A stretch of 64,000 nt of DNA from Carboxylicivirga sp. M1479 (GTDB lineage: Bacteria > Bacteroidota > Bacteroidia > Bacteroidales > Marinilabiliaceae): assembly GCF_007097485.1 (NCBI RefSeq), contig NZ_VKDE01000011.1:1-64000 (forward strand). The letters run 5' to 3'. A model generated the notes under the pieces. That model was not told where the DNA came from and ran no database searches. It saw nothing but the letters and a program-made list of their open reading frames with translations. Below, piece after piece: positions 1 to 64,000 of this stretch (position 1 is the first letter of the stretch; each line of letters starts with the position of its first letter). A program made the position numbers and the translations under genes.

Positions 1-116
1 TCGATTTTATCCTGAATACCCATTTCTTCGATAGCTCGTTCTAAGCGCTTATAAGCAATGGCACACCATGGGCATACCACATCGGATACAACATCTATTT
101 TTATCTTATCGTTCAT
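1..116 (-). CDS. DsbA/FrnE-family thiol oxidoreductase, N-terminal fragment
   Basis: The gene reads off the left edge of the window; only the first 38 codons are present, starting at the ATG at 116. The visible N-terminus begins with a short beta strand and then SDVVCPWC, a CPWC redox motif around residues 15-18, followed by a helix with the pattern YKRLERAIEE. This is the start of DsbA-like thioredoxin-fold proteins of the FrnE / 2-hydroxychromene-2-carboxylate isomerase group. There is no signal peptide, so a cytoplasmic disulfide oxidoreductase or isomerase is likely. Exact substrate unknown. Confidence 0.8.
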   Translation of the reverse strand, partial: MNDKIKIDVVSDVVCPWCAIAYKRLERAIEEMGIQDKI

Positions 117-211
117 TGCTATTTTGGTATTTGTACTCAAAGTGCAGCAACGTTTAATTACAGTTGCTTTATAGTTAAACCCCGCAGCTTAGCTCTTGTT
201 CGAATAAGATG

Positions 212-438
212 CACGGCAATTGCATTTAACGTTCAACCACGTTGTGGTTGTTGGAAATTAGCATCTATCATTACCCTGCACTTAATAGTACAGGGCTATT
301 CGTATTCAATCCTGTCAGGATTGTAATTAAAAACCACGAATGTGGTTTAATATGAATAACCTCAGATAGAATCTGTGGTTTACTGCCTGCTTTTTTGAGA
401 ATCCTAAATGGATTCAACTTTTAAATGCAATTGCCGTG
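212..438. repeat. 227-bp palindromic element with perfect 18-bp inverted termini
   Basis: Positions 212-229 (CACGGCAATTGCATTTAA) are the exact reverse complement of 421-438. Inside lie further small hairpins: CAACCAC/GTGGTTG near 234-248, CCCTG/CAGGG near 283-306, a near-palindrome around 306-323 (CAATCCTG/CAGGATTG), AACCAC/GTGGTT near 331-348, and GAATC/GGATTC near 399-415. This looks like a MITE or a folded RNA element. No transposase and no clear target-site duplication was seen. Confidence 0.6.
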
Positions 439-880
439 GTATAACAAACTCTCAATATATAATATTAAATACAATTGTATACTTTCGCAACAATGATGGG
501 TGATGTTGATGCAGTATTATTTCTATCTTGTTTTGAGCAAGTGCTTCATAGCAAAGAAATTTATATGCTTCAAGTAAGGTGATAAATGCAGTACATACGA
601 TTCTGTGGCTTTCATTTGCATGGGATGATACAGGTATTGGTGCATGAATAACTTGCCTACTAAATCATAAAATTAAGTAACATATATCAATAGCGTCCTA
701 AACGTTATTATTCAATGCTCTGAACGGCTTGTTGAGACCTGGCCTCAGCCAATGAACCAAAAAACAAGTTTGATTTGGCGTTTAAAAATTGATTTCTGCT
801 TGAGTCTTTTGGAGGTACGTAAAAAGGCGAGTTTAATCAATTTCAGTCAATCAAAGGTAGTTTTTTGAGTGAAGTGGGTG

Positions 881-990
881 GAGCCTTGATCTTTTTTCCT
901 TAGTTTTTGTGATCAAGAATATCGGAACAATTAAGAATTGAGTATTCTTAATTGTTTCAGCATAAAGTTGGGTTTGGGCGGATAGCCCAA
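881..990 (+). repeat. Dispersed intergenic repeat, copy A
   Basis: A 37-bp block at 883-919, containing TTGATC and GATCAAG as inverted ends, is identical to 37515-37551. A following block GGGTTTGGGCGGATAGCCCA is also shared with that copy. Between them copy A has a hairpin (AATTAAGAAT/ATTCTTAATT), which is also present in the inverted copy at 35983-36062. There is no coding potential. Confidence 0.75.
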
Positions 991-1027
991 GCAATTAAAT
1001 TAATTAGGACAACATTGAACATATATC

Positions 1028-2146
1028 ATGGCCGAACTATTTAAAGATTTATATTCCAAAAAGTTCTTCGCAATACTTAGTGAGGCTCTGAATGAGGTCG
1101 TTAGTGACTTTAATCAAGAGCAATTCATCGACGACATATATGATTCGAAATGGAAGAGCAAAGAATTTAAACAGCGCATGTACCATGTATCTTTTGTGCT
1201 CAACAACTATTTATCAGATAACTTTCCAAAAGCAGTAGAGCAGCTCCATGAGCTTATTGCTGAATTAAAAGCCATGAATATTAATCAGGAGGTGAAATAT
1301 GCTGAGTTGGCACTCATTTTTATCCCCGATTATATTGAGCATAATGGTCTTGATGATTTCGACACATCGGTGGCTGCCTTTGAAAAGATAACACCAACCA
1401 CCACCTGCGAGTTTGCCGTTCGTCCGTTTATTATTAAGTACGAAAATAAAATGTTAGACCGGATGTTAGCATGGACCCAACATGACAATGAGCATGTGAG
1501 GCGCTTGGCATCAGAGGGCAGTCGCTCGCGCTTACCGTGGGGCATGGCCATTCAAATGCTAAAGCAAAAACCCAAACCTGTGTTGCCCATTTTAGAAGTT
1601 CTCAAAAACGACCCCTCGGAATATGTTCGTAAAAGTGTAGCCAACAATATTAACGATATCTCGAAAGACAATCCGCAGCTTGTAATTGACATTGCCAAAC
1701 AATGGAAAGGCCAATCGAAAGAAACCGACTGGGTAGTGAAACATGCCTGCCGCACCCTATTGAAAGCAGGCAACACCGAAATTCTTAAGCTCTTTGGCTT
1801 TGCATCTCCTGATGATATAGAGATTAGTAAACTGGAACTTGAAAAAGAAACGATAAGCCTTGGTGAAGACTTATTATTCAAATTCGTATTAAACAATGTT
1901 TCGGAGCAAGAACTATTGTTAAGGCTTGAGTATGCCATCTACTATCAGAAGAAAAATGGCAGCCTATCGAAAAAAGTGTATAAGATAAGTGAGAAAAAAT
2001 ATGTGCCTAATTCTTTGAGCAACATTAGCCGCAAACAATCCTTTAAACAAATTTCTTCCCGTACATTTCACGCAGGAGAACATGTATTAAGCCTAATAGT
2101 TAACGGTATAGAAATGGAAGAGCGCACTTTTGAATTAAAATTATAA
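1028..2146 (+). CDS. alkC: AlkC-like DNA alkylation repair glycosylase
   Basis: 372 aa. The bulk is an all-helical HEAT-like repeat protein of the AlkC/AlkD type, which excises alkylated bases such as 3-methyladenine without base flipping. Diagnostic stretches are WTQHDNEHVRRLASEGSRSR around 149-168, then LPWGM, and later DPSEYVRKSVANNINDISK with a second HEAT repeat ending in DWVVKHACRTLL. After about residue 270 the protein changes to a beta-rich domain (LELEKETISLGEDLLFKF up to the C-terminus). This fits the Ig-like domain known from AlkC structures, so AlkC is preferred over AlkD. It is followed by a convergent J-domain gene and probably stands alone. A degraded copy of its 3' end lies at 4322-4375. 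Confidence 0.88.
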   Translation: MAELFKDLYSKKFFAILSEALNEVVSDFNQEQFIDDIYDSKWKSKEFKQRMYHVSFVLNNYLSDNFPKAVEQLHELIAELKAMNINQEVKYAELALIFIPDYIEHNGLDDFDTSVAAFEKITPTTTCEFAVRPFIIKYENKMLDRMLAWTQHDNEHVRRLASEGSRSRLPWGMAIQMLKQKPKPVLPILEVLKNDPSEYVRKSVANNINDISKDNPQLVIDIAKQWKGQSKETDWVVKHACRTLLKAGNTEILKLFGFASPDDIEISKLELEKETISLGEDLLFKFVLNNVSEQELLLRLEYAIYYQKKNGSLSKKVYKISEKKYVPNSLSNISRKQSFKQISSRTFHAGEHVLSLIVNGIEMEERTFELKL

Positions 2147-2348
2147 ATCAGGGCATTGAATGATTGAATCCAATTAAGCTTTAACATTTCAATTTATCAA
2201 TGCACAGGTTAACTTGGCTGATTTCAGTTCATCTGTGCTCACTCAAGTTAAAAACACATTGTAGTTTTCTCTTATTGTAAATTCACAACAATCATGAACG
2301 GATGATCCGTTTACATCCACATTAGATTTAAGTTTTATAAACCACACA

Positions 2349-2795
2349 TTAGGCTGCCAAGGCCTTTTTCGATTTACGGTAGGTAAATGAACCAAAGATA
2401 TTTCGTTTTGCAAAACGTATCTGGTTGTCTGCATTTATCAACTTGCTGTAAACACTTCTAGGCACGCCAAAACACTCAAAAGTGGTACCATCTAAAAATG
2501 ATAGTTCAAGAAATAAGCCTTTGTGCTTAATGTCAACAATGCTCCCTTTCGTAATTATCTCTTCGTACTCTTCTTTATTACGTTCGTGCGTTTCGGGTGC
2601 TATACTAACTAAAAAGTGGTAAGCGTCAATAATTTCACGACTTTTCTCTTCTGCCTCAAGGGCCTTTTCGTCGCAGGACTGAAACTTATCGGGGTGCCAT
2701 TCTTTCACTAAGTTTCTATAGGTTCTCTTTAACTGCTTTAATTCAATAGCTCCTTCAATACTGAATAATTTCTTATACTGCTTCACTCTCTTCAT
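2349..2795 (-). CDS. J-domain protein with C-terminal KTSC domain
   Basis: 148 aa. Residues about 8-65 form a DnaJ-type J domain with the HPD tripeptide at 34-36 (KEWHPDKF), which stimulates Hsp70 ATPase. Residues about 85-142 (from KGLFLELSFLDG through FGVPRSVYSKLINADN to GSFTYRK) match the small KTSC fold seen fused or adjacent to other domains in bacteria. There is no Gly/Phe linker or zinc-finger region, so it is not DnaJ itself but a small co-chaperone for a specific client. Cytoplasmic. It converges with the AlkC-like gene. Confidence 0.8.
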   Translation of the reverse strand: MKRVKQYKKLFSIEGAIELKQLKRTYRNLVKEWHPDKFQSCDEKALEAEEKSREIIDAYHFLVSIAPETHERNKEEYEEIITKGSIVDIKHKGLFLELSFLDGTTFECFGVPRSVYSKLINADNQIRFAKRNIFGSFTYRKSKKALAA

Positions 2796-3073
2796 ACCTC
2801 ACATCCCTAATTACACCAAGCGCTAGCTTTTGTGTTATATAATTGTCTTAAAAAAATAGTGCGCAAAGATAGATTTAAAATCAACACTGTCCTATTTATA
2901 TATTTCGCTGAGGAATTAATCCAAACACCTATTAAAAAACATAGCTTTTGTTGTTGATGCCTATCGCCTAGCTTTCGGATGAAAATAACATCGTAATAAT
3001 TATAAATGGATAAATCGTGACAAATAGCGATTACATTTTACCGTCACAATTCATCCATTTACCAGCTTAGCAA

Positions 3074-4072
3074 CTAGCGCTTACTGCGCTTGCCTTTTGC
3101 TTTTCCCATTGAGTTATTAACAGGCTTTGTTGTATTTACTTTATTGGTTTTAACAGACGTAGCAGGCTTTGTCGTTTTTACATTGCTTTTTGTTGAGCTC
3201 GCCTTCTGTTTTGACTTTGAGGTATTGGTATTTACTTTCTTACCATTCTGCTCAACGCCAGCAGGTTTATTAGCATTGTTTGCTTTATAGCTTCCTGCAC
3301 TTTTATTTTTATTGACGGTTGTTGACGTTTTGCGCGTTCTGTTATAATTATTATAAGTTTTGTTATTATTAATTATAACCGTGTTACCGCCTCGGTGGCC
3401 TCCATGGTAATGGTTATGATGATGACGGTTACGACCGAAATAGATGTTAATTGAAACAACAGGATAAGGGTGGTAATATGGTGGATAATAACCATAATAA
3501 TAAGGTGAGTAATACGGCGAATACATAGGCGAATAAACGTAATGTACAATGGGTTGCGATTCCACTACCACAACCGTAGCAGGCTCACTCTTAACCACAA
3601 TCGTGTCAGGGCCGGAGTAAGCCGGATTAGCCGTTACAGCAGGTTTCTCTAACTTAGGTTCAATCACATAGTCCTTTCCGTACAGAGCTTCATCACCCAC
3701 CATCTGAATACTTACCTTCTCTTCTGCATCTTTAGTAACAACAATCACTGCAACATCTTGTGTTTCCTCCTCAAGCACATCTACTTGCAGAACAAATGCA
3801 AAGTCACCACCATCTTGTTGTGTTACCACTTTAATAAAATCAACATCGCCATCTAGATTTAAATCCAGGTTATTAATGCCTGTTTTTTCATCGTTTAAGG
3901 ATGCTTCAAACTCTTCTATTGTTTTTGATTCTTGAAATAAGTTGAGTGTAGCGAATAAATCTAAGTTATCACCAGGTAGATTCAAAAGATCATCGTTTGA
4001 TTCGCTAGCAGCTTGCACGTTAATGCCCATAACAGCCATAAAAAACGTGACTAATAGTAGTTTAGTGTTCAT
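3074..4072 (-). CDS. Secreted low-complexity protein with Tyr/Pro and basic Lys/Asn/Thr tail
   Basis: 332 aa, not recognised as a named family. Residues 1-21 are a signal peptide ending in AQA-like VQAA. Residues about 30-140 form a compact acidic region with a Ca-binding-like loop (DLNLDGDVDF) and strands VLQVDVLEEE and VAVIVVTKD. Around 185-225 lies a Tyr/Pro stretch of repeated YSPYY-type units followed by a His/Gly-rich stretch. The last about 100 residues are strongly basic, rich in Lys, Asn, Thr and Ser. The layout suggests an exported cell-surface or periplasmic protein with a sticky tail. Monocistronic by spacing. Confidence 0.75.
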   Translation of the reverse strand: MNTKLLLVTFFMAVMGINVQAASESNDDLLNLPGDNLDLFATLNLFQESKTIEEFEASLNDEKTGINNLDLNLDGDVDFIKVVTQQDGGDFAFVLQVDVLEEETQDVAVIVVTKDAEEKVSIQMVGDEALYGKDYVIEPKLEKPAVTANPAYSGPDTIVVKSEPATVVVVESQPIVHYVYSPMYSPYYSPYYYGYYPPYYHPYPVVSINIYFGRNRHHHNHYHGGHRGGNTVIINNNKTYNNYNRTRKTSTTVNKNKSAGSYKANNANKPAGVEQNGKKVNTNTSKSKQKASSTKSNVKTTKPATSVKTNKVNTTKPVNNSMGKAKGKRSKR

Positions 4073-4533
4073 GTTTAGGTTTTGATATTTATAAATAATT
4101 AAAAATTGCTTGCTTGGTTTACTGTTCGAATAAGTTCATGAAATCAAAACAGCTAGTACTCACGGGCGAAAGTAGTTTTTTAATATTAATTAGTACTTAC
4201 AATTCATTGTTAACTACACAATTAATATTTTTTTGAATAAAACCTATCGTAAGTAACAATACTGAAATGAGATAATAGTGCACTTATAAGCGCATTGTAT
4301 ATAATAAAACATGCAGATAAATATGTAATAAGCCTAATAATTAACAGCATTGCAATGGAAGAACGAACAGATTAACTTAGCATTATTTACAATGCTACAG
4401 CGAATATTCAATTTAAACACATTGCAGTTTGCTAATTAGATGGATCCTGATTGGATAAATACATGAATAGCCTTGTACGAAGTGCAAGGTATTTATGGTG
4501 ATGCTTGTTTTACAAGAACAAAGTGCTTGAACA
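4073..4533. other. 461-bp intergenic region with a gene remnant
   Basis: AT-rich spacer upstream of the low-complexity secreted protein and downstream of the YcaQ-like gene. The only structure I can support is a duplicated fragment of the AlkC-like gene end (4322-4375). A short match about 40 bp further on (AAACACATTGCAGTTT near 4415) corresponds to the sequence about 100 bp past the alkC stop (near 2251). Confidence 0.55.
4322..4375 (+). pseudogene. Remnant of an alkC 3' end
   Basis: Read in frame from 4322 this gives YVISLIINSIAMEERTD and a stop. The last part of the intact AlkC-like protein reads HVLSLIVNGIEMEERTFELK (from about 2087). Thirteen of 17 aligned residues are identical or conservative, and the DNA matches well too (AAGCCTAATA, AATGGAAGA blocks). 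The rest of the gene is missing. I read it as a leftover of a duplicated or recombined alkC copy. Confidence 0.6.
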
Positions 4534-5751
4534 TTAAATACCTCTGTTTTGAATAATTAATGGTTTTAACGCATCTTCAATAAGAGCATGAATCGCACTT
4601 GGATAAGTCTCGTGCAACTCAAGGACATCACATTCGTTAAACTTTAAAAATGGCACAAGTTCTTTAAACAGAGCCTGAGCAAAAGCATCAATTTTAAGTA
4701 AAGAACTTTCAATGGCCAGATTATGTATGTGTAAGACCTTTGTTTTTCTATCGGCCTTACAATCCATGCGTGCTACCAGCTTACCATCCCACAAAACGGG
4801 TAATACAAAATAACCAAACTTACGCTTGGCTGCAGGCACATAACACTCCAATAAATAGTCAAAATCGAAAAGTTCTTTTGTCCTCTTTCGTTGAATTAGT
4901 AGGTTATCGAAAGGCGAAAGAATTTTTAGTTTGCTCTTGGCCAAAGGTTTTTCAAGTAGACCTAAAGCATCGGACAAAGCGCAATATTTGGCTGCTCCCA
5001 CTTTAACTGTTATCAGCTCTTCATTCTCCAACATATCAGTAAGATTGGAGCTAATTAGGCTTTTGGTATTTTTTAGCAAATAAGCTATTTCCGCTGCCTG
5101 ACCAATGCCATTGGCTTTTAAATAACGTTTGATAAGAAAACGGGCTTGTTCATCGGCCGTGGGCACTGAAGTATCCAATCCCGATGGCAATACCCTGCTA
5201 GGCAAATCATATACTTTATGAAAATTATTCCGACTTCGAATCATCAGAAAACCTTGCATAAACAGGTTCTCCAAAGCTTGCTTGGCCGGTTTGGTTTGCC
5301 ACTCTCCAAACTTATCGCCAGCATGATCAAAATCTTTTGCCATTAACGGACCCTCTGCCTCAATTCTTCGTAGGACATCATCCATCAGATGTTCATTAGG
5401 TGTATACCAATGCTTTTCTTTTCCGCTTGCAATGGCCTGCTTACGTGGCAAACTATAACGGTAATCCTTCATGGGCAGATACGCTGCTGCATGCGACCAA
5501 TATTCAAACACTTGCTGCTTTTGCATCAAATCAGATAAATGAGAGGCAGCGTATAGCGGGTTGCGATTCCAAAGGGTATGATGATGTGCACGTTGAATAC
5601 TTGAAATGGTATCGATTTGCACATAGCCAAGTTGGTGAATCGCAGATAAAGTGGAATCGAGCGCATTCAACTTTTGCTTCACAGGCGGCAAACCTTGTGC
5701 TAATAACACCAGTTTGCGGGCTTGTGATTTAGATAATTCAAGCGTAGACAT
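4534..5751 (-). CDS. YcaQ/AlkX-type winged-helix DNA glycosylase
   Basis: 405 aa, the usual length for the AlkZ/YcaQ family (HTH_42), three tandem winged helices that unhook alkylated or cross-linked bases. The N-terminal motif VQIDTIS contains Q45-I46-D47. As I recall the family, Gln-x-Asp marks the YcaQ (AlkX) branch and Gln-x-Gln the AlkZ branch, so this belongs with YcaQ. Other family landmarks are HHHTLWNRN (about 56-64), YWSHAAAYLPM and the C-terminal LSPFDNLLIQRKR. A possible promoter -7 element (TATATTTG on the minus strand) lies at 5848-5855. It is one of two alkylation-repair glycosylases within 5 kb. Confidence 0.85.
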   Translation of the reverse strand: MSTLELSKSQARKLVLLAQGLPPVKQKLNALDSTLSAIHQLGYVQIDTISSIQRAHHHTLWNRNPLYAASHLSDLMQKQQVFEYWSHAAAYLPMKDYRYSLPRKQAIASGKEKHWYTPNEHLMDDVLRRIEAEGPLMAKDFDHAGDKFGEWQTKPAKQALENLFMQGFLMIRSRNNFHKVYDLPSRVLPSGLDTSVPTADEQARFLIKRYLKANGIGQAAEIAYLLKNTKSLISSNLTDMLENEELITVKVGAAKYCALSDALGLLEKPLAKSKLKILSPFDNLLIQRKRTKELFDFDYLLECYVPAAKRKFGYFVLPVLWDGKLVARMDCKADRKTKVLHIHNLAIESSLLKIDAFAQALFKELVPFLKFNECDVLELHETYPSAIHALIEDALKPLIIQNRGI

Positions 5752-5895
5752 AAATACTAAGTAAGTAAAAAGTTTTATTTCTGGCTCATGCTTGCCACTT
5801 CAGCATTGATGAATTTAAACCTTGATCGATGTTTTAAGGATGTCATACAAATATAAGGAAAGACAAATTCACATTAGCTGCTTCATATCTATTTT

Positions 5896-6200
5896 AGCGG
5901 ATCAATGATACCTGATGTTTATAAAACAGCAGTACTCAGCGGACAGTTTCCACCTGTCAGCGCACCTATTACTTGAGTTAGCGGACTCTTTCCCATGCTC
6001 AGCGGAGTGTTTCCCGCATGGTAAATTATGCGCTGACGAGTACATAACACCCGCTTTAGATGAGAATCTTCCGCTGACTGACCGATATTACCCGCTGACA
6101 AGAGGAAATCCTCCGCTTAATGAGGGAAAACATCCGCTATCCTAAGAAGATAGTCCGCTAAGCAATTATTCTTGTATCTGAGTATTGATCGTACACCGCT
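5896..6200. repeat. Degenerate 21-bp-period array with mirror (dyad) orientation
   Basis: AGCGG (or AGCGC) occurs at 5896, 5938, 5959, 5980 and 6001, spaced 42, 21, 21 and 21 bp. After a centre near 6015-6030 the complementary CGCT/CCGCT occurs at 6031, 6051, 6071, 6092, 6113, 6134, 6155 and 6196, spaced 20-21 bp (last step 41). The rest of each unit is degenerate, often with GGGAAA or GAGGAAA in the middle. Because 21 is a multiple of three, both strands carry open heptapeptide-repeat frames (PLT/PLS every 7 residues), but these lack a convincing start and conservation, so I treat it as DNA-level structure. It lies between divergent upstream and convergent downstream genes. Confidence 0.75.
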
Positions 6201-6215
6201 ATTTCGTAGTTGGCA

Positions 6216-6260
6216 ACAAAAAAAAGCCGGATCATCTATTAAAATAGATCTCCGGCTTTA
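6216..6260 (-). terminator. Terminator of the ilv-leu operon
   Basis: On the minus strand AAAGCCGGAGATCTATTTT pairs with the following AATAGATGATCCGGCTTT, and a run of T follows (6216-6225). It lies 34 bp past the ilvA stop codon and closes the operon. Confidence 0.85.
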
Positions 6261-6293
6261 TATTTTGTGCTCACTAAAGTGAATCTGTTTGGT

Positions 6294-7574
6294 TTATATC
6301 AAATACTGAAATAAATCTGGTTTTTCATTCAGGTATTCCGCTACAAAACCGTGGCGTTCCATACGCTCCTGAAGACCATTAAAATCTTCTGGCTTTTGCA
6401 CTTCAATACCAATCACCACAGGCCCCATGGCGCGGGCTGTTTTCTTTTTGTACTCAAAATGTGTAATGTCATCTGTTGGCCCTAATACCTCGCCAACAAA
6501 TGTTTTTAAGGCCCCTGCACGCTGTGGAAAGCGAACAATGAAATAATGCTTCAGGCCTTCGTATAATAAGGAGCGCTCTTTAATCTCCTCGGTACGGGTT
6601 ATGTCGTTGTTACTACCACTGAGCACGCACACCACGTTTTTACCAATAATCTGGTCGGCATAATAATCCAATGCAGCAATACTCAAAGCTCCGGCAGGCT
6701 CAACCACAATGGCTTCGTAGTTGTACAGCTCCAATATTTTGGTACAAATCTTACCCTCGGGCACCAATATAATGTCATCTAACACGCGCTGACAAATTGG
6801 TAAATTGATACTACCAACTCGTTGTACGGCGGCACCATCAACAAATTTATCAATCTCAGGTAGTTCTACTACTTCGCCTTTTTCCATGGCTTGCTGCATG
6901 GCAGGTGCACCAGCGGGTTCAACACCTATTATTTTTGTTTCGGGTGTTATTTGCTTAATGTAAGCTCCTAAACCCGATGCTAAGCCACCACCTCCAATAG
7001 GTATAAAAATATAATCGATGGGTTTATCGGCCTGTTCGTATATCTCCAAACCAACCGTTGCCTGCCCCTCGATAATTTGTGGATCATCAAAAGGATGAAT
7101 AAAGGTACGACCGGTACGTGCACATTCATCCATGGCTGCATTGTAAGCATCATCGTAGGTATCACCCTTTAATACCACTTCAACAAAACCCTGACCAAAC
7201 ATTTTTACCTGGCTCACCTTTTGTTTTGGTGTGGTGGTTGGCATATAAATGTATCCGTTAATGTGTAGCTCTTTACACGAAAATGCTACACCTTGAGCAT
7301 GATTACCAGCGCTGGAACACACAATACCACCTGACACTTGTTGCTTTGTAAGGCTTTTAATTTTGTTATAAGCTCCTCTTATTTTGTACGAACGTACGGC
7401 TTGCAAATCTTCGCGCTTTAATGATACATTGGCGCAAAATTGTTTCGACAGGTTGCGATTACGCATTAATGGGGTTGTTTCAACCACCTCACTAATCGTT
7501 TCTTTAGCTTGTTTAACAGCTTCCAAACTGGGGTAGTAATCCGAAAAGGCTGCTATTTTGTTCTTTTTTGTCAT
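6294..7574 (-). CDS. ilvA: Threonine dehydratase (biosynthetic, single ACT-like domain)
   Basis: 426 aa. A PLP enzyme that deaminates threonine to 2-oxobutanoate, the classical entry to isoleucine. The catalytic lysine is K64 in SYKIRGAYNK. The phosphate-binding loop is GGGGLASGLG near 193, and CSSAGNHAQG near 87 is typical of fold-type II enzymes. A C-terminal ACT-like domain (from about 335, HYFIVRFPQRAGALKTF) gives feedback control; the E. coli enzyme has two such domains, this one a single domain. It is the last gene of the operon, 104 bp from leuB and separated from it by a terminator-like hairpin, so its level may differ from the upstream genes. cimA in the same operon supplies the same product by another route. 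Confidence 0.93.
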   Translation of the reverse strand: MTKKNKIAAFSDYYPSLEAVKQAKETISEVVETTPLMRNRNLSKQFCANVSLKREDLQAVRSYKIRGAYNKIKSLTKQQVSGGIVCSSAGNHAQGVAFSCKELHINGYIYMPTTTPKQKVSQVKMFGQGFVEVVLKGDTYDDAYNAAMDECARTGRTFIHPFDDPQIIEGQATVGLEIYEQADKPIDYIFIPIGGGGLASGLGAYIKQITPETKIIGVEPAGAPAMQQAMEKGEVVELPEIDKFVDGAAVQRVGSINLPICQRVLDDIILVPEGKICTKILELYNYEAIVVEPAGALSIAALDYYADQIIGKNVVCVLSGSNNDITRTEEIKERSLLYEGLKHYFIVRFPQRAGALKTFVGEVLGPTDDITHFEYKKKTARAMGPVVIGIEVQKPEDFNGLQERMERHGFVAEYLNEKPDLFQYLI

Positions 7575-7640
7575 TGCTTTGTTGTTGATGGGGTAATCAT
7601 ATAAAGCATTAATGTGCTTTGCCTGGTATTATAAAACTAA

Positions 7641-7672
7641 AAACCTGTCAGAAAATCAAATCTGACAGGTTT
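7641..7672 (-). terminator. Terminator-like hairpin between leuB and ilvA
   Basis: AAACCTGTCAGA (7641-7652) pairs perfectly with TCTGACAGGTTT (7661-7672), loop 8 nt. On the minus strand the stem is followed by TTAG and TTTT. It starts 6 bp after the leuB stop, so it could reduce read-through into ilvA. The same AACCTGTCAGG-type stem is used in the terminators at 24554 and 32381. Confidence 0.65.
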
Positions 7673-7678
7673 AAAGTA

Positions 7679-8743
7679 TTAATTATTTTTAATGTAATTA
7701 GCGAGCCATGTACCTACTTCCGATGTTTTACTCACATTCGTGTCTTTAGCTATATCTTCAGTGACGACACCTGCATCGAGCGATTGGTTGACAGCTTCGC
7801 GCACTGCTTTAGCCTCGTCCAGTAGGTCGAGTGATTCCAACAACATAGCTGCCGAAAGTACCGTAGCAATCGGGTTAGCAATGTCTTTACCTGCTGCTTG
7901 CGGATAAGAACCGTGAATTGGCTCAAATACCGAAGTATGTACACCAACAGAAGCTGATGGCAACAGACCTAAGGAACCTGTGATGACCGATGCCTCATCG
8001 CTGATGATATCGCCAAACATATTTTCGGTTACCATCACATCAAACTTTTTAGGCCACTGTATCAACTGCATGGCTGCGTTATCTACAAACATGTAGTCCA
8101 CCTCAATATCTTTATAATCAGCTTCCATGCCTTGAGCTGTCTCTCGCCACAAACGCGATGTTGCCAACACGTTGGCTTTATCAATAACCGTTAAACGTTT
8201 ATCGCGCTTACCTGCATATGAGAAAGCTAACTTTAGAATGCGCTCAATCTCTTCGCTTGTATAGGTACAGGTGTCAAAGGCTTTCTTCAAATCTTCTGAA
8301 CGGCCCTTTTCACCAAAATAAATACCACCTGTTAACTCACGCACTACTACAAAATCAGCACCCTCTACAATGTCCAGGCGCAATGGGCTTTTGTCTAATA
8401 AAGACGGGAAAGTTGTAACAGGACGAATATTAGCATACAATCCTAGCTTTTTGCGCATGGCCAATAAGCCTTGCTCTGGACGTACTTTTGCTTTTGGATC
8501 GTTATCGTATTTAGGATCACCAATGGCACCAAATAATACAGCATCTGAGTTCATACAAACCTCATGCGTTTCATCCGGATAAGGGTTACCCACCTGGTCG
8601 ATAGCTGTTGCTCCCACCAAAGCATTGGTATAAGCTACTTCGTGATTAAATTTTTGTGCCACCGCATCAATTACTTTTTGCGCTTGTGTCACTATCTCCG
8701 GTCCGATGCCATCCCCTGGCAATACTGCAATGTTTAATTTCAT
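7679..8743 (-). CDS. leuB: 3-isopropylmalate dehydrogenase
   Basis: 354 aa, normal length. Oxidatively decarboxylates 3-isopropylmalate to 2-oxoisocaproate in leucine synthesis. The homologous 3-methylmalate step of the citramalate route to isoleucine is usually done by the same enzyme. Landmarks: [17 protein letters not shown] at the start, the substrate-binding arginines in [12 protein letters not shown] and [11 protein letters not shown], metal ligands in VDNAAMQLI and the [11 protein letters not shown] loop, and GLLPSASVG. It follows cimA by about 95 bp; its position next to cimA fits use of both substrates. Confidence 0.95.
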
Positions 8744-8828
8744 CTTCTAGATAATAGATTATTAGATAATAGACGATTAGACTTTAATTAATAGATGAAT
8801 CATTTTTCTTAACATCTATAAGTCTCCT

Positions 8829-8841
8829 ATCTATTGGTCTA
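8829..8841 (-). repeat. Operon-spacer motif TAGACCAATAGAT, copy 1
   Basis: On the minus strand the motif starts with the TAG stop codon of cimA. Near-identical sequences stand just after ilvB (16246-16259) and ilvD (18096-18109). The rest of the spacer (8744-8828) is made of TAGA/TCTA-rich words including AGACGATTAGAC. Confidence 0.5.
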
Positions 8842-10371
8842 GTTAATTATTTTAATATTTCCGTTCTCAATCAAGTTAAGCATTTTTACCGTTGCTTTAA
8901 TGGCGGCCTCGGTTTGATCGGCATCCAAGCCACGTGTTTTAAAGAGTTTACCTTTAAACTCCCACGATATAACGGTTTCTACCAAAGCATCGGTTTTACC
9001 ACCTGGCGGAATCGTTACAATATAATCTTCTAACAAGGGGTGCTCCTTACCCAACTCGTCATATATTTTCCACAGGGCATGCATAAAGGCATCGTATTGT
9101 CCGTCGCCATTCGCTGTTTCCTGATAAATTTGTCCATCAATCTCAATGCTCACATTGGCCAAAGGCATCAGGCCTTTTGTTAGTTGCAAGCTGTAATTCT
9201 TAATTTTTATATGCTCTTTAATAGATGAACTCTTCAATACATCTGATATGATATAAGGTAAATCTTCAGTGGTAACGGTTTCTTTTTTATCACCTAATTC
9301 AATCACCCGCTCGGTTACTTTTTTCATCTCATCAGAGCTTAAATCAATACCCAGCTCCTCAAGGTTCTTTAGTATATTTGCTTTGCCCGATGTTTTACCC
9401 AAGGCGTACTTTCGCACTCTTCCAAAGCGCTCGGGCATCAAACGGTTAAAGTACAAATTATCCTTGTTGTCGCCATCGGCATGGATACCTGCACATTGTG
9501 TAAACACAAACTCGCCCGTTAAAGGCTTATTGCTTGGTATACGAATGCCCGAAAAACTCTCCACCAACTGGCTCAATTTCGTAATTTTCGATTCGTCGAT
9601 ATTACTGCTCACACCCAACTGATCGTTAAATAAACCAACCACACTTGCCAATGGTGCATTACCTGCACGCTCACCTAGCCCATTAATGGTGGTGTGAATG
9701 CCTTGCACTCCCGATTTAATGGCAGCAAAAGCGTTAGCTACGGCTAAGTCGTAGTCGTTATGAGCATGAAAATCGATGTGTAAATCCGGATAACGAGTGA
9801 TGATGGCTGAACAGAATTCTGCCACTTGATCAGGGTTTAATATCCCCAATGTATCGGGCAACATAAAGCGTTTGATACTTGTATCTTGTAAGGCATCTAA
9901 TATAAAATACACATAGTCTGGCGAATCAATCATACCATTGGACCAATCTTCCAGGTAGATATTAACCAACATATCCATCTCATCGGCTGCCTCAATTACT
10001 TTTTTAATATCGGCAACATGCTCTTCAGGGGTTTTTCCTAACTGGCTTGTAACATGTTTCAAGGAGCCTTTGGTTAACAGGTTTATTACACGACCGCCGG
10101 CACTCTTAATCCATTCCAATGAGGTGGTTCCGTCTACAAAGCCTAATACTTCAACCTTATCCAGAAGGCCTTTTTTATCGGCCCACTCGGTAATCTTTTG
10201 TACAGCACGGTATTCGCCATCGCTGACTCGTGCCGAAGCAACTTCTATTCTATCCACCTTTAACTCTTCGAGCAGCATGGTCGCCATGGCCAACTTCTCG
10301 GATTCGTTAAACGACACCCCGGTAGTTTGCTCGCCATCGCGTAAGGTGGTATCCATTAGCTCTATTGTCAT
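8839..10371 (-). CDS. cimA: (R)-citramalate synthase, Leptospira type
   Basis: 510 aa. Condenses pyruvate with acetyl-CoA to citramalate, the first step of the threonine-independent route to 2-oxobutanoate and isoleucine. A TIM-barrel domain ([11 protein letters not shown] at 8-18, HAHND metal site near 208, [11 protein letters not shown]) is followed by a C-terminal LeuA-type regulatory domain from about 390. From memory of the Leptospira interrogans enzyme, pyruvate selectivity comes from Leu81, Leu104 and Tyr144. An ungapped alignment by eye places L76, L99 and Y139 at these positions here. This separates it from the true LeuA further upstream. A 2-isopropylmalate-synthase annotation would be the likely automatic misnaming. 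Confidence 0.85.
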   Translation of the reverse strand: MTIELMDTTLRDGEQTTGVSFNESEKLAMATMLLEELKVDRIEVASARVSDGEYRAVQKITEWADKKGLLDKVEVLGFVDGTTSLEWIKSAGGRVINLLTKGSLKHVTSQLGKTPEEHVADIKKVIEAADEMDMLVNIYLEDWSNGMIDSPDYVYFILDALQDTSIKRFMLPDTLGILNPDQVAEFCSAIITRYPDLHIDFHAHNDYDLAVANAFAAIKSGVQGIHTTINGLGERAGNAPLASVVGLFNDQLGVSSNIDESKITKLSQLVESFSGIRIPSNKPLTGEFVFTQCAGIHADGDNKDNLYFNRLMPERFGRVRKYALGKTSGKANILKNLEELGIDLSSDEMKKVTERVIELGDKKETVTTEDLPYIISDVLKSSSIKEHIKIKNYSLQLTKGLMPLANVSIEIDGQIYQETANGDGQYDAFMHALWKIYDELGKEHPLLEDYIVTIPPGGKTDALVETVISWEFKGKLFKTRGLDADQTEAAIKATVKMLNLIENGNIKIIN

Positions 10372-10440
10372 TCGTGCGTGGTTTTAATGGTGATTTGTGG
10401 TTTCTGTTTTGGAGATTGTTATTTAAAGTCCCTACCTCAT

Positions 10441-10523
10441 CGGACCGTAGCTCAAGCTATTTCAGCTTGTCATCATGACGACTCCGCCCAAAAAAGGTGC
10501 GATTGGGCGGTAGTCGAGATGAC
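10441..10523. repeat. REP-like inverted repeat in the leuD-cimA spacer
   Basis: CTCAAGCT/AGCTTG (10451-10469) forms one small hairpin. A second, longer one pairs ACTCCGCCCAA (10481-10491) with TTGGGCGGTAGT (10503-10514), flanked by GTCAT and ATGAC. This type of hairpin is common between genes in Bacteroidota genomes. It lies inside the operon, so it is transcribed. Confidence 0.65.
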
Positions 10524-10595
10524 TTTCTATCTATTATTAAACTCTGCAAAATTAAGCAGTTCGCTACTGGCACATAACTCTTAAAAGTAAAATAT

Positions 10596-10693
10596 ACCAC
10601 CCCGCCTTTCGGCACCCCTCCTATAACTCAGGAGGGGAAGTGTTGCGTCTCTCCTCCTTTAAAGGAGGAGTACCACGAAATGGGGAGGTGGTA
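10596..10693. repeat. REP-like repeat of the CCACCCC...GGGGAGGTGG type
   Basis: Ends TACCACCCC (10596-10604) and GGGGAGGTGGTA (10682-10693) are inverted. Inside are two further hairpins, CCCCTCC/GGAGGGG (10614-10637) and CTCCTCCTTTAAAGGAGGAG (10651-10670). I recognise this as a widespread Bacteroidota intergenic repeat. Together with the element at 10441 it fills most of the 402-bp gap between cimA and leuD. Confidence 0.75.
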
Positions 10694-10773
10694 AACTATT
10701 AAAATTAATACCTGAAGTAGAAAGCTAACCAATTTAAGGTTCTCTTTCCACCACTTAGCGCCTCTGTGTTTAG

Positions 10774-11373
10774 TTAAAATTTAACCGCTTGCTTTTCGTA
10801 AGCTTCAATCTCATTGCTGATGCTGAACAGGTAATCAATATCGTCGTAGCCATTCATCATGCAGTTTTTCTTGTAGCTATTGATTTCAAAGCTTTCTGAA
10901 TCTCCTGTTGCGACATTCGTGATTGTCTGGTTTTCCAAGTCAATTTTTACTTCGGTTTTGTTATCTGCATCAACGGCAGTAAACAAGCCTGCTAAAAATC
11001 CTTCTGACACCTGAACTGGTAAAACACCGTTGTTTAATGAGTTACCACGAAATATATCGGCAAAGAAACTCGATACCACAGCCTTAAAACCGTAGCCATC
11101 GATAGCCCAGGCAGCATGCTCGCGACTTGAACCACTTCCGAAGTTCTTGCCAGCCACCAATACAGTACCTGAGTAAGCCGGGTTATTCAATACAAAATCC
11201 GCTTTAGGCGAACCGTCTTTTTCATATCTCCAATCGTAGAACAGGTTATCTCCAAATCCCTCTTTGGTTGTAGCCTTTAGGAAGCGAGCTGGAATGATCT
11301 GATCAGTATCCACATTTTCGATTGGCATTGGCACAAACGAAGTCTGAACTGTTACAAATTTATCTTTTGGCAT
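10774..11373 (-). CDS. leuD: 3-isopropylmalate dehydratase small subunit
   Basis: 199 aa. Swivelling domain of the LeuCD isomerase that turns 2-isopropylmalate into 3-isopropylmalate (and citramalate into methylmalate in the CimA route). Landmarks: [14 protein letters not shown] near 19-32, [18 protein letters not shown] near 73-90, and NNGVLPV. Its start is 15 bp after the leuC stop, the tightest junction in the operon, as expected for two subunits needed in equal amounts. Downstream lie about 400 bp of REP-type repeats before cimA. Confidence 0.95.
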
Positions 11374-11388
11374 AATTCTTCCTCCTGA

Positions 11389-12792
11389 TTAAAAGTTAAA
11401 GATGGTACGTGGATCGGTAACAACACCTGTTACAGCTGCCGCAGCCGCTGTTAACGGACTGGCTAGTAAAGTACGAGAGCCTGGCCCTTGTCGACCTTCA
11501 AAATTTCGGTTCGAAGTAGCCACCGCATACTTACCTGCTGGTATTTTATCATCGTTCATGGCTAAACAAGCCGAACAACCGGGCTGGCGTAGTTCAAAAC
11601 CTGCCGCTTCTAACTGTTCTTTCAAACCTTCAGCAATGGCTTGCTTCTCTACTTGTTTGCTTCCAGGTACTATCCAGGCAGTCACGCTTTCTGCTTTCTG
11701 CTTACCTTTTACAGCTTCACAAAACGAACGTAGGTCTTCAATACGCCCATTAGTACAACTACCAACAAACACATAATCAACTTGCTTACCTTCCAATTGG
11801 TCGCCAGCCTCAAAACCCATGTATTCCATTGATTTCTGGAATGAGTTCTTCGAGCTATCCTCAATGGAGTCAAGCGTAGGGATGCTTTCACATACCTTAG
11901 CTCCCATACCCGGATTGGTTCCGTAGGTAATCATTGGCTCTATGTCAGCTGCATCGTAAGTTAATTCCTTATGAAAAACCGCATCTGCATCGGTCACAAG
12001 AGACTTCCAATAAGCTACAGCCTTGTCCCATTGCTCACCTTGAGGAGCTTGCTCACGACCTTTGATGTATTCAAAAGTGGTTTCATCAGGAGCAATCATA
12101 CCTCCTCTGGCACCCATCTCAATACTCATGTTACAAATGGTCATACGAGCTTCCATCGATAAACTACGGATGGCCGAACCGGCAAACTCAACAAAGTAGC
12201 CAGTACCACCGCCAGTTGTTAACTTGGAGATGATGTATAAAATAATGTCTTTAGACGTTACTCCCTTATGCAAATCACCTTCTATGTTAATGCGCATGCT
12301 TTTAGGCTTGGGCTGCATTATACATTGTGTGGCCAAAGCCATTTCCACTTCACTGGTACCAATACCAAAAGCAATACTACCGAATGCGCCATGCGTTGAT
12401 GTGTGACTATCGCCACAAACAATGGTCATTCCCGGTTGTGTTATACCCAACTCAGGACCTACAACGTGTACAATACCATTATACGGATGATTGAGTCCAT
12501 ACATAGTAATGCCATTCTCTTCGCAGTTCTTTTTTAATGTTTCCACCTGCACACGCGATAACTCATCTTGTATCGTCAGGTGCTGATTAACGGTAGGAAT
12601 ATTGTGGTCGGGTGTAGCAATAACCTGCGACGGACGTGCTACTTTTCCTCCACGAGCTTTAATACCCCCAAATGCTTGCGGACTCGTTACTTCGTGAATA
12701 AAGTGACGGTCGATGTAAAGGACGTTTGGCCCGTCGTCAATGCTCTTGACAACGTGGCTGTCCCATATTTTATCAAATAATGTTTTTCCCAT
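11389..12792 (-). CDS. leuC: 3-isopropylmalate dehydratase large subunit
   Basis: 467 aa from the ATG at 12792 ([15 protein letters not shown]). An upstream ATG at 12816 would add eight residues inside the repeat-like spacer and is less likely. It carries the [4Fe-4S] cluster of the aconitase-type isomerase: cysteines in [14 protein letters not shown] and in [23 protein letters not shown] and [14 protein letters not shown] are family signatures. It partners LeuD immediately downstream. Confidence 0.95.
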
Positions 12793-12800
12793 TGTTTTAT

Positions 12801-12832
12801 AAGTATCAAGTATCAAGATTAAAGTATCAAGA
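12801..12832. repeat. Short direct repeats AGTATCAAG in the leuA-leuC spacer
   Basis: AAGTATCAAG at 12801, TATCAAG at 12811 and AAGTATCAAG at about 12822 stand in tandem just before leuC. The same word AAGTATCA forms the hairpin at 14453 in the neighbouring spacer. Confidence 0.45.
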
Positions 12833-12881
12833 TGATTTCCGTCTCCGGTCTTGTGCTTATGTCTTTATACTTATGTCTAAA

Positions 12882-14378
12882 TTATCCTATTTTCGAAATT
12901 GCGTCTAAGAATGCTTCCACCGATGCTGTGATAATATCTACATTAGCAGAGAAACCATAATAAGTATGTCCCTTGTGTTCCACTTGAACATGTACTTTAC
13001 CAAGGTCATCGCTACCGCGTGTTATGGCTTGAATCAAGAATTCCTCCAAATGAACTTTACGCTTCACCAAGCTTTTAACAGCTGAGAAAGCAGCATCAAT
13101 TGGCCCATTACCCGAGGCTGTTTCGGTAAATACATCACCATTAAAATTAACAGCAACAGTGGCGGTTGGTATAGTTGAGCTACCAGAGATTACTTGAAGT
13201 GATTCTAACTTAACAGAACGATCTTTCTTCTCTATCTCAGTTCCTGCTAATGCTTCCAAGTCCTCATCAGCCACATCTTTTTTCTTATCGGCCAAATCAA
13301 GGAAACGGTTATAGACATCATCCAACTCAGGTCCTTCAAACTCATATCCTAATACATGCAAACGGTGCTTTAAGGCAGCGCGTCCACTACGTGCAGTCAA
13401 CACAATGCTTGATTCTTTCACCCCTACTTCAGCAGGGTCAATAATTTCGTAGTTCTCACGGTTTTTCAATACCCCATCCTGGTGAATACCTGATGAATGT
13501 GCAAAAGCATTACGCCCAACAATGGCTTTATTAGCCTGCACTGGCATGCGCATCAATGTAGAAACCAACTTACTGGTTTTCATTATCTGCTTTGAGTCAA
13601 TGCCTGTTTGGTAATCCAAGTCGTGGTGCGCCTTCATAGCCATTACAACCTCTTCCAAGGATGTATTACCAGCACGTTCGCCCAATCCGTTAATCGTCAC
13701 CTCAACCTGGCGAGCACCGTTAATCACTCCCGATAGGGTGTTGGCAGTGGCCATACCCAAGTCGTTGTGGCAGTGCGTTGATAAGATGGCTTTATCGACG
13801 TTTGGAACGTTATTAACCAAGTAGGCTATTTTAGCACCGTACTCGGCTGGCAAGCAATAACCTGTTGTATCAGGAATATTAATAACAGTAGCTCCTGCTT
13901 TAATAACAGCTTCAACCACACGGGCCAAGTATTCGTTATCTGAGCGACCAGCATCTTCGGCATAGAATTCCACATCCTCGACAAAACGCTTGGCGTATTT
14001 AACTGCTTCAACAGCACGTTCTACTATTTCGTCTTCGTTGGAATTTAATTTGTATTTAATGTGATAAGGTGATGTGCCAATACCAGTATGGATACGCCCA
14101 CGCTTAGCAAACTTCAAAGCATCAGCGGCTACTTCAATATCTTTTTTTACTGCGCGAGTTAAGGCGCAAATGGTTGGATTCTGAACGGCCTTTGAAATCT
14201 CGACCACCGAATTAAAATCTCCGGGGCTCGAAATGGGGAATCCAGCTTCGATCACATCAACACCGAGCTTCTCGAGTTGACGGGCTACTTCTATCTTTTC
14301 AATAGTGTTTAACTGGCATCCCGGCACTTGCTCGCCGTCTCTTAATGTTGTATCGAATATATGAACTTTATTATCCAT
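12882..14378 (-). CDS. leuA: 2-isopropylmalate synthase
   Basis: 498 aa, the standard short LeuA. Condenses 2-oxoisovalerate with acetyl-CoA, first committed step to leucine. [15 protein letters not shown] near 10-24, the metal-binding HCHNDLGMA near 202, [14 protein letters not shown] and the linker [13 protein letters not shown] are typical. The C-terminal allosteric domain (about 380-498) binds leucine in relatives. It differs clearly from the CimA-type paralogue three genes downstream (different residues after TLRDGEQ). It is preceded by a 120-bp spacer with a strong hairpin. Confidence 0.95.
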
Positions 14379-14452
14379 GATTTTTGTTTTATGGGTTTTC
14401 CGAATTCCTATCCCCTTCGGTTTCTGTTTTTTAGATTCAAGGTGAAAGAAAC

Positions 14453-14485
14453 AAGTATCAGGACCCTAACTGTGTCCTGATACTT
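14453..14485. other. Perfect 12-bp hairpin between ilvC and leuA
   Basis: AAGTATCAGGAC (14453-14464) and GTCCTGATACTT (14474-14485) pair without mismatch around a 9-nt loop. No U tract follows on the minus strand (the bases after it are GTTTCTTTC), so it is not an obvious terminator. It could stabilise the upstream mRNA 3' end or mark an RNA processing site between the ilv and leu halves of the operon. Confidence 0.6.
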
Positions 14486-14498
14486 ATCTCTTGTGGCT

Positions 14499-15551
14499 TT
14501 ACTTATCTTGGTTTTCTGGTCTCAATTTACGGACAGCAGCACCTGCTTGCCACATTTCAGAGTCGTTCAACTCTTTCAATTCAGCATCTAGCTTCACTCG
14601 GTAATCAGCTTGACTATTAGAGTCAATTGAACGCTGTGCTTCGTTACCCGCAGCAACTTCTGCATATAATTTTTCAAACACTGGCTTGGTAGCATCGCGG
14701 AAAGGCTTCCACCAGTCTAAGGCACCACGCTGAGCAGTAGTCGATGTATTCGCGTACATCCAGTCCATACCGTTTTCAGCAACCAAAGGCATCAAGCTTT
14801 GTGTTAATTCCTCAACCGTTTCGTTGAATGCTTCAGATGGCGAGTGACCATTAGCACGTAAAACTTCGTATTGAGCTGCGAAAATACCCTGGATACATCC
14901 CATTAAAGTACCACGCTCACCAGTTAAATCGGAGTATACCTCGCGTTTGAAATCAGTTTCGAATAAGTAACCCGAACCAACGCCAATACCCAAGGCGATA
15001 ACACGATCGTAAGCTTTACCTGTTGCATCCTGGAAAATAGCGAATGAAGAGTTCAAACCACGTCCTTCTAGGAACATACGACGTAATGAAGTTCCTGAAC
15101 CTTTAGGTGCAACCAAAATCACATCAACATCTGCAGGAGGTACAATACCCGAACGCTCTTTGTAAGTGATACCAAATCCATGCGAGAAATAAAGGGCTTT
15201 GCCAGGTGTTAAGTGCTTCTTAACGGTATCCCACATTTGAATTTGACCAGCATCCGAAAGTAAGTATTGAATAATTGTTGCTTTAGCTAAAGCTTCTTCT
15301 ATTTCAAAAAGAGTTTCTCCTGGAACCCAACCATCAGCAATGGCTTTGTCCCATGTTTTTGATTCTTTGCGCTGGCCAACAATTACATTAAAACCGTTGT
15401 CTTTTAGGTTGAGTGACTGACCTGGACCTTGCACACCATAACCAATAACAGCAATGGTTTCGTCTTTTAATACCTCTAGTGCTTTTTCCAATGGGAACTC
15501 TTCCCTCATTACTACGTTTTCTTCTGTTCCTCCGAAATTAATTTTTGCCAT
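14499..15551 (-). CDS. ilvC: Ketol-acid reductoisomerase
   Basis: 350 aa, class I length. Isomerises and reduces acetolactate and acetohydroxybutyrate, shared by valine, leucine and isoleucine synthesis. N-terminal Rossmann motif VIGYGVQGPGQSLNLKDNG near 36-54 followed by VGQRKESKTW, which sets cofactor use. The C-terminal helical knotted domain carries the metal-binding acidic residues (DLTGERGTLMG near 229, and EETVEELTQ-type helix). Its start is about 80 bp after ilvN. Confidence 0.95.
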   Translation of the reverse strand: MAKINFGGTEENVVMREEFPLEKALEVLKDETIAVIGYGVQGPGQSLNLKDNGFNVIVGQRKESKTWDKAIADGWVPGETLFEIEEALAKATIIQYLLSDAGQIQMWDTVKKHLTPGKALYFSHGFGITYKERSGIVPPADVDVILVAPKGSGTSLRRMFLEGRGLNSSFAIFQDATGKAYDRVIALGIGVGSGYLFETDFKREVYSDLTGERGTLMGCIQGIFAAQYEVLRANGHSPSEAFNETVEELTQSLMPLVAENGMDWMYANTSTTAQRGALDWWKPFRDATKPVFEKLYAEVAAGNEAQRSIDSNSQADYRVKLDAELKELNDSEMWQAGAAVRKLRPENQDK

Positions 15552-15630
15552 GATTCTATTTGATTAATGTTTATATTCTTAACTATTTATTTGAATGCTT
15601 CCTTTTCTCTTTTGGGAAACACGTTTATGC

Positions 15631-16173
15631 TTAGTCTAATAAGGACTTTTCTTTTTCGAGCTTCTTCAGGTAATTCGAGAGCAACTCATCCTTTAGCTTG
15701 GTTACTGCAATTCTACCTGACCGAACAAACTGCTGTACTCCAAAATGATCGAGTTTTTCAAAAAGCTCCTGTGTTTCGCGCTTATGACCAGTCTTTTCAA
15801 TCACTGTATATTCCTTGGTTACTTCCAAAATACGTGCTCCGTACTGACGCACTAAACGCTCAATTTCGTTGCTATTTAATAAAGACTCTGTTTTTACCTT
15901 GTACAAAGCCACTTCCTGATGCACTATTTCCTCAGCAGTAAACACGTATGCTTTTATTACATCAATGCGCTTTTCTATTTGCAACATTAATTTGGTTACC
16001 TGCTCGCGCGATGTAAATACCACAATGGTAAATTTATGAATGCCTGGTATGGCCGATTCGGAAGTGGTTAAACTCTCGATGTTAATATGGCGACGTGTAA
16101 AAACGGTTGTCACCTGATTTAAAAGGCCGACGTGGTTTTCTGAATATATTGATAATGTGAATTCTTGTTTCAT
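15631..16173 (-). CDS. ilvN: Acetolactate synthase regulatory subunit
   Basis: 180 aa. Small subunit that activates IlvB and makes it sensitive to valine. N-terminal ACT domain (residues 1-75: FTLSIYSENHVGLLNQVTTVFTRRHINIESL) and a second ALS-type domain from about 80 (EIVHQEVALYKVKTE). The C-terminal end is Lys/Glu rich. It follows ilvB by about 100 bp, the usual order. Confidence 0.93.
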   Translation of the reverse strand: MKQEFTLSIYSENHVGLLNQVTTVFTRRHINIESLTTSESAIPGIHKFTIVVFTSREQVTKLMLQIEKRIDVIKAYVFTAEEIVHQEVALYKVKTESLLNSNEIERLVRQYGARILEVTKEYTVIEKTGHKRETQELFEKLDHFGVQQFVRSGRIAVTKLKDELLSNYLKKLEKEKSLLD

Positions 16174-16245
16174 TGTTTCTTTTTTAGATTTAGAGACAAA
16201 TAGAATCTAGATGAATAGACGATTCTTTCTCTTACTTTTCTTAAA

Positions 16246-16259
16246 GTCTAATGGTCTAA
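16246..16259 (-). repeat. Operon-spacer motif TTAGACCATTAGAC, copy 2
   Basis: It stands 16 bp past the ilvB stop on the minus strand. Copies 1 and 3 are at 8829-8841 and 18096-18109. The spacer also contains AATAGACGATTC (16215-16226), related to AGACGATTAGAC in the leuB-cimA spacer. Confidence 0.5.
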
Positions 16260-16274
16260 CAATCTATCTTCTAA

Positions 16275-18011
16275 TTACTCAAGGCGTACTTCAGAAACGG
16301 AAGCTCCCGTTGGTACCATTGGAAAAACATTTCCTTCTTTCTCAACCACTACTTCTAATAAGAAAGCACCTTTGTGCTGAGCCATACGTTCTACCGCAGC
16401 ATCCAAATCATCACGCTCGGTTACTTTTTCAGTTGCAATACCGTATCCTTTAGCAATGGTTTGAAAATCGGGATTCATCAACTCAGTAGAGGCATAGCGC
16501 TTATCAAAGAATAACTCTTGCCACTGACGCACCATTCCTAAAAAGTTATTATTTAGTAAGATGATTTTCACATCAGCCTGCGTTTGAAAGATTGTTCCCA
16601 ACTCCTGAATTGTCATCTGGAAACCACCATCTCCAACGAACAAGCAAACAGGACGCTCTGGTTGACCTAACTTAGCTCCTAAGGCTGCTGGCAATCCAAA
16701 GCCCATGGTACCCAATCCTCCTGATGTTACAACACTGCGCGTTTGTTTAAACTTAAAGTAACGTGATGCAAACATCTGGTGCTGGCCAACATCAGTTACC
16801 ATAATAGCATCATCATCGTATTGCTCTGTTACTCTACGTACCACTTCACCCATCGTCAACCCTTCTTTTGATGGATACAACTCTTCTTGGATGATTTTTT
16901 GATCCTCGATTTTATCGCAAGCCTTAAACTCGCCTAACCAAGCCTCGTGTTTATTTTCTGATGCCATTTTGGTCAACATCGGTAATGAATCTTTCACATC
17001 ACCAAGTACCGGTACATCGGCATAGATTATTTTATTTATTTCAGCTGGATCAATTTCTAAATGCACCACTTTAGCATTGGTCGCATATTTTTGAACATTA
17101 CCCGTTACACGATCGTCAAAACGCATTCCAATGGCAATGATCACATCCGCTTCATTGGTTTTTACATTTGGTCCATAATGACCGTGCATACCCAACATAC
17201 CCACATTCTGATCAAAGTCACTTGGCATGGCCGACAAACCTAACAAAGTCCATGCAGCGGGGATCCCTGTCTTCTTTAAGAAGTCCATCAACTCATTTTC
17301 GGCACCTCCCAACACAACACCTTGTCCTACCAAAGCAAGAGGCTTCTTGGCTAAATTGATTAAACGAACTGCTTCAGCCACCTGTTCTGATTTCACAAGT
17401 GTTTTAGGCTGATAACTTCTAACCCTATTTACTTTGTTATACTCAAAATCAAACTGAGCAAACTGAGCATCTTTAGTGATGTCAATTAACACTGGCCCAG
17501 GACGTCCTGTTGAGGCAATATAAAAAGCTTTGGCAATGGCTTCAGGAATTTCTTCTGCTCGCTTTACCTGATAGTTCCATTTGGTAATTGGCTGAGTGAT
17601 ACCAACCACATCGGTCTCCTGAAAAGCATCGGTTCCCAGAAGAGCCGAACCAACCTGACCACTAATCACAACCATTGGTGTTGAATCAACCATGGCATCG
17701 GCAATACCTGTAACAGCATTGGTTGCACCTGGTCCACTTGTAACAAAGCAAACGCCAACTTTGCCAGTGACTCGTGCATATCCTTGCGCCGCATGAACAG
17801 CACCCTGCTCATGACGAGTTAAAATATGATTCAACTGATCCTTGTAGTGGTAAAGTGCATCATACACAGGCATAATAGCCCCACCCGGATATCCAAAAAG
17901 CAAGTCCACACCTTCGTGCAAAAGGGACTGCATCACGGCTTCGGAGCCACTCATTCGTTTCTTTTTCATTTCCTTGGCTTCCATGGTTGTTGTTTGCGTT
18001 TGTGTTTCCAT
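16275..18011 (-). CDS. ilvB: Acetolactate synthase catalytic subunit
   Basis: 578 aa. A ThDP- and FAD-dependent enzyme joining two pyruvates (or pyruvate and 2-oxobutanoate). The catalytic glutamate is in LTRHEQGAVHAAQGYAR near 63-79. The ThDP-binding motif is GDGGFQMTIQELGTI to NNNFLGMVRQWQ near 465-510. SGPGATNAVTGIADAM is typical of the family. The first about 20 residues (Thr/Gln and Lys/Met rich) are less conserved, so the start could be at MKKKRMSGSEAV, residue 15. It partners IlvN directly downstream. Confidence 0.95.
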   Translation of the reverse strand: METQTQTTTMEAKEMKKKRMSGSEAVMQSLLHEGVDLLFGYPGGAIMPVYDALYHYKDQLNHILTRHEQGAVHAAQGYARVTGKVGVCFVTSGPGATNAVTGIADAMVDSTPMVVISGQVGSALLGTDAFQETDVVGITQPITKWNYQVKRAEEIPEAIAKAFYIASTGRPGPVLIDITKDAQFAQFDFEYNKVNRVRSYQPKTLVKSEQVAEAVRLINLAKKPLALVGQGVVLGGAENELMDFLKKTGIPAAWTLLGLSAMPSDFDQNVGMLGMHGHYGPNVKTNEADVIIAIGMRFDDRVTGNVQKYATNAKVVHLEIDPAEINKIIYADVPVLGDVKDSLPMLTKMASENKHEAWLGEFKACDKIEDQKIIQEELYPSKEGLTMGEVVRRVTEQYDDDAIMVTDVGQHQMFASRYFKFKQTRSVVTSGGLGTMGFGLPAALGAKLGQPERPVCLFVGDGGFQMTIQELGTIFQTQADVKIILLNNNFLGMVRQWQELFFDKRYASTELMNPDFQTIAKGYGIATEKVTERDDLDAAVERMAQHKGAFLLEVVVEKEGNVFPMVPTGASVSEVRLE

Positions 18012-18095
18012 ATTTATTTAGATTTTTAGACAAGAAGAATTTTAGATGCTTAGATAAATTACAATGTGGGTAATCTAACTGTCTAATCGTCTTAT

Positions 18096-18109
18096 GTCTA
18101 GTGGTCTAA
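18096..18109 (-). repeat. Operon-spacer motif TTAGACCACTAGAC, copy 3
   Basis: It lies 4 bp after the ilvD stop on the minus strand. AGACGATTAGAC also occurs here (18081-18092), as in the leuB-cimA spacer. Together with copies 1 and 2 this suggests the operon gaps share an origin. Confidence 0.5.
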
Positions 18110-18113
18110 TTTC

Positions 18114-19943
18114 TTAATCAATCATTCGTACTGCACCTTGATCAGCAGCACTTACCAGACTGGCATAGGCTTTCAAGGCTTTTGATACATATCGTTCTCT
18201 TTTTCCTGGCTTAAAAGCATCGGCTCCTTTAGCTTCTTCGGCAGCGCGTCTTTTAGCCAATTCATCGGCACTTATTTGTAATTCTATTTTTCTGTTGGGG
18301 ATATCAATTAATATCGGATCACCATTCTGTACCAAAGCAATATTTCCACCTCCGGCAGCCTCAGGCGATGCATGTCCAATTGATAAACCAGATGTACCAC
18401 CAGAAAAACGACCATCCGTTAACAAAGCACACTCTTTACCCAAATGCTTCGACTTTAGGTAGGATGTTGGATACAGCATTTCTTGCATGCCCGGTCCTCC
18501 CTTTGGTCCTTCGTAGCGGATGATAACCACATCTCCTGCCTTTACCTCATCAGATAAAATACCGTCGCAGGCATCATCTTGCGATTCGTAAACACGAGCT
18601 GTTCCGTTAAACGTAAAGATATCTTCATCAACGCCGGCAGTTTTTACAACACAACCGTTTTCTGCCAGGTTACCAAACAAAATAGCTAAACCTCCATCTT
18701 GGAAGTATGCACCTTCTACGCTCCTAATACAGCCCTTTTCTCTGTCTAAATCCAACTGACCATACTTTGTTTTTTGCGAACCCATGGTTAAGTTGAACAT
18801 TCCTGCAGGTGCACTGGTATAAACTTCTTTGGCTTCTTCAGAAATCGATTTGCTCATGACATCATAAGCGTCGATGGCCTCTTTCAAACTAGGAAAATCA
18901 ACACGACTCACATCTGTATGTAATAAACCACCTCGGTTTAATTCTGCTAAAATCCCCATGATACCACCAGCACGATTCACATCCTCGATATGGTAGTTTG
19001 AATTTGGAGCTACTTTACACAGCACAGGAGTTAAGCGTGATAAACGGTCAATGTCAGCCATTGTAAAATCAACACCTGCTTCATGAGCGATTGCCAGAAT
19101 GTGCAAGACCGTGTTGGTTGACCCTCCCATGGCAATATCCAAAGTCATGGCATTCTCAAATGACTTATAGCTGGCAATGGAACGAGGCAAAACAGATTCA
19201 TCTCCTTCGCCATAATATTTATTGGTAATATCTACGATTAAGTCTGCTGCTTTTTCAAATAAAGCCTTGCGATTAACGTGCGTGGCAACAATGGTTCCGT
19301 TACCTGGTAAAGCCAATCCAATGGCTTCATTCAAGCAGTTCATTGAGTTCGCAGTGAACATACCCGAGCAAGATCCACAAGTTGGACAGGCATTGCGCTC
19401 AACCTCATCCACCTCTTCATCAGAAACAGAATCGTCGGCCGCCATTACCATGGCATCTACTAAGTCAAGAGCTTTACCGCCAGCTTTACCAGCTTCCATC
19501 GGACCACCCGAAACAAACACGGCTGGAATATTTAAACGCATGGCAGCCATTAACATACCAGGTGTAATCTTATCGCAATTACTGATACAAACCATGGCAT
19601 CCACTTTATGCGCATTGGCCATGTACTCAACACTGTCGGCAATTATATCACGCGATGGTAATGAATACAACATGCCGTCGTGCCCCATAGCGATCCCATC
19701 GTCGATGGCAATCGTATTGAACTCAGCAGCGAAGCATCCGTTGGCTTCAATACGTTGCTTAACCATTTGGCCAATGTCGTGCAAATGCACATGACCAGGC
19801 ACAAACTGTGTGAATGAATTCACCACCGCAATTACTGGCTTACCAAAGTGTTGTTCTTTCATGCCATTGGCACGCCACAAACTCCTGGCTCCCGCCATTC
19901 TCCTGCCTTGTGTTGATGTTGCGCTTCTAAGTGTTATCTTCAT
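18114..19943 (-). CDS. ilvD: Dihydroxy-acid dehydratase
   Basis: 609 aa. Dehydrates the dihydroxy acids to 2-oxo acids in the common BCAA pathway; a [Fe-S] and Mg enzyme. Cluster cysteines lie in [12 protein letters not shown] near 121-132 and [17 protein letters not shown] near 192-208. The C-terminal part has [21 protein letters not shown]. It is the first structural gene of the operon; its start is 19 bp beyond the attenuator terminator. The long 5' leader makes it the direct target of attenuation control. Confidence 0.95.
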
Positions 19944-19961
19944 TTTCGTTGAGTTAGTATC

Positions 19962-19998
19962 AAAAAAAAGAGCTTTTCTCGTTTGTGAGAAAAGCTCT
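19962..19998 (-). terminator. Attenuator terminator upstream of ilvD
   Basis: On the minus strand AGAGCTTTTCTC (19998-19987) pairs perfectly with GAGAAAAGCTCT (19980-19969) around a 6-nt loop and is followed by eight T (19969-19962). The 5' arm and loop also contain TTCTCAC (19991-19985), which can pair with the upstream GTGAGAA, giving a competing antiterminator. See the leader peptide at 20046-20114. Confidence 0.9.
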
Positions 19999-20032
19999 TC
20001 TGTATTTTATATCTGTCGATTTATCTACATAG

Positions 20033-20041
20033 CATTCTCAC
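20033..20041 (-). promoter_or_regulatory. Shared attenuator strand (region 2)
   Basis: GTGAGAATG begins 5 nt after the leader stop codon. Its TGAGAATG is complementary to CATTCTCA in leader codons 7-10 (20094-20087), and its GTGAGAA to TTCTCAC in the terminator (19991-19985). It can pair with either, which is the classical switch of a translation-coupled attenuator. Confidence 0.75.
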
Positions 20042-20045
20042 TCCT

Positions 20046-20114
20046 CTAGGTTCTAATAATAATGACCACGAGAATAATAATAATGTTGAGAATGAGTGAT
20101 AAATTAAATTTCAT
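20046..20114 (-). CDS. ilv operon leader peptide (22 aa)
   Basis: A 22-codon frame starting at the ATG at 20114 and ending in TAG at 20048-20046. Composition: eight Ile, four Leu and two Val, 14 of 22; codons 7-9 and 11-20 are all branched-chain. It lies between a good promoter (20189-20218) and a perfect intrinsic terminator before ilvD. This is the layout of leader-peptide attenuators such as E. coli ilvL. When charged Ile/Leu/Val tRNAs are scarce the ribosome would stall in the Ile/Val run, cover region 1, free region 2 to block the terminator and allow transcription. The product itself is not expected to have another function. Confidence 0.88.
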   Translation of the reverse strand: MKFNLSLILNIIIILVVIIIRT

Positions 20115-20188
20115 CTTGAAATTATATTTTAATTTTTTGATGCTTTAGTTTTTTACATCCTAAACCACCATGTTGCTTTTTACGTTAG

Positions 20189-20218
20189 CAAATGTAGGAT
20201 TGATTTTTTTATCTCCAA
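20189..20218 (-). promoter_or_regulatory. Promoter of the ilv-leu operon
   Basis: TACATTTG (20196-20189 on the minus strand) matches the Bacteroidota -7 element TAnnTTTG. TTG at 20218-20216 is the -33 element, with 19 bp between them. Transcription would start near 20180, giving about 65 nt before the leader peptide ATG. Confidence 0.7.
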
Positions 20219-20447
20219 AGAAATAGTCAAAAAAATGTAGAATTATTTTACAATTTGATTTTTTAGATAGCGATTACCTTACTATTTACACCCCTCTCTT
20301 ATATATAAGGTATCGTTCAAAAAAAAACAGCAAAATAAAGACTTCTAGGTCTCATTCTTAAACTCTGAAATTATGCACCTTACACAGCACACGATTAAAG
20401 CTCATGCGGAAGAACAAAATATAAGTTCAATTCAAACATGATATTTA

Positions 20448-21245
20448 TCAGTTTTTAATATGAGTAGTATCTTCTTTCAAAGCCAGAAACTGATTGAGTA
20501 CCATTCCAATTGCCTCCATCATTTTATAATCAGAAAGGTGGGGATCAATTTTATGTTTACTTCGGAGAAAAACAATAAAAGCATCCAAATCTTCATCGTC
20601 AAGCTTAGTAAATGATCTGAGATTTTCCTTGGTAGTGAATTGATTATACCGCTCATATAACTTGCTGTTTTCTTCGTGTGTGAGTCCTTCTTTGGTATGA
20701 ATAATTCGACTACCAATAAGCTTTGGTATAGCTAATAAATTAATACCAGATCCAGCCTGCGAATAGGACGAACCAGCTGTTGCCAAATCAGCACCTAAAT
20801 GCCTAACATCTAACATGAAACTCATGTTCATGCTTGATTTATCTTCCATAATATCCATGTTCGCCACCATACTCCTGAAAGAAGCATAGGATCGAAACAT
20901 AAGCACATCAACTGAAGCCAATTCATATGACTTTGCTTTAACTTGCCAAATCAAGGTGTCTGACAGCATTGGTTCATCTACAAGAAGTAAGGCATCTTCA
21001 TAACCTAAAGAGCGAAAAAAGAGCGTATCGCCCACACTTGTATTTAACTTAAAACAGCCATTTTCGTTGGTTTCTTTACCTAAACCACTCTCATTACTGG
21101 CAACAAAAGCAAAGGGCACAACACTTGTGCTATCCTCTGTAACGACTTTACCTATTAAAGTATGTTCTCCATGGTTGCTTTGTGCCAATAAGATTGAACT
21201 CAAGCACAAAAGCATAGCTACTAAAACACAATTTCTCGCTCTCAT
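20448..21245 (-). CDS. Exported protein with CarboxypepD_reg-like domain (1)
   Basis: 265 aa. Signal peptide 1-21 ending in LLAQ. Residues about 28-105 form a carboxypeptidase-regulatory-like beta-sandwich (LIGKVVTEDSTSVVPFAFVASNESG, then TNENGCFKLNTSVGDTLFFRSLGY), the domain that caps many SusC-like receptors. The remainder is helical, with no barrel, and has no named family. It overlaps the upstream paralogue by four bases (ATGA), so the two are translationally coupled. Likely periplasmic or outer-membrane-associated; function unknown. Confidence 0.75.
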   Translation of the reverse strand: MRARNCVLVAMLLCLSSILLAQSNHGEHTLIGKVVTEDSTSVVPFAFVASNESGLGKETNENGCFKLNTSVGDTLFFRSLGYEDALLLVDEPMLSDTLIWQVKAKSYELASVDVLMFRSYASFRSMVANMDIMEDKSSMNMSFMLDVRHLGADLATAGSSYSQAGSGINLLAIPKLIGSRIIHTKEGLTHEENSKLYERYNQFTTKENLRSFTKLDDEDLDAFIVFLRSKHKIDPHLSDYKMMEAIGMVLNQFLALKEDTTHIKN

Positions 21246-22018
21246 TTCCCCTCTTTGTAATCGTTAAATAAATCAATCACTTTATACTTTACACTTAGCT
21301 CTGTATCTTTTTTGTCGAATTTAATGTGAGCATTACAATACATCATAAAAGCCTGCAATTCTTCATCACTTAGCCCACTAACAGCTTCCAACATATCAAG
21401 AGTCATCAGTTGCCTTTGTTTTTCGTATTGCAATAGCTTTAGCATTTGTCGCTTCTGCTTTTCAGATTTTGAAGTATAATAATACAGTACATTAGCGGGC
21501 TGAAAAATGGCAGCCAATACGGGCGGTTTTCTTGAATAGGTGGGCAATAAATCCACCGCAATTTCAGGCTTCCTACCCAATTTAATATCTGCTGGCAACA
21601 TCAGGTCAATCTCTTCCTGTTTCTTCCTAATGGCTTTCAACTTGTCTGTATAATCCATGTAATGTTTACTCACATTTACATCAACCTGCTCTATCTGATA
21701 CGATATCTGATGCAATGCAAAAGAATACATACGGTCGGCATCAACATTTAAACTATCCAAATGGATGATGATGGGTTCAAAACCCAAAGCAAAAACCTTA
21801 ATACTATCATTATTGTCTAAAATAACCTTGAACTGTCCACTTGAATCGGCAGCAAATACATTCTTCATTTTAAAACTAGCCAATTGAGCCAAGGGTATGG
21901 GCCTACTATCACTCTGACGAACTACTTGCCCATGCAGCCATACTTTTTGCACCTGCCCGCTAACTTTGGTGGCAGCCAACAAAACAATTAACAACAGTAT
22001 TAAATAGATTTTACTCAT
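21242..22018 (-). CDS. Exported protein with CarboxypepD_reg-like domain (2)
   Basis: 258 aa from the ATG at 22018 (MSKIYLILLLIVLL), which opens a good signal peptide. An earlier ATG at 22042 would add eight residues before it. Same plan as the next gene: a beta-sandwich (VWLHGQVVRQSDSRPIPLAQ, then AADSSGQFKVILDNNDSI) followed by a helical part. The C-terminal thirds of the two also look related: SGLSDEELQAFMMYCNAHIK here against LDDEDLDAFIVFLRSKHKID. A tandem duplication pair, function unknown. Confidence 0.75.
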   Translation of the reverse strand: MSKIYLILLLIVLLAATKVSGQVQKVWLHGQVVRQSDSRPIPLAQLASFKMKNVFAADSSGQFKVILDNNDSIKVFALGFEPIIIHLDSLNVDADRMYSFALHQISYQIEQVDVNVSKHYMDYTDKLKAIRKKQEEIDLMLPADIKLGRKPEIAVDLLPTYSRKPPVLAAIFQPANVLYYYTSKSEKQKRQMLKLLQYEKQRQLMTLDMLEAVSGLSDEELQAFMMYCNAHIKFDKKDTELSVKYKVIDLFNDYKEGK

Positions 22019-22301
22019 TCGCACTTGGTTAGGTATGCACAAGTTAAAGAATTAGTAAGCTTGTGTTTAATAATTTCAACCAATGACCTCATTATTAACA
22101 CCAATTAACATACTATACCGTTTGCACCATTCGAATACAATAAAAATAAACTGGAAAGAATGCCACATACCAAACATTCTTGAATTATTGAGCAATAGTA
22201 AAAGGAACACTCTGAGCATCAAATGGGTTTAAGCTATTGCTATTTATACCAATCACTGTTAACTTGATTCTGTTTTACGATAGTCGAAATTTAATCCTTA
22301 C

Positions 22302-22886
22302 ATGATGAAAAAGTATAAACACATTTTTATGGTTGCCATAGCTTTACTGATGGTGATAAGCATTGATGCGCAAACAACAACGACAACAACAAGAGATACT
22401 GTTGAAGCTAATGGCGTAACTACCATTACCACTACCACTGTAACTGTCGAAACAATAATAGACGTAGGTAAATCATTGGGTTTATATATATTTCCGGCCA
22501 AGGGGCAAGACAAAGCCACACAGAAAGCCGATGAAATGGAATGCTACAGATGGGCTGCCGAAGCCTCAGGTGTTGACCCCTTAAATATTCCGGATATAGA
22601 AGCAGAGCAAGTAGCAACGGGACCCGATGGATCGGCAGTAAGAGGTGCGGCACGAGGAGCTGCTGCAGGTGCTGCTATTGGAGCCATAGCAGGCGATGCG
22701 GGCAAAGGAGCTGCCATTGGTGCTACAGCCGGTGCTATACGAGGAAGAAGAGCAAGTAGATATGGTAGAGCCGTTCAGCAGGAACAAAACGAAGCTGCGG
22801 CTAATGCTAAGGAACAAGAGATGTTAGATAATTTCAAAAAAGCCTTTTCTGCCTGTATAGAAGGCAAAGGTTATTCAGTTAATTAA
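22302..22886 (+). CDS. Exported glycine-zipper protein
   Basis: 194 aa. Signal peptide to about residue 25 (ISIDAQ), then a Thr-rich stretch with repeated TTTTT units. The central part contains AAEASGVDP, followed by a glycine-zipper (about 115-150: GAARGAAAGAAIGAIAGDAG and more), small residues spaced to pack two membrane-associated helices. The C-terminal region has a helix ending in FKKAFSACIEGKGYSVN. Similar YMGG/glycine-zipper proteins are outer-membrane or periplasmic; role unknown. Two ATG codons (22302, 22305) start the frame. Confidence 0.75.
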   Translation: MMKKYKHIFMVAIALLMVISIDAQTTTTTTRDTVEANGVTTITTTTVTVETIIDVGKSLGLYIFPAKGQDKATQKADEMECYRWAAEASGVDPLNIPDIEAEQVATGPDGSAVRGAARGAAAGAAIGAIAGDAGKGAAIGATAGAIRGRRASRYGRAVQQEQNEAAANAKEQEMLDNFKKAFSACIEGKGYSVN

Positions 22887-23240
22887 CAGCTAACAATTTG
22901 ACGATTAAATCACATTATTAAAAAAACATACCACTATACAATGGGCTAACTTTGATACTAAGTTGGCCCATGGTATTTATATCATCTCAAACAATAGGAA
23001 AAGGGATCACTAGATATTCGTGTGGACAAAGAAATAAACAGTGTACTTTCTAATCAATGGTACTACAAAAAAAACAATCATCGTTATTCATTCTTTTGGG
23101 TGATACAACAGAAAGTATAGAGAAATAATTAGTAACGTAAGTGCAAATCATTCACTTTTGGCTATCCTCCTTGCACCACTCGAAATGCAATTTCGACAGT
23201 GCGGTGGTCTGTTCCATTGGCGGGCATGTGAAGGCCTGAA

Positions 23241-23308
23241 TAATGATTAATTTAATTGAACATCAAAGGGGCTTGACCTACTTTGATTGTGAAATTGATT
23301 AATCATTA
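23241..23308. repeat. Long imperfect hairpin, 28-bp arms
   Basis: TAATGATTAAT (23241-23251) pairs exactly with ATTAATCATTA (23298-23308), and ATCAAAG (23262-23268) with CTTTGAT (23281-23287). The bases between these pair partly. Loop 12 nt. No T run follows on either side. Confidence 0.55.
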
Positions 23309-23602
23309 GAGCGGGTGGTAGCATCAATGGGACTAGCGTTTTGTTTCTTTTGGGCGATGCAAAAGAAAGGAGAACCATCTCACAAAACAGGGTATTTCGT
23401 TGCTTCCTTTCATTACAAATTATTATTAATCCACAGAAAAATCCTATAAGTCAGAAAAAGTGACGGGCAAAGACCACTCTTGCAAACGAAAGCTCGCACG
23501 AAGCACTAACTTGTTACATTTTCAACATTCCATGGCCTTATTTAATTTTTTAACACCACGCCACTAAATAGTTAAAACAAAAGCATTGAACATTTTTTAA
23601 GC

Positions 23603-23632
23603 TTGATATCTTATTAATTAGAATTATTTTTG
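23603..23632 (+). promoter_or_regulatory. Promoter of dapD
   Basis: TTG at 23603-23605 and TATTTTTG at 23625-23632 (TAnnTTTG), 19 bp apart, 25 bp before the dapD start codon. Confidence 0.7.
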
Positions 23633-23657
23633 CAGTCAAAACATAAAATTATAAGCA

Positions 23658-24473
23658 ATGAGCGATTTAAAGAATATGATCGAAAAGGCCTGGGACGACA
23701 GGTCGCTACTAAATAACCCAGAAACTGTTGATGCTATTAAAACAGTTGTTGAGCAGTTAGACAAAGGCGACATACGTGTTGCTGAACCACAGGGCGATGA
23801 GTGGATTGTCAACGAGTGGGTAAAAAAAGCTGTTATTCTTTATTTCCCAACACAAAAGATGGAAACCATTGAAGTTGGTCCTTTCGAATTTCACGATAAA
23901 ATTGCTTTGAAGAAAGATTACGCAGCGCAAGGCGTACGTGTGGTACCTCATGCTGTTGCTCGTTATGGCGCTTACCTTGAGTCGGGCGTTGTAATGATGC
24001 CATCGTATGTGAACATAGGCGCTTACGTATCTTCAGGAACCATGGTAGATACATGGGCTACGGTTGGTAGCTGTGCTCAAATTGGTAAAAACGTTCACTT
24101 GAGTGGTGGCGTTGGTATTGGTGGTGTGTTGGAGCCTGTACAGGCTGCTCCGGTTATTATCGAAGACGATGCCTTTGTTGGTTCTCGCTGTATTGTTGTT
24201 GAAGGTGTACGCGTAGGCAAAGAAGCTGTACTAGGTGCCAATGTGGTATTAACAGCATCAACCAAAATTATTGATGTGAGTGGCGACGAGCCAAAAGAAT
24301 ACAAAGGTTATGTACCTCCTCGCTCGGTGGTTATTCCGGGGACCATTACCAAAAAGTTCCCAGCTGGTGAGTACCAGGTACCTGCTGCTTTAATTATTGG
24401 TCAGCGTAAAGAATCGACTGATAAGAAAACATCGTTGAACGATGCATTGCGCGATAACAATGTAGCCGTTTAA
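23658..24473 (+). CDS. dapD: Tetrahydrodipicolinate N-succinyltransferase
   Basis: 271 aa, normal length. Transfers succinyl from succinyl-CoA to tetrahydrodipicolinate, in the succinylase branch of lysine and diaminopimelate synthesis. N-terminal helical domain (about 1-100), then a left-handed beta-helix of hexapeptide repeats: ARYGAYLESGVVMMPSYVNI, MVDTWATVGSCAQIG, LSGGVGIGGVLEP. The C-terminal strand region ends in IIGQR. Monocistronic, with its own promoter and terminator. Confidence 0.95.
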   Translation: MSDLKNMIEKAWDDRSLLNNPETVDAIKTVVEQLDKGDIRVAEPQGDEWIVNEWVKKAVILYFPTQKMETIEVGPFEFHDKIALKKDYAAQGVRVVPHAVARYGAYLESGVVMMPSYVNIGAYVSSGTMVDTWATVGSCAQIGKNVHLSGGVGIGGVLEPVQAAPVIIEDDAFVGSRCIVVEGVRVGKEAVLGANVVLTASTKIIDVSGDEPKEYKGYVPPRSVVIPGTITKKFPAGEYQVPAALIIGQRKESTDKKTSLNDALRDNNVAV

Positions 24474-24553
24474 TTAGACTAATAGAGACTAGACTGTTAA
24501 ACTTTAAATGGTATTACAGCTTGCTTAGTTTAATGGATTAGCGAATGATATAG

Positions 24554-24589
24554 AAAACCTGATGGGAATAACTCCTGTCAGGTTTTTTG
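24554..24589 (+). terminator. dapD terminator
   Basis: AAAACCTGA (24554-24562) pairs with TCAGGTTTT (24578-24586), then T residues. It is 80 bp downstream of the dapD stop, after a short TAGACTAATAGAGACTAGAC stretch like the ilv operon spacers. Confidence 0.7.
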
Positions 24590-24682
24590 TTATATCTATT
24601 TTTCCCATTGCTTTATGGCGCTACCTGTAGCAGGCAGGCTTTCCCATAGGAAAGATTCGTAGGCTACAGGGAGTAGGTATCT

Positions 24683-25948
24683 TTATTCATTTTTCTCTTT
24701 AATATCATAGGCCACCATAACATCACCGTGCCTGACGAGTAACATACTGTTGTAAATAGACGGACGAGCCCAGTGCGGTCCTTTTCCTTCTGTTACGCGA
24801 AACGAACTTATCACTTCGAACTTTTTTGGATTGGCTTTTACCAATGCTATGTGGCCGCGTCGTTCTTCGTAGAGGTATAACATGTTGTCGGCTGAAATGA
24901 TGGGGCCTTTGGTATGAAAATCACCAATCCATTTAATTTCGCCAGTTTGCCAGTTCATGCATATCCATTTGCCGGTTTGCCTTCCAGTAAAATTCGAGCC
25001 GTATAAAAAGTCATCTACTAATACAACACCGTGGTTTTGATTATCAAAAGTCCGGTCGTTAAACTCTTCGGTAACCGACTGACCATCGGGGGCAATTCTT
25101 ACCATGGTTGACTTGGCATCCCAACCGCCCGATATCCATAAGCAACTATCCTTATAAGTTGGAATATTTGATATAATAGTTGAATTATCACCTTTAGGAC
25201 TAAGGATATTATAATGATAATCCCAGCAAATCTTACCATCTTCTGTATCTAAACTTAGCACGTGTGTTTTGCTGGCCGTAATAATGTATTTTTTGCCACA
25301 GTGTTCAATCAAAGCTGGGGATACATTCGAACGTTTAGTATTTAAGGATTTCGACTTCCAGATCAACTTACCGGTCATTTTATCCAGCGCTATAACCATG
25401 GCTGTTTCGCCACCAATGGAAGCAATCACTTTGTCATCAACCAATAGCGGCGATTCAGACACACCAAACATATCCCAATCGCTTTGGTATTCTTTGTGTA
25501 AGTCAACACTCCAAATTTCGTCGCCGGTTTTAGCATTTAAACAAGCCATCTGATCCATGCCGGAGAGCATATAAATTCGGTCACCTTCAAGTGTTGGCGT
25601 GCATCTTGCTTCGGGGAATGAGTTTTTCCAGACCTCCCCGTAAGGTTTTTGCCAAAGAATTTTGCCCTCCATATCGATACAGCTTAAATACTCGAGTGTA
25701 TCGATATTACCCGTGGTATAAATACGGTCGGCAGTGGCAATGGTTGAAGCATTTGACATGCCCAATCCTTCCGTTACAAACAAGGCTGTTGGCCCATCTG
25801 CCGGCCATTCTTTTAATAATCCTGTTTCAGGAAAAACACCATCGCGGTTTGGCCCACGGAATTGTGTAATCTGGGCATTAGCAGAAAATAGGAAGCTTAT
25901 TAATACCAATAATAGGATAGAGGCTCTTCCGGTAGACTTTGTATTCAT
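24683..25948 (-). CDS. Exported PQQ-binding-like beta-propeller protein
   Basis: 421 aa. Signal peptide to about residue 25 (SANAQ). The mature protein opens with QFRGPNRDGVFPETGLLKEWP, the usual N-terminus of the outer-membrane-assembly/PQQ-like repeat proteins of Bacteroidota and Planctomycetota. Repeated blades follow, for example CIDMEGKILWQKPYG, CLNAKTGDEIWSVDL, ALDKMTGKLIWKSKS, SLDTEDGKICWDYH and CMNWQTGEIKWIGD, each with the G-x-x-x-W signature. Probably a periplasmic scaffold or binding protein; no catalytic dehydrogenase residues could be assigned. Confidence 0.85.
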   Translation of the reverse strand: MNTKSTGRASILLLVLISFLFSANAQITQFRGPNRDGVFPETGLLKEWPADGPTALFVTEGLGMSNASTIATADRIYTTGNIDTLEYLSCIDMEGKILWQKPYGEVWKNSFPEARCTPTLEGDRIYMLSGMDQMACLNAKTGDEIWSVDLHKEYQSDWDMFGVSESPLLVDDKVIASIGGETAMVIALDKMTGKLIWKSKSLNTKRSNVSPALIEHCGKKYIITASKTHVLSLDTEDGKICWDYHYNILSPKGDNSTIISNIPTYKDSCLWISGGWDAKSTMVRIAPDGQSVTEEFNDRTFDNQNHGVVLVDDFLYGSNFTGRQTGKWICMNWQTGEIKWIGDFHTKGPIISADNMLYLYEERRGHIALVKANPKKFEVISSFRVTEGKGPHWARPSIYNSMLLVRHGDVMVAYDIKEKNE

Positions 25949-26144
25949 AGACTCTTAGATTTTTGGGTAATAACTCGAATATACGGTTAAAATTATAATG
26001 CTGAGATGCAAAGGCGCAGAGTTGTTTTATACTTCTGCTATTCAGTAATTATGCGTTAAACTTTTGTTCGCAAAATGTATAGTTTTCGTTTTATGTAATC
26101 TGTCATTTAAAACTACTATTTTTTTCGACTTAATTGCACACTTA

Positions 26145-26177
26145 ACTTCCTTAGCATCTATGAGATGTTAAGGAAGT
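26145..26177. other. Stem-loop downstream of the TonB-C/TPR gene
   Basis: ACTTCCTTAGCATC (26145-26158) pairs with GATGTTAAGGAAGT (26164-26177), one G-T pair, loop 5 nt. A second one (TAAGCTTACA/TGTAAGCTTA, 26188-26209) follows directly next to the stop codon at 26210. Neither has a clear U run on the minus strand, though a T6 follows the first on the plus strand. They could act as transcript 3' ends. Confidence 0.45.
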
Positions 26178-26209
26178 ATGTAGTTTTTTAAGCTTACAAT
26201 GTAAGCTTA

Positions 26210-26860
26210 TTAACCAATACGTCTTGTTGTTACGATTTTATAAGAAGAAACATTTACAATTGTTATAATTTCCTTTTCATACCTCATCGCTCTTAAACGA
26301 TCTTTTTCAGATTCATTAGGCATATTAAGCAAGGTGTAAATCTGCGAACGTATCTTATAATAAGGAGGTTTATACAAATCTAATTTTATCGCTTTATCTA
26401 TATATCGCAAAGCCTTTTCGTATTGCTCTTTTTCTATTTTTTTTTCAGACTTTTCTTTCAAAACAATGGATTCAGATTTCGCTGGAGGAGGTCCTGAATA
26501 AACCTTATTATTGATGACTATTTTGTAAACGAAGTCAATTGGTTCATTATTTACCTGAGTAGGTCGCCACCTACCTTCTGTGGACTTCAATATCGACAAA
26601 GCTTGTTCAGCTATTGATACGTGCGAATTTTCGTCGACTACAACAGAGCTAATCTCTCCATCTTTACTAAGCTTAAAGGAGATAACTGTATTTCCTTGAA
26701 TATAGTTTTCAGTTACGTCAATTGGAATTTTAATTCTGGTAGCAAAATGCTTGTTAATATTGCCATCAAAGCGTGCTTTGATAAATGCTGCATCTTCCTG
26801 ACCAACTAAATAACTTAAATTCAACACACAAACTAGGGTAAATAACATTGTCTTTTTCAT
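26210..26860 (-). CDS. Exported TonB C-terminal-like and TPR protein
   Basis: 216 aa. Signal peptide to about residue 20 (LVGQ). Residues about 30-118 resemble the TonB C-terminal fold: VTENYIQGNTVISFKLSKDG, then a helix and WRPTQVNNEPIDFVYKIVI, closely the pattern of Bacteroidota energy-transducer domains. The last 80 residues look like one or two TPR helices pairs (EKEQYEKALRYIDKAIKLDL). There is no transmembrane anchor other than the signal, so it is not a functional TonB; likely periplasmic. It lies 24 bp after the next gene and could share a transcript. Confidence 0.7.
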   Translation of the reverse strand: MKKTMLFTLVCVLNLSYLVGQEDAAFIKARFDGNINKHFATRIKIPIDVTENYIQGNTVISFKLSKDGEISSVVVDENSHVSIAEQALSILKSTEGRWRPTQVNNEPIDFVYKIVINNKVYSGPPPAKSESIVLKEKSEKKIEKEQYEKALRYIDKAIKLDLYKPPYYKIRSQIYTLLNMPNESEKDRLRAMRYEKEIITIVNVSSYKIVTTRRIG

Positions 26861-26883
26861 AGTTCTTTATTTTGTCGTTTAGG

Positions 26884-27588
26884 TTAATAGATCCTCACGA
26901 GCACAGATGACAAATCTTCGCTAGCGGGGGGGGTATATTCTTTCATTTTCATATATCTTTCAATTTTTTTATTGTAAGATTCTTCAATTCTAAGTATGAA
27001 AATAGAAACAAACAACCTGTTTTTTACCTCACTAAAATCGAAGTTCTTATGATTATGTATAAACCAGTTAAATTGACTGGCCGACATACAACCCATTGCA
27101 GTAAGATTCGAAGAAAAGGACTTAAAGAAATCATCATGCTCTCCGAGCCTTATAAGATATTTAGAATACTTACCGTTAGGCGAAAGTGTCAGCTGTTTAA
27201 AGTTAGTAAGATTAGTCACTATCGTATCTTTATATTTAATTCTTCGAGCATCATTCAACATGTTAAAAACAGCATCAAAAGCTGACTTATTTATGCTTTC
27301 TAAAAAATGATATTTCTCCAAGTCACTGATGGCAATTAGGTCACCATTAGCCTCAAGCATTTGAATCTGCATGTCTAAGTACTCGTGATATGCCATTGCT
27401 ATGTTCGCATTAGGGTTGACGCAGGAAACCACACTATCGGTATAGTTGATCATTAATCTCAGCCCTTGTATTTCTTCCTTTGTAAATAGCTCCGCGATTA
27501 GTTCATCGGTTTCAATGGATTGCCTGCTATTGCAGGATAACAGAACGACGGCCAAAACTATTGCAGTAAATAGTAGATTCTTTTTCAT
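26884..27588 (-). CDS. Putative lipoprotein whose C-terminus comes from a REP-like repeat
   Basis: 234 aa from the ATG at 27588 (MKKNLLFTAIVLAVVLLSCNS), which gives a lipobox LLSC. An upstream in-frame start at 27690 would put 34 odd residues before it. The rest is mostly helical with no recognised domain. The last about 15 residues (from TPPASEDLSS) are encoded by a REP-like sequence also found downstream of the neighbouring gene, with a run of eight C at the junction. Probably an outer-membrane or periplasmic lipoprotein; function unknown. Confidence 0.65.
   Translation of the reverse strand: MKKNLLFTAIVLAVVLLSCNSRQSIETDELIAELFTKEEIQGLRLMINYTDSVVSCVNPNANIAMAYHEYLDMQIQMLEANGDLIAISDLEKYHFLESINKSAFDAVFNMLNDARRIKYKDTIVTNLTNFKQLTLSPNGKYSKYLIRLGEHDDFFKSFSSNLTAMGCMSASQFNWFIHNHKNFDFSEVKNRLFVSIFILRIEESYNKKIERYMKMKEYTPPASEDLSSVLVRIY
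26910..26933. repeat. Half-copy of REP-like repeat inside the 3' end of a CDS
   Basis: ACAAATCTTCGCTAGCGGGG differs in one base from ACAAATCTGCGCTAGCGGGG at 28390-28409. It runs on into a tract of eight G (26926-26933), a candidate slippage site. The sequence is translated as the end of the gene at 26884-27588. Confidence 0.7.
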
Positions 27589-27686
27589 GGTGCAAATATC
27601 TATGTACTTTTCAATTAGGTCTCCCACCTCGTTTGATGAAAGAAATAGTGGCAAACAATAAATACTTTGGTAAGATAAGCCAAAAC

Positions 27687-28226
27687 TCATTCAATTTCCT
27701 TTCCGCTCTTGTCAATATAGATCCAATGGTCACTATCCCACTTACTATACTCGCCTACTGATGACGTATTACAATTATACGCAACCTTGGCCTTTCCATC
27801 TTTGAATGGGAATGCGCAGGCATACTGTGGCTTTATAACAATTTCACCATCCAGGTTGGCATAACCAATCTTTCCATTCTTTTTAATCCTGAAAAGTCCC
27901 TCAACAATATCGTCTGGTCCGTTATCGTACCAAAACAACTCAAATAATTCTCGCTGGTTTCGGTCAATAGCAACACAAGCACCTCCTTTTTTTAACACGA
28001 TCGCCAAATTCTTTAGTGTATCGGTATAACAGTAATAATACTTTCCAAGCGCAATGATGGTATCACCGCGTGAATTTACATAACCACTTTTAACACCTAC
28101 TTCGTCAGATGCTCCTTCAAATACTTTTATTAAATAATCCTCCTTTACTTGCTGACTGCAGCCTATGATAGTGATAAGGAGTATAAATACCATCAAACCG
28201 ACATGGCCATTTTCTTTGTGTTTCAT
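27687..28226 (-). CDS. WG-repeat lipoprotein
   Basis: 179 aa. The N-terminus MKHKENGHVGLMVFILLITI is followed by IGC at about residue 23, a lipobox. Residues about 110-150 carry a WG-type beta-hairpin repeat (GLFRIKKNGKIGYANLDGEI followed by VIKPQYACAFPFKDGKAKVA), a unit that is widespread in Bacteroidota surface proteins. The last segment (WIYIDKSGKEIE) is a partial repeat. It lies upstream of the lipoprotein at 26884-27588 in the same direction, about 100 bp apart. Function unknown. Confidence 0.75.
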   Translation of the reverse strand: MKHKENGHVGLMVFILLITIIGCSQQVKEDYLIKVFEGASDEVGVKSGYVNSRGDTIIALGKYYYCYTDTLKNLAIVLKKGGACVAIDRNQRELFELFWYDNGPDDIVEGLFRIKKNGKIGYANLDGEIVIKPQYACAFPFKDGKAKVAYNCNTSSVGEYSKWDSDHWIYIDKSGKEIE

Positions 28227-28338
28227 CTGTTAAATTTATTTTCAAAGACCATATGAAACTCACCATACTAGTCAATATCCTGTTTAAGGATACTTTTCTT
28301 ATGGCTCACTTTTTATTGTTTAAACAGCTTTTGCACTT

Positions 28339-28405
28339 GCTAGCGCAAACTTGTAATTCGTGCCAATGTTTAACTCATTAGAACTAATTACAAATCTGCG
28401 CTAGC
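28339..28405. repeat. REP-like inverted repeat
   Basis: GCTAGCGCAAACTTGTAATT (28339-28358) pairs with AATTACAAATCTGCGCTAGC (28386-28405), 18 of 20 positions complementary, loop 27 nt. This GCTAGCGC/AATTACAA form is a common Bacteroidota intergenic repeat. It lies between the MORN/TPR gene and the WG-repeat gene. Confidence 0.75.
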
Positions 28406-28452
28406 GGGGTCATATGCCAACAAACTTCTCTATTTCTACTATGCTAAAATCC

Positions 28453-31041
28453 TTAATTTAAAATATTTTCGATTATATCATTGATGGCATCATCATCATG
28501 CCCATTATTTTTTATCTTATTCAGCTTATTAATAGCAATCTCTACTGACTCTTTCTTTAGTATCTTCCGATATTTTGCATACAATACTTTTGCTTCCTTT
28601 ATGTTTCCTGCGCAGAAATTTGCCAAAGCTAAATCATATCCAAAGGAAGTTTTAGGATTAAATGTGCATGCCCTATTCAAATATTCAATACTTTTATCTA
28701 AATCCTGCATCGAATAATATATTATCCCTATGTTACCAATAGAGCTCACATGTTTATAATTTTCCCTAATACTCCTGCGATAATATCTCATTGCTTTATT
28801 ATAATCTAATTTTATATGAAAATATTTAGCAGTAGAGTAATATATCGATGATCGTGTATTATTATCTTCAGAATTATCAATTGCCTTATCAATAAACTCC
28901 TCTGCTTCAGCCTTTCGATCTTCTTCAAAACACTGTATTGCACTATGATAATTAAACCACGCGTCTTTTTTACATTCTTCCAGCTTATAAAAATTCCACC
29001 TTAACGATTGTGAGTATCGTGTCCATTTATTAAATAATCCACCTATGGAAACTTTAATATTGGTTTCATCTTCAATAAATTGCCTTTGTTCATCAGAAAT
29101 AGCCAATTCCATTGCTTTTAAATAGTATTCCTCTTTCCTTACCTCAGGAATCCAACGCCTTGACACGTAAAAAAGTATGTAAGCAAGATTGTTTTCTCCT
29201 CCTAATTCAGTCACGTTTTTTATGACCTCATCAATATTTGGTATGTTTAAGTCAGCTTTCTTTCCACCATATCCTACAGCTTTTTTCCTGTAAGTAACTT
29301 CAATTTTAAGTTCGCTTTTATCATCTTTTTTTATTACTAAATAGTCACCATTGGCGTATTTAATTGAAACTGTCTCAGTTTCTGGATATGAGAAAGTAAT
29401 AATATTACCGCTGGAATAAATGTATGAGAATTTGCCACTTGAAAGTTTCCTATTTTCATCAAAGTATCCGCTAATTACAAACTTCTTATCTGGAGCAGTA
29501 TAGGTACCGTATTTCCATCTTTTATCATATGTGCTGAATCCATCCTCCTTATAAGTACCTTTATAAACACTTCCATCGGCAAAAGTCATTGTGCCTGATG
29601 CCGGGGCTTTATTTCCTTTTCCTTGTACAAACCTCCCATCAAATTGCGACCCATTATGATATACACATGTCCCTTTGTATATAGCAGCTTTAGTTTTAAA
29701 AGGGAAGAAACTGCCTTTACAAACATCACCATTTTCATAAATCACAATCCCCTCTTTGGTTTTACCATTAGACATTTTGCCCTTAAAGGTGTGTCCTTCA
29801 AATTCTTTCACCACATCATATTGCACTTTAGGATTCATCCATGAATTAAGTACTGCAGCTCCAACAGCAGCCCCTGCACCACCGAGCATAGCCTCGGTTG
29901 CCGATGCACCGGATTGAGCAAGAACTTCTGCTGTTTTAACACCCGTCATACCTATTGCGTGAGAGTTTCCTGTAGTAATTGCATCAGACACATGACCTGA
30001 TAATTGCTCCATATTATGTGACATTTCAGATGTCTCAATTCCCAATTGTTTCGATTGGGCGATGAGGCGCTTATTGTGTTGGACTTTCTCCAGGTTAGTT
30101 TTTGCATTTTCGTTGTTCGGATCAGCTTCTAATGCCTTTTTATAGTACATCTCAGCCACATCAGGATCTTTTGAGAAGTATTCATTTCCCTTATTTGTAT
30201 AATCCACCGAGGAGGCTGAGTTAACAGAATTCGCATTTGTATCGGTTGACACTTTAGCTACAGCAGCTTGTTGATTCTGATTATCTGTTGAGTTATTATT
30301 AGCAATTTTCTCTTCGGTTGTGGCATTTTTGCTTTTGTTTTCTGCTAGTGTGGCTGCCTCAGATCTTAAATCTTCGGCCTGTTGTATTAGGGCGGCAATA
30401 TTATCTATAGTCATGTACACCGCAGCATTCTTAAAATGAACCACTGCTACATTCGCATTCCCCTTAGCTTTACTGTAGTTACCATTCTGTATATTCGCAT
30501 CAGCTTTTTTCATAGCCTCCCGGCCATATGACAAACTTCTGTTAAACCCTTCAACCGAAGTTTTTACATGAGACATATCAAACACAACATTCTTAATTCG
30601 ATATTTCACATTTATTTTCCCAAAATATAACTTATCACTAAGTTCTTTATCGGTAAATCCATTAAAAATCAACTTGTGATGCACCAAATCGGAAGACCAA
30701 GAGGTGGTATGTGTTTTACCATCAATGGTTATAGTTGCTTCCCACTCGACATCAGGCCATATATTGACTTTACGGGCAAATTGACTTTGTGAGTATTGTC
30801 TCCCATTATAAACAAATGTGTTGGGATAAAAACCTTTCCCTAATTCTCGGCCTTCATCCACATAAAGTAAAACTCCAGGGGAGCCGGTCCTCATTTTACA
30901 GCGTAAGTCTTGAGTAAAGCTAGCACCATCTTTACCTGCCGGTAGTTTGTATGTAAAATTCACAATCTTTTCATTTGCTGTTTGCGCCTGCCCCAACGCA
31001 AAATATAATGTTAAGGTGATAATTGCTAAAGTAAATTTCAT
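28453..31041 (-). CDS. Large exported MORN- and TPR-repeat protein
   Basis: 862 aa. Signal peptide to about residue 19 (GQAQ). N-terminal beta-rich domain of unknown type (about 25-175), then a helical region with an Asn/Thr/Ala-rich low-complexity linker (about 235-285). A TPR unit is at about 285-330 (NKGNEYFSKDPDVAEMYYKK). Then comes a Gly/Ala stretch (MLGGAGAAVGAAVLNSWMNP) that could insert in or lie on a membrane. MORN-like hairpins follow (about 410-510: GIVIYENGDVCKGSF, GTCVYHNGSQFDGRF, GTMTFADGSVYKGTY). The C-terminal TPRs (about 690-830) have the unit YYSMQDLDKSIEYLNRA. Probably a periplasmic scaffold. Confidence 0.75.
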   Translation of the reverse strand: MKFTLAIITLTLYFALGQAQTANEKIVNFTYKLPAGKDGASFTQDLRCKMRTGSPGVLLYVDEGRELGKGFYPNTFVYNGRQYSQSQFARKVNIWPDVEWEATITIDGKTHTTSWSSDLVHHKLIFNGFTDKELSDKLYFGKINVKYRIKNVVFDMSHVKTSVEGFNRSLSYGREAMKKADANIQNGNYSKAKGNANVAVVHFKNAAVYMTIDNIAALIQQAEDLRSEAATLAENKSKNATTEEKIANNNSTDNQNQQAAVAKVSTDTNANSVNSASSVDYTNKGNEYFSKDPDVAEMYYKKALEADPNNENAKTNLEKVQHNKRLIAQSKQLGIETSEMSHNMEQLSGHVSDAITTGNSHAIGMTGVKTAEVLAQSGASATEAMLGGAGAAVGAAVLNSWMNPKVQYDVVKEFEGHTFKGKMSNGKTKEGIVIYENGDVCKGSFFPFKTKAAIYKGTCVYHNGSQFDGRFVQGKGNKAPASGTMTFADGSVYKGTYKEDGFSTYDKRWKYGTYTAPDKKFVISGYFDENRKLSSGKFSYIYSSGNIITFSYPETETVSIKYANGDYLVIKKDDKSELKIEVTYRKKAVGYGGKKADLNIPNIDEVIKNVTELGGENNLAYILFYVSRRWIPEVRKEEYYLKAMELAISDEQRQFIEDETNIKVSIGGLFNKWTRYSQSLRWNFYKLEECKKDAWFNYHSAIQCFEEDRKAEAEEFIDKAIDNSEDNNTRSSIYYSTAKYFHIKLDYNKAMRYYRRSIRENYKHVSSIGNIGIIYYSMQDLDKSIEYLNRACTFNPKTSFGYDLALANFCAGNIKEAKVLYAKYRKILKKESVEIAINKLNKIKNNGHDDDAINDIIENILN

Positions 31042-31597
31042 TTTATCTTGTTTTTAAATTGTCATTTAATACCTGTATATTATACGTTATCGAATAGAAC
31101 ACCTAAAAAAATTCTATTAATTCTTCTAAAATAGTTAAATAGCCTAACAAACCAACCGCCTGTCATCAACTTCACAACCTTTAATAACTAAAGCTTACAC
31201 ACCTAACTACCAACACATACCGCCAATCCCCTATTATTAAAGCAATCCTTTACTAGCACTCACTTAATTATCCATAATGTTTTGCGGATTAATTTATTTA
31301 ATTATTTTTAATCAAAATTTATTTAACAGTTGGTTAGCTAAACAAGCACACAGGCCAAAAGCAAATTATTTTTCGATAACATACACTGATTTGAGTAAAA
31401 GCAAATAATTATTGCACGTTTCATTGTTACAATGGGCAATAATCATTTAACAATTGTCCATTGCAACATTACATGAAGCAAAAATCGTTTGATTTTTGGC
31501 CCTTGTAATGTTACAGCAAGCGATATACATTTGATTTTAGCTCATTACATTATTGTTTGAACTCAAATACATTTGCTTTTTACTCAAGTGCTAAAGG
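31042..31597. other. 556-bp intergenic region containing a nested palindrome
   Basis: Left part (31042-31380) is AT-rich without clear signals. The right part is the palindromic element at 31391-31587, which ends 10 bp before the next gene. AAAAGCAAAT occurs both before the element (31357) and inside its left arm. Confidence 0.55.
31391..31587. repeat. 197-bp nested palindromic element
   Basis: Outer arms TTGAGTAAAAGCAAAT (31391-31406) and ATTTGCTTTTTACTCAA (31571-31587) are inverted with one extra T. Inside, AACATTACA (31465-31473) pairs with TGTAATGTT (31504-31512), and CAAAAATC (31479-31486) with GATTTTTG (31491-31498). ACAATGGGCAAT pairs imperfectly with ATTGTCCATTG (31429-31462). MITE-like or a folded 5' leader RNA of the gene at 31598. 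Confidence 0.6.
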
Positions 31598-32344
31598 ATG
31601 ACCAACACAAACCAACTATTAATGAAAATAGAAAAACTATTGCAACGCAGCTACAACGGCGAAGTAGCTACCGTATCGGAGAGTATTTTAAAGACTGCAG
31701 CCACAAAGGGCATCGATGATTTATTCCTGTCGAGTCTATTAGAAAAGGTAGGTAAGGAAGAGGAAAGTTTAAGCTATGCCATCAGGCAGGACAAAACGGT
31801 TTCGGAATTAGAAACAGCTGATGAGAACCGCGATAACCCATTACGTGGCTTGTATAATTTATCCAACGGTTACCTCTATCATCCCGATGAAACCATCAGC
31901 GCAGCTGCGCACACCGTTTGTTCTGTTTTAGATAAGTATCCTTTATCAGAACTACTTCGAGCCAACTATGCACAAGAGTCAGCTTTAATAGAATCGTTAC
32001 TGAAAGACTTGGATACCGAGGATGTAAAAGCAACTATTGCCCTATTGCCGGGAGTAAACGAAACCGTTGCTGTTATACGCACTGCACAAGATGCTTTTAC
32101 AAGCACTTTTGTAACCTACACCGAAGAAAAGGCTAAACACAACGGTAAGAATTCGGCTACTAAAGTTAAATTGGCATTATTAAAGCTCATCAATAATGAG
32201 CTGGTTACCTACCTACGCGCCATGATTATAGCTGCACCCGATATCTATGTCGATTTTGCAGCTGCCACCGCACAAATTATTGCCGATAACAACGAAAAGG
32301 TTCGTAAGCGTATGAATAAGAAAGATAGCATTGAGGCGGAATAA
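31598..32344 (+). CDS. Helical protein of unknown function, possibly DUF6261
   Basis: 248 aa, predicted almost entirely helical; no signal peptide, so cytoplasmic. The overall layout (a leading helix, DNPLRGLYNLSNGYLYHPDE in the middle, long C-terminal helices with LVTYLRAMI and AQIIADNNEKVRKR) reminds me of the Bacteroidota-specific DUF6261 family, but I cannot confirm it. Members are often multicopy and near mobile DNA. It sits right behind a palindromic element and has its own terminator. Confidence 0.6.
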   Translation: MTNTNQLLMKIEKLLQRSYNGEVATVSESILKTAATKGIDDLFLSSLLEKVGKEEESLSYAIRQDKTVSELETADENRDNPLRGLYNLSNGYLYHPDETISAAAHTVCSVLDKYPLSELLRANYAQESALIESLLKDLDTEDVKATIALLPGVNETVAVIRTAQDAFTSTFVTYTEEKAKHNGKNSATKVKLALLKLINNELVTYLRAMIIAAPDIYVDFAAATAQIIADNNEKVRKRMNKKDSIEAE

Positions 32345-32380
32345 AATTTAGAATAGGGGTAGGTTCTTATTCTATGGTTT

Positions 32381-32420
32381 GAAAACCTGACAAGAAAACA
32401 TTCTGTCAGGTTTTCTTTTT
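32381..32420 (+). terminator. Terminator after the putative DUF6261 gene
   Basis: GAAAACCTGACA (32381-32392) and TGTCAGGTTTTC (32404-32415) pair perfectly, loop 11 nt, then TTTTT. Confidence 0.85.
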
Positions 32421-32663
32421 GCATAGTGTTATTATGTAGTAAAACTGCACAAAAGTAATAGCTAGCAAAGGTCAAAAATACATCCGTATATACATTTTGT
32501 TCAGTTTGACAATCTCTTAAATACCCCATTCACGTAAAAATTACGCTCATTTATCATTAGAATAAGTCCGTTCGTCACAACACGATATTTTACTCCCCTA
32601 AAAACATGTTACGTTTTCACATTTCTGCAATTAACTAATGAGTATTCATTAGTGATGCTCTTT

Positions 32664-32711
32664 TTAAGGATGCGAACTATTGAGATTTAATTATAAAGAT
32701 CGCATCCTTAA
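32664..32711. promoter_or_regulatory. Perfect 12-bp inverted repeat upstream of the small HTH gene
   Basis: TTAAGGATGCGA (32664-32675) and TCGCATCCTTAA (32700-32711), 24-nt spacer, 37 bp before the start codon at 32749. It could be an operator for a dimeric regulator (perhaps the HTH protein itself) or an RNA hairpin in the 5' leader. Confidence 0.55.
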
Positions 32712-32748
32712 GGCGTATAACTAAAACCCAATTAATGAGAAGTTCAAA

Positions 32749-32994
32749 ATGAAAATTAACTTAAAAATCACACCCTACAAAAACCTTATTCACCTCATCG
32801 AAAAACAGCAAACAGGCCCAGCCATTGCTTGTGCACAAACAATAGGAGTGTCACGAGCCACATTATTTAATATGTTAGAAGAAATTAAAGGAGCAGGTGT
32901 TAGCATTGAGTATAGCCATATAAAACAGAGTTACATTTATACCAATAACAAGCGTCTAAAGGTAAACAAGCCAATTGAGGTGGTTAATTGTTGA
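32749..32994 (+). CDS. Small helix-turn-helix protein
   Basis: 81 aa. The segment about 26-50 (CAQTIGVSRATLFNMLEEI) fits an HTH with the recognition helix starting at SRATLF. A beta-wing follows (GVSIEYSHIKQSYIYTN), so the whole protein is roughly one winged helix. There is no other domain. It may control its own promoter via the inverted repeats just upstream, or the lipoprotein/protease pair downstream; that is inference from position. It starts at ATG in a spaced context without a Shine-Dalgarno. Confidence 0.7.
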   Translation: MKINLKITPYKNLIHLIEKQQTGPAIACAQTIGVSRATLFNMLEEIKGAGVSIEYSHIKQSYIYTNNKRLKVNKPIEVVNC

Positions 32995-33092
32995 AAACAT
33001 TTGAACTTTTTCACCCCCCCCAGTCTATTTTATTAGACTGGTACACACTTATATTTGAATTGCTTTAACAAAAAGGCCTTTTATAAAAGCAA

Positions 33093-33148
33093 GCCCTGCC
33101 AAGCAATTTTAGCGAACGGCATTAGCAGGGCCGCAGGATTAAACCTGC
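33093..33148 (+). other. Tandem hairpins in the leader of the Cys-tail lipoprotein gene
   Basis: GCCCTGC (33093-33099) pairs with GCAGGGC (33125-33131), and GCAGG (33133-33137) with CCTGC (33144-33148). An upstream hairpin CCAGTCTA/TAGACTGG (33020-33042) follows a run of eight C (33014-33021). They sit 40-170 bp before the start at 33189. They may end the HTH transcript or regulate the next gene. Confidence 0.5.
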
Positions 33149-33188
33149 ACAAATTTAATTTATTTATTAATCATTTAAATTTTGTGTT

Positions 33189-33803
33189 ATGAAAAATCTA
33201 TTTAATGTGACAATTGGCTTATTACTTTCTATATGTTTTATTACATCTTGTACTAATAATGACGATGCAATAAATAAAATGACTGACTTAGAGTCAAAAA
33301 ATCTTTCTGATGAAAAAAGTGAACAGTTCTTTAAGGAAAACATAGCAATTTTTGATGCACGAATTCGAACAATCGATGAAAATACTTTTGTTAGGGAAGT
33401 CTACTTAAAAAACTTTTCAAGCGAACCTTGGGATAAAACAAGTATTGGCTTTACTGGATATTTATTCGAGGATAACGGGAAAGGGAATGATATAATTGCA
33501 AATGATGGATTATACACCTCTGTAGAAATGTTTGTTTTTGACGATAAATTTGAGTTCAATGAAGATATTGATATTTTATCAATTATGGAGAAACCAATAA
33601 TAACCTCCGACTTTATTCAGACAAAGGCATTACAAAAATTCTCTAATGGATATAGTGAAAGAACGCAAAAATTAAAAGCAGGAGGTACTGCCACAATTAC
33701 TTGTGATGTAAAGGTTGTAAGTACTGGATGTATAGCTGATTGGATTTGGGATGGATTTGGCTGTATTGAATTTTCAAATTGCTCTGTTACAATTGGATGG
33801 TAA
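33189..33803 (+). CDS. Lipoprotein with a Cys-rich C-terminal tail
   Basis: 204 aa. Lipoprotein signal with FITSC (Cys21). Residues about 45-140 are a beta-rich domain with a calcium-loop-like stretch (GKGNDIIANDGLYTS). The last 42 residues are unlike the rest: a Gly-Gly at 165-166, then four Cys (172, 181, 192, 198) in a Thr/Ile/Trp-rich segment ending in SVTIGW. The tail looks like a small disulfide-bonded or processed peptide behind a GG site, but this is inference. A CPBP membrane protease gene starts 50 bp downstream on the same strand. Confidence 0.65.
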   Translation: MKNLFNVTIGLLLSICFITSCTNNDDAINKMTDLESKNLSDEKSEQFFKENIAIFDARIRTIDENTFVREVYLKNFSSEPWDKTSIGFTGYLFEDNGKGNDIIANDGLYTSVEMFVFDDKFEFNEDIDILSIMEKPIITSDFIQTKALQKFSNGYSERTQKLKAGGTATITCDVKVVSTGCIADWIWDGFGCIEFSNCSVTIGW

Positions 33804-33853
33804 AATACTATTTATTGGGATGTGCATAAGCACATCCCTAATATATAACGTTA

Positions 33854-34696
33854 ATGTATTACTATAAAAAATACCCCATACTCTTTTCACTTTGCACAAT
33901 TTTGGCAGTGATAGTATTAAATAGGATTCCTCTTAGTAGCTTTATTGAAAGCTATGGTACCACCAAGTGCATAGCCACTACAATGGAAACAATCATTTTT
34001 AATTGTCTCACGCTAGCAGTTCTTGTATATATAATAGTTTCCATTAAAATACCATTCCACTTTTCTGGCAAATTCAAAACGAAGGATAGCATCTTTTATC
34101 TTCCAATTATTATCTATCTAGTAATATTTTCAGGAGGCTTTTCTAACATCATTAATTACAATTTTGAAACTAGAAATCAAATACATTTTTATCTATTTTC
34201 CTTAAATACATTAGTGTCTGCCTTTTTGGAAGAGATACTATTTCGCGGACTAATATTTGGTTTGTTACTTAATGCGTATTTAAATAAGATTAATGGCATT
34301 GTTAAAAGCGTGGTTTTATCCGGAGTATTATTTGGAAGTATTCATTTACTAAATATATGGACTATGCCCGACACCTCCATTCAAGGGGTATTGAACCAAA
34401 TATATGCTGCATCGTGCTTGGGCATAATGTATGCAACCGTATACCTAAAGACGCGAAGCATTCTCACTTTATCGATTATACATTTTCTGAGCAATTTTCT
34501 CGCCTTACTTGGAACCCATGAATTTTCATCAACAACGGAAGCAATAAACGTTTCTCAAAGCACATTTCTAACAGCTCTTATTGAAGAAGTTGTTAGACTT
34601 ATTATATATGGGATCCCAATACTCATTAGTATTCTACTACTTAATTACACGAGTGAAAAAGACATTAGAGCATTCAGTAACAACACCACTAAATAA
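33854..34696 (+). CDS. CPBP-family intramembrane metalloprotease
   Basis: 280 aa with about seven or eight membrane helices. The conserved motifs of the CPBP (CAAX-protease/bacteriocin-processing, ABI) family are all present: EEILFR at 126-131 (EExxxR), FGSIH at 160-164 (FxxxH), and HFLSN at 210-214 (HxxxN/B). Relatives cut prenylated proteins, process or give immunity to small peptides, or take part in signalling. Being directly downstream of the Cys-tailed lipoprotein, it could process or respond to that peptide; that link is a guess. Inner membrane. Confidence 0.85.
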   Translation: MYYYKKYPILFSLCTILAVIVLNRIPLSSFIESYGTTKCIATTMETIIFNCLTLAVLVYIIVSIKIPFHFSGKFKTKDSIFYLPIIIYLVIFSGGFSNIINYNFETRNQIHFYLFSLNTLVSAFLEEILFRGLIFGLLLNAYLNKINGIVKSVVLSGVLFGSIHLLNIWTMPDTSIQGVLNQIYAASCLGIMYATVYLKTRSILTLSIIHFLSNFLALLGTHEFSSTTEAINVSQSTFLTALIEEVVRLIIYGIPILISILLLNYTSEKDIRAFSNNTTK

Positions 34697-34893
34697 TAGC
34701 CAGATAATTTAATGCATACTCTGACAGGACAATATTTAACAAAGTAACTCACTTGTATTTGTGCGTTTTAACAAACTACCCATTTAATGGATTACAAGAT
34801 GCGTTCTCGCGAAATTCTATTGAATATTAGCTACCGATTTTAATATTTTACCCCTCATCCCTTTTTTTTACCTTTACCACCAAAATTATTATC

Positions 34894-35457
34894 ATGCACG
34901 ACGATTTAAAACAAGCACTAGAGATACTACGTCAGGGTGGCATCATCCTTTATCCTACCGATACAATTTGGGGTGTTGGTTGCGACGCAACAAATGCCGA
35001 TGCCGTGAAACGAATATATGAGCTAAAACAACGTGCCGACTCAAAAAGCATGTTGGTATTATTGGATAACACGGCTAAACTGGGTGGTTATGTAAACGAC
35101 ATACCAGAAGTGGCTTACGACATGGCCGAATTAACCACCAAGCCATTAACCATTATATACGACGATGCCAAAAACCTAGCAGCTAACCTACTGGCTGAAG
35201 ATGGTAGTGTAGGCATTCGAATTACTGAGGAAGATTTTTCGAAGCAACTGTGTGCCCGCTTTAAAAAACCTATTGTTTCTACCTCGGCCAATATTAGCGG
35301 AGAGCCTTCGCCACAAAAATTTGACGAAGTGAGCGAGGCCATTAAAGAGGGTGTTGACTACGTGGTAGGCTATCGTCAGGAGGAAACCAAAAATCCGGCT
35401 CCATCGAGCATTATCAAGCTGTCTAAAGATGGGCAGGTAACAATAATTAGAGAGTAA
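34894..35457 (+). CDS. Threonylcarbamoyl-AMP synthase (TsaC/Sua5/YrdC family)
   Basis: 187 aa. Makes threonylcarbamoyl-AMP from threonine, bicarbonate and ATP for the t6A37 modification of tRNA. Landmarks: LRQGGIILYPTDTIWGVGCD near 13-32, KQRADSKSMLVL near 49-60, and STSANISGEPSP near 131-142 with the SxxN motif. It is short, without the Sua5 C-terminal domain, so TsaC type. The thioesterase gene starts one base after its stop, suggesting one transcript. Confidence 0.9.
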   Translation: MHDDLKQALEILRQGGIILYPTDTIWGVGCDATNADAVKRIYELKQRADSKSMLVLLDNTAKLGGYVNDIPEVAYDMAELTTKPLTIIYDDAKNLAANLLAEDGSVGIRITEEDFSKQLCARFKKPIVSTSANISGEPSPQKFDEVSEAIKEGVDYVVGYRQEETKNPAPSSIIKLSKDGQVTIIRE

Positions 35458-35458
35458 G

Positions 35459-35884
35459 ATGCAAGATATTAAGTTCAAACACAGTACCCCTGTTCAGGTT
35501 CGCTTTAACGACATTGATGGCCTGGGGCATGTAAACAACACCACCATACAAGAGTATTTCGATTTAGGACGCATGCACTACATGAATGCGGTATTTGGGT
35601 CTGAAATATTAAAAGGGGAGGCTACGGTTATTGTTGTCAACATCAACACCGATTTCTCTAGTCCGCTTTATCTAAAAGACGAATTGGATGTAAAAACAGC
35701 CATTATTCACTTAGGAGGTAAAAGCCTGAAAATGGTTCAGCAAGTGGTTGACCGAAAGACTGGGGAGGCCAAAGCTGTTTGCCAATCGGTAATGGTTGGC
35801 TTTAATAAAGTTACTGAAGAGGGACTTGAGCTACTGCCCGAATGGCGAAAAGCGGTTAGCCAATACGAGCAGCGCAACTTATAA
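35459..35884 (+). CDS. Acyl-CoA thioesterase, 4HBT hotdog fold
   Basis: 141 aa, one hotdog domain. VRFNDIDGLGHVNNTTIQEYFDLGRMHYM carries the active-site region (Asp in NDIDGLGHVNN), characteristic of 4-hydroxybenzoyl-CoA thioesterase-like proteins. Then VNINTDFSSPLYLKDELDVK. The substrate acyl group cannot be told from the sequence. Cytoplasmic. Linked to the TsaC-like gene with a one-base gap. Confidence 0.85.
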   Translation: MQDIKFKHSTPVQVRFNDIDGLGHVNNTTIQEYFDLGRMHYMNAVFGSEILKGEATVIVVNINTDFSSPLYLKDELDVKTAIIHLGGKSLKMVQQVVDRKTGEAKAVCQSVMVGFNKVTEEGLELLPEWRKAVSQYEQRNL

Positions 35885-35890
35885 AACACA

Positions 35891-35924
35891 AAGCCCGATT
35901 ACAAATAGCAATCGGGCTTTTATA
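35891..35924 (+). terminator. Terminator after the thioesterase gene
   Basis: AAGCCCGATT (35891-35900) pairs with AATCGGGCTT (35910-35919), loop 9 nt, then TT. Confidence 0.85.
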
Positions 35925-35982
35925 ATAAAGTTAATTTGAAAGCATTTTCTATTGGGATTTCATCCCAAACAGTACTCTCCTA

Positions 35983-36062
35983 CTGAAACAGTTAAGAATA
36001 CTCAATTCTTAATTGTTCCGATGTTCTTGAAGACAAAAACTAAGGAAAAAACATCAAGGCTC
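35983..36062 (-). repeat. Dispersed intergenic repeat, copy B (inverted)
   Basis: The minus strand matches copy A (881-990) over about 80 bp, including the block around CCTTGATGTTTTTTCCTTAG and the AATTAAGAATTGAGTATTCT hairpin. It lacks the GGGCGGATAGCCC part. It lies between the thioesterase terminator and the rimM stop codon. Confidence 0.7.
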
Positions 36063-36085
36063 CTAAACCTATTATTTATGGATAG

Positions 36086-36622
36086 TTAATCAAGATCTAC
36101 CAAACCCTCTGGCAGGTCAAATATTACCAGTTGTTGTTCATCATCAATACCAGCAATAAAGTGTTCCACTATCGGGATTAATAATTCATTGTCTTCATCA
36201 TCGGTAATTTCAAACAGCGGGTTTTTAGCGATCTCTTTTATCGCCGTTATTTCACCAATATAACCATGGCCTACTGCCTGGCATTGGTAACCTACTAATT
36301 GATAAGCCGAAAATGGCTGATCAGCCTCACCCTCTTCGTCAGCCTTGGTTTCTTTTGCAACATATACAGGTGCATCTATCACCTTTACAGTATCCTTATC
36401 GCTTTTCAACTGCTCCAAAGTCACCAACACGTCTGCTTGTTTTTTCTGACGTGCCTCTTCCAAATAAAAAGGTACTAAACCACCATCCAAATCCAGGAAC
36501 AGAAATTGAGTATCTAAGTCATCGATTGAAAACTCATCGAACAAACGAATTACTATTTCACCGGCTATACCGTGCGATTTAACAACAACACCCACTTGGC
36601 GACAGTTATGCTTTTCAATCAT
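36086..36622 (-). CDS. rimM: 16S rRNA processing/ribosome maturation factor RimM
   Basis: 178 aa from the ATG at 36622 (MIEKHNCRQVGVVVKSHG). A longer frame from 36643 would overlap a promoter -7 element, so it is rejected. RimM binds S19 and helps mature the 30S head. The N-terminal barrel has VGVVVKSHGIAGEIVIRL (G-x-x-G pattern). The C-terminal PRC-type barrel has LVGYQCQAVGHGYIGEI and PLFEIT, LLIPIVEHFI. In many genomes rimM is next to rpsP; here rpsP is 10 kb away. Confidence 0.88.
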   Translation of the reverse strand: MIEKHNCRQVGVVVKSHGIAGEIVIRLFDEFSIDDLDTQFLFLDLDGGLVPFYLEEARQKKQADVLVTLEQLKSDKDTVKVIDAPVYVAKETKADEEGEADQPFSAYQLVGYQCQAVGHGYIGEITAIKEIAKNPLFEITDDEDNELLIPIVEHFIAGIDDEQQLVIFDLPEGLVDLD

Positions 36623-36640
36623 CAGATTATAATTTTGATG

Positions 36641-36648
36641 CAAAGGTA
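36641..36648 (-). promoter_or_regulatory. Likely -7 element of rimM
   Basis: TACCTTTG on the minus strand (TAnnTTTG), 19 bp upstream of the chosen start at 36622. The -33 TTG is not at the optimal distance. It supports starting RimM at MIEKHN, not at the upstream codon. Confidence 0.5.
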
Positions 36649-36684
36649 ATGTTTTAAAGCAAACAGCTCACAGCCTTAATCCTG

Positions 36685-37254
36685 CTACTTTTTTCTATTG
36701 TACAGAAAAGCTTTCCAGCGTTCCTCGGGCAAATGAGCCTCTTCCATGGCTGCTCGCGATAAACTGAAAAATAAATCGGATAAACGGTTGATAAAAAACA
36801 AAATAGAACGCTCTACAGGATACTTGCGATGTAAGGCTGTTAACTTGCGTTCACCCTTTCGCAATTGCGAACGTACCACATGGCATAACGCCGATACTTC
36901 GTTGCCACCAGGCAAAATAAAATGATCTGATCGACTGCTTAAGGTCTGCTCTATAGCATCAATCCACTGCTCACAAAACACATCCATCCCCTCGGGCAAT
37001 GGCATGGTATTTTTTTCTTTCAGCTCAGTCGGAGTTGCCAAATGACTCATGGTATTCATCAGCTCCACCTGAATTTGATGCAGTTTATCCTGCCATTCGT
37101 GCTGCGGCTCCAATTTCGAACGCAAAAGGCCAATAAATGAATTCACCTCATCAAAAGTACCATAGGCATCAACACGAATGTCATCTTTATTTACGCGCAC
37201 TCCACCAAGTAAGTCTGTTTGTCCGCGATCGCCTGTTTTTGTATATATCTTCAT
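36685..37254 (-). CDS. ATP:cob(I)alamin adenosyltransferase, PduO/MMAB type
   Basis: 189 aa. Converts cob(I)alamin and ATP to adenosylcobalamin. N-terminal KIYTKTGDRGQTDLLGGVRV (residues 2-21) is the ATP-binding signature. VDAYGTFDEVNSFIGLLRS then QVELMNTMSHLATP and the C-terminal ERSILFFINRLSDLFFSLSRAA complete the five-helix bundle. Cytoplasmic. It lies about 40 bp upstream of the rimM promoter; probably separate. Confidence 0.92.
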   Translation of the reverse strand: MKIYTKTGDRGQTDLLGGVRVNKDDIRVDAYGTFDEVNSFIGLLRSKLEPQHEWQDKLHQIQVELMNTMSHLATPTELKEKNTMPLPEGMDVFCEQWIDAIEQTLSSRSDHFILPGGNEVSALCHVVRSQLRKGERKLTALHRKYPVERSILFFINRLSDLFFSLSRAAMEEAHLPEERWKAFLYNRKK

Positions 37255-37673
37255 CTTACTATTCTTCTATAAGTTTGTCTTGTGTATAAGACATCAAACA
37301 AGCGTCTAAACAAAAAGTTTGTACGAATCATAATAACTGCCAAAGATTTTTTTGAAATGATAGTGTTCTTTTAAGCGCCGTGCGATGTGGCCTTTCTTTT
37401 AAATTGCTTACGTTTTATCATAAAATTTAGAAAGACCAGGAAGCTGAGAACTTGTTCGAAGATCGCCTGGCCGCACTTAAGTTTGAGATAAATAAGAAAG
37501 TTATTTAAAAATCAGCCTTGATCTTTTTTCCTTAGTTTTTGTGATCAAGAACAAAAAGTAAGTCGGGTTTGGGCGGATAGCCCAATTGATAGAAAATAAT
37601 TAAGATAAGTTAATATGAAAAGCGATAAACATTAGCTAAGCATTGTTGTTAAGATGTTACCAAAACGAAGAAG
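37255..37673. other. 419-bp intergenic region with dispersed repeat copy C
   Basis: A divergent promoter region between the cobalamin adenosyltransferase (minus) and pdxH (plus). Around 37430-37490 lies GC-richer sequence with words such as AGACCAGGAAGCTGAGAAC and GCCTGGCCGCACTT, which has the look of another intergenic repeat. Copy C of the dispersed repeat follows. Confidence 0.55.
37513..37584 (+). repeat. Dispersed intergenic repeat, copy C
   Basis: 37515-37551 is identical to 883-919 over 37 bp. GGGTTTGGGCGGATAGCCCA (37565-37584) is identical to copy A. The inner hairpin of copies A and B is missing and replaced by a short ACAAAAAGTAAGTC. Confidence 0.75.
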
Positions 37674-38312
37674 ATGAATAAACTGGCCGATATACGCAAC
37701 GAATATAACAAGGGGTTTTTATTACGAGGCGAGCTGCACCCGTGCCCGTTTCAACAATTTGATAAATGGATGAAAGAAGCCATTAAAGCCGAGTGTAATG
37801 AGCCAACGGCCTTTACATTGGCAACTGTGGATTCATCGCAAATGCCCAACTGCCGTATCGTATTATTAAAAGAAGTATGTGACGATGGCTTTGTATTTTT
37901 CACCAATTACGATAGCTGTAAAGGCAATGAGTTAGCGACAAGCGAGAAGGCTGCCATCAACTTCTTTTGGCCCGAGCTGGAGCGACAAGTGCGTATTAGG
38001 GGAACAATCGAAAAAGTATCGGAGCAAAAATCAGATGACTACTTCCAGTCGCGCCCTCGTGAAAGTCAATTAGGCGCCTGGGCTTCTGATCAAAGCACCA
38101 AGGTCAATAATAGTGATGACTTACATCAGCAATATACACGCTTAAAAAATGAGTACGAAGACAAAATAATACCTCGCCCACAGCATTGGGGAGGGTTTAT
38201 AGTTAAGCCTGTTTCTATTGAATTCTGGCAAGGTCGCTCCAGTCGCATGCACGATCGTTATCAATATTCTTTAAACCAAAGCGAGTGGATAATTGAACAG
38301 TTGGCACCCTAA
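37674..38312 (+). CDS. pdxH: Pyridoxine/pyridoxamine 5'-phosphate oxidase
   Basis: 212 aa, usual length. Oxidises PNP or PMP to pyridoxal phosphate with FMN. Landmarks: CRIVLLKEVCDDGFVFFTNY near 60-79 (FMN site RxVLLK), EKAAINFFWPELERQVRIRG near 91-110, SRPRESQLGAWASDQS near 122-137, and the C-terminal FWQGRSSRMHDR. Cytoplasmic. It stands alone on this strand, converging with gldA. Confidence 0.95.
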   Translation: MNKLADIRNEYNKGFLLRGELHPCPFQQFDKWMKEAIKAECNEPTAFTLATVDSSQMPNCRIVLLKEVCDDGFVFFTNYDSCKGNELATSEKAAINFFWPELERQVRIRGTIEKVSEQKSDDYFQSRPRESQLGAWASDQSTKVNNSDDLHQQYTRLKNEYEDKIIPRPQHWGGFIVKPVSIEFWQGRSSRMHDRYQYSLNQSEWIIEQLAP

Positions 38313-38349
38313 TTCTCCGATGCCAATAGAAATTGTTCTAGTCGATAAG

Positions 38350-39252
38350 TTACTTTGTTAAACCATGAAAAACGCTTTCTAGGTTTTGTTCTTTTTGGGT
38401 CATAGTTAATATGGTCAGTTGATTTTGAACAGCAAAGTTGAAAATTGCTTTCCGTACATCGGTATCGGCTTCAATACTGTATTCTGTTGCTGACAGTTCA
38501 TTAACCGATAGAATGCCATCAATACTTTTGATCAACTGACTATCTGCCGATTGATCAAACTCAACAAACACATTGGAAGACCCAGATTTTTGCAACGCTG
38601 AAAGATCAGTTGATGGATGATCAATAAGCAGTTCGCCCCGGTTAAGTATGATCACACGCTCACAAATGGCCTCCACCTCTTGCATAATATGCGTACTTAG
38701 CATTACTGTTTTTTCCTTACCTATGGTTTTAATCAAATTACGTATCTCCATAATCTGATTTGGGTCAAGGCCAGTGGTTGGCTCATCTAAAATCAATACT
38801 TCAGGATCGTGTATAAGCGCTTGTGCTAAACCAACACGTTGGCGATATCCCTTTGAAAGTGCCCCTATTTTTTTATTCTGTTCTAATGCTAGCCCTGTCA
38901 ACTCCACCATTTCGGCCACACGTTCTTTTTTATTAGGAAGCTGATACAACTGAGCCACCATTAATAAATACTCCCTTACGTACATATCCAAATAAAGCGG
39001 ATTGTGCTCGGGGAGGTAACCTATTTTTTTTCGAAACGATTCGTTGTATTCATTATTACTGATACCACACACTTCAACTTCACCAGCCGATTGTGGCAAA
39101 AGGCCTGATATAATCTTCATCATGGTAGATTTTCCAGCCCCATTAGGTCCTAAAAAACCAACTATCTCACCCGATGAAATGGAAAAAGAAACACCTTTCA
39201 ATGCTTGTTGCTTTCCAAATTCTTTAACCACATCCTTTACAACAATTGACAT
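38350..39252 (-). CDS. gldA: ABC transporter ATP-binding protein, GldA-like
   Basis: 300 aa. Walker A GPNGAGKS at 35-42, a signature loop LSKGYRQRVGLAQAL near 133, Walker B VLILDEPTTGLDP, and a switch histidine in STHIMQEVEAICERV. A C-terminal regulatory-like beta domain of about 80 residues follows (VFVEFDQSADSQL). This matches GldA, the ATPase of the Gld gliding-associated exporter GldAFG of Bacteroidota. GldF and GldG permeases are not next to it here, so the name rests on overall similarity. Confidence 0.8.
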   Translation of the reverse strand: MSIVVKDVVKEFGKQQALKGVSFSISSGEIVGFLGPNGAGKSTMMKIISGLLPQSAGEVEVCGISNNEYNESFRKKIGYLPEHNPLYLDMYVREYLLMVAQLYQLPNKKERVAEMVELTGLALEQNKKIGALSKGYRQRVGLAQALIHDPEVLILDEPTTGLDPNQIMEIRNLIKTIGKEKTVMLSTHIMQEVEAICERVIILNRGELLIDHPSTDLSALQKSGSSNVFVEFDQSADSQLIKSIDGILSVNELSATEYSIEADTDVRKAIFNFAVQNQLTILTMTQKEQNLESVFHGLTK

Positions 39253-39474
39253 ATTTCGAAACTTTAGAACTCAAAAATATCAATAAACTCCGCCAAAAAA
39301 AAGTGAAACTAAAAAAGCATCTGTAATAGTTATGGGCGATACATAAGTTCTGTTTGTTCAAATAATAAAACACAATGCTATTTCATCCTTTCCAAGCAAA
39401 CTACCTAAATAAGAGCCTCAGTTTAATTTTTAAGATTAAAATTTACATGTTCGTTTCAAATGAACATTAATATC

Positions 39475-39482
39475 TACTTTTG
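39475..39482 (+). promoter_or_regulatory. Likely -7 element of ispG
   Basis: TACTTTTG (TAnnTTTG) 31 bp before the ATG at 39513. A potential upstream start codon (TTG, 39480) lies inside this element, which argues against it. Confidence 0.55.
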
Positions 39483-39512
39483 CATTTATTGTTACAATCA
39501 ATTCCCAAGGCC

Positions 39513-41384
39513 ATGTCACAAGATTCATTATACTGCGAAGATTTGTTTAACTATCACCGTAATCCAACCCGCGAGGTAAAAGTGGGTAATAAAACAATTG
39601 GCGGTAATAGTCCCATTCAAATACAATCAATGACCACCACCAATTCGATGGATGCTGAGGCCACGGCTAAGCAGGTTATGAGTATTATGGATGCTGGTGC
39701 TGATATTGTGCGCATTACAACGCAAGGGCGAAGTGAAGCACATATGCTGGAGCATGTTAAAAGAATCATCAGAAAAAAAGGCTACGATGGCCCTTTAGTG
39801 GCTGACATTCATTTTAACCCCAATGCGGCAAAAGTGGCAGCCTCCAATGTTGAAAAAGTACGCATTAACCCTGGTAATTTTTCGGGCGGAGCCAAAAAGT
39901 TTAAATTGGATTATAGCAACGAACAATACAACGAAGAGTTGGATTTGGCAAAGGAAAAGCTGAGTTCATTCCTTGATGTTTGTAAACAATACAATACGGC
40001 CATTCGGGTGGGCACTAACCATGGTTCACTCTCAGATCGGATAATGAGCCGCTTTGGTGATACACCGCAAGGCATGGTTGAAGCGTGCATGGAGTATTTG
40101 CGCATGTGCGAAACTCTGGATTTTAAAGACATCGTACTAAGCATTAAAGCCAGTAACACACGCATTATGGTTCATACGGTGCGCTTGTTAGTCGCCGCCA
40201 TGAAAAAGGAAAACATGAACTACCCCCTACACCTTGGCGTAACCGAAGCAGGTAGCGAAGATGAGGGCAGAATTAAATCAGCGGTAGGCTCTGGAGCACT
40301 TTTGGTCGATGGCTTGGGCGATACCATTCGTGTATCTTTAACCGAAGACCCCGAAAAGGAAGTTCCCGTAGCTAGTAAGTTGGTTAATTATGTTACTGCA
40401 CGTAGTAACCATGGAACAATAGCATCAGTCGATAAGGCCGATTTCACTCCCTTTGAATACAACCGTCGCCATACCCATTCGGTATTAAACATTGGTGGAG
40501 AAAACACTCCCGTAGTGATTGAGAGTGCACACACCAGTTATTCGGCAAAAAAAGGTTTAAAGGCCGATTACCTGTTTATCAATTACCCCACGGATATTAA
40601 AAATCATTATCAAAAATACCTTATTCCATACTCGGCCTGGAAAATGGCCAACACGTCTAATAATACAATTCCGGTTTTTGACCCCGAGGAATTTATTGCC
40701 ACACCAGAATTACCTAAGAATTGCTTTCTATCCATTGAGTACCCTGAGCTTAATGAGCAAATTATTACCAAGCTAAAAAACAATAGCAATGTTGTTATTT
40801 TGCTATCGTCGGCACACATTAACAGGCCCGTTGAGCAGCGTGCCTTAATTTTTAAGTTGATAGAACAGGGTTTAACTCATCCTGTGGTAATCAATAACCA
40901 ATATCAAGAAAGTGAAGCCGAAGATTTTCAAATTAAATCGGCAGCGGATGCAGGTATTCTGTTCCTCGATGGTCTTGCTGACGGCCTTTATCTCGAGAAC
41001 GACGGACAATTGTCACCCTCAGAAATTTTAAATACAGCCTTTGGTATTCTGCAATCGTCGCGAGTGCGTTTTACCAAAACTGAATTTATTTCGTGCCCAG
41101 GGTGCGGAAGAACCTTATTTGATCTGCAAGAAACCACTAAGCAGGTTAAAGAGCGCACCTCGCACTTAAAAGGATTGAAAGTGGCGGTAATGGGATGTGT
41201 TGTAAATGGAGTTGGCGAAATGGCAGATGCTGATTATGGTTATATCGGTTCAGGACCAGAAACAGTCAGCTTATTTAAAAAACGTGAATTAATAAGACGA
41301 AATTTACCCCGAGAAGAGGCCGTTGAGGAGCTAATTAAGCTAATAAAAGAACACGGCGATTGGGTAGATGCACCTTCGAAATGA
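39513..41384 (+). CDS. ispG: 4-hydroxy-3-methylbut-2-enyl diphosphate synthase, long form
   Basis: 623 aa from the ATG at 39513 (MSQDSLYCEDL). Reduces MEcPP to HMBPP in the non-mevalonate isoprenoid pathway. N-terminal TIM barrel (about 15-290: IQSMTTTNSMDAEATAKQVM, ADIHFNP, and KIRINPGN-type VRINPGNFSGG). A middle insert of roughly 250 residues (about 290-530) follows, as in plant and many Bacteroidota or Chlamydia enzymes. The C-terminal [4Fe-4S] domain has CPGCGRTLFDL, VMGCVVNGVGEMADADYGYI and three Cys ligands. E. coli IspG lacks the insert and is about 370 aa. Confidence 0.93.
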   Translation: MSQDSLYCEDLFNYHRNPTREVKVGNKTIGGNSPIQIQSMTTTNSMDAEATAKQVMSIMDAGADIVRITTQGRSEAHMLEHVKRIIRKKGYDGPLVADIHFNPNAAKVAASNVEKVRINPGNFSGGAKKFKLDYSNEQYNEELDLAKEKLSSFLDVCKQYNTAIRVGTNHGSLSDRIMSRFGDTPQGMVEACMEYLRMCETLDFKDIVLSIKASNTRIMVHTVRLLVAAMKKENMNYPLHLGVTEAGSEDEGRIKSAVGSGALLVDGLGDTIRVSLTEDPEKEVPVASKLVNYVTARSNHGTIASVDKADFTPFEYNRRHTHSVLNIGGENTPVVIESAHTSYSAKKGLKADYLFINYPTDIKNHYQKYLIPYSAWKMANTSNNTIPVFDPEEFIATPELPKNCFLSIEYPELNEQIITKLKNNSNVVILLSSAHINRPVEQRALIFKLIEQGLTHPVVINNQYQESEAEDFQIKSAADAGILFLDGLADGLYLENDGQLSPSEILNTAFGILQSSRVRFTKTEFISCPGCGRTLFDLQETTKQVKERTSHLKGLKVAVMGCVVNGVGEMADADYGYIGSGPETVSLFKKRELIRRNLPREEAVEELIKLIKEHGDWVDAPSK

Positions 41385-41508
41385 TTTTTAATCAAAGAAA
41401 TACAGCCAGTCGTGGATTATTTGAAGCGTTCGGAATGATTTTTTTGCTATGTGTTTCTATTTTTATAAATTGCGTTTCCCAAAAAATAACTAATTGAGTC
41501 TAGCCTAA

Positions 41509-42294
41509 ATGAAACGGATTTTTCTATATTTCTTTGCGACGGTTTTTACGATTTTAAGCGCTCATGCTGGAGAAATTGAGCTGAGAGGTACATTTCAGGG
41601 AGAAAACCTGTATGTAAAGAATCCTTTTGCCTCTTCTGGTGTTGGGTTCTGCGTTTACGAAGTTACTGTAAACGGCCAAACTACTACCGACGAGATTAAC
41701 TCAAGTGCTTTTGAAATTGACTTAAGTGTATTTCAATTTGCCATTGGTCAGGCTATTAATGTAGGTATTAAATTCAAAGATGATTGTGAGCCTAAAGTTC
41801 TCAATCCTGAAGTTCTAAATCCTAGAGCGACCTTTGTAATTGAAAACATGGCCATTAATAACGATCAATTAACATGGTCAACCTCTAAGGAATCGGGCAG
41901 TCTACCTTTTATTGTTGAACAATACCGTTGGAATAAATGGGTAAAAGTTGGTGAGGTAGATGGTAAAGGATCTATCGCGTCAAACAGTTACTCTGCCACA
42001 ATCAGAAATCACAGTGGTGAAAATAAATTTCGTATTAAACAAGTTGACTACCGTAATAAACCACGTTACTCCGAAGAGCTTAAAAACACCTCAGCAAAAC
42101 CAGAAGTAACTTATGGTCCAAACAAAATTGTTGATAACATTGCCTTTTCTGCTGCCACATTATATGAAATATATGATGAATATGGTGGAATAGTATTTAA
42201 AGGTTATGGTTCAGATGTTAATATTACCGGCATAGAAAAAGGTCGTTACTATATTAATTACGATAACAAGATGGAGCGATTCACAAAAAAATAA
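41509..42294 (+). CDS. Exported protein with a T9SS-like C-terminal signal
   Basis: 261 aa. Signal peptide to about residue 20 (SAHAGE). Two short beta-rich parts follow, the second with fibronectin-like patterning (LTWSTSKESGSLPFIVEQYR and FRIKQVDYRNKPRYS). The last about 45 residues (IYDEYGGIVFKGYGSDVNI to the end, FTKK) fit the type-A sorting domain of the type IX secretion system: the YDxxGrxv hairpin, then a GxY element and a basic end. This suggests export across the outer membrane. The mature function is unknown; monocistronic with its own terminator. Confidence 0.7.
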   Translation: MKRIFLYFFATVFTILSAHAGEIELRGTFQGENLYVKNPFASSGVGFCVYEVTVNGQTTTDEINSSAFEIDLSVFQFAIGQAINVGIKFKDDCEPKVLNPEVLNPRATFVIENMAINNDQLTWSTSKESGSLPFIVEQYRWNKWVKVGEVDGKGSIASNSYSATIRNHSGENKFRIKQVDYRNKPRYSEELKNTSAKPEVTYGPNKIVDNIAFSAATLYEIYDEYGGIVFKGYGSDVNITGIEKGRYYINYDNKMERFTKK

Positions 42295-42316
42295 ACTGTA
42301 TTAATACAGTTATTAA

Positions 42317-42346
42317 AAGGTGATTCGTTATGAATCACCTTTTTTT
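42317..42346 (+). terminator. Terminator after the T9SS-like protein gene
   Basis: AGGTGATTC pairs with GAATCACCT around GTTAT, followed by TTTTTT. Confidence 0.85.
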
Positions 42347-42455
42347 ATGCAAATTGAAAGAAAAATGAGTATTTCAATTGCATTTAACCAATGACTTAGC
42401 CCTCAATAAAAACAAATCATTAATTTTGCAATCCTGATTATAAATAGAAATAGAA

Positions 42456-43904
42456 ATGGAACAGATTCGTCGAACAAAAATTGTAGAGATGCTGAAAAGC
42501 ACCGATTTTGGTGCGCAAGCTAACGTGAAAGGCTGGGTTAGAACCAAGCGAGGTAATAAGCAAGTTAATTTTATTGCACTTAATGACGGGTCGTGCATTC
42601 ATAATATACAGGTGGTAGTTGATGTTCCAAATTTTGATGAAGCCTTATTAAAGCGCATCACCACTGGAGCAGCGGTATCCATTAACGGAGAAATTACAGA
42701 ATCGACGGGTAGCGGACAAAAGGTTGAAATTTTAGCAAAAGAAATAGAGGTAATGGGCGATTGTGATGCCGACAAATACCCTATTCAGCCAAAAAAACAC
42801 ACCCTTGAGTTCTTGCGCGAGAACGCTCATCTTCGTTTTAGAACCAACACGTTTGGAGCCATAGCGCGTGTTCGTCATGCTATGATTTTTGCTGTGCATG
42901 AATTCTACACAAAAAAAGGTTTTGTAAACATTCACACACCTGTTGTAACAGCTTCTGATGCTGAAGGTGCAGGAGAAATGTTTAAGGTAACAACTTTGGA
43001 TTATGAGAACTTGCCACGTACCGAAGAAGGTGCCATTGATTATTCTCAAGATTTCTTTGGTAGAGCCACTAACCTAACCGTATCTGGTCAGTTAGAAGGC
43101 GAATTGGCTGCTTTGGCAATGGGTGAGATTTATACCTTTGGTCCTACATTCCGTGCCGAAAACTCAAATACATCACGTCATTTAGCCGAGTTTTGGATGA
43201 TTGAGCCTGAAATGGCTTTCTACGACTTGGATGACAACATGGATTTGGCCGAGGAATTTCTAAAATACCTTATCCAATATGCCTTAGATAATTGCATGGA
43301 TGATCTTGTGTTCTTAAGTAAACGTCTTCAAGAAGAGGAAAAGAACAAGAAGGCTGATGAGCGCACCATGGAGCTAGTTGAGAAACTTAAATCTATTTTG
43401 GCCGATGACTTTATCCGCTTGACGTATACTGAAGCCATAGAGGTATTGAAAAACTCTAAGCCTAATAAAAAAGGCAAGTTCAAATACCCTATTGATGGAT
43501 TTGGAAGCGATTTACAGTCGGAGCATGAGCGTTACCTGGTTGAGAAGCATTTCAAAAAGCCAGTAATCCTAACAGACTATCCAAAGGACATTAAATCATT
43601 CTACATGAAATTGAATGATGATGGGAAAACCGTTCGCGCAATGGATGTGTTATTCCCACAAATTGGCGAAATCATTGGAGGCTCTCAGCGTGAAGAAAAC
43701 TATGATAAATTAGTTGGGCGCATGGAAGAAATGGGCGTGCCAACCGACGAAATGTGGTGGTACCTTGATACTCGTCGTTTTGGTTCTGTTGTACACAGTG
43801 GTTTTGGTTTAGGTTTTGAACGTTTAATGTTGTTTGTTACCGGAATGGGTAATATCCGCGACGTGATACCTTTCCCACGTGCTCCAAAAACAGCAGAGTT
43901 TTAA
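42456..43904 (+). CDS. asnS: Asparaginyl-tRNA synthetase
   Basis: 482 aa, class IIb. N-terminal OB-fold anticodon-binding domain (about 18-115: [23 protein letters not shown]), then the catalytic domain: motif 1 region [21 protein letters not shown], motif 2 [22 protein letters not shown] near 232-253, motif 3 [15 protein letters not shown] near 447-461. The deep Asn-specific features NTSRHL in place of the Asp-type residues support AsnRS over AspRS. Likely -7 element TAATTTTG at 42421-42428. Confidence 0.95.
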
Positions 43905-43925
43905 TCTAAAAAAACATTCCATAAT

Positions 43926-43956
43926 AAAAGCCGGCTTTCTTTGAGAGCCGGCTTTT
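43926..43956 (+). terminator. asnS terminator
   Basis: AAAAGCCGGCT pairs with AGCCGGCTTTT, a strong stem followed by T. Confidence 0.85.
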
Positions 43957-44084
43957 GTATTTATTATTCATCAAAAAATAAGCCACTTCTATCGCTTTTG
44001 ATTAATTAATCTTATTTTTGTTAGTGCTCACTATATTTCAAGCAGTGCAGTTGAAACAGGAATGCTAAGAACGAAGCGATAGGG

Positions 44085-45530
44085 ATGTTAAAACAGAGTT
44101 TACAACAAAAACTACTTCAGAAACTGTCACCTCTACAAATTCAGGTGATTAAGCTATTGGAAATTCCAACGGCACAATTGGAGCAACGTATAAAAAAAGA
44201 ACTGGAAGAGAATCCTGTATTAGAACTGGAAAAGGAGAATGATCCGGATAAGGATGAACCCGATACAAAAGAGCAGGAGGTTGAGCGCGATGAGTTATCC
44301 ATCGACGAATACATCAACAATGAAGACATTCCGGCCTATAAACTTCAGGCGCGTAACTTCTCTAAAGATGACAAGCACGAAGACATTCCTTTTTCTACAG
44401 GCGCTACTTTTCATGAGCATTTGATTGCTCAATTGGGATTGCGCATACTTAATGATCGTCAGAAAAATATTGCCGAGTACATAATAGGTAATGTGGATGA
44501 AGATGGATACCTGCGCCGTGAGGTAGATGAAATTATAGACGACTTGGCTTTTGCTCAAAACATAGAAGTAGATGAGCGTGAGGCCTTAGATGTATTAGAA
44601 ATTGTTCAGGATTTTGATCCGGCAGGAGTAGCCGCTCGTGATCTGCAAGAATGCCTGCTATTACAAATTAAACGTAAGGATCGAAGTTTTCCTGATGTTG
44701 AAAATGCCTTTCAATTATTAAAATATCATTTTGAGGAATTTACACGTAAACACTACGATAAAATTACTAAACGTCTACACATAGATGAAGAGGAGCTAAA
44801 AGATGCTTTGGCAGAGGTGTTAAAACTAAATCCAAAACCAGGAAGCTCTTACAGCAATCCTATGTCAAAAACGGTTCAACACATTATCCCTGATTTTATA
44901 TTAGACATAGAAGATGAGCAGTTTCTTTTAAGCCTTAACAATCGTAATGTTCCTGAATTGCATATCAGCAATACCTATTCTGACATGTTACAGGACTACA
45001 GTGCGAATAAGAAAAATCAAACACAAGACAAAAAAGATGCAGTCATGTTTGTCAAGCAAAAGCTTGATTCGGCCAAGTGGTTTATTGATGCCATTAAGCA
45101 GCGCCAAAATACATTAATGACTGTTATGAATTCAATTTTAGAATATCAGAATGATTACTTTTTAGAGGGCGATGAAACGCGCATGAGGCCAATGATATTA
45201 AAAGACATTGCCGAAGTTACCAACTTGGATATATCTACTATCTCACGTGTTTCTAACAGTAAGTATATTCAAACTCACTTTGGCATCTTCCCATTAAAGT
45301 ATTTCTTTTCAGAAGGCTTACAAACCGAATCGGGCGAAGAAGTTAGTACCCGGGAGATTAAAAAAATACTGGAAGAATGCATTGCCAATGAGGATAAAAG
45401 AAAGCCTTTAACTGACGATAAGTTGGCTGTTATACTAAAAGAAAAGTCGTATAACATTGCTCGTCGTACTGTTGCTAAATATCGTGAGCAGTTAAACATT
45501 CCTGTTGCCAGATTAAGAAAAGAATTATAA
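44085..45530 (+). CDS. rpoN: RNA polymerase sigma-54 factor
   Basis: 481 aa. Region I is LKQSLQQKLLQKLSPLQIQVIKLLEI (Gln/Leu-rich activator-interaction domain). An acidic linker (about 45-100) follows, then the core-binding domain (DPAGVAARDLQECLLLQIKR). The C-terminal DNA-binding part carries ISTISRVSNSKYIQTHFGIF and the RpoN box ARRTVAKYREQLNIP near 461-475. It recognises -24/-12 promoters together with AAA+ activators, none of which lie in this window. Own terminator downstream. Confidence 0.95.
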   Translation: MLKQSLQQKLLQKLSPLQIQVIKLLEIPTAQLEQRIKKELEENPVLELEKENDPDKDEPDTKEQEVERDELSIDEYINNEDIPAYKLQARNFSKDDKHEDIPFSTGATFHEHLIAQLGLRILNDRQKNIAEYIIGNVDEDGYLRREVDEIIDDLAFAQNIEVDEREALDVLEIVQDFDPAGVAARDLQECLLLQIKRKDRSFPDVENAFQLLKYHFEEFTRKHYDKITKRLHIDEEELKDALAEVLKLNPKPGSSYSNPMSKTVQHIIPDFILDIEDEQFLLSLNNRNVPELHISNTYSDMLQDYSANKKNQTQDKKDAVMFVKQKLDSAKWFIDAIKQRQNTLMTVMNSILEYQNDYFLEGDETRMRPMILKDIAEVTNLDISTISRVSNSKYIQTHFGIFPLKYFFSEGLQTESGEEVSTREIKKILEECIANEDKRKPLTDDKLAVILKEKSYNIARRTVAKYREQLNIPVARLRKEL

Positions 45531-45534
45531 ACGC

Positions 45535-45560
45535 AAGCCGGTTACACAACCGGCTTTTTA
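45535..45560 (+). terminator. rpoN terminator
   Basis: AAGCCGGTT (45535-45543) pairs with AACCGGCTT (45548-45556), followed by TTT. Confidence 0.85.
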
Positions 45561-45571
45561 ATGAGAACCAC

Positions 45572-46180
45572 ATGCGTCTGTTCGCACGAATTTTATCCAG
45601 CATATTTCACCCAATGCTTATTCCAACTTTGGGGCTTTTCTTAATATTTAATATTGGCGGTCACTTTTCATACCTCCCCTTTGAACACAAACGCTTAATT
45701 TACATATTTGTGTTTGTGAGCACGTGTGCATTACCACTTAGCCTCATTCCACTATTTATGCTATTGGGCTACGTAAAAAGCATCTACATGGAGCAACGAA
45801 AAGAACGACTTTTGCCAACATTATTTACTTGTTTATTTTACGGTATAGGTTATTTCTTTTTAACACGAATCCCTATTGTTCCGTCTTTTATTCAAGGCTT
45901 TATGCTCGCATCGATTATTGCAGTAGGACTGGCGCTTGTTATCACCTTGTTTTGGAAAATAAGCATGCACATGATTGGCTTTGGAGGACTTACCGGAGCT
46001 ATCTTGGCCTTAGCTTTTACCTTTGGCCTAGACATATGGCTGCTATTTTCTATCGTGGTTATAATAGCTGGACTTTTAGGGTCGTCAAGACTGTACCTAA
46101 AGGCACATACTCCAATGCAAGTGCATGCAGGCTTTTTACTTGGAGCTTGTATCGTTTATTTCATCACTCTTTTACATTAG
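45572..46180 (+). CDS. PAP2-like integral membrane protein, degenerate active site
   Basis: 202 aa with about six hydrophobic helices. The region KISMHMIGFGGLTGAILAL (about 130-148) and SSRLYLKAHTPMQVHAGFLLG (about 172-192) correspond to motifs 2 and 3 of the PAP2 phosphatase family. Motif 2 keeps a histidine (MHM) but not PSGH. In motif 3 the usual Asp after SRxxxxxHxxxD is Gln (AHTPMQ), so catalysis is doubtful. The start is 41 bp after rpoN, past its terminator. Inner membrane; probable lipid-related role. Confidence 0.7.
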   Translation: MRLFARILSSIFHPMLIPTLGLFLIFNIGGHFSYLPFEHKRLIYIFVFVSTCALPLSLIPLFMLLGYVKSIYMEQRKERLLPTLFTCLFYGIGYFFLTRIPIVPSFIQGFMLASIIAVGLALVITLFWKISMHMIGFGGLTGAILALAFTFGLDIWLLFSIVVIIAGLLGSSRLYLKAHTPMQVHAGFLLGACIVYFITLLH

Positions 46181-46264
46181 ACGGAGTACCAAAGAAAAAA
46201 CAGTTTCAGGTATTCACTGGCGGTTCTCTGCAATTTTTAAAACAGAAACAAAACTCACATATAC

Positions 46265-46290
46265 TAAAAAAGCCATCCGTAGGGATGGCT
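46265..46290 (-). terminator. rpsP terminator
   Basis: On the minus strand AGCCATCC pairs with GGATGGCT around CTAC, then TTTTTT (46271-46265 complement). It lies 29 bp past the rpsP stop. Confidence 0.85.
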
Positions 46291-46318
46291 TAGTATTTCT
46301 TGAAAAAGATTAACTGAA

Positions 46319-46885
46319 TTACTCAGCAGCAGGCTCTTCAGATGCTTCTTCAGCAGCCTCAGGAGCTTCTTCACCAGCAGCTTCTGCAGCGGCAGCTTTA
46401 GCAGCAGCCTCAGCTTCAGCAGCTAATTCAGCTTTAGCAGCAGTAATTGCTTCTGCACGCTCAGCATTAATCTTAGCTTCTTGCTCTAAACGTTCTTTAT
46501 CAGCGCTCGCTTTAACACCAGCTAACTCATCTTTCTTCGCTTGAACTTTACCTTCTTTGTCAGCCAACCAAGCGTTGAAACGCTTTTCAGCTTCAGCCTC
46601 ATCAAAAGCACCTTTTTTAACGCCTTCTAATAAGTGCTTCTTCATCATCACACCTTTGTACGAAAGAATCGCACGAGCTGTATCTGTTGGTTGAGCACCT
46701 TTTCCAAGCCATTCAAGAGCTTTATCAAAGTTCAAGTTAATTGTAGCAGGATTGGTGTTTGGATTATAAGATCCAACTCTCTCAATGTACTTACCATCGC
46801 GTGGTGATCTGCTATCAGCTACTACAATGTGGTAGTAAGCATACCTTTTACGTCCGTGACGTGCCAGTCTAATTTTTACAGGCAT
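46319..46885 (-). CDS. rpsP: 30S ribosomal protein S16, long form
   Basis: 188 aa; S16 is usually 80-90 aa. The first 80 residues are standard: [62 protein letters not shown]-like [18 protein letters not shown]. Then a linker (about 85-120) and a long helical, highly charged extension (about 120-188) very rich in Ala and Glu ([18 protein letters not shown]). This extension is known in Bacteroidota. It has a strong promoter (46937-46966) and its own terminator. Its usual partner rimM is at 36 kb. Confidence 0.93.
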
Positions 46886-46936
46886 AGTATTACGTTTTAA
46901 TTAATTAAACAATTGCAAAAACTCGTTTTGCGGGTG

Positions 46937-46966
46937 CAAAGATAGTGCTTTATCATAGAGATTCAA
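46937..46966 (-). promoter_or_regulatory. Promoter of rpsP
   Basis: TATCTTTG (46944-46937) and TTG (46966-46964) on the minus strand, 19 bp apart, about 50 bp before the rpsP ATG. Confidence 0.7.
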
Positions 46967-46999
46967 GCATTTATTAATCTTTTATTTAGTCGCAAGTGG

Positions 47000-49012
47000 C
47001 TAAATATTAAAATGATATTTCAATTTCAAGGTAAATTCTCGCGATGGACCCGGGAATGGAGAATGCCAACCATCATAAGGTTGAATATAATTCGAATGCT
47101 GACCCAAAATATCATTCACTCCAAAACCAATTTCCATGGGTAGTTTAAATACATTCTTATAACGTGCATATAAATTCAACAGATACAAAGGCTCATATTC
47201 CGAAATAACAGACTCTTCTTCATTGGCATCCAATGAGGCATAGCCAAACCTTTTTCCCTTAACAATAAGTGATGGATTTAATGAGAAGTTTTTACTTATC
47301 TTAAGGTGTCCTCTCACATTCACTTTATGTTGGGGAAATGCAAGTAAAGAAGCATCATTACCTGGGACAGCATAATATGCTTCTTCATTAATATTCTCAG
47401 CTGAGTAATAAGCATAATTACATATTAAATACCCCCAATCAGCCTTCCATTTAGCTTCCAACTCAACACCTTTGCTGCCGTATCGGGTTGAGTTATAATA
47501 ACCATCCTTCTCCCTATCTGTGTTCTCATCATAGTAATAAAAATATACCATTGGGTCATGAATGGTACTATGGAAAACATTGGCATTCAATGAGAAGTTA
47601 TCATTAAAACGATAGCCAATCTCCACTTCTATCACATCACTCTTCTCAGGTTTAATATTAGGTGAAATATCCTCAAAACCATTATCAGTTTGATTAAAAG
47701 CTTGTAAATTAGCGACACTTGGCGTTCTAAAAGCTCTACTATATAGTACTTTATAATGAAATTTATTAAAGTCTTTGGTTAAACTAATACGTGGAGAAAA
47801 TGCAGCATCTACCATTGAATGGGCATCATAACGTAAACCTGCAGTAATATTGGCGACACCCGTTTTATAAACCCCTTGTGCAAAAAGTGAAATATTACTT
47901 AATTTTACCTCTTGAGTATCATTATACCAAACATTGTCACCTGTGCCAAAAAGGGCTTTATCATGATAATACTCGGCTCCCGCCATCAAATTAAAGCGTT
48001 CGTTTGCATTGTACTGCATTAAAACATTTGCCAATACTCGCTCTACAGATGGATCATAATAATCATCTCCTTCCAATACTTGCCAAGGCTTTTCCTTTTT
48101 ATAGTTTAACTTGGGAGTTATAGATAATTTATCATTCAAATTAAACTCATAACTAAGACCGGTATAAATCCCACTAAAGGATTGACGATAAGGTTCACTA
48201 GCTACCTCATCATATTTTGATACAATATCCTGATTATAGTCGTCGTACATAAACCTAAACTGTAGGCCTTTATGCTTTATTCCTAAATTAAGATTACTTG
48301 TTTGAGTTGATGCACCATCATCTTCTAAATCATAATCTGTTCCGTACATATCGGTATAGATCTGATCGCTATATATTGCATTACTATAAAAGCCCTTTAG
48401 ATCAAATTCCCAGAAATTAATCTTCTTCGCAAAATTGACACTCCCGGTGGTTCTGCCAAGGCTATTTTCCATCAATCCGGCATTTCCACTAACTTCTAAG
48501 CCCTGCATATTTGAAACATTACGCGTAATGATGTTTATAACACCCAATTCAGCATTTCCTCCATATAATGATGATCCTGGACCTCTAATAATTTCGATAC
48601 GCTGTATTTGCTCAATGCCAACCCTATTACCAAATTGATAGGATGCATAAACTTGCTCCTGCACCTCAAGCCCGTCAATTAATATCAATACCTTTCCTTC
48701 GTATGCCCAAAGCCCTCTAATACCAAGACCAATGCTTCCGGTAACATCCATACCAAAATCAAACCCAGGTATTAAATTCAATACATCAATTAAGTCGCGA
48801 GCTCCCATATTCTGAATTTCATCATATGAGATCACTGACACCACACCTGGCGTTTCATTAATTGATACTGAATTTTTAGAAGCTACTGAAACTTCTGTAT
48901 TAAAAATATCAGCAAACTCATCACCCAAACCAAATTCATCAATCTGTTGAGCATGACATACAATGTTAACCAGTGCTAAAGCAATGATTAACAACACCCT
49001 AATTCCTTTCAT
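47000..49012 (-). CDS. TonB-dependent outer-membrane receptor
   Basis: 670 aa. Signal peptide to about residue 21 (CHAQ), plug domain about 45-165 (TPGVVSVISYDEIQNMGARD, GLGIRGLWAYEGKVLILIDG, IEIIRGPGSSLYGGNAELGV), then a 22-strand barrel whose extracellular ends are rich in Tyr and Asn. The last strand ends in FTLKLKYHFNI, the typical C-terminal Phe-like end. No CarboxypepD_reg domain at the N-terminus, so it is a classical siderophore- or cofactor-type receptor and not SusC. Ligand unknown. No SusD or transport partner adjoins it. Confidence 0.9.
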   Translation of the reverse strand: MKGIRVLLIIALALVNIVCHAQQIDEFGLGDEFADIFNTEVSVASKNSVSINETPGVVSVISYDEIQNMGARDLIDVLNLIPGFDFGMDVTGSIGLGIRGLWAYEGKVLILIDGLEVQEQVYASYQFGNRVGIEQIQRIEIIRGPGSSLYGGNAELGVINIITRNVSNMQGLEVSGNAGLMENSLGRTTGSVNFAKKINFWEFDLKGFYSNAIYSDQIYTDMYGTDYDLEDDGASTQTSNLNLGIKHKGLQFRFMYDDYNQDIVSKYDEVASEPYRQSFSGIYTGLSYEFNLNDKLSITPKLNYKKEKPWQVLEGDDYYDPSVERVLANVLMQYNANERFNLMAGAEYYHDKALFGTGDNVWYNDTQEVKLSNISLFAQGVYKTGVANITAGLRYDAHSMVDAAFSPRISLTKDFNKFHYKVLYSRAFRTPSVANLQAFNQTDNGFEDISPNIKPEKSDVIEVEIGYRFNDNFSLNANVFHSTIHDPMVYFYYYDENTDREKDGYYNSTRYGSKGVELEAKWKADWGYLICNYAYYSAENINEEAYYAVPGNDASLLAFPQHKVNVRGHLKISKNFSLNPSLIVKGKRFGYASLDANEEESVISEYEPLYLLNLYARYKNVFKLPMEIGFGVNDILGQHSNYIQPYDGWHSPFPGPSREFTLKLKYHFNI

Positions 49013-49277
49013 AAATCTATCCTTTAATTCAATTATAAATAATCAAAAGCCCTCTTCCCCTCGAAAACGTTAAGCCTCTAACGTCATATCTTAACCAAGG
49101 TTACAAGCTAGTTGAAGTATAATTTTCTACTCTTTTTTTGTCTATATTTTACACCAAAATACTAAACGTAAAAAGATGAATTCTTCCTCCAATCCAAACA
49201 AATCATTCCCTCAATAATAGTTAACTTCGCACACCTGCCATTTGTATGGCATTGTAACATGAAATACCAATTCTGAG

Positions 49278-52200
49278 ATGTTTTTAATATTTGATACTGA
49301 GACTACTGGTTTACCTAAAAAATGGAAAGCTCCCTTAAGCGATTTTGACAATTGGCCACGTATGGTTCAGCTAGCTTGGCAATGTCACGATTTGGATGGT
49401 AATTTTCTATTCGCCAAAAACCATGTTATAACGCCTGATGGTTATGTTATTCCTGAAGATGTTGTGGAAGTTCATGGTATCTCAACAAAAATAGCACAAG
49501 AAAAAGGTATTCCATTAAAAGATGCTCTGCTCGATTTCATGGAAGATGTTAAGCAATCGAAGTTTATCATCGGCCATAATGTGACGTTTGATATTAACAT
49601 TGTGGGTTGTGAGCTTTTGCGTTGCGAATTGGACGAGCAAGAGCTTGTTAGGGCACCTATGCTGGATACCATGACTGGCAGTAAGGTTTTTTGTGACCTA
49701 AACCGTAATGGCCAACTTAAAAACCCAACGCTTACAGAGCTACACCTTAAACTCTTTGGCGTTCCATTTGCCGAGGCTCATAATGCGGCGGCTGATGTTG
49801 AAGCCACTACACGTTGTTTTTTAGAGCTTCTTCGTGTTGATGGTTTGAGTCCGGATTTGCACAAGTTGTCACCTACGCAAATTCAATCATTTAAACAAAA
49901 CAACCCTGCCACCATTGAGTTGGTAGGTATCAAATACGAGTCCTTTAAAGTTAATACCAGCTTCGATGATATTTCCATTGAAGAGGAGGAACGGAAACTA
50001 CGAGAGGCAGCTAAAAATGTAGAACAACAACCTTTTGTTCACTTACATGTCCACTCGCAATACTCCATCCTCGATGGAGCTGCCAAAACCACAGCTATTG
50101 CTGCCAAAGCTAAAGAAGATGGCATGCCAGCCGTAGCACTAACCGATCATGGCAGCATGTTCGGCATAAAAGAGTTTCATGTAGCTTGTACAAAGGCCGA
50201 CATCAAGCCCATTATTGGCGTTGAGGCCTATGTTGCCAAGCGAGGTCACTTGCGAAAAGATGATAAAACAGATGCCTCAGGTCATCATATCATTCTACTT
50301 GCAAAAAACTACAAAGGTTATCAAAATCTCTTAAAGATGACTTCCATTGCTCACACCGATGGAATGTACTACAAGCCTCGTATTGATAAGGACTTACTGG
50401 AAAAATATCATGAAGATGTAATCGTTAGTAGTGCTTGCCTGGGAGGCGAGGTAGCTCAAAACATCATGGCTGGTAATCTTGAAAAAGCCAAAGAAACTAT
50501 ATTATGGTTTAAAGGTGTGTTCGGAGATGATTATTATCTTGAAATGCAACGTCATAAGAATGATGACCCCAGATTAAGAGCCGATGTTTGGGAGAATCAA
50601 GTGAAAGTGAATAAAGTTATTCGTCAACTAGCCGCAGAATTGGATGTTAAAGTGATAGCCACCAACGACTCTCACTTTATGAATCCTGAAGATGCCGAGG
50701 CGCACGATGTATTGGTTTGCCTGAGTACGGGTCGTGATTACGATGACCCAACACGCATGCGTTACACCAAGCAAGAGTGGTTTAAAACAACCGCCGAAAT
50801 GAATGAGTTATTTGCCGATGTGCCTGAAGCTCTAGCTACTACAGCTGAAATTGCAGATAAGGTAGAGTACTACAAGCTAGACTCTGCCCCAATTATGCCT
50901 CCTTTTAACATACCAGAGGAGTTTGGAACAGTAGCAGACTACATTGACAAATACTCGGAGGATGCCCTCATAGAAGAGTTCAGCGAGAAATCTTATGAGC
51001 GACTAGGTGGCTATGATAAGGTTATCCAAATTAAACTGGAGGCCGATTACCTAAAGCACCTGACATTTATTGGAGCTAAAAAACGTTACGGCGAAGAGCT
51101 GGAAGATTCTGTAACAGAACGTCTGGAATTTGAGCTCGATACCATTAAAACAATGGGATTCCCGGGATACTTCTTGATTACTCAGGATTTTATCAATTGG
51201 GCTAAAGACAATGGTGTAATTGTAGGTCCTGGTCGTGGATCGGCTGCTGGAGCCGCTGTAGCTTATTGTGCCGGCATTACAGACGTTGATCCAATTAAAT
51301 ACGATTTGCTGTTTGAGCGTTTTCTAAACCCTGATCGTGTATCCATGCCCGATGTCGATATCGACTTTGATGACGATGGCAGACAGGCCGTATTGGATTA
51401 TGTTACCGATAAATATGGACAGGATAAGGTAGCACACATCTGTACCTTTGGTACCATGGCTACCAAAAGTTCCATAAAAGATGTGGCGCGGGTACTACGA
51501 CTCGACCTTTCCGAAGCCAACCGCCTAGCTAAAATGGTTCCGGAGGCTCCCAAAATGAGTTTCAAAAAAGCTTACAAAGAAGAACCAGCCCTGCTGGAAG
51601 AAAAAGAATCTTCAAACGCACTCATTGCACAAACAATAAAATTTGCCGAGGCACTCGAAGGTTCAGTGCGCCAGACCGGGGTACATGCCTGTGGTGTTCT
51701 TATTGGTAAAAACCCTTTAGACGAGCACCTGCCAGTTATGCCAACCAAGGGTGAGGAACTACTCACAACCCAATACGATGGGCGTTTTGTTGAAGATATT
51801 GGCCTCTTAAAAATGGACTTCCTAGGATTAAAAACCCTTTCTATTATTAAGGAAGTACTAAGTAACATTAAACTATCAAAAGGCATTGACGTGGACATCA
51901 ACCACGTTGACCTTGAAGATGAAGAAACGTTTAAGCTATTTAGCCGCGGTGAAACAACCGCCATCTTCCAGTTTGAGTCCCCAGGTATGAAAAAGCACTT
52001 GAGGGGACTTCAGCCAAACCGCTTTGAAGACTTGGTGGCTATGAACGCCCTCTATCGTCCTGGTCCTATGGAATACATCCCTTCTTTTATTGCGCGAAAG
52101 CATGGTAAGGAAGAAATTGTATATGACCACCCTATGATGGAGCCCTACCTGAAAGACACCTACGGCATTACCGTTTATCAGGAACAGGTAATGTTACAGT

Positions 52201-53669
52201 CCAGAGCACTTGGTGGCTTTACACGAGGGGACTCTGACTCCTTACGTAAAGCAATGGGTAAGAAGATCATGGAGATGATGAATAAACTTAAAGCTAAGTT
52301 TATTGATGGTTGTCTGGGAAGCGAAGAGTTTATGCAAGCTTGCACCGATGGCAAAACATCCATACCTAAAGCCGAAGATTTAATTGAGAAGATTTGGGGT
52401 GACTGGGAGGCTTTTGCTAGCTACGCCTTTAACAAATCTCACTCGGTGTGCTATGCTTATATTGCCTATCAAACAGGTTACTTAAAAGCTCATTACCCTG
52501 CTGAATTTATGGCAGGCGTATTAAGTCGTAACCTAAGCGATATTACTAAAATCACCAACTTCATGGAAGAGTGTAAAAACATGGGGATGGATGTTTTGGG
52601 ACCTGACGTGAATGAATCATACCGTAAATTTACGGTAAATAAAGAGGGCGCTATTCGCTTTGGTATGGCAGGTATTAAAAGTGTTGGTGAAGGAGCCGTT
52701 GATGCCATTATTCAAGAACGTGAGAAAAATGGGCCATACAAAACGGTTTATGATTTTGTTGAGCGCCTGCCCCTCAATACGGTAAACAAAAAGAATATTG
52801 AAGCACTAGCATTCTCTGGAGCATTTGATGCCATGGGAGATTACCACCGCGCCCAGTTCTTTGGCAAACACGAGAACGACGACATGAATTTCATCGAACA
52901 CTTAATGCGATACGGCAACCGCTTTCAGGCAGATAAGGCATCGGCACAAAACTCGCTTTTTGCTGGCATGGGAACGGCCATTGAAATAAAAACGCCAGAT
53001 ATGCCTAACTGCATTGAATATTCCATTATTGAGAAACTCAATCACGAGAAGGAATATATCGGCATCTACTTATCTGCTCATCCATTAGATCAGTATAAAT
53101 TAGAGATGAATAATTTTATTCATCATCGACTAAAGCAGCTTGACGACCTCGAGGCCATTAGAGGTCGAGATATTACAGTAGCAGGTAGCGTGGTGAATGT
53201 GAGGCGGGGAACAACAAAAAAAGGTAATCCTTATGCCATTATGACCATGGAAGATTACACGGGTTCTTATGAGTTTGCCTTTTTTGGTAATGACTTTACA
53301 GAGTACCTGCCTTACTTGGAAATTGGCTATTTTATAATGGTTAAAGGCAAGGTTCAACCCAAGCGTTTTAATCAGGAAGAGCTAGAGTTAAAAATCAATA
53401 ACATTAAATTCTTAAGTGAACTGCGTGATACGCTTGTAAATACCGTTACACTGAAAGTGCCTTTAACAGCTATTTCTGATGAATTAATAACGGAATTGAC
53501 AAACATTATTCAAACCAATGAGGGAAAAGTAACCCTTAAGTTTATGGTACACGATCCCGAAACGAAGAATGCTGTACAGTTCTTGTCACGGACCATGCGC
53601 GTTGATCTAAACGATGATCTAATCAAATACATAGAGGAACATGAAAAAATTGAGATGAGCATTGCCTAG
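49278..53669 (+). CDS. dnaE: DNA polymerase III alpha subunit with fused N-terminal 3'-5' exonuclease
   Basis: 1463 aa, about 300 more than E. coli DnaE. Residues 1-190 are a DnaQ-type exonuclease with all DEDDh residues in place: D6/E8 (FDTETTGL), D105 (HNVTFD), H168 and D173 (AHNAAADVEAT). The PHP domain (about 252-460) keeps its metal-binding motifs: HLHVHS at 255-260, TDHGSMFG, GVEAY and NDSHF. The polymerase domain has VGPGRGSAAGAAVAYC and PDVDIDFDD with D692 and D694, then KMDFLGLKTL. C-terminal OB fold (DITVAGSVVNVRRG). This fusion is seen in several Bacteroidota. It is the replicative polymerase with built-in proofreading. Confidence 0.95.
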   Translation: MFLIFDTETTGLPKKWKAPLSDFDNWPRMVQLAWQCHDLDGNFLFAKNHVITPDGYVIPEDVVEVHGISTKIAQEKGIPLKDALLDFMEDVKQSKFIIGHNVTFDINIVGCELLRCELDEQELVRAPMLDTMTGSKVFCDLNRNGQLKNPTLTELHLKLFGVPFAEAHNAAADVEATTRCFLELLRVDGLSPDLHKLSPTQIQSFKQNNPATIELVGIKYESFKVNTSFDDISIEEEERKLREAAKNVEQQPFVHLHVHSQYSILDGAAKTTAIAAKAKEDGMPAVALTDHGSMFGIKEFHVACTKADIKPIIGVEAYVAKRGHLRKDDKTDASGHHIILLAKNYKGYQNLLKMTSIAHTDGMYYKPRIDKDLLEKYHEDVIVSSACLGGEVAQNIMAGNLEKAKETILWFKGVFGDDYYLEMQRHKNDDPRLRADVWENQVKVNKVIRQLAAELDVKVIATNDSHFMNPEDAEAHDVLVCLSTGRDYDDPTRMRYTKQEWFKTTAEMNELFADVPEALATTAEIADKVEYYKLDSAPIMPPFNIPEEFGTVADYIDKYSEDALIEEFSEKSYERLGGYDKVIQIKLEADYLKHLTFIGAKKRYGEELEDSVTERLEFELDTIKTMGFPGYFLITQDFINWAKDNGVIVGPGRGSAAGAAVAYCAGITDVDPIKYDLLFERFLNPDRVSMPDVDIDFDDDGRQAVLDYVTDKYGQDKVAHICTFGTMATKSSIKDVARVLRLDLSEANRLAKMVPEAPKMSFKKAYKEEPALLEEKESSNALIAQTIKFAEALEGSVRQTGVHACGVLIGKNPLDEHLPVMPTKGEELLTTQYDGRFVEDIGLLKMDFLGLKTLSIIKEVLSNIKLSKGIDVDINHVDLEDEETFKLFSRGETTAIFQFESPGMKKHLRGLQPNRFEDLVAMNALYRPGPMEYIPSFIARKHGKEEIVYDHPMMEPYLKDTYGITVYQEQVMLQSRALGGFTRGDSDSLRKAMGKKIMEMMNKLKAKFIDGCLGSEEFMQACTDGKTSIPKAEDLIEKIWGDWEAFASYAFNKSHSVCYAYIAYQTGYLKAHYPAEFMAGVLSRNLSDITKITNFMEECKNMGMDVLGPDVNESYRKFTVNKEGAIRFGMAGIKSVGEGAVDAIIQEREKNGPYKTVYDFVERLPLNTVNKKNIEALAFSGAFDAMGDYHRAQFFGKHENDDMNFIEHLMRYGNRFQADKASAQNSLFAGMGTAIEIKTPDMPNCIEYSIIEKLNHEKEYIGIYLSAHPLDQYKLEMNNFIHHRLKQLDDLEAIRGRDITVAGSVVNVRRGTTKKGNPYAIMTMEDYTGSYEFAFFGNDFTEYLPYLEIGYFIMVKGKVQPKRFNQEELELKINNIKFLSELRDTLVNTVTLKVPLTAISDELITELTNIIQTNEGKVTLKFMVHDPETKNAVQFLSRTMRVDLNDDLIKYIEEHEKIEMSIA

Positions 53670-53727
53670 TATGCTTGATGAGAATCAGGTAATATTATTA
53701 TAGCTGTCAATTAAAAAATGTTTATTT

Positions 53728-53760
53728 TTGAGCCTGTCGAAGTTATTTTGTATAACTTTG
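53728..53760 (+). promoter_or_regulatory. Promoter of trxA
   Basis: TTG at 53728-53730 and TAACTTTG at 53753-53760, 22 bp apart. The leader is about 55 nt. Confidence 0.6.
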
Positions 53761-53821
53761 TCAATCACTTTTAAGTTAGGAAGTTAAAATTTTTATAATA
53801 ATAAAGTAAAACAGATTTGCT

Positions 53822-54139
53822 ATGTTGATCGAAGTTACTGATGCCAATTTTGAAGAGTTAGTATTAAATTCAGACAAACCTGTATTGGTTGATTTCTGGG
53901 CTGAATGGTGTGGACCATGTCGTATGGTTACTCCTATAGTTAAAGAATTGGCAGAAGAGTATGGCGATAAAGCCGTTATTACAAAAATGGATGTTGACAG
54001 TAATCCAGGAACTTCAGTGAAGTTCGGAATTCGTAACATCCCAACTATTTTATTCTTTAAAAACGGTGAAATAGTTGACAAACAAGTTGGAGCTGTTCCT
54101 AAAACTATATTAGCGTCGAAAATTGACGCTCTGCTATAG
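53822..54139 (+). CDS. trxA: Thioredoxin
   Basis: 105 aa. LVDFWAEWCGPCRMVTPIVKEL has the WCGPC redox motif. The fold ends with NIPTILFFKNGEIVDK, with the cis-proline in IPT. It reduces disulfides in the cytoplasm. Own promoter and a strong terminator 20 bp after the stop, so monocistronic. Confidence 0.95.
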   Translation: MLIEVTDANFEELVLNSDKPVLVDFWAEWCGPCRMVTPIVKELAEEYGDKAVITKMDVDSNPGTSVKFGIRNIPTILFFKNGEIVDKQVGAVPKTILASKIDALL

Positions 54140-54160
54140 TAAAAGCATACTTACACTGAG

Positions 54161-54190
54161 GGCTGTCAAATTTTTTGACAGCCTTTTTTA
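54161..54190 (+). terminator. trxA terminator
   Basis: GGCTGTCAAA (54161-54170) pairs with TTTGACAGCC (54174-54183), then TTTTTT. Confidence 0.9.
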
Positions 54191-54227
54191 ATCCTTAAAA
54201 ATAAAACTACCCCCTTATTTTTTTATC

Positions 54228-55019
54228 ATGAAGCAATTACAAGTACTAATTGTCCTATTAGCAATAGGACTTAGCAGCTGCCAGTTCTTTGGACCCGACA
54301 AAAAAGTGGTTTCAACGAATACGAAAAATGCTGACGGCACCTTTATTAAGAAACGCCATTTTAATGACGACCCGCATTCTCCGGTAGAGTGGGAAATCTC
54401 AATGAAGTTTAAAGAAGGAAGCAAATCTGCTATCCGTCACGGTATTTCCAAACGTTACTCTAAATCAGGCAAACTTTTAGAAACGATCAATTACTCCGAC
54501 AACAAAAAAGAGGGCACTCGTATTACTTATCACTCAACAGGCAAAGTTTACAAAGAACAGCCTTATGTGGATGGTCGACTAACAGGTATTTGTAAACGTT
54601 TTGACAGAGATGGTAAAATTAGTGCAGAATATGAATACAAAAACGGACTTGCTGGTGTAGGCCTAAAGCGTTATACCAACCTTGGTAAGGTCCGCCCTAA
54701 CCCAACAATTAAGATTACTAAAAATGATAACATCAGAACGACCAGTACCTACGTTATTGGTTTATCATTAAGTGGAGAGGGAACCAAAACCATTAAATCG
54801 GTTGAATTTTTCGAAGGTGATTTAATTGAAGGAAAGTTCATGCATAAAAACTTGACACCCGCCAAAAAGCTTTCATCTAAAAAAGGTGAACTAAGAATTA
54901 AGCTTCCTAAAGGCAGTTCGATTAATAAAACACTTAACATTGTGGCCGTTTGTACAACATCAGATGGTCTTAAACTCATCATGCAAAAACCGGTAAAGGT
55001 TGATGCCAGAGGAATTTAA
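54228..55019 (+). CDS. Lipoprotein with MORN/YwqK-like repeats
   Basis: 263 aa. Lipobox GLSSC near residue 18. The centre has imperfect about 22-residue repeats (HGISKRYSKSGKLLETINYS, KEGTRITYHSTGKVYKEQPY, TGICKRFDRDGKISAEYEYK), the YwqK/MORN-type hairpins common in Bacteroidota surface proteins. Automatic annotation often calls such proteins YwqK-family antitoxin; there is no toxin gene near and no reason to think so here. The C-terminal 90 residues are a separate beta-rich part. Outer-membrane or periplasmic; function unknown. Confidence 0.75.
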   Translation: MKQLQVLIVLLAIGLSSCQFFGPDKKVVSTNTKNADGTFIKKRHFNDDPHSPVEWEISMKFKEGSKSAIRHGISKRYSKSGKLLETINYSDNKKEGTRITYHSTGKVYKEQPYVDGRLTGICKRFDRDGKISAEYEYKNGLAGVGLKRYTNLGKVRPNPTIKITKNDNIRTTSTYVIGLSLSGEGTKTIKSVEFFEGDLIEGKFMHKNLTPAKKLSSKKGELRIKLPKGSSINKTLNIVAVCTTSDGLKLIMQKPVKVDARGI

Positions 55020-55038
55020 GCGAGTAAAACTAAATATT

Positions 55039-55069
55039 AAGCCCTTTGAGAAATCTTAGGGCTTTTTTT
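55039..55069 (+). terminator. Terminator (bidirectional) between the MORN lipoprotein and the nucleoside transporter
   Basis: AAGCCCT (55039-55045) pairs with AGGGCTT (55058-55064), then TTTTT. It stands between two converging genes. Confidence 0.8.
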
Positions 55070-56459
55070 AGCCCATTATCATTCCTACAATAGTTGCAGA
55101 CATTAAAGAAGCTAAGGTTCCTGCTAGCAAGGCACGAAATCCGAATTTAGAAAGAAACTCGCGTTTATTGGGCGCCAAACCACCGATACCACCAATCTGT
55201 ATACCAATGGATGCAAAATTGGCAAATCCACATAGCATATAGGTGGCCATAATAATTGACTTACCATTACTTAAGGCTCCAGTGGACTTAAACTCGGCCA
55301 AACTAGTATATCCCACAAATTCACTAGCAATAATCTTTTCTCCTAAGAGCTGACCCACCATTGCAATATCCTGAGATGGGACACCAATAAGCCACATCAA
55401 GGGTGCAAGGCAGTAGCCTAAGATAAATTCCAAGTTAAAATGTGCATATTGGCCGTTGGTTAACTGCTCAATCGAAGCATTTAAACTTGTCCACTCACCA
55501 ACCTTGTCAAAGCCATAATTAATTAGCGCAATAAAAGCGAAGAACACCAATAACATGGCGCCCACATTTGCTGCCAACTTTAAGCCTTCGGTGGTACCAT
55601 TACTCATGGCATCAAGTATATTGCTTCCTATTTTGTCCATCGATATTTTAATCTCCGATCTAATTTCTTCGGTTTGAGGAACGAGTATTTTAGAAATAAC
55701 AATGGCTCCTGGCGCTGCCATAACCGATGCGGTTAATAAATGCTTGGCAAACATTAATCGTTGAGCAGGATCATCTCCTCCTAAAAAGCCAATATAAGCG
55801 GCTAAAACACCACCTGCTACAGTTGCCATACCGCCTACCATCACTAAAAACATTTCGGAGGCATTCATCTTTGGCAAGTAGGCCTTTATCATTAATGGAG
55901 CTTCTGTTTGACCAAGAAAAATATTGCCTGCCACCGATAAACTTTCCGCTCCTGATAGCTTCATCGCTTTTGTTAACAGCCATGCTAAAGCCCATACAAA
56001 CTTCTGTATAACACCAAGGTAAAACAACACACTTGTTAAGGCTGAAAAGAAAATTATAGTAGGTAAAATTTGGAAAGCAAAAATAAATCCAAAGGTTGAT
56101 GCATCAAGCAGATCGCCTAATAAAAACACGGTTCCATCTTTTGTAAAGTCAAGCACCAAGGTAAAAAGCTTACCAAAAAACTCGAAAATGCTCTGAACGA
56201 ACGGAACGTACAAAACACAAACGGCCAGCAAAACTTGTATAATTAAACCAATACCAACTACTTTCCAAGAGATTGCCTTTCTATTAAGACTAAACAACCA
56301 AGCAATTCCAATTAACACGCCCATTCCGAGTACTCCGCGAAGGATACTCATAAAGTTAAACGATGCTACTGTACTTACTTCAATGGCAGAATTTGCTGTT
56401 TGCGCAAAAATAGATGGACTCAATAACAAGCAAAATAGGACAAGAAGATACTTCTTCAT
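55068..56459 (-). CDS. Concentrative nucleoside transporter (CNT/NupC family)
   Basis: 463 aa, including a 20-residue signal-like start (LLLSPSIFAQ). About 10 membrane helices follow. SVAGNIFLGQTEAPLMIKAYL (about 173-193) carries the GQTEAPL motif of CNT transporters, which bind the nucleoside base and ribose. NFASIGIQIGGIGGLAPNKR near the C-terminus holds the second characteristic helix pair. It moves nucleosides with a Na+ or H+ gradient across the inner membrane. Convergent with the lipoprotein gene; followed on the minus strand by no other gene. Confidence 0.9.
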   Translation of the reverse strand: MKKYLLVLFCLLLSPSIFAQTANSAIEVSTVASFNFMSILRGVLGMGVLIGIAWLFSLNRKAISWKVVGIGLIIQVLLAVCVLYVPFVQSIFEFFGKLFTLVLDFTKDGTVFLLGDLLDASTFGFIFAFQILPTIIFFSALTSVLFYLGVIQKFVWALAWLLTKAMKLSGAESLSVAGNIFLGQTEAPLMIKAYLPKMNASEMFLVMVGGMATVAGGVLAAYIGFLGGDDPAQRLMFAKHLLTASVMAAPGAIVISKILVPQTEEIRSEIKISMDKIGSNILDAMSNGTTEGLKLAANVGAMLLVFFAFIALINYGFDKVGEWTSLNASIEQLTNGQYAHFNLEFILGYCLAPLMWLIGVPSQDIAMVGQLLGEKIIASEFVGYTSLAEFKSTGALSNGKSIIMATYMLCGFANFASIGIQIGGIGGLAPNKREFLSKFGFRALLAGTLASLMSATIVGMIMG

Positions 56460-56513
56460 GGGATTAGATTAAATGGGGTAAAGGATAAAAAGATTTTATA
56501 GATGGATCGAAGT

Positions 56514-57113
56514 TTAAGATTCTCTTCGATTTATTTCATCGCGTATTTGTGAAGCCTTTTCATAATCTTCGGCCATAATAGCGTCATTCAATGCACTCTG
56601 CAACTCTTCTATTGTCTTAGACTCATAATCTCCACCTGGCTTATCACTCTCCACCTTTTCTATTGGCATAATTGAGTGTCCTTCTTCTTTCTTATCAAAA
56701 TCAAGTACAATACCAGCCTTCTCAATAATATCTTCGTAAGTATATATAGGGCAAGCAAAACGTAGAGCCAAAGCAACGGCATCAGAAGTACGAGAGTCAA
56801 TATGTAACTGCTCATCGCCTTTTTTACACACTAACTCGGAGTAAAAAATGCCTTCTTCTAATTTATAAATAATTACCTCAGTAATTTCTATACTAAACGA
56901 TTTGGAGAAATTCAGAAACAAATCATGAGTCAAAGGCCTTGGAGGTTCTAAACCCTCGAGCTTGATAGCAATGGACTGAGCTTCTACACCACCAATAATA
57001 ATGGGAATACGTCGTTCTCCATCTTCTTCAGACAATACCAATGCATAGGCTCCTGACTGAGTTTGGCTATATGATAAACCAAGAATATTTAGCTTGATTT
57101 TTTTTCTACTCAT
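56514..57113 (-). CDS. Bifunctional-nuclease family protein with UVR motif
   Basis: 199 aa from the ATG at 57113 (MSRKKIKLNILGLSYS). An earlier codon would add 16 odd residues. Residues about 4-135 match the BFN/DUF151 fold: SGAYALVLSEEDGERRIPIIIGGVEAQSIA and the SRTSDAVALALRFACPIY signature. The last 35 residues (TIEELQSALNDAIMAEDYEKASQIRDEIN) are a UvrB/UvrC interaction motif. This arrangement is common in Bacteroidota; plant BFN1 homologues have nuclease activity. The biochemical role in bacteria is uncertain. Confidence 0.85.
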   Translation of the reverse strand: MSRKKIKLNILGLSYSQTQSGAYALVLSEEDGERRIPIIIGGVEAQSIAIKLEGLEPPRPLTHDLFLNFSKSFSIEITEVIIYKLEEGIFYSELVCKKGDEQLHIDSRTSDAVALALRFACPIYTYEDIIEKAGIVLDFDKKEEGHSIMPIEKVESDKPGGDYESKTIEELQSALNDAIMAEDYEKASQIRDEINRRES

Positions 57114-57310
57114 AATCGCATAATAGATTTTGACTCTTTGTATACCATCAATGCAAAGCAATAAAAGAGTGGATTAGTTAACTTTTTTTGCATTAAAACA
57201 AATATAGTAATTACTTTTTAACAATGGTTGATAAGCGCTTTTTTAAAAGTAATAGACTACCTTTATCATTGGTAAAAAACTTATTTTCAGGCCTAAGAAA
57301 GTATTTTTAT

Positions 57311-57341
57311 TTGGCACACACAGTAATTTTGTCTACTTTTG
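57311..57341 (+). promoter_or_regulatory. Promoter of rplU-rpmA
   Basis: TTG (57311-57313) and TACTTTTG (57334-57341), 20 bp apart, about 80 bp before the rplU start. Confidence 0.7.
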
Positions 57342-57423
57342 CACTCCATTGAAATCCTGAGGGGTAGAAAAAGTGGCTTTTAAAGTAGGCCCACCTCCTG
57401 GAGAAAACCATAAAAATTGTGAC

Positions 57424-57735
57424 ATGTACGCAATTGTTGACATTGCTGGACAGCAATTTAAAGTTGAAAAAGAGAGAAAAATCTTTGTGCATCGATTGAG
57501 TGCCGATGAAGGCGCTACAATTGAATTTGAAAAAGTACTTTTAACAGACAACGAAGGAGACGTTAAAATTGGCGCTCCAGTTGTAGAAGGTGCTAAAGTA
57601 ACTGCGAAAGTTTTATCACACGTAAAAGGTGATAAAGTGATCGTCTTCAAAAAGAAAAGAAGAAAAGGTTACAAAAAGAAGAACGGACATCGTCAGTGCT
57701 TCACCCAAATTCAAATTGAAGAAATCGTAGGTTAA
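57424..57735 (+). CDS. rplU: 50S ribosomal protein L21
   Basis: 103 aa from the ATG at 57424 ([19 protein letters not shown]). The open frame continues upstream but the preceding 17 codons lie in the leader and are not conserved L21 sequence. A single beta barrel with the conserved C-terminal [21 protein letters not shown]. Followed by rpmA after 21 bp, the usual pair. Confidence 0.95.
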
Positions 57736-57756
57736 TACTCAAAAAATTAGAATAAG

Positions 57757-58020
57757 ATGGCACATAAGAAAGGCGTCGGTAGTTCGAAGAACGGTAGAGA
57801 GTCGGAAAGTAAACGACTTGGCGTAAAAATTTATGGCGGTCAAGCTGCCAAAGCAGGAAACATCCTTGTTAGACAACGAGGAACACAGCACCATCCAGGT
57901 GAAAACGTAGGTATGGGAAAAGACCACACCTTGTTTGCCTTAATTAATGGTAAAGTTGCTTTCCGCAAGAAAAAAGACAACAGATCTTATGTTTCAGTAG
58001 AACCATTTACTGCTGAATAA
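57757..58020 (+). CDS. rpmA: 50S ribosomal protein L27
   Basis: 87 aa. [20 protein letters not shown] is a canonical bacterial L27 start, without a cleavable N-terminal extension. [41 protein letters not shown] follows. Co-transcribed with rplU; the terminator is at 58040. Confidence 0.95.
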
Positions 58021-58039
58021 GACTCTTGAAAACATTATT

Positions 58040-58088
58040 AAATCTCCTGTTTTTATTACTTTCGTAATAATTTCAGGAGATTTTTTTT
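58040..58088 (+). terminator. rplU-rpmA terminator
   Basis: AAATCTCCTG (58040-58049) pairs with CAGGAGATTT (58074-58083), then TTTTT. Confidence 0.8.
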
Positions 58089-58109
58089 ACACGCTAACAA
58101 TATGACATC

Positions 58110-59381
58110 ATGTTGACGCTTAAATTCATTCAGGATAATAAAGAATTAGTCGTTGAACGACTGAAAATAAAGAACTTCGACGCAGCTAGCATTGTCGAAA
58201 CTATTATTGAACTTGACAACCGCCGCAAGGCAACTCAGGTAGAAGCCGAATCGTTTCAAAAAGAAATGAATGGCCTATCCAAAGAGATTGGTCAATTATT
58301 TAAGGCTGGTAAAGCGCAAGAAGCAAACGAAGCTAAAGCACGCACTGGCGAGCTAAAAGATAAAATCAAAGAGCTTAATACTTCCCTGGATGAAATTACT
58401 GCTCAATTGAACGAAGAGTTGGTGTCTTTGCCAAATATTCCTAATGAAATAGTTCCTCCAGGAAAGGGTGAAGATGAAAATGTTGAGGTGGAGAGCGGTG
58501 GCAGTATGCCTCAATTGGAAGAAAAAGTACCGCACTGGGATCTAATCAAGAAGTACGACCTAATTGATTTTGAGTTAGGTACAAAAATCACAGGAGCAGG
58601 GTTTCCGGTTTACAAAGGCAAAGGTGCTCGTTTACAACGTGCCTTAATCAACTTCTTTTTAGATGAAGCTGACAAGGCTGGATATAACGAAGTAATTCCA
58701 CCATTATTGGTTAACGAAGACTCGGGCTTTGGCACTGGTCAGTTACCTGATAAGGAAGGTCAGATGTATCACGCTACAGCCGATAATTTGTACCTTATTC
58801 CTACAGCTGAAGTACCTGTTACTAATATATTCCGCGATGTGATTTTAAAGGCTTCAGAAATGCCGGTTAAGCACTGTGCATACTCAGCTTGCTTCCGTCG
58901 CGAGGCTGGATCTTGGGGATCTCACGTACGCGGACTAAACCGTTTACACCAGTTCGACAAGGTTGAGATCGTACAAGTGGCCCATCCAGATGAATCATAC
59001 AAAATATTAAAATCAATGGTTCAGCACGTACAGTCGATTATTGAGAAACTGGAGTTACCATGGCGCTTGCTACGTCTTTGTGGTGGCGACTTAAGCTTCA
59101 CATCGGCATTAACATACGATTTTGAAGTATACTCAGCTGCTCAAGAGCGTTGGTTAGAGGTTAGTTCGGTATCTAATTTCGAAAGTTATCAGGCCAACCG
59201 TTTAAAGTTACGCTACAAAGAAGATGGTGAGAAAAAAGCACAATTAGCACACACCTTAAACGGAAGTGCATTGGCCTTGCCACGTATTGTTGCTGCTATT
59301 CTTGAAAACAATCAAACACCTGAGGGCATTAAGGTACCTGCTGCTTTAGTTCCTTATACAGGCTTCGATATTATTAAATAA
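58110..59381 (+). CDS. serS: Seryl-tRNA synthetase
   Basis: 423 aa, class IIa. N-terminal coiled-coil arm (about 30-105) that grips the tRNASer long variable arm (VEAESFQKEMNGLSKEIGQL). Motif 1 region is HYWD-like HWDLIKKYDLIDFELG. Motif 2 (about 260-290) carries CFRREAGSWGSHVRGLNRLHQ. Motif 3 LNGSALALPRIVAAILENNQ near 389-408. The W in AGSWGSH is slightly unusual but in a variable spot. Cytoplasmic. The terminator at 59392 separates it from the next gene. Confidence 0.95.
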   Translation: MLTLKFIQDNKELVVERLKIKNFDAASIVETIIELDNRRKATQVEAESFQKEMNGLSKEIGQLFKAGKAQEANEAKARTGELKDKIKELNTSLDEITAQLNEELVSLPNIPNEIVPPGKGEDENVEVESGGSMPQLEEKVPHWDLIKKYDLIDFELGTKITGAGFPVYKGKGARLQRALINFFLDEADKAGYNEVIPPLLVNEDSGFGTGQLPDKEGQMYHATADNLYLIPTAEVPVTNIFRDVILKASEMPVKHCAYSACFRREAGSWGSHVRGLNRLHQFDKVEIVQVAHPDESYKILKSMVQHVQSIIEKLELPWRLLRLCGGDLSFTSALTYDFEVYSAAQERWLEVSSVSNFESYQANRLKLRYKEDGEKKAQLAHTLNGSALALPRIVAAILENNQTPEGIKVPAALVPYTGFDIIK

Positions 59382-59391
59382 TATTTCAATT

Positions 59392-59438
59392 AAGCATCAA
59401 GGTAAACACAGAGTGTAACTATCTTGATGCTTTTTTTA
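59392..59438 (+). terminator. serS terminator
   Basis: AAGCATCAAG (59392-59401) pairs with CTTGATGCTT (59423-59432), then TTTTT. Confidence 0.8.
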
Positions 59439-59460
59439 CACTCATCTCAATACGATTACC

Positions 59461-59769
59461 ATGTATATATTCAACACCACCTTCATGATTGACAATTCCA
59501 TTACTGACGATTGGAAGCAATGGATGAACCGTAATTACATTCCTACCATGAAAGATTTGGTAAAAGAGCTAAGGGTTGAGTTATACGAAGTGATGGCAGT
59601 GGTTCAAGAGGGTAACACCAATTACTCGTGTCAAATGCAATGTACTAAACCTGAAGACATAGACACTGTTAATAAATACAATGCCATATTGGTGGATAAC
59701 ATCAAAGGTAAATTTGGCGATAAATGCCTTACATTTAGTTCTATCCTAAATGAACTAAAACTTGGCTAA
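59461..59769 (+). CDS. DUF4286 family protein
   Basis: 102 aa. Matches the small Bacteroidota-specific DUF4286 proteins in layout: an N-terminal strand ([20 protein letters not shown]), a helix, then a central [19 protein letters not shown] strand pair, ending in [18 protein letters not shown]. It is probably a ferredoxin-like fold, function unknown. The last codons overlap the start of ruvC by eight bases, so the two are translationally coupled; a role in or near recombination is possible from position only. Confidence 0.85.
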
Positions 59770-60316
59770 AGAACGGATTATATTAGGCATCGATCCTGGC
59801 ACCACCGTAATGGGCTATGGTATTATTCGTGCAGTTGGAAATAAAGCCGAGATGATGACCATGGGCGTGTTAGAATTGCACAAGTACGGCGATCATTACA
59901 CCAAACTTAAGAAAATATTTGAGCGCGTAGTTCAGCTGGTAGACACCTATCACCCTGATGAATTATCAATTGAAGCACCTTTTTTTGGTAAGAACGTACA
60001 ATCGATGTTAAAACTAGGGCGTGCACAAGGTGTTGCCATGGCAGCAGGCCTGTCACGATCGGTACCAATTTTCGAATATGCCCCTTTAAAAATAAAACAA
60101 GCCATAACAGGCAATGGACGTGCCTCAAAAGAACAAGTAGCTTTGCTACTGCAAAACCTACTTAAGATAGGCGAAATGCCAAAATACCTGGATGCAACAG
60201 ATGGACTGGCAGCCGCCTATTGTCACTTTTTGCAAAACCAACGCATCAACATTAGTGGTGGCGCCAAAAGCTGGAAAGAATTCATGAGTAAGAATCCTGG
60301 CAGAGTAAAAAAATAA
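59762..60316 (+). CDS. ruvC: Holliday junction resolvase RuvC
   Basis: 184 aa starting at a TTG at 59762. An in-frame stop at 59756-59758 excludes any upstream start, and the conserved N-terminus [17 protein letters not shown] begins right after it. Catalytic acidic residues are Asp in GIDPGT, Glu in [10 protein letters not shown], and the pair in [14 protein letters not shown]. It cuts Holliday junctions with RuvAB. The gene overlaps the upstream DUF4286 frame by eight bases, so it is probably translated by coupling. Confidence 0.93.
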
Positions 60317-60410
60317 CTATGCACAATTGGGCATAGCTACTTCCCTATCAGTGATTTTCCCGTATACAGGAAAATACAAATAGCTACAATACTTTACGCT
60401 CGAATAACTA

Positions 60411-61868
60411 TTATAAATCGTAAATACTTTTTGTTTTTGGTCGCTCTTTACGCAATTGTTCGTAATTGAATTGACGCTGCGACTCAATAAAAATAGGGGT
60501 AAAATTCTCCTTGGGCGATGGTGATGGAGACAGCCTTAATTTTTGAGTGGGATCAATAACAAAATACGCCGGTAAAGCTTTGATTCGGTAATCAATTGCC
60601 ACAGTAGGCATGGCGCCATAATGCAGAAAGTCCCAGCGGTATTTATTATCTTTAATCAGCTTCTTGGCATTTGTAGGATCTTCATCCATAATAACCGTTA
60701 CAATGGTCAGTTCCCTTCGCAGTTGCTTGGATAGCACATTGAGCAGCATTAGCTCCTCTTTACAAGTATGATTACTGGTGTGCATAAAGTTTAAGTACAC
60801 AAACTTTCCTTTATAATCACTTAAGGATTTCTCTCTGCCATCGAGGCGAAACAGAGTGAATTGGGGTGCAGCACTCCCCTCTCGCAACCAGATTACTTGT
60901 CGGTACAAACCTTTTGCAACATCTTTGATTGTTAGGCTTGCTCCATACTCACTGGCTTGTTCTATCAGATCTATAATTTGACCTTGCTCGTATCGGCCTG
61001 AATAAAAGGCATCGTACAGGCCTTTAAGCAAAACCAATTGTGCCAAATCTTTATTCCAATACAAGGTATCGGTTTGCAACACGGTGGTAAGGCTATCAAA
61101 AGAGGCTATTTGTACGTAAGCATCTTTTAAATTTTCACCACGCTTTGATGAAAAGTAATTGGTGAAGAAATTATTAAATAAGGTATTAAATGACTGTTGA
61201 AAAGAGGGCAGTGCCACATTTATAGTATCAGCTCCAAAGGTTTGTTCTATCGCCTTTCGTTTATTTCGTTTATAGCCCAGGGTTAGTAACTCACCATAAG
61301 CATATTGCTTATAGGTATTAAAATAAGCGATATCACTTTGAAAAGCACTATCCAATTGAGCTATTATGCTTTTAGCTTTAACAATATCACCCGATGAAAA
61401 AATTTGAACCGCATTGGAATTATACATTCTTTTTAGCTCAGAATCGAACTGCATAAATAACATATTCAGAGACTGAGCATCGTCATTGGCAATACCTAAT
61501 TCTATAAGCTCCGGCTTATAATATGGATTAAAACGTTCTGCATCGGTACGAGGCTGAAAAGGCGGCAGTATTAATTCATAAGTCTGACCAGGCTCTAAAA
61601 AAATATAGCCCTCGTATTTACCCATATCAATGCTCACATGCGTAATCTGGCTGATTTCAATACTTTGTTCAAATTCACCATTTTCTTCTACGCGGATAAC
61701 CATCACATCGGTCTCTTCAAAAGAAATGGGGTTAACTACTTTACGAACCACCAGATTGTAACCCGCATATTCGGGTGCAAGGCCCTTTACCGTCGTCCAT
61801 TGTGGTAACGATTGTGCTTGCAATAGCAAAGCACCGAACAAATAAACAACGAGGAAGCCTAAGCGCAT
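60411..61868 (-). CDS. TlpA/AhpC-like exported protein with degenerate CXXC
   Basis: 485 aa. Signal peptide to about residue 19 (LLLQAQ). Residues about 20-320 are a helical-rich domain of unknown type, also found in Bacteroidota TlpA-like lipoproteins. A thioredoxin-fold domain (about 325-465) has SAAPQFTLFRLDGREKSLSD, then FVYLNFMHTSNHTCKEEL. The active-site CXXC is reduced to NHTC (Asn366, Cys369), so classical disulfide exchange is not expected. ALPAYFVID contains the cis-proline. Its ATG overlaps the coaD stop by one base. Confidence 0.8.
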   Translation of the reverse strand: MRLGFLVVYLFGALLLQAQSLPQWTTVKGLAPEYAGYNLVVRKVVNPISFEETDVMVIRVEENGEFEQSIEISQITHVSIDMGKYEGYIFLEPGQTYELILPPFQPRTDAERFNPYYKPELIELGIANDDAQSLNMLFMQFDSELKRMYNSNAVQIFSSGDIVKAKSIIAQLDSAFQSDIAYFNTYKQYAYGELLTLGYKRNKRKAIEQTFGADTINVALPSFQQSFNTLFNNFFTNYFSSKRGENLKDAYVQIASFDSLTTVLQTDTLYWNKDLAQLVLLKGLYDAFYSGRYEQGQIIDLIEQASEYGASLTIKDVAKGLYRQVIWLREGSAAPQFTLFRLDGREKSLSDYKGKFVYLNFMHTSNHTCKEELMLLNVLSKQLRRELTIVTVIMDEDPTNAKKLIKDNKYRWDFLHYGAMPTVAIDYRIKALPAYFVIDPTQKLRLSPSPSPKENFTPIFIESQRQFNYEQLRKERPKTKSIYDL

Positions 61869-62338
61869 TATAAGTACTTTTGAATATTAATTTTAATGGC
61901 ATCGGGTAGGAATTGCCCTGCATCGCCACCGTGCTTTACAATATCGCGCACAATAGAACTGTTAACTGGCGTATGCTCAGGTGTGGTTAATAAAAACACA
62001 GAGTCAATACCACTCATGGCTTTATTTACCTGCGCAATAGCACGCTCGTATTCAAAATCGGCAGCAGTGCGTATGCCTCGTAAAATATGCGTACACTCAA
62101 CTTCTTTGGCGAATTCTACGGTTAAGCCTTCGTATTTTTCTACACTTACTCTATCGTCATCAACAAAAACATCGCGAATCCATTGCATGCGATCTTCCAA
62201 AGGGAAAAAATCTCTTTTGTTGGAATTAAAGCCTACGGCTATGATTATTTTATCGAACAAGCTTAAACCTCGTCGTACAACATCTTCGTGACCAACAGTA
62301 AACGGATCAAATGATCCTGGGAATATGGCTGTATTCAT
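61868..62338 (-). CDS. coaD: Phosphopantetheine adenylyltransferase
   Basis: 156 aa from the ATG at 62338 (MNTAIFPGSFDPFTVGH). An alternative six residues longer at 62356 would add only MITYVS. CoaD joins 4-phosphopantetheine and ATP in CoA synthesis. The nucleotide-binding FPGSFDPFTVGHEDV (TxGH motif) and the NSSIVRDIVKHGGD segment (ISSTxxR equivalent) are present. The stop codon overlaps the ATG of the downstream TlpA-like gene by one base. Confidence 0.95.
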   Translation of the reverse strand: MNTAIFPGSFDPFTVGHEDVVRRGLSLFDKIIIAVGFNSNKRDFFPLEDRMQWIRDVFVDDDRVSVEKYEGLTVEFAKEVECTHILRGIRTAADFEYERAIAQVNKAMSGIDSVFLLTTPEHTPVNSSIVRDIVKHGGDAGQFLPDAIKINIQKYL

Positions 62339-62486
62339 GCTAACATAGGTTATCAACCCTTATTGTTTCACAGGATTGTATTAATGATTTTGATTGGCAG
62401 AGATAATTTAATAAACACCTCCATCTATCAATAAAAATGTAAAATTTGGAAAAATTAGCCGCTCAAACAAGTTATCGACTGTTTAT

Positions 62487-63914
62487 CTACCAAAACTTAA
62501 TTTTTGCCGCTGCAAAAGCAGACATACGCAAAAGAATTAAACCATGGCTAAAGCGTGAAATATTGGTATCGCCATACTTGCGCTCGCGATAACGAATAGG
62601 TAAATCCACAATTTTTAAGTTTAGTTTGTATGCACCAAACAGCAAATCGAAATCACCAAAGGGATCGAAATCACCAAAGAATGAACGATTCTTAGCCAAC
62701 TTCACATAGTCGTTTTTAAACATCACTTTGGTTCCACACAGGGTATCTTTAATTGGACGTTCCAATATCCAGCTAAACAGGCGTGAGAAAAAATGATTCC
62801 CAATGGTATTAAGCGAGCGCATGGCATTTTTCTCCATGGGATAAACCAAACGAACACCATTAATAAATTCGCCTTTACCCCTTGATATAGCATTATAAAA
62901 TTTAGGTAAATCTTCTGGAGGTACTGTTAGGTCGGCATCTAATATCATTAGAATATCTCCCTCGGCTGCTGCATAACCTTTGCGCACGGCATCGCCTTTA
63001 CCTTTACCATCTTGCTGCATAATTTTAATGCGATGCGTGTCTTTGTACTTATCAGCCATCTCCTGGATTTTATCCCAGGTATCATCGCTTGAATTACCTT
63101 CAACAAAAATCAACTCGGTAAATTTACCCATAGCTGGCGTTCGCATTATGGCCTCTTCGATATTACCGCTTTCATTACGTGCCGGCACAACAACAGATAC
63201 CGAATACCGCTTATCGACTTCTGCCTGAGGCAAGCGCGGTGGAAAAGGGCGTGCAAACACAAACTGGTTCAATCCGAATAACTGAAAAAACGGTAGGCGC
63301 GCAACAAAACGATTCATCAAACCCGAAAGCAAAGGTATGCGATAGGGCATTAGCATGCTTCGATTTGTCTTATAGGCATCGAAATCTGAGAGATAAAGCA
63401 AATTAGCAATGTCGCCATTCGACAACCAATTTTGCTCAGGCGTACGTTTTTTGATTCTTAAAAATTCGGCCATCCGGATAATAGGCTCCCACAACCTGTT
63501 GTAATAGGTTACAATGATTCGCGTCTGCTCGTGGCACACTTTCTTCAGCTCATTAAAAACGTGTTCAATATCATCTGTTACACCAATCAGGTTGGATAAA
63601 ATAACCACATCAAACTTCTCTGTAAGCTGAATGTCTTCAGCAGCCATCAATTCAAAGCGAATATCAGGATATTGTTGTTTGGCCTGATTAAGGATTGGTT
63701 CGCAAAAATCAATACCTAACTTATTTTTGCCCTTAATAGCAGATAAGAGCTCACCTGAACCACAACCTATTTCGAGCACAGAATTTTCTTCCTGTATATA
63801 GTAGTTGCAATAACGTGTTATTGAGTCCCAATAATAGGCTCTTCTTTTTCGGTACTTAATCCAATTCGATGCTCTGGATTCAAAATAAGCACGTCGTTCT
63901 TGGTTCACTTTCAT
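62487..63914 (-). CDS. Methyltransferase-glycosyltransferase (GT2) fusion
   Basis: 475 aa from the ATG at 63914; a GTG one codon upstream is also in frame. Residues about 1-220 are a class I SAM methyltransferase: NSVLEIGCGSGELL near 45-58, then EKFDVVILSNLIG. Residues about 237-475 are a GT-A glycosyltransferase: VSVVVPARNESGNIEEAI, IFVEGNSSDDTWDKIQ, DGKGKGDAVRKGYAAAEGDI, the DxD-like DADLTVPPEDL, and GTKVMFKNDYVKL. Such dolichyl-phosphate-mannose-synthase-like transferases move a sugar to a lipid carrier. Fused, they probably work in surface-glycan synthesis. Membrane association likely by C-terminal hydrophobic patches only. Confidence 0.88.
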   Translation of the reverse strand: MKVNQERRAYFESRASNWIKYRKRRAYYWDSITRYCNYYIQEENSVLEIGCGSGELLSAIKGKNKLGIDFCEPILNQAKQQYPDIRFELMAAEDIQLTEKFDVVILSNLIGVTDDIEHVFNELKKVCHEQTRIIVTYYNRLWEPIIRMAEFLRIKKRTPEQNWLSNGDIANLLYLSDFDAYKTNRSMLMPYRIPLLSGLMNRFVARLPFFQLFGLNQFVFARPFPPRLPQAEVDKRYSVSVVVPARNESGNIEEAIMRTPAMGKFTELIFVEGNSSDDTWDKIQEMADKYKDTHRIKIMQQDGKGKGDAVRKGYAAAEGDILMILDADLTVPPEDLPKFYNAISRGKGEFINGVRLVYPMEKNAMRSLNTIGNHFFSRLFSWILERPIKDTLCGTKVMFKNDYVKLAKNRSFFGDFDPFGDFDLLFGAYKLNLKIVDLPIRYRERKYGDTNISRFSHGLILLRMSAFAAAKIKFW

Positions 63915-63941
63915 CACCCTTAATTATGCTGATTGATTGTT

Positions 63942-64000
63942 TTATTTGGCTGCCTCGTAATCGATTCGAAACAAATAGGCCGGCTCTATTTTACCAATTT
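63942..64000 (-). CDS. C-terminal end of a truncated gene
   Basis: The minus strand gives an open frame from the right edge to a TAA at 63944-63942, reading IGKIEPAYLFRIDYEAAK. It stands 27 bp upstream of the methyltransferase-glycosyltransferase gene in the same direction, so it is likely the preceding gene of the same operon. Too short to name. Confidence 0.4.
   Translation of the reverse strand, partial: IGKIEPAYLFRIDYEAAK

Follow-up and report, generated by a model that had tools for sequence, protein, structure and literature searches.

The window, by which we mean the whole stretch of 64,000 nucleotides that was analysed, carries the same-strand gene run ilvD-ilvB-ilvN-ilvC-leuA-leuC-leuD-cimA-like-leuB-ilvA. 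Gene names were assigned by using NCBIfam, as follows.

18114-19943, minus strand: ilvD, dihydroxy-acid dehydratase, first gene of the run (NF009103, 1081 bits)
16275-18011, minus strand: ilvB, acetolactate synthase large subunit (TIGR00118)
15631-16173, minus strand: ilvN/ilvH, acetolactate synthase small subunit (TIGR00119)
14499-15551, minus strand: ilvC, ketol-acid reductoisomerase (TIGR00465)
12882-14378, minus strand: leuA, 2-isopropylmalate synthase (NF002086, TIGR00973)
11389-12816, minus strand: leuC (TIGR00170)
10774-11373, minus strand: leuD (TIGR00171)
8839-10371, minus strand: cimA-like, citramalate synthase-like (best NCBIfam match NF042433, 656.7 bits, below the cut-off of 950)
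7679-8743, minus strand: leuB (TIGR00169, 458.7 bits)
6294-7574, minus strand: ilvA, threonine ammonia-lyase (TIGR02079)

The run from ilvD to ilvA presumably forms one transcript, although co-transcription is made uncertain by a gap of 402 nt between leuD and the cimA-like gene. The latter gene (8839-10371), placed between leuD and leuB, and the presence of ilvA in the same run hint at two routes to isoleucine. In the gap between ilvC and leuA, a hairpin AAGTATCAGGAC/GTCCTGATACTT followed by GTTTCTTT (window 14485-14453) is perhaps an internal terminator; no leader ORF was seen between these two genes in the window.

Upstream of ilvD, the minus strand carries, in order, a promoter, a leader ORF, a switch strand, and an intrinsic terminator. 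The features of this region are the following.

21245-20448: ORF with a weak BamP match (31 bits; cut-off, 230), on the other flank of the attenuator region from ilvD
20189-20219, minus strand: Bacteroidota-type promoter, read by eye as TTTG (20219-20216), 19 nt, and TACATTTG (20196-20189)
20046-20114, minus strand: leader peptide ORF MKFNLSLILNIIIILVVIIIRT, with ATG at 20114, stop codon TAG at 20048-20046, and 22 codons; kept in relatives
20088-20104, minus strand: region 1, within the leader, ATTTATC...CATTCTC, partner of region 2
20055-20084, minus strand: regulatory codons 11 to 20, comprising four Ile, Leu-Val-Val (CTC GTG GTC), and three Ile
20019-20041, minus strand: region 2, GTGAGAATGCTATGTAGATAAAT, in which GTGAGAA pairs with region 3, and GAGAATG and GATAAAT pair with region 1
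19985-19999, minus strand: region 3, AAGAGCTTTTCTCAC, the 5' arm of the terminator and also a partner of region 2
19962-19980, minus strand: region 4 and U tract, GAGAAAAGCTCTT, the 3' arm of the terminator, with T8 at 19969-19962

An earlier note on this DNA had described a promoter, a 22-codon leader, and a terminator in that order, and the sequence bears this out. The leader composition that it gave is likewise correct: eight Ile, four Leu, and two Val, with every codon from 7 to 20 specifying a branched-chain residue except Asn10. The terminator is perfect, as claimed, but we count a 13-bp stem, AAGAGCTTTTCTC/GAGAAAAGCTCTT, rather than 12 bp, followed by eight T (19999-19962); a terminator scan counts 15 pairs, including flanks. 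The switch strand GTGAGAATG (20041-20033) does lie just after the leader stop codon, from which it is separated by 4 nt. This strand had been said to pair either with leader codons 7 to 10 or with TTCTCAC of the terminator. Both pairings are present, and the first extends farther than was stated, with ATTTATC of the leader (20104-20098) paired to GATAAAT (20025-20019) as well. About 25 nt lie between the terminator and the ATG of ilvD.

The promoter motif TTG-N17-21-TAnnTTTG occurs within 200 nt upstream in 77 of 91 leaders, as compared with 22 of 1820 mononucleotide shuffles. A scan of the region with the sigma-70 consensus gave a number of sites no higher than that in shuffles, and so indicated no promoter beyond chance. 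Two members of the genus differ in spacing: at locus L005, the promoter box lies 164 nt ahead of the leader, and at locus L008, 98 nt separate the terminator from ilvD. No Shine-Dalgarno site was seen by eye before the leader in the window. Bacteroidia make little use of Shine-Dalgarno initiation.

The amino acid content of the leader is unusual for this DNA. Fourteen of its 22 codons specify Ile, Leu, or Val, and at least 14 would be expected with P = 4e-5, given the frequency of these residues in 14 window genes. One explanation for such an ORF is that its product acts in itself, as a small hydrophobic membrane peptide or a type I toxin (Ibs-like), and that the hairpin is simply the terminator of that gene. 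Indeed, MKFNLSLILNIIIILVVIIIRT is a short and highly hydrophobic sequence whose end lies ahead of a terminator, as is the case for some type I toxins. However, 13 of the 14 core residues of the leader are products of the downstream pathway, and region 1 lies within the coding sequence, where it pairs specifically with region 2. These observations, together with the behavior of related leaders described below, make a peptide or toxin function very unlikely in our estimation.

Codon choice within the leader is also skewed. Three of its four Leu codons are CTC, which accounts for 5.1% of Leu codons in window genes (P = 0.0005), and one of its two Val codons is GTC, which is rare as well (5.9% in window genes). 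Rare CTC and GTC codons should sharpen sensitivity, but because CTC is also required for the pairing of region 1, rarity and pairing are inseparable as reasons for its use. A separate observation concerns the hexamer TCGTGG, found in the leader core (window 20071-20066, and the equivalent position in relatives) of 61 of 91 leaders, whereas 300 recodings gave a mean of 17.2 and a maximum of 29; this is an enrichment of about 3.5-fold among related rows. The hexamer may reflect a pause element, rare codons, or an inner hairpin.

To follow the element in other organisms, we looked for IlvD in 60 relatives, of which 48 matched, in 71 genomes of the family (68 matched), in 392 genomes of the phylum (277 matched), and in a named genome collection, from which the best 80 loci were kept. 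Judged by IlvD, Saccharicrinis sp. UBA6048 (91%) is the closest named relative among these 80 loci; its genus is assigned by NCBI to Marinilabiliaceae. From the same 80 loci, 29 named loci were chosen by title, with exclusion of L031, L034, and L062 (duplicate or short upstream) and of non-Bacteroidota titles; one of the 29, L066, is identical to family locus L140. Each of 139 loci was then scored by the densest 12-residue window of Ile, Leu, and Val in any ATG-initiated ORF of 12 to 40 codons located within 400 nt upstream. The ATG rule misses leaders that start with GTG (L041, and L237 by eye).

A score of at least 9 was obtained for 61 of the 67 loci in the family, for 16 of the 18 from the rest of the order, and for 18 of the 29 in the named set, so that 6, 2, and 11 loci, respectively, scored lower. 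The order count excludes G337, which belongs to another class; with G337, it is 16 of 19. The same score was reached by none of 695 dinucleotide shuffles and by 3 of 139 reverse complements. When the three near groups are pooled (including G337), 95 of 115 loci score at least 9, versus 0 of 575 of their shuffles. At ilvD loci elsewhere in the class or phylum, one of 24 reached this score, in addition to none of one for G337. Most leaders of the window's genus are nearly alike (MKFNLSLIL[ND]IIIILVV...), and the leader of Bacteroides graminisolvens is MITSTSINLSLLDIISVVVVPSRA. That the leader precedes ilvD in relatives is a further point against a free-standing peptide or toxin. By a strict scan, a terminator follows 91 of the 101 leaders that score at least 8. 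The other ten (L022, L024, L029, L052, L117, L118, L133, L136, L155, and L157) each show an imperfect or large-loop hairpin by eye; they are absent from the pairing, swap, leader codon-count, hexamer, promoter-motif, and Val-composition tests.

Evidence for the alternative structures was sought in a family alignment, A2, which comprises 45 of 55 family sequences. L134 and L137-L145 were left out of A2 and hence also of the covariation tests and of the covariance model R1. In A2, the gaps that fall within the leader core (columns 31-54) have lengths divisible by three; together with the conserved frame, this is an indirect sign of translation. For the terminator pairing, 3:4, 76 cells are changed on both sides, compared with a shuffled mean of 26.2, and for the antiterminator pairing, 2:3, 21 cells are changed on both sides, compared with a shuffled mean of 8.5; in each case, none of 500 shuffles scored as high. 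Both pairings scored lower when the partners were slid by one to three columns. Examples of 2:3 that are apparent by eye include GCAGAAGTGAGA/TCTCACTTCTGC (L023), GGGAAGTGAGAA/TTCTCACTTCCC (L013), and GGAGTGAGA/TCTCACTCC (L016). The protector pairing, 1:2, is 88.3% paired in A2, a value as high as which was found in 1 of 500 shuffles, but it exhibits no clear covariation there: two pairs are changed on both sides versus 2.0 expected, 11 cells are changed on both sides versus 3.5 expected (reached by 44 of 500 shuffles), and the covariation score is reached by 103 of 500.

The alternative pairings were also assessed by a swap test, in which each sequence was given the region 2 of other genera, with one hand-picked representative per genus (n = 40). 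For 1:2, the mean with the sequence's own partner is -17.5 kcal/mol, versus -13.6 kcal/mol with exchanged partners, and for 2:3, the values are -17.6 and -12.2 kcal/mol; none of 20,000 permutations was as good for either helix. The result holds for both helices in the 25 sequences outside the window's family. Inclusion of the family duplicate L066 gives 41 sequences and also 0 of 20,000; the count of 40 follows its removal. When all sequences were used (88 distinct of 91), a sequence's own pairing exceeded the cross-species mean in 75 of 88 cases for each helix. Against shuffled versions of region 2, z was below -2 in 74 of 88 sequences for 2:3, but in only 31 of 88 for 1:2. Support for 1:2 is thus drawn from the wider swap test, not from the family alignment. 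On these comparisons, each of the two alternative pairings is particular to the sequence in which it occurs. The earlier note had proposed aligning the regions upstream of ilvD; the Ile/Leu/Val-rich frame, the terminator, and the alternative pairings all recur in relatives.

Conservation of this kind also bears on the question of whether the RNA itself might be a metabolite riboswitch or a T-box that senses branched-chain amino acids or uncharged tRNA directly, with an incidental ORF. T-boxes are another RNA class that uses terminator-antiterminator leaders at branched-chain genes. A ppGpp riboswitch is a further such class, according to the accessible text of its description (PMC8632094). At this locus, it is the codons and the switch pairing that are maintained from one family to another. 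Moreover, Rfam gave no matches in the window at gathering thresholds, and at E ≤ 1 it gave two weak matches across ten loci (the own genome and nine relatives), both far below gathering scores and neither credible: one lies inside ilvD on the opposite strand, and the other assigns the terminator region of L013 to mir-465, an animal microRNA, at 28.5 bits versus a cut-off of 65. We regard direct sensing by the RNA as extremely unlikely.

We examined the dependence of the structures on translation by moving a 28-nt ribosome footprint along the window RNA, with the start assumed at 20180 and the end set after region 3. In these folding calculations, 1:2 has a probability of 0.84 when no ribosome is present. 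With the P site on any of codons 3 to 13, 2:3 predominates (0.94 to 0.98), so that the Ile codons 11 to 14 and the Leu codons 7 and 9 are the predicted stall sites that would free region 2. With the P site on codons 14 to 18, 2:3 drops to 0.3 to 0.4, and the Val and late Ile codons may therefore act weakly. Once the ribosome stands on the last codon, both 1:2 and 2:3 are absent. When the full-length RNA is folded at equilibrium, the terminator wins at every ribosome position, which implies that any switch must be kinetic, decided during transcription. The greater equilibrium strength of 3:4, which far exceeds that of 2:3, would suit a constitutive promoter-proximal terminator that merely fixes the expression level, with regulation left to a DNA-binding protein. 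Such a terminator, however, has no need of a covarying antiterminator or of an ORF whose amino acids match the operon, and we give this explanation hardly any weight.

The region exhibits the features expected of an attenuator: a run of codons for the relevant amino acids, an intrinsic terminator, an antiterminator (2:3) that is exclusive with 3:4, a protector hairpin (1:2) that overlaps the leader ORF, and a stop codon placed such that a finishing ribosome would mask region 2. A four-region switch of the E. coli ilv/trp type, as the earlier note had suggested, is supported by conservation, by the preference of each sequence for its own partner, and by the ribosome-placed folding. Taken at the level of sequence, the anatomy of the element, its conservation, the exclusivity of the pairings, their own-partner specificity, and the match between leader composition and gene are established, and we consider it very probable that the ilv-leu genes are regulated by ribosome-mediated transcription attenuation of the kind found at E. 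coli ilv, leu, and trp.

The start site, translation of the leader, actual termination, and the starvation response are inferred, and we propose that they are related as follows. Transcription would begin right after TACATTTG, and a ribosome would trail RNA polymerase along the leader ORF. A shortage of charged tRNA for Ile, Leu, or Val would stall the ribosome at approximately codons 8 to 14, where it would mask region 1. Region 2 (GTGAGAA), left free by the stall, could then pair with region 3 (TTCTCAC) while region 4 is still to be transcribed, and formation of 2:3 would block the terminator, so that the ilv-leu genes are transcribed. When these amino acids are plentiful, the ribosome would reach the stop codon and mask region 2, and 3:4 would end transcription ahead of ilvD. 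If the leader is not translated, 1:2 would form, and the terminator would form as well.

The covariance model R1 of the element was searched in 396 genomes of the class, of which 114 match at E ≤ 0.01. Among the matches listed, all 27 with E ≤ 3.5e-5 precede an amino acid biosynthesis gene; many of the weaker matches may be due to chance. Six of these 27 lie at ilvD by coordinates, and the other 21 were fetched and read (genes named by NCBIfam for 12 and from the protein start by eye for nine). These 21 precede leuA in 12 cases, all in the window's order, ilvD in three, ilvE in four, a thrA-like gene in one, and hisG in one, with the ilvE, thrA-like, and hisG leaders coming from other orders of the class. 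The hisG leader is MNFIQLHHHHFHHCPQAK. At L241 (G455:C7), a Thr/Ile leader, MTINNTTIITIITTGINFGGR, and a terminator precede a gene resembling aspartokinase-homoserine dehydrogenase, an arrangement like that of the E. coli thr leader.

The composition of these leaders follows the gene. Core Val is absent from all 11 leuA leaders counted, and at least two Val are present in 33 of 35 ilvD leaders of the order and named sets (Fisher P = 6e-9; 34 of 36 when the duplicate L066 is counted). The twelfth leuA leader (L226) likewise lacks core Val by eye. Such specificity is a strong argument against a hydrophobic peptide that acts in itself. In two genomes, G014 (L230, C4:20167) and G431 (L231, C72:14695), the leuA leader lies 7.6 and 10 kb, respectively, downstream of an ilvD leader on the same contig and strand; a second attenuator, of the Leu/Ile type, thus seems to exist in some genomes.

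Because ilvD loci elsewhere gave one leader in 24, we considered that the leader might be limited to the window's order. This idea was dropped, in view of ilvE leaders in four genomes of other orders. We then collected 21 loci of the class with a close ilvE match (E < 1e-65), of which one edge case was left out. Upstream of ilvE, 13 of the remaining 20 loci score at least 8 under a laxer length rule, versus 1 of 20 reverse complements, and four of the seven lower loci (L248, L250, L251, and L255) hold short frames rich in Ile and Val by eye. The absence of leaders at ilvD outside the order thus reflects operon order, at least in part.

Other amino acid operons in the same genome carry leaders as well. 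Before trpE (L194:1001-1560; G000:C43, trpE at 244160), a Trp-Trp leader, MNLILTHKGWWHYTFLSNES, is followed by a terminator. Before hisG (L193:1001-1560; G000:C43, hisG at 266423), two His leader units, MQNFIHHHDYVFFQNW and MTTKQFHMHHHHYLFPRMS, are stacked, each with its own hairpin and T run; we refer to this pair as a putative double His attenuator. With their His and Trp runs, these leaders are not hydrophobic, contrary to what a membrane peptide or toxin would predict. Of 36 genomes, 32 gave a match to hisG, and 30 loci were inspected. All genomes of the window's genus but G005 (13 of 14) carry the stacked pair, as does G048, another genome of the order. Among the other hisG loci, 12 have one unit, G020 and G039 have none by scan, and G016 is doubtful.

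Leader-peptide attenuators are textbook systems in Proteobacteria. Those of E. coli ilvGMEDA, ilvBN, and leuABCD have four regions that form mutually exclusive hairpins, an intrinsic terminator, and a leader that is enriched in the amino acids of the operon and uses rare codons. All of these features, compared as features rather than by sequence, are found here too; unlike E. coli, the element described here has a Bacteroidota promoter, no Shine-Dalgarno site by eye, and ilv and leu genes in one run. According to the available text of two reports, the Corynebacterium ilvBNC leader likewise uses an upstream ORF and hairpins to attenuate an ilv operon, in another phylum and with another first gene (PMC10272879, PMC11857589). 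The ilv attenuator peptide of Staphylococcus aureus, as described in excerpts of its report, is similarly Leu-rich and precedes branched-chain genes, but belongs to Firmicutes and works beside CodY (PMC5794164). Two leader ORFs in one leader mRNA, comparable to the stacked His units, occur in Salmonella mgtCBR. There, in the accessible portion of the source, they respond to two signals (ATP and proline) ahead of an Mg2+/virulence operon (PMC3641672), whereas here two His leaders, each with a terminator, precede hisG.

Within Bacteroidota, the available passages on Flavobacterium psychrophilum report "strong clues" of leader-peptide attenuation before amino acid operons (PMC9723704); these concern one species, and alternative pairings are not compared in those passages. 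In B. thetaiotaomicron, according to the accessible text of another study, some long 5' UTRs contain sORFs "reminiscent of leader peptides," of which BT_4401 is named (PMC7366714), and leader genes have been counted by distance in Bacteroidetes among others, in the part of that study available (PMC4833913). The text of a study of the B. thetaiotaomicron regulatory network contains none of the terms "attenuat," "leader," and "ilv" (PMC12596196). A 2010 survey, in its accessible part, knew of leader peptide systems demonstrated only in Proteobacteria and Actinobacteria, to which it added Firmicutes (PMC2965389). In open-licence main texts, we found no worked case from Bacteroidales, although some of these leaders may have been listed earlier.

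Judged by sequence evidence, the ilvD element is mechanistically classical and well supported, a known kind of switch in a phylum where it is hardly described. The switch is backed by covariation across many genera of one order of Bacteroidota, and the R1 model extends to leuA, ilvE, thrA-like, and hisG genes; the interest of the system lies in this breadth and in the stacked His units. Bacteroidota are common in the gut and the sea. We hold it to be an evenly balanced proposition that leader-peptide attenuation is a general and largely unannotated means of controlling amino acid operons (ilv, leu, his, trp, and thr) in the class Bacteroidia, stacked in places, as in the double His unit of the window's genus. 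Because ORFs this short escape ordinary gene callers, annotation of the phylum may lack a layer of regulation. The system can also serve to test ribosome-polymerase coupling in a setting where initiation is independent of Shine-Dalgarno sites.
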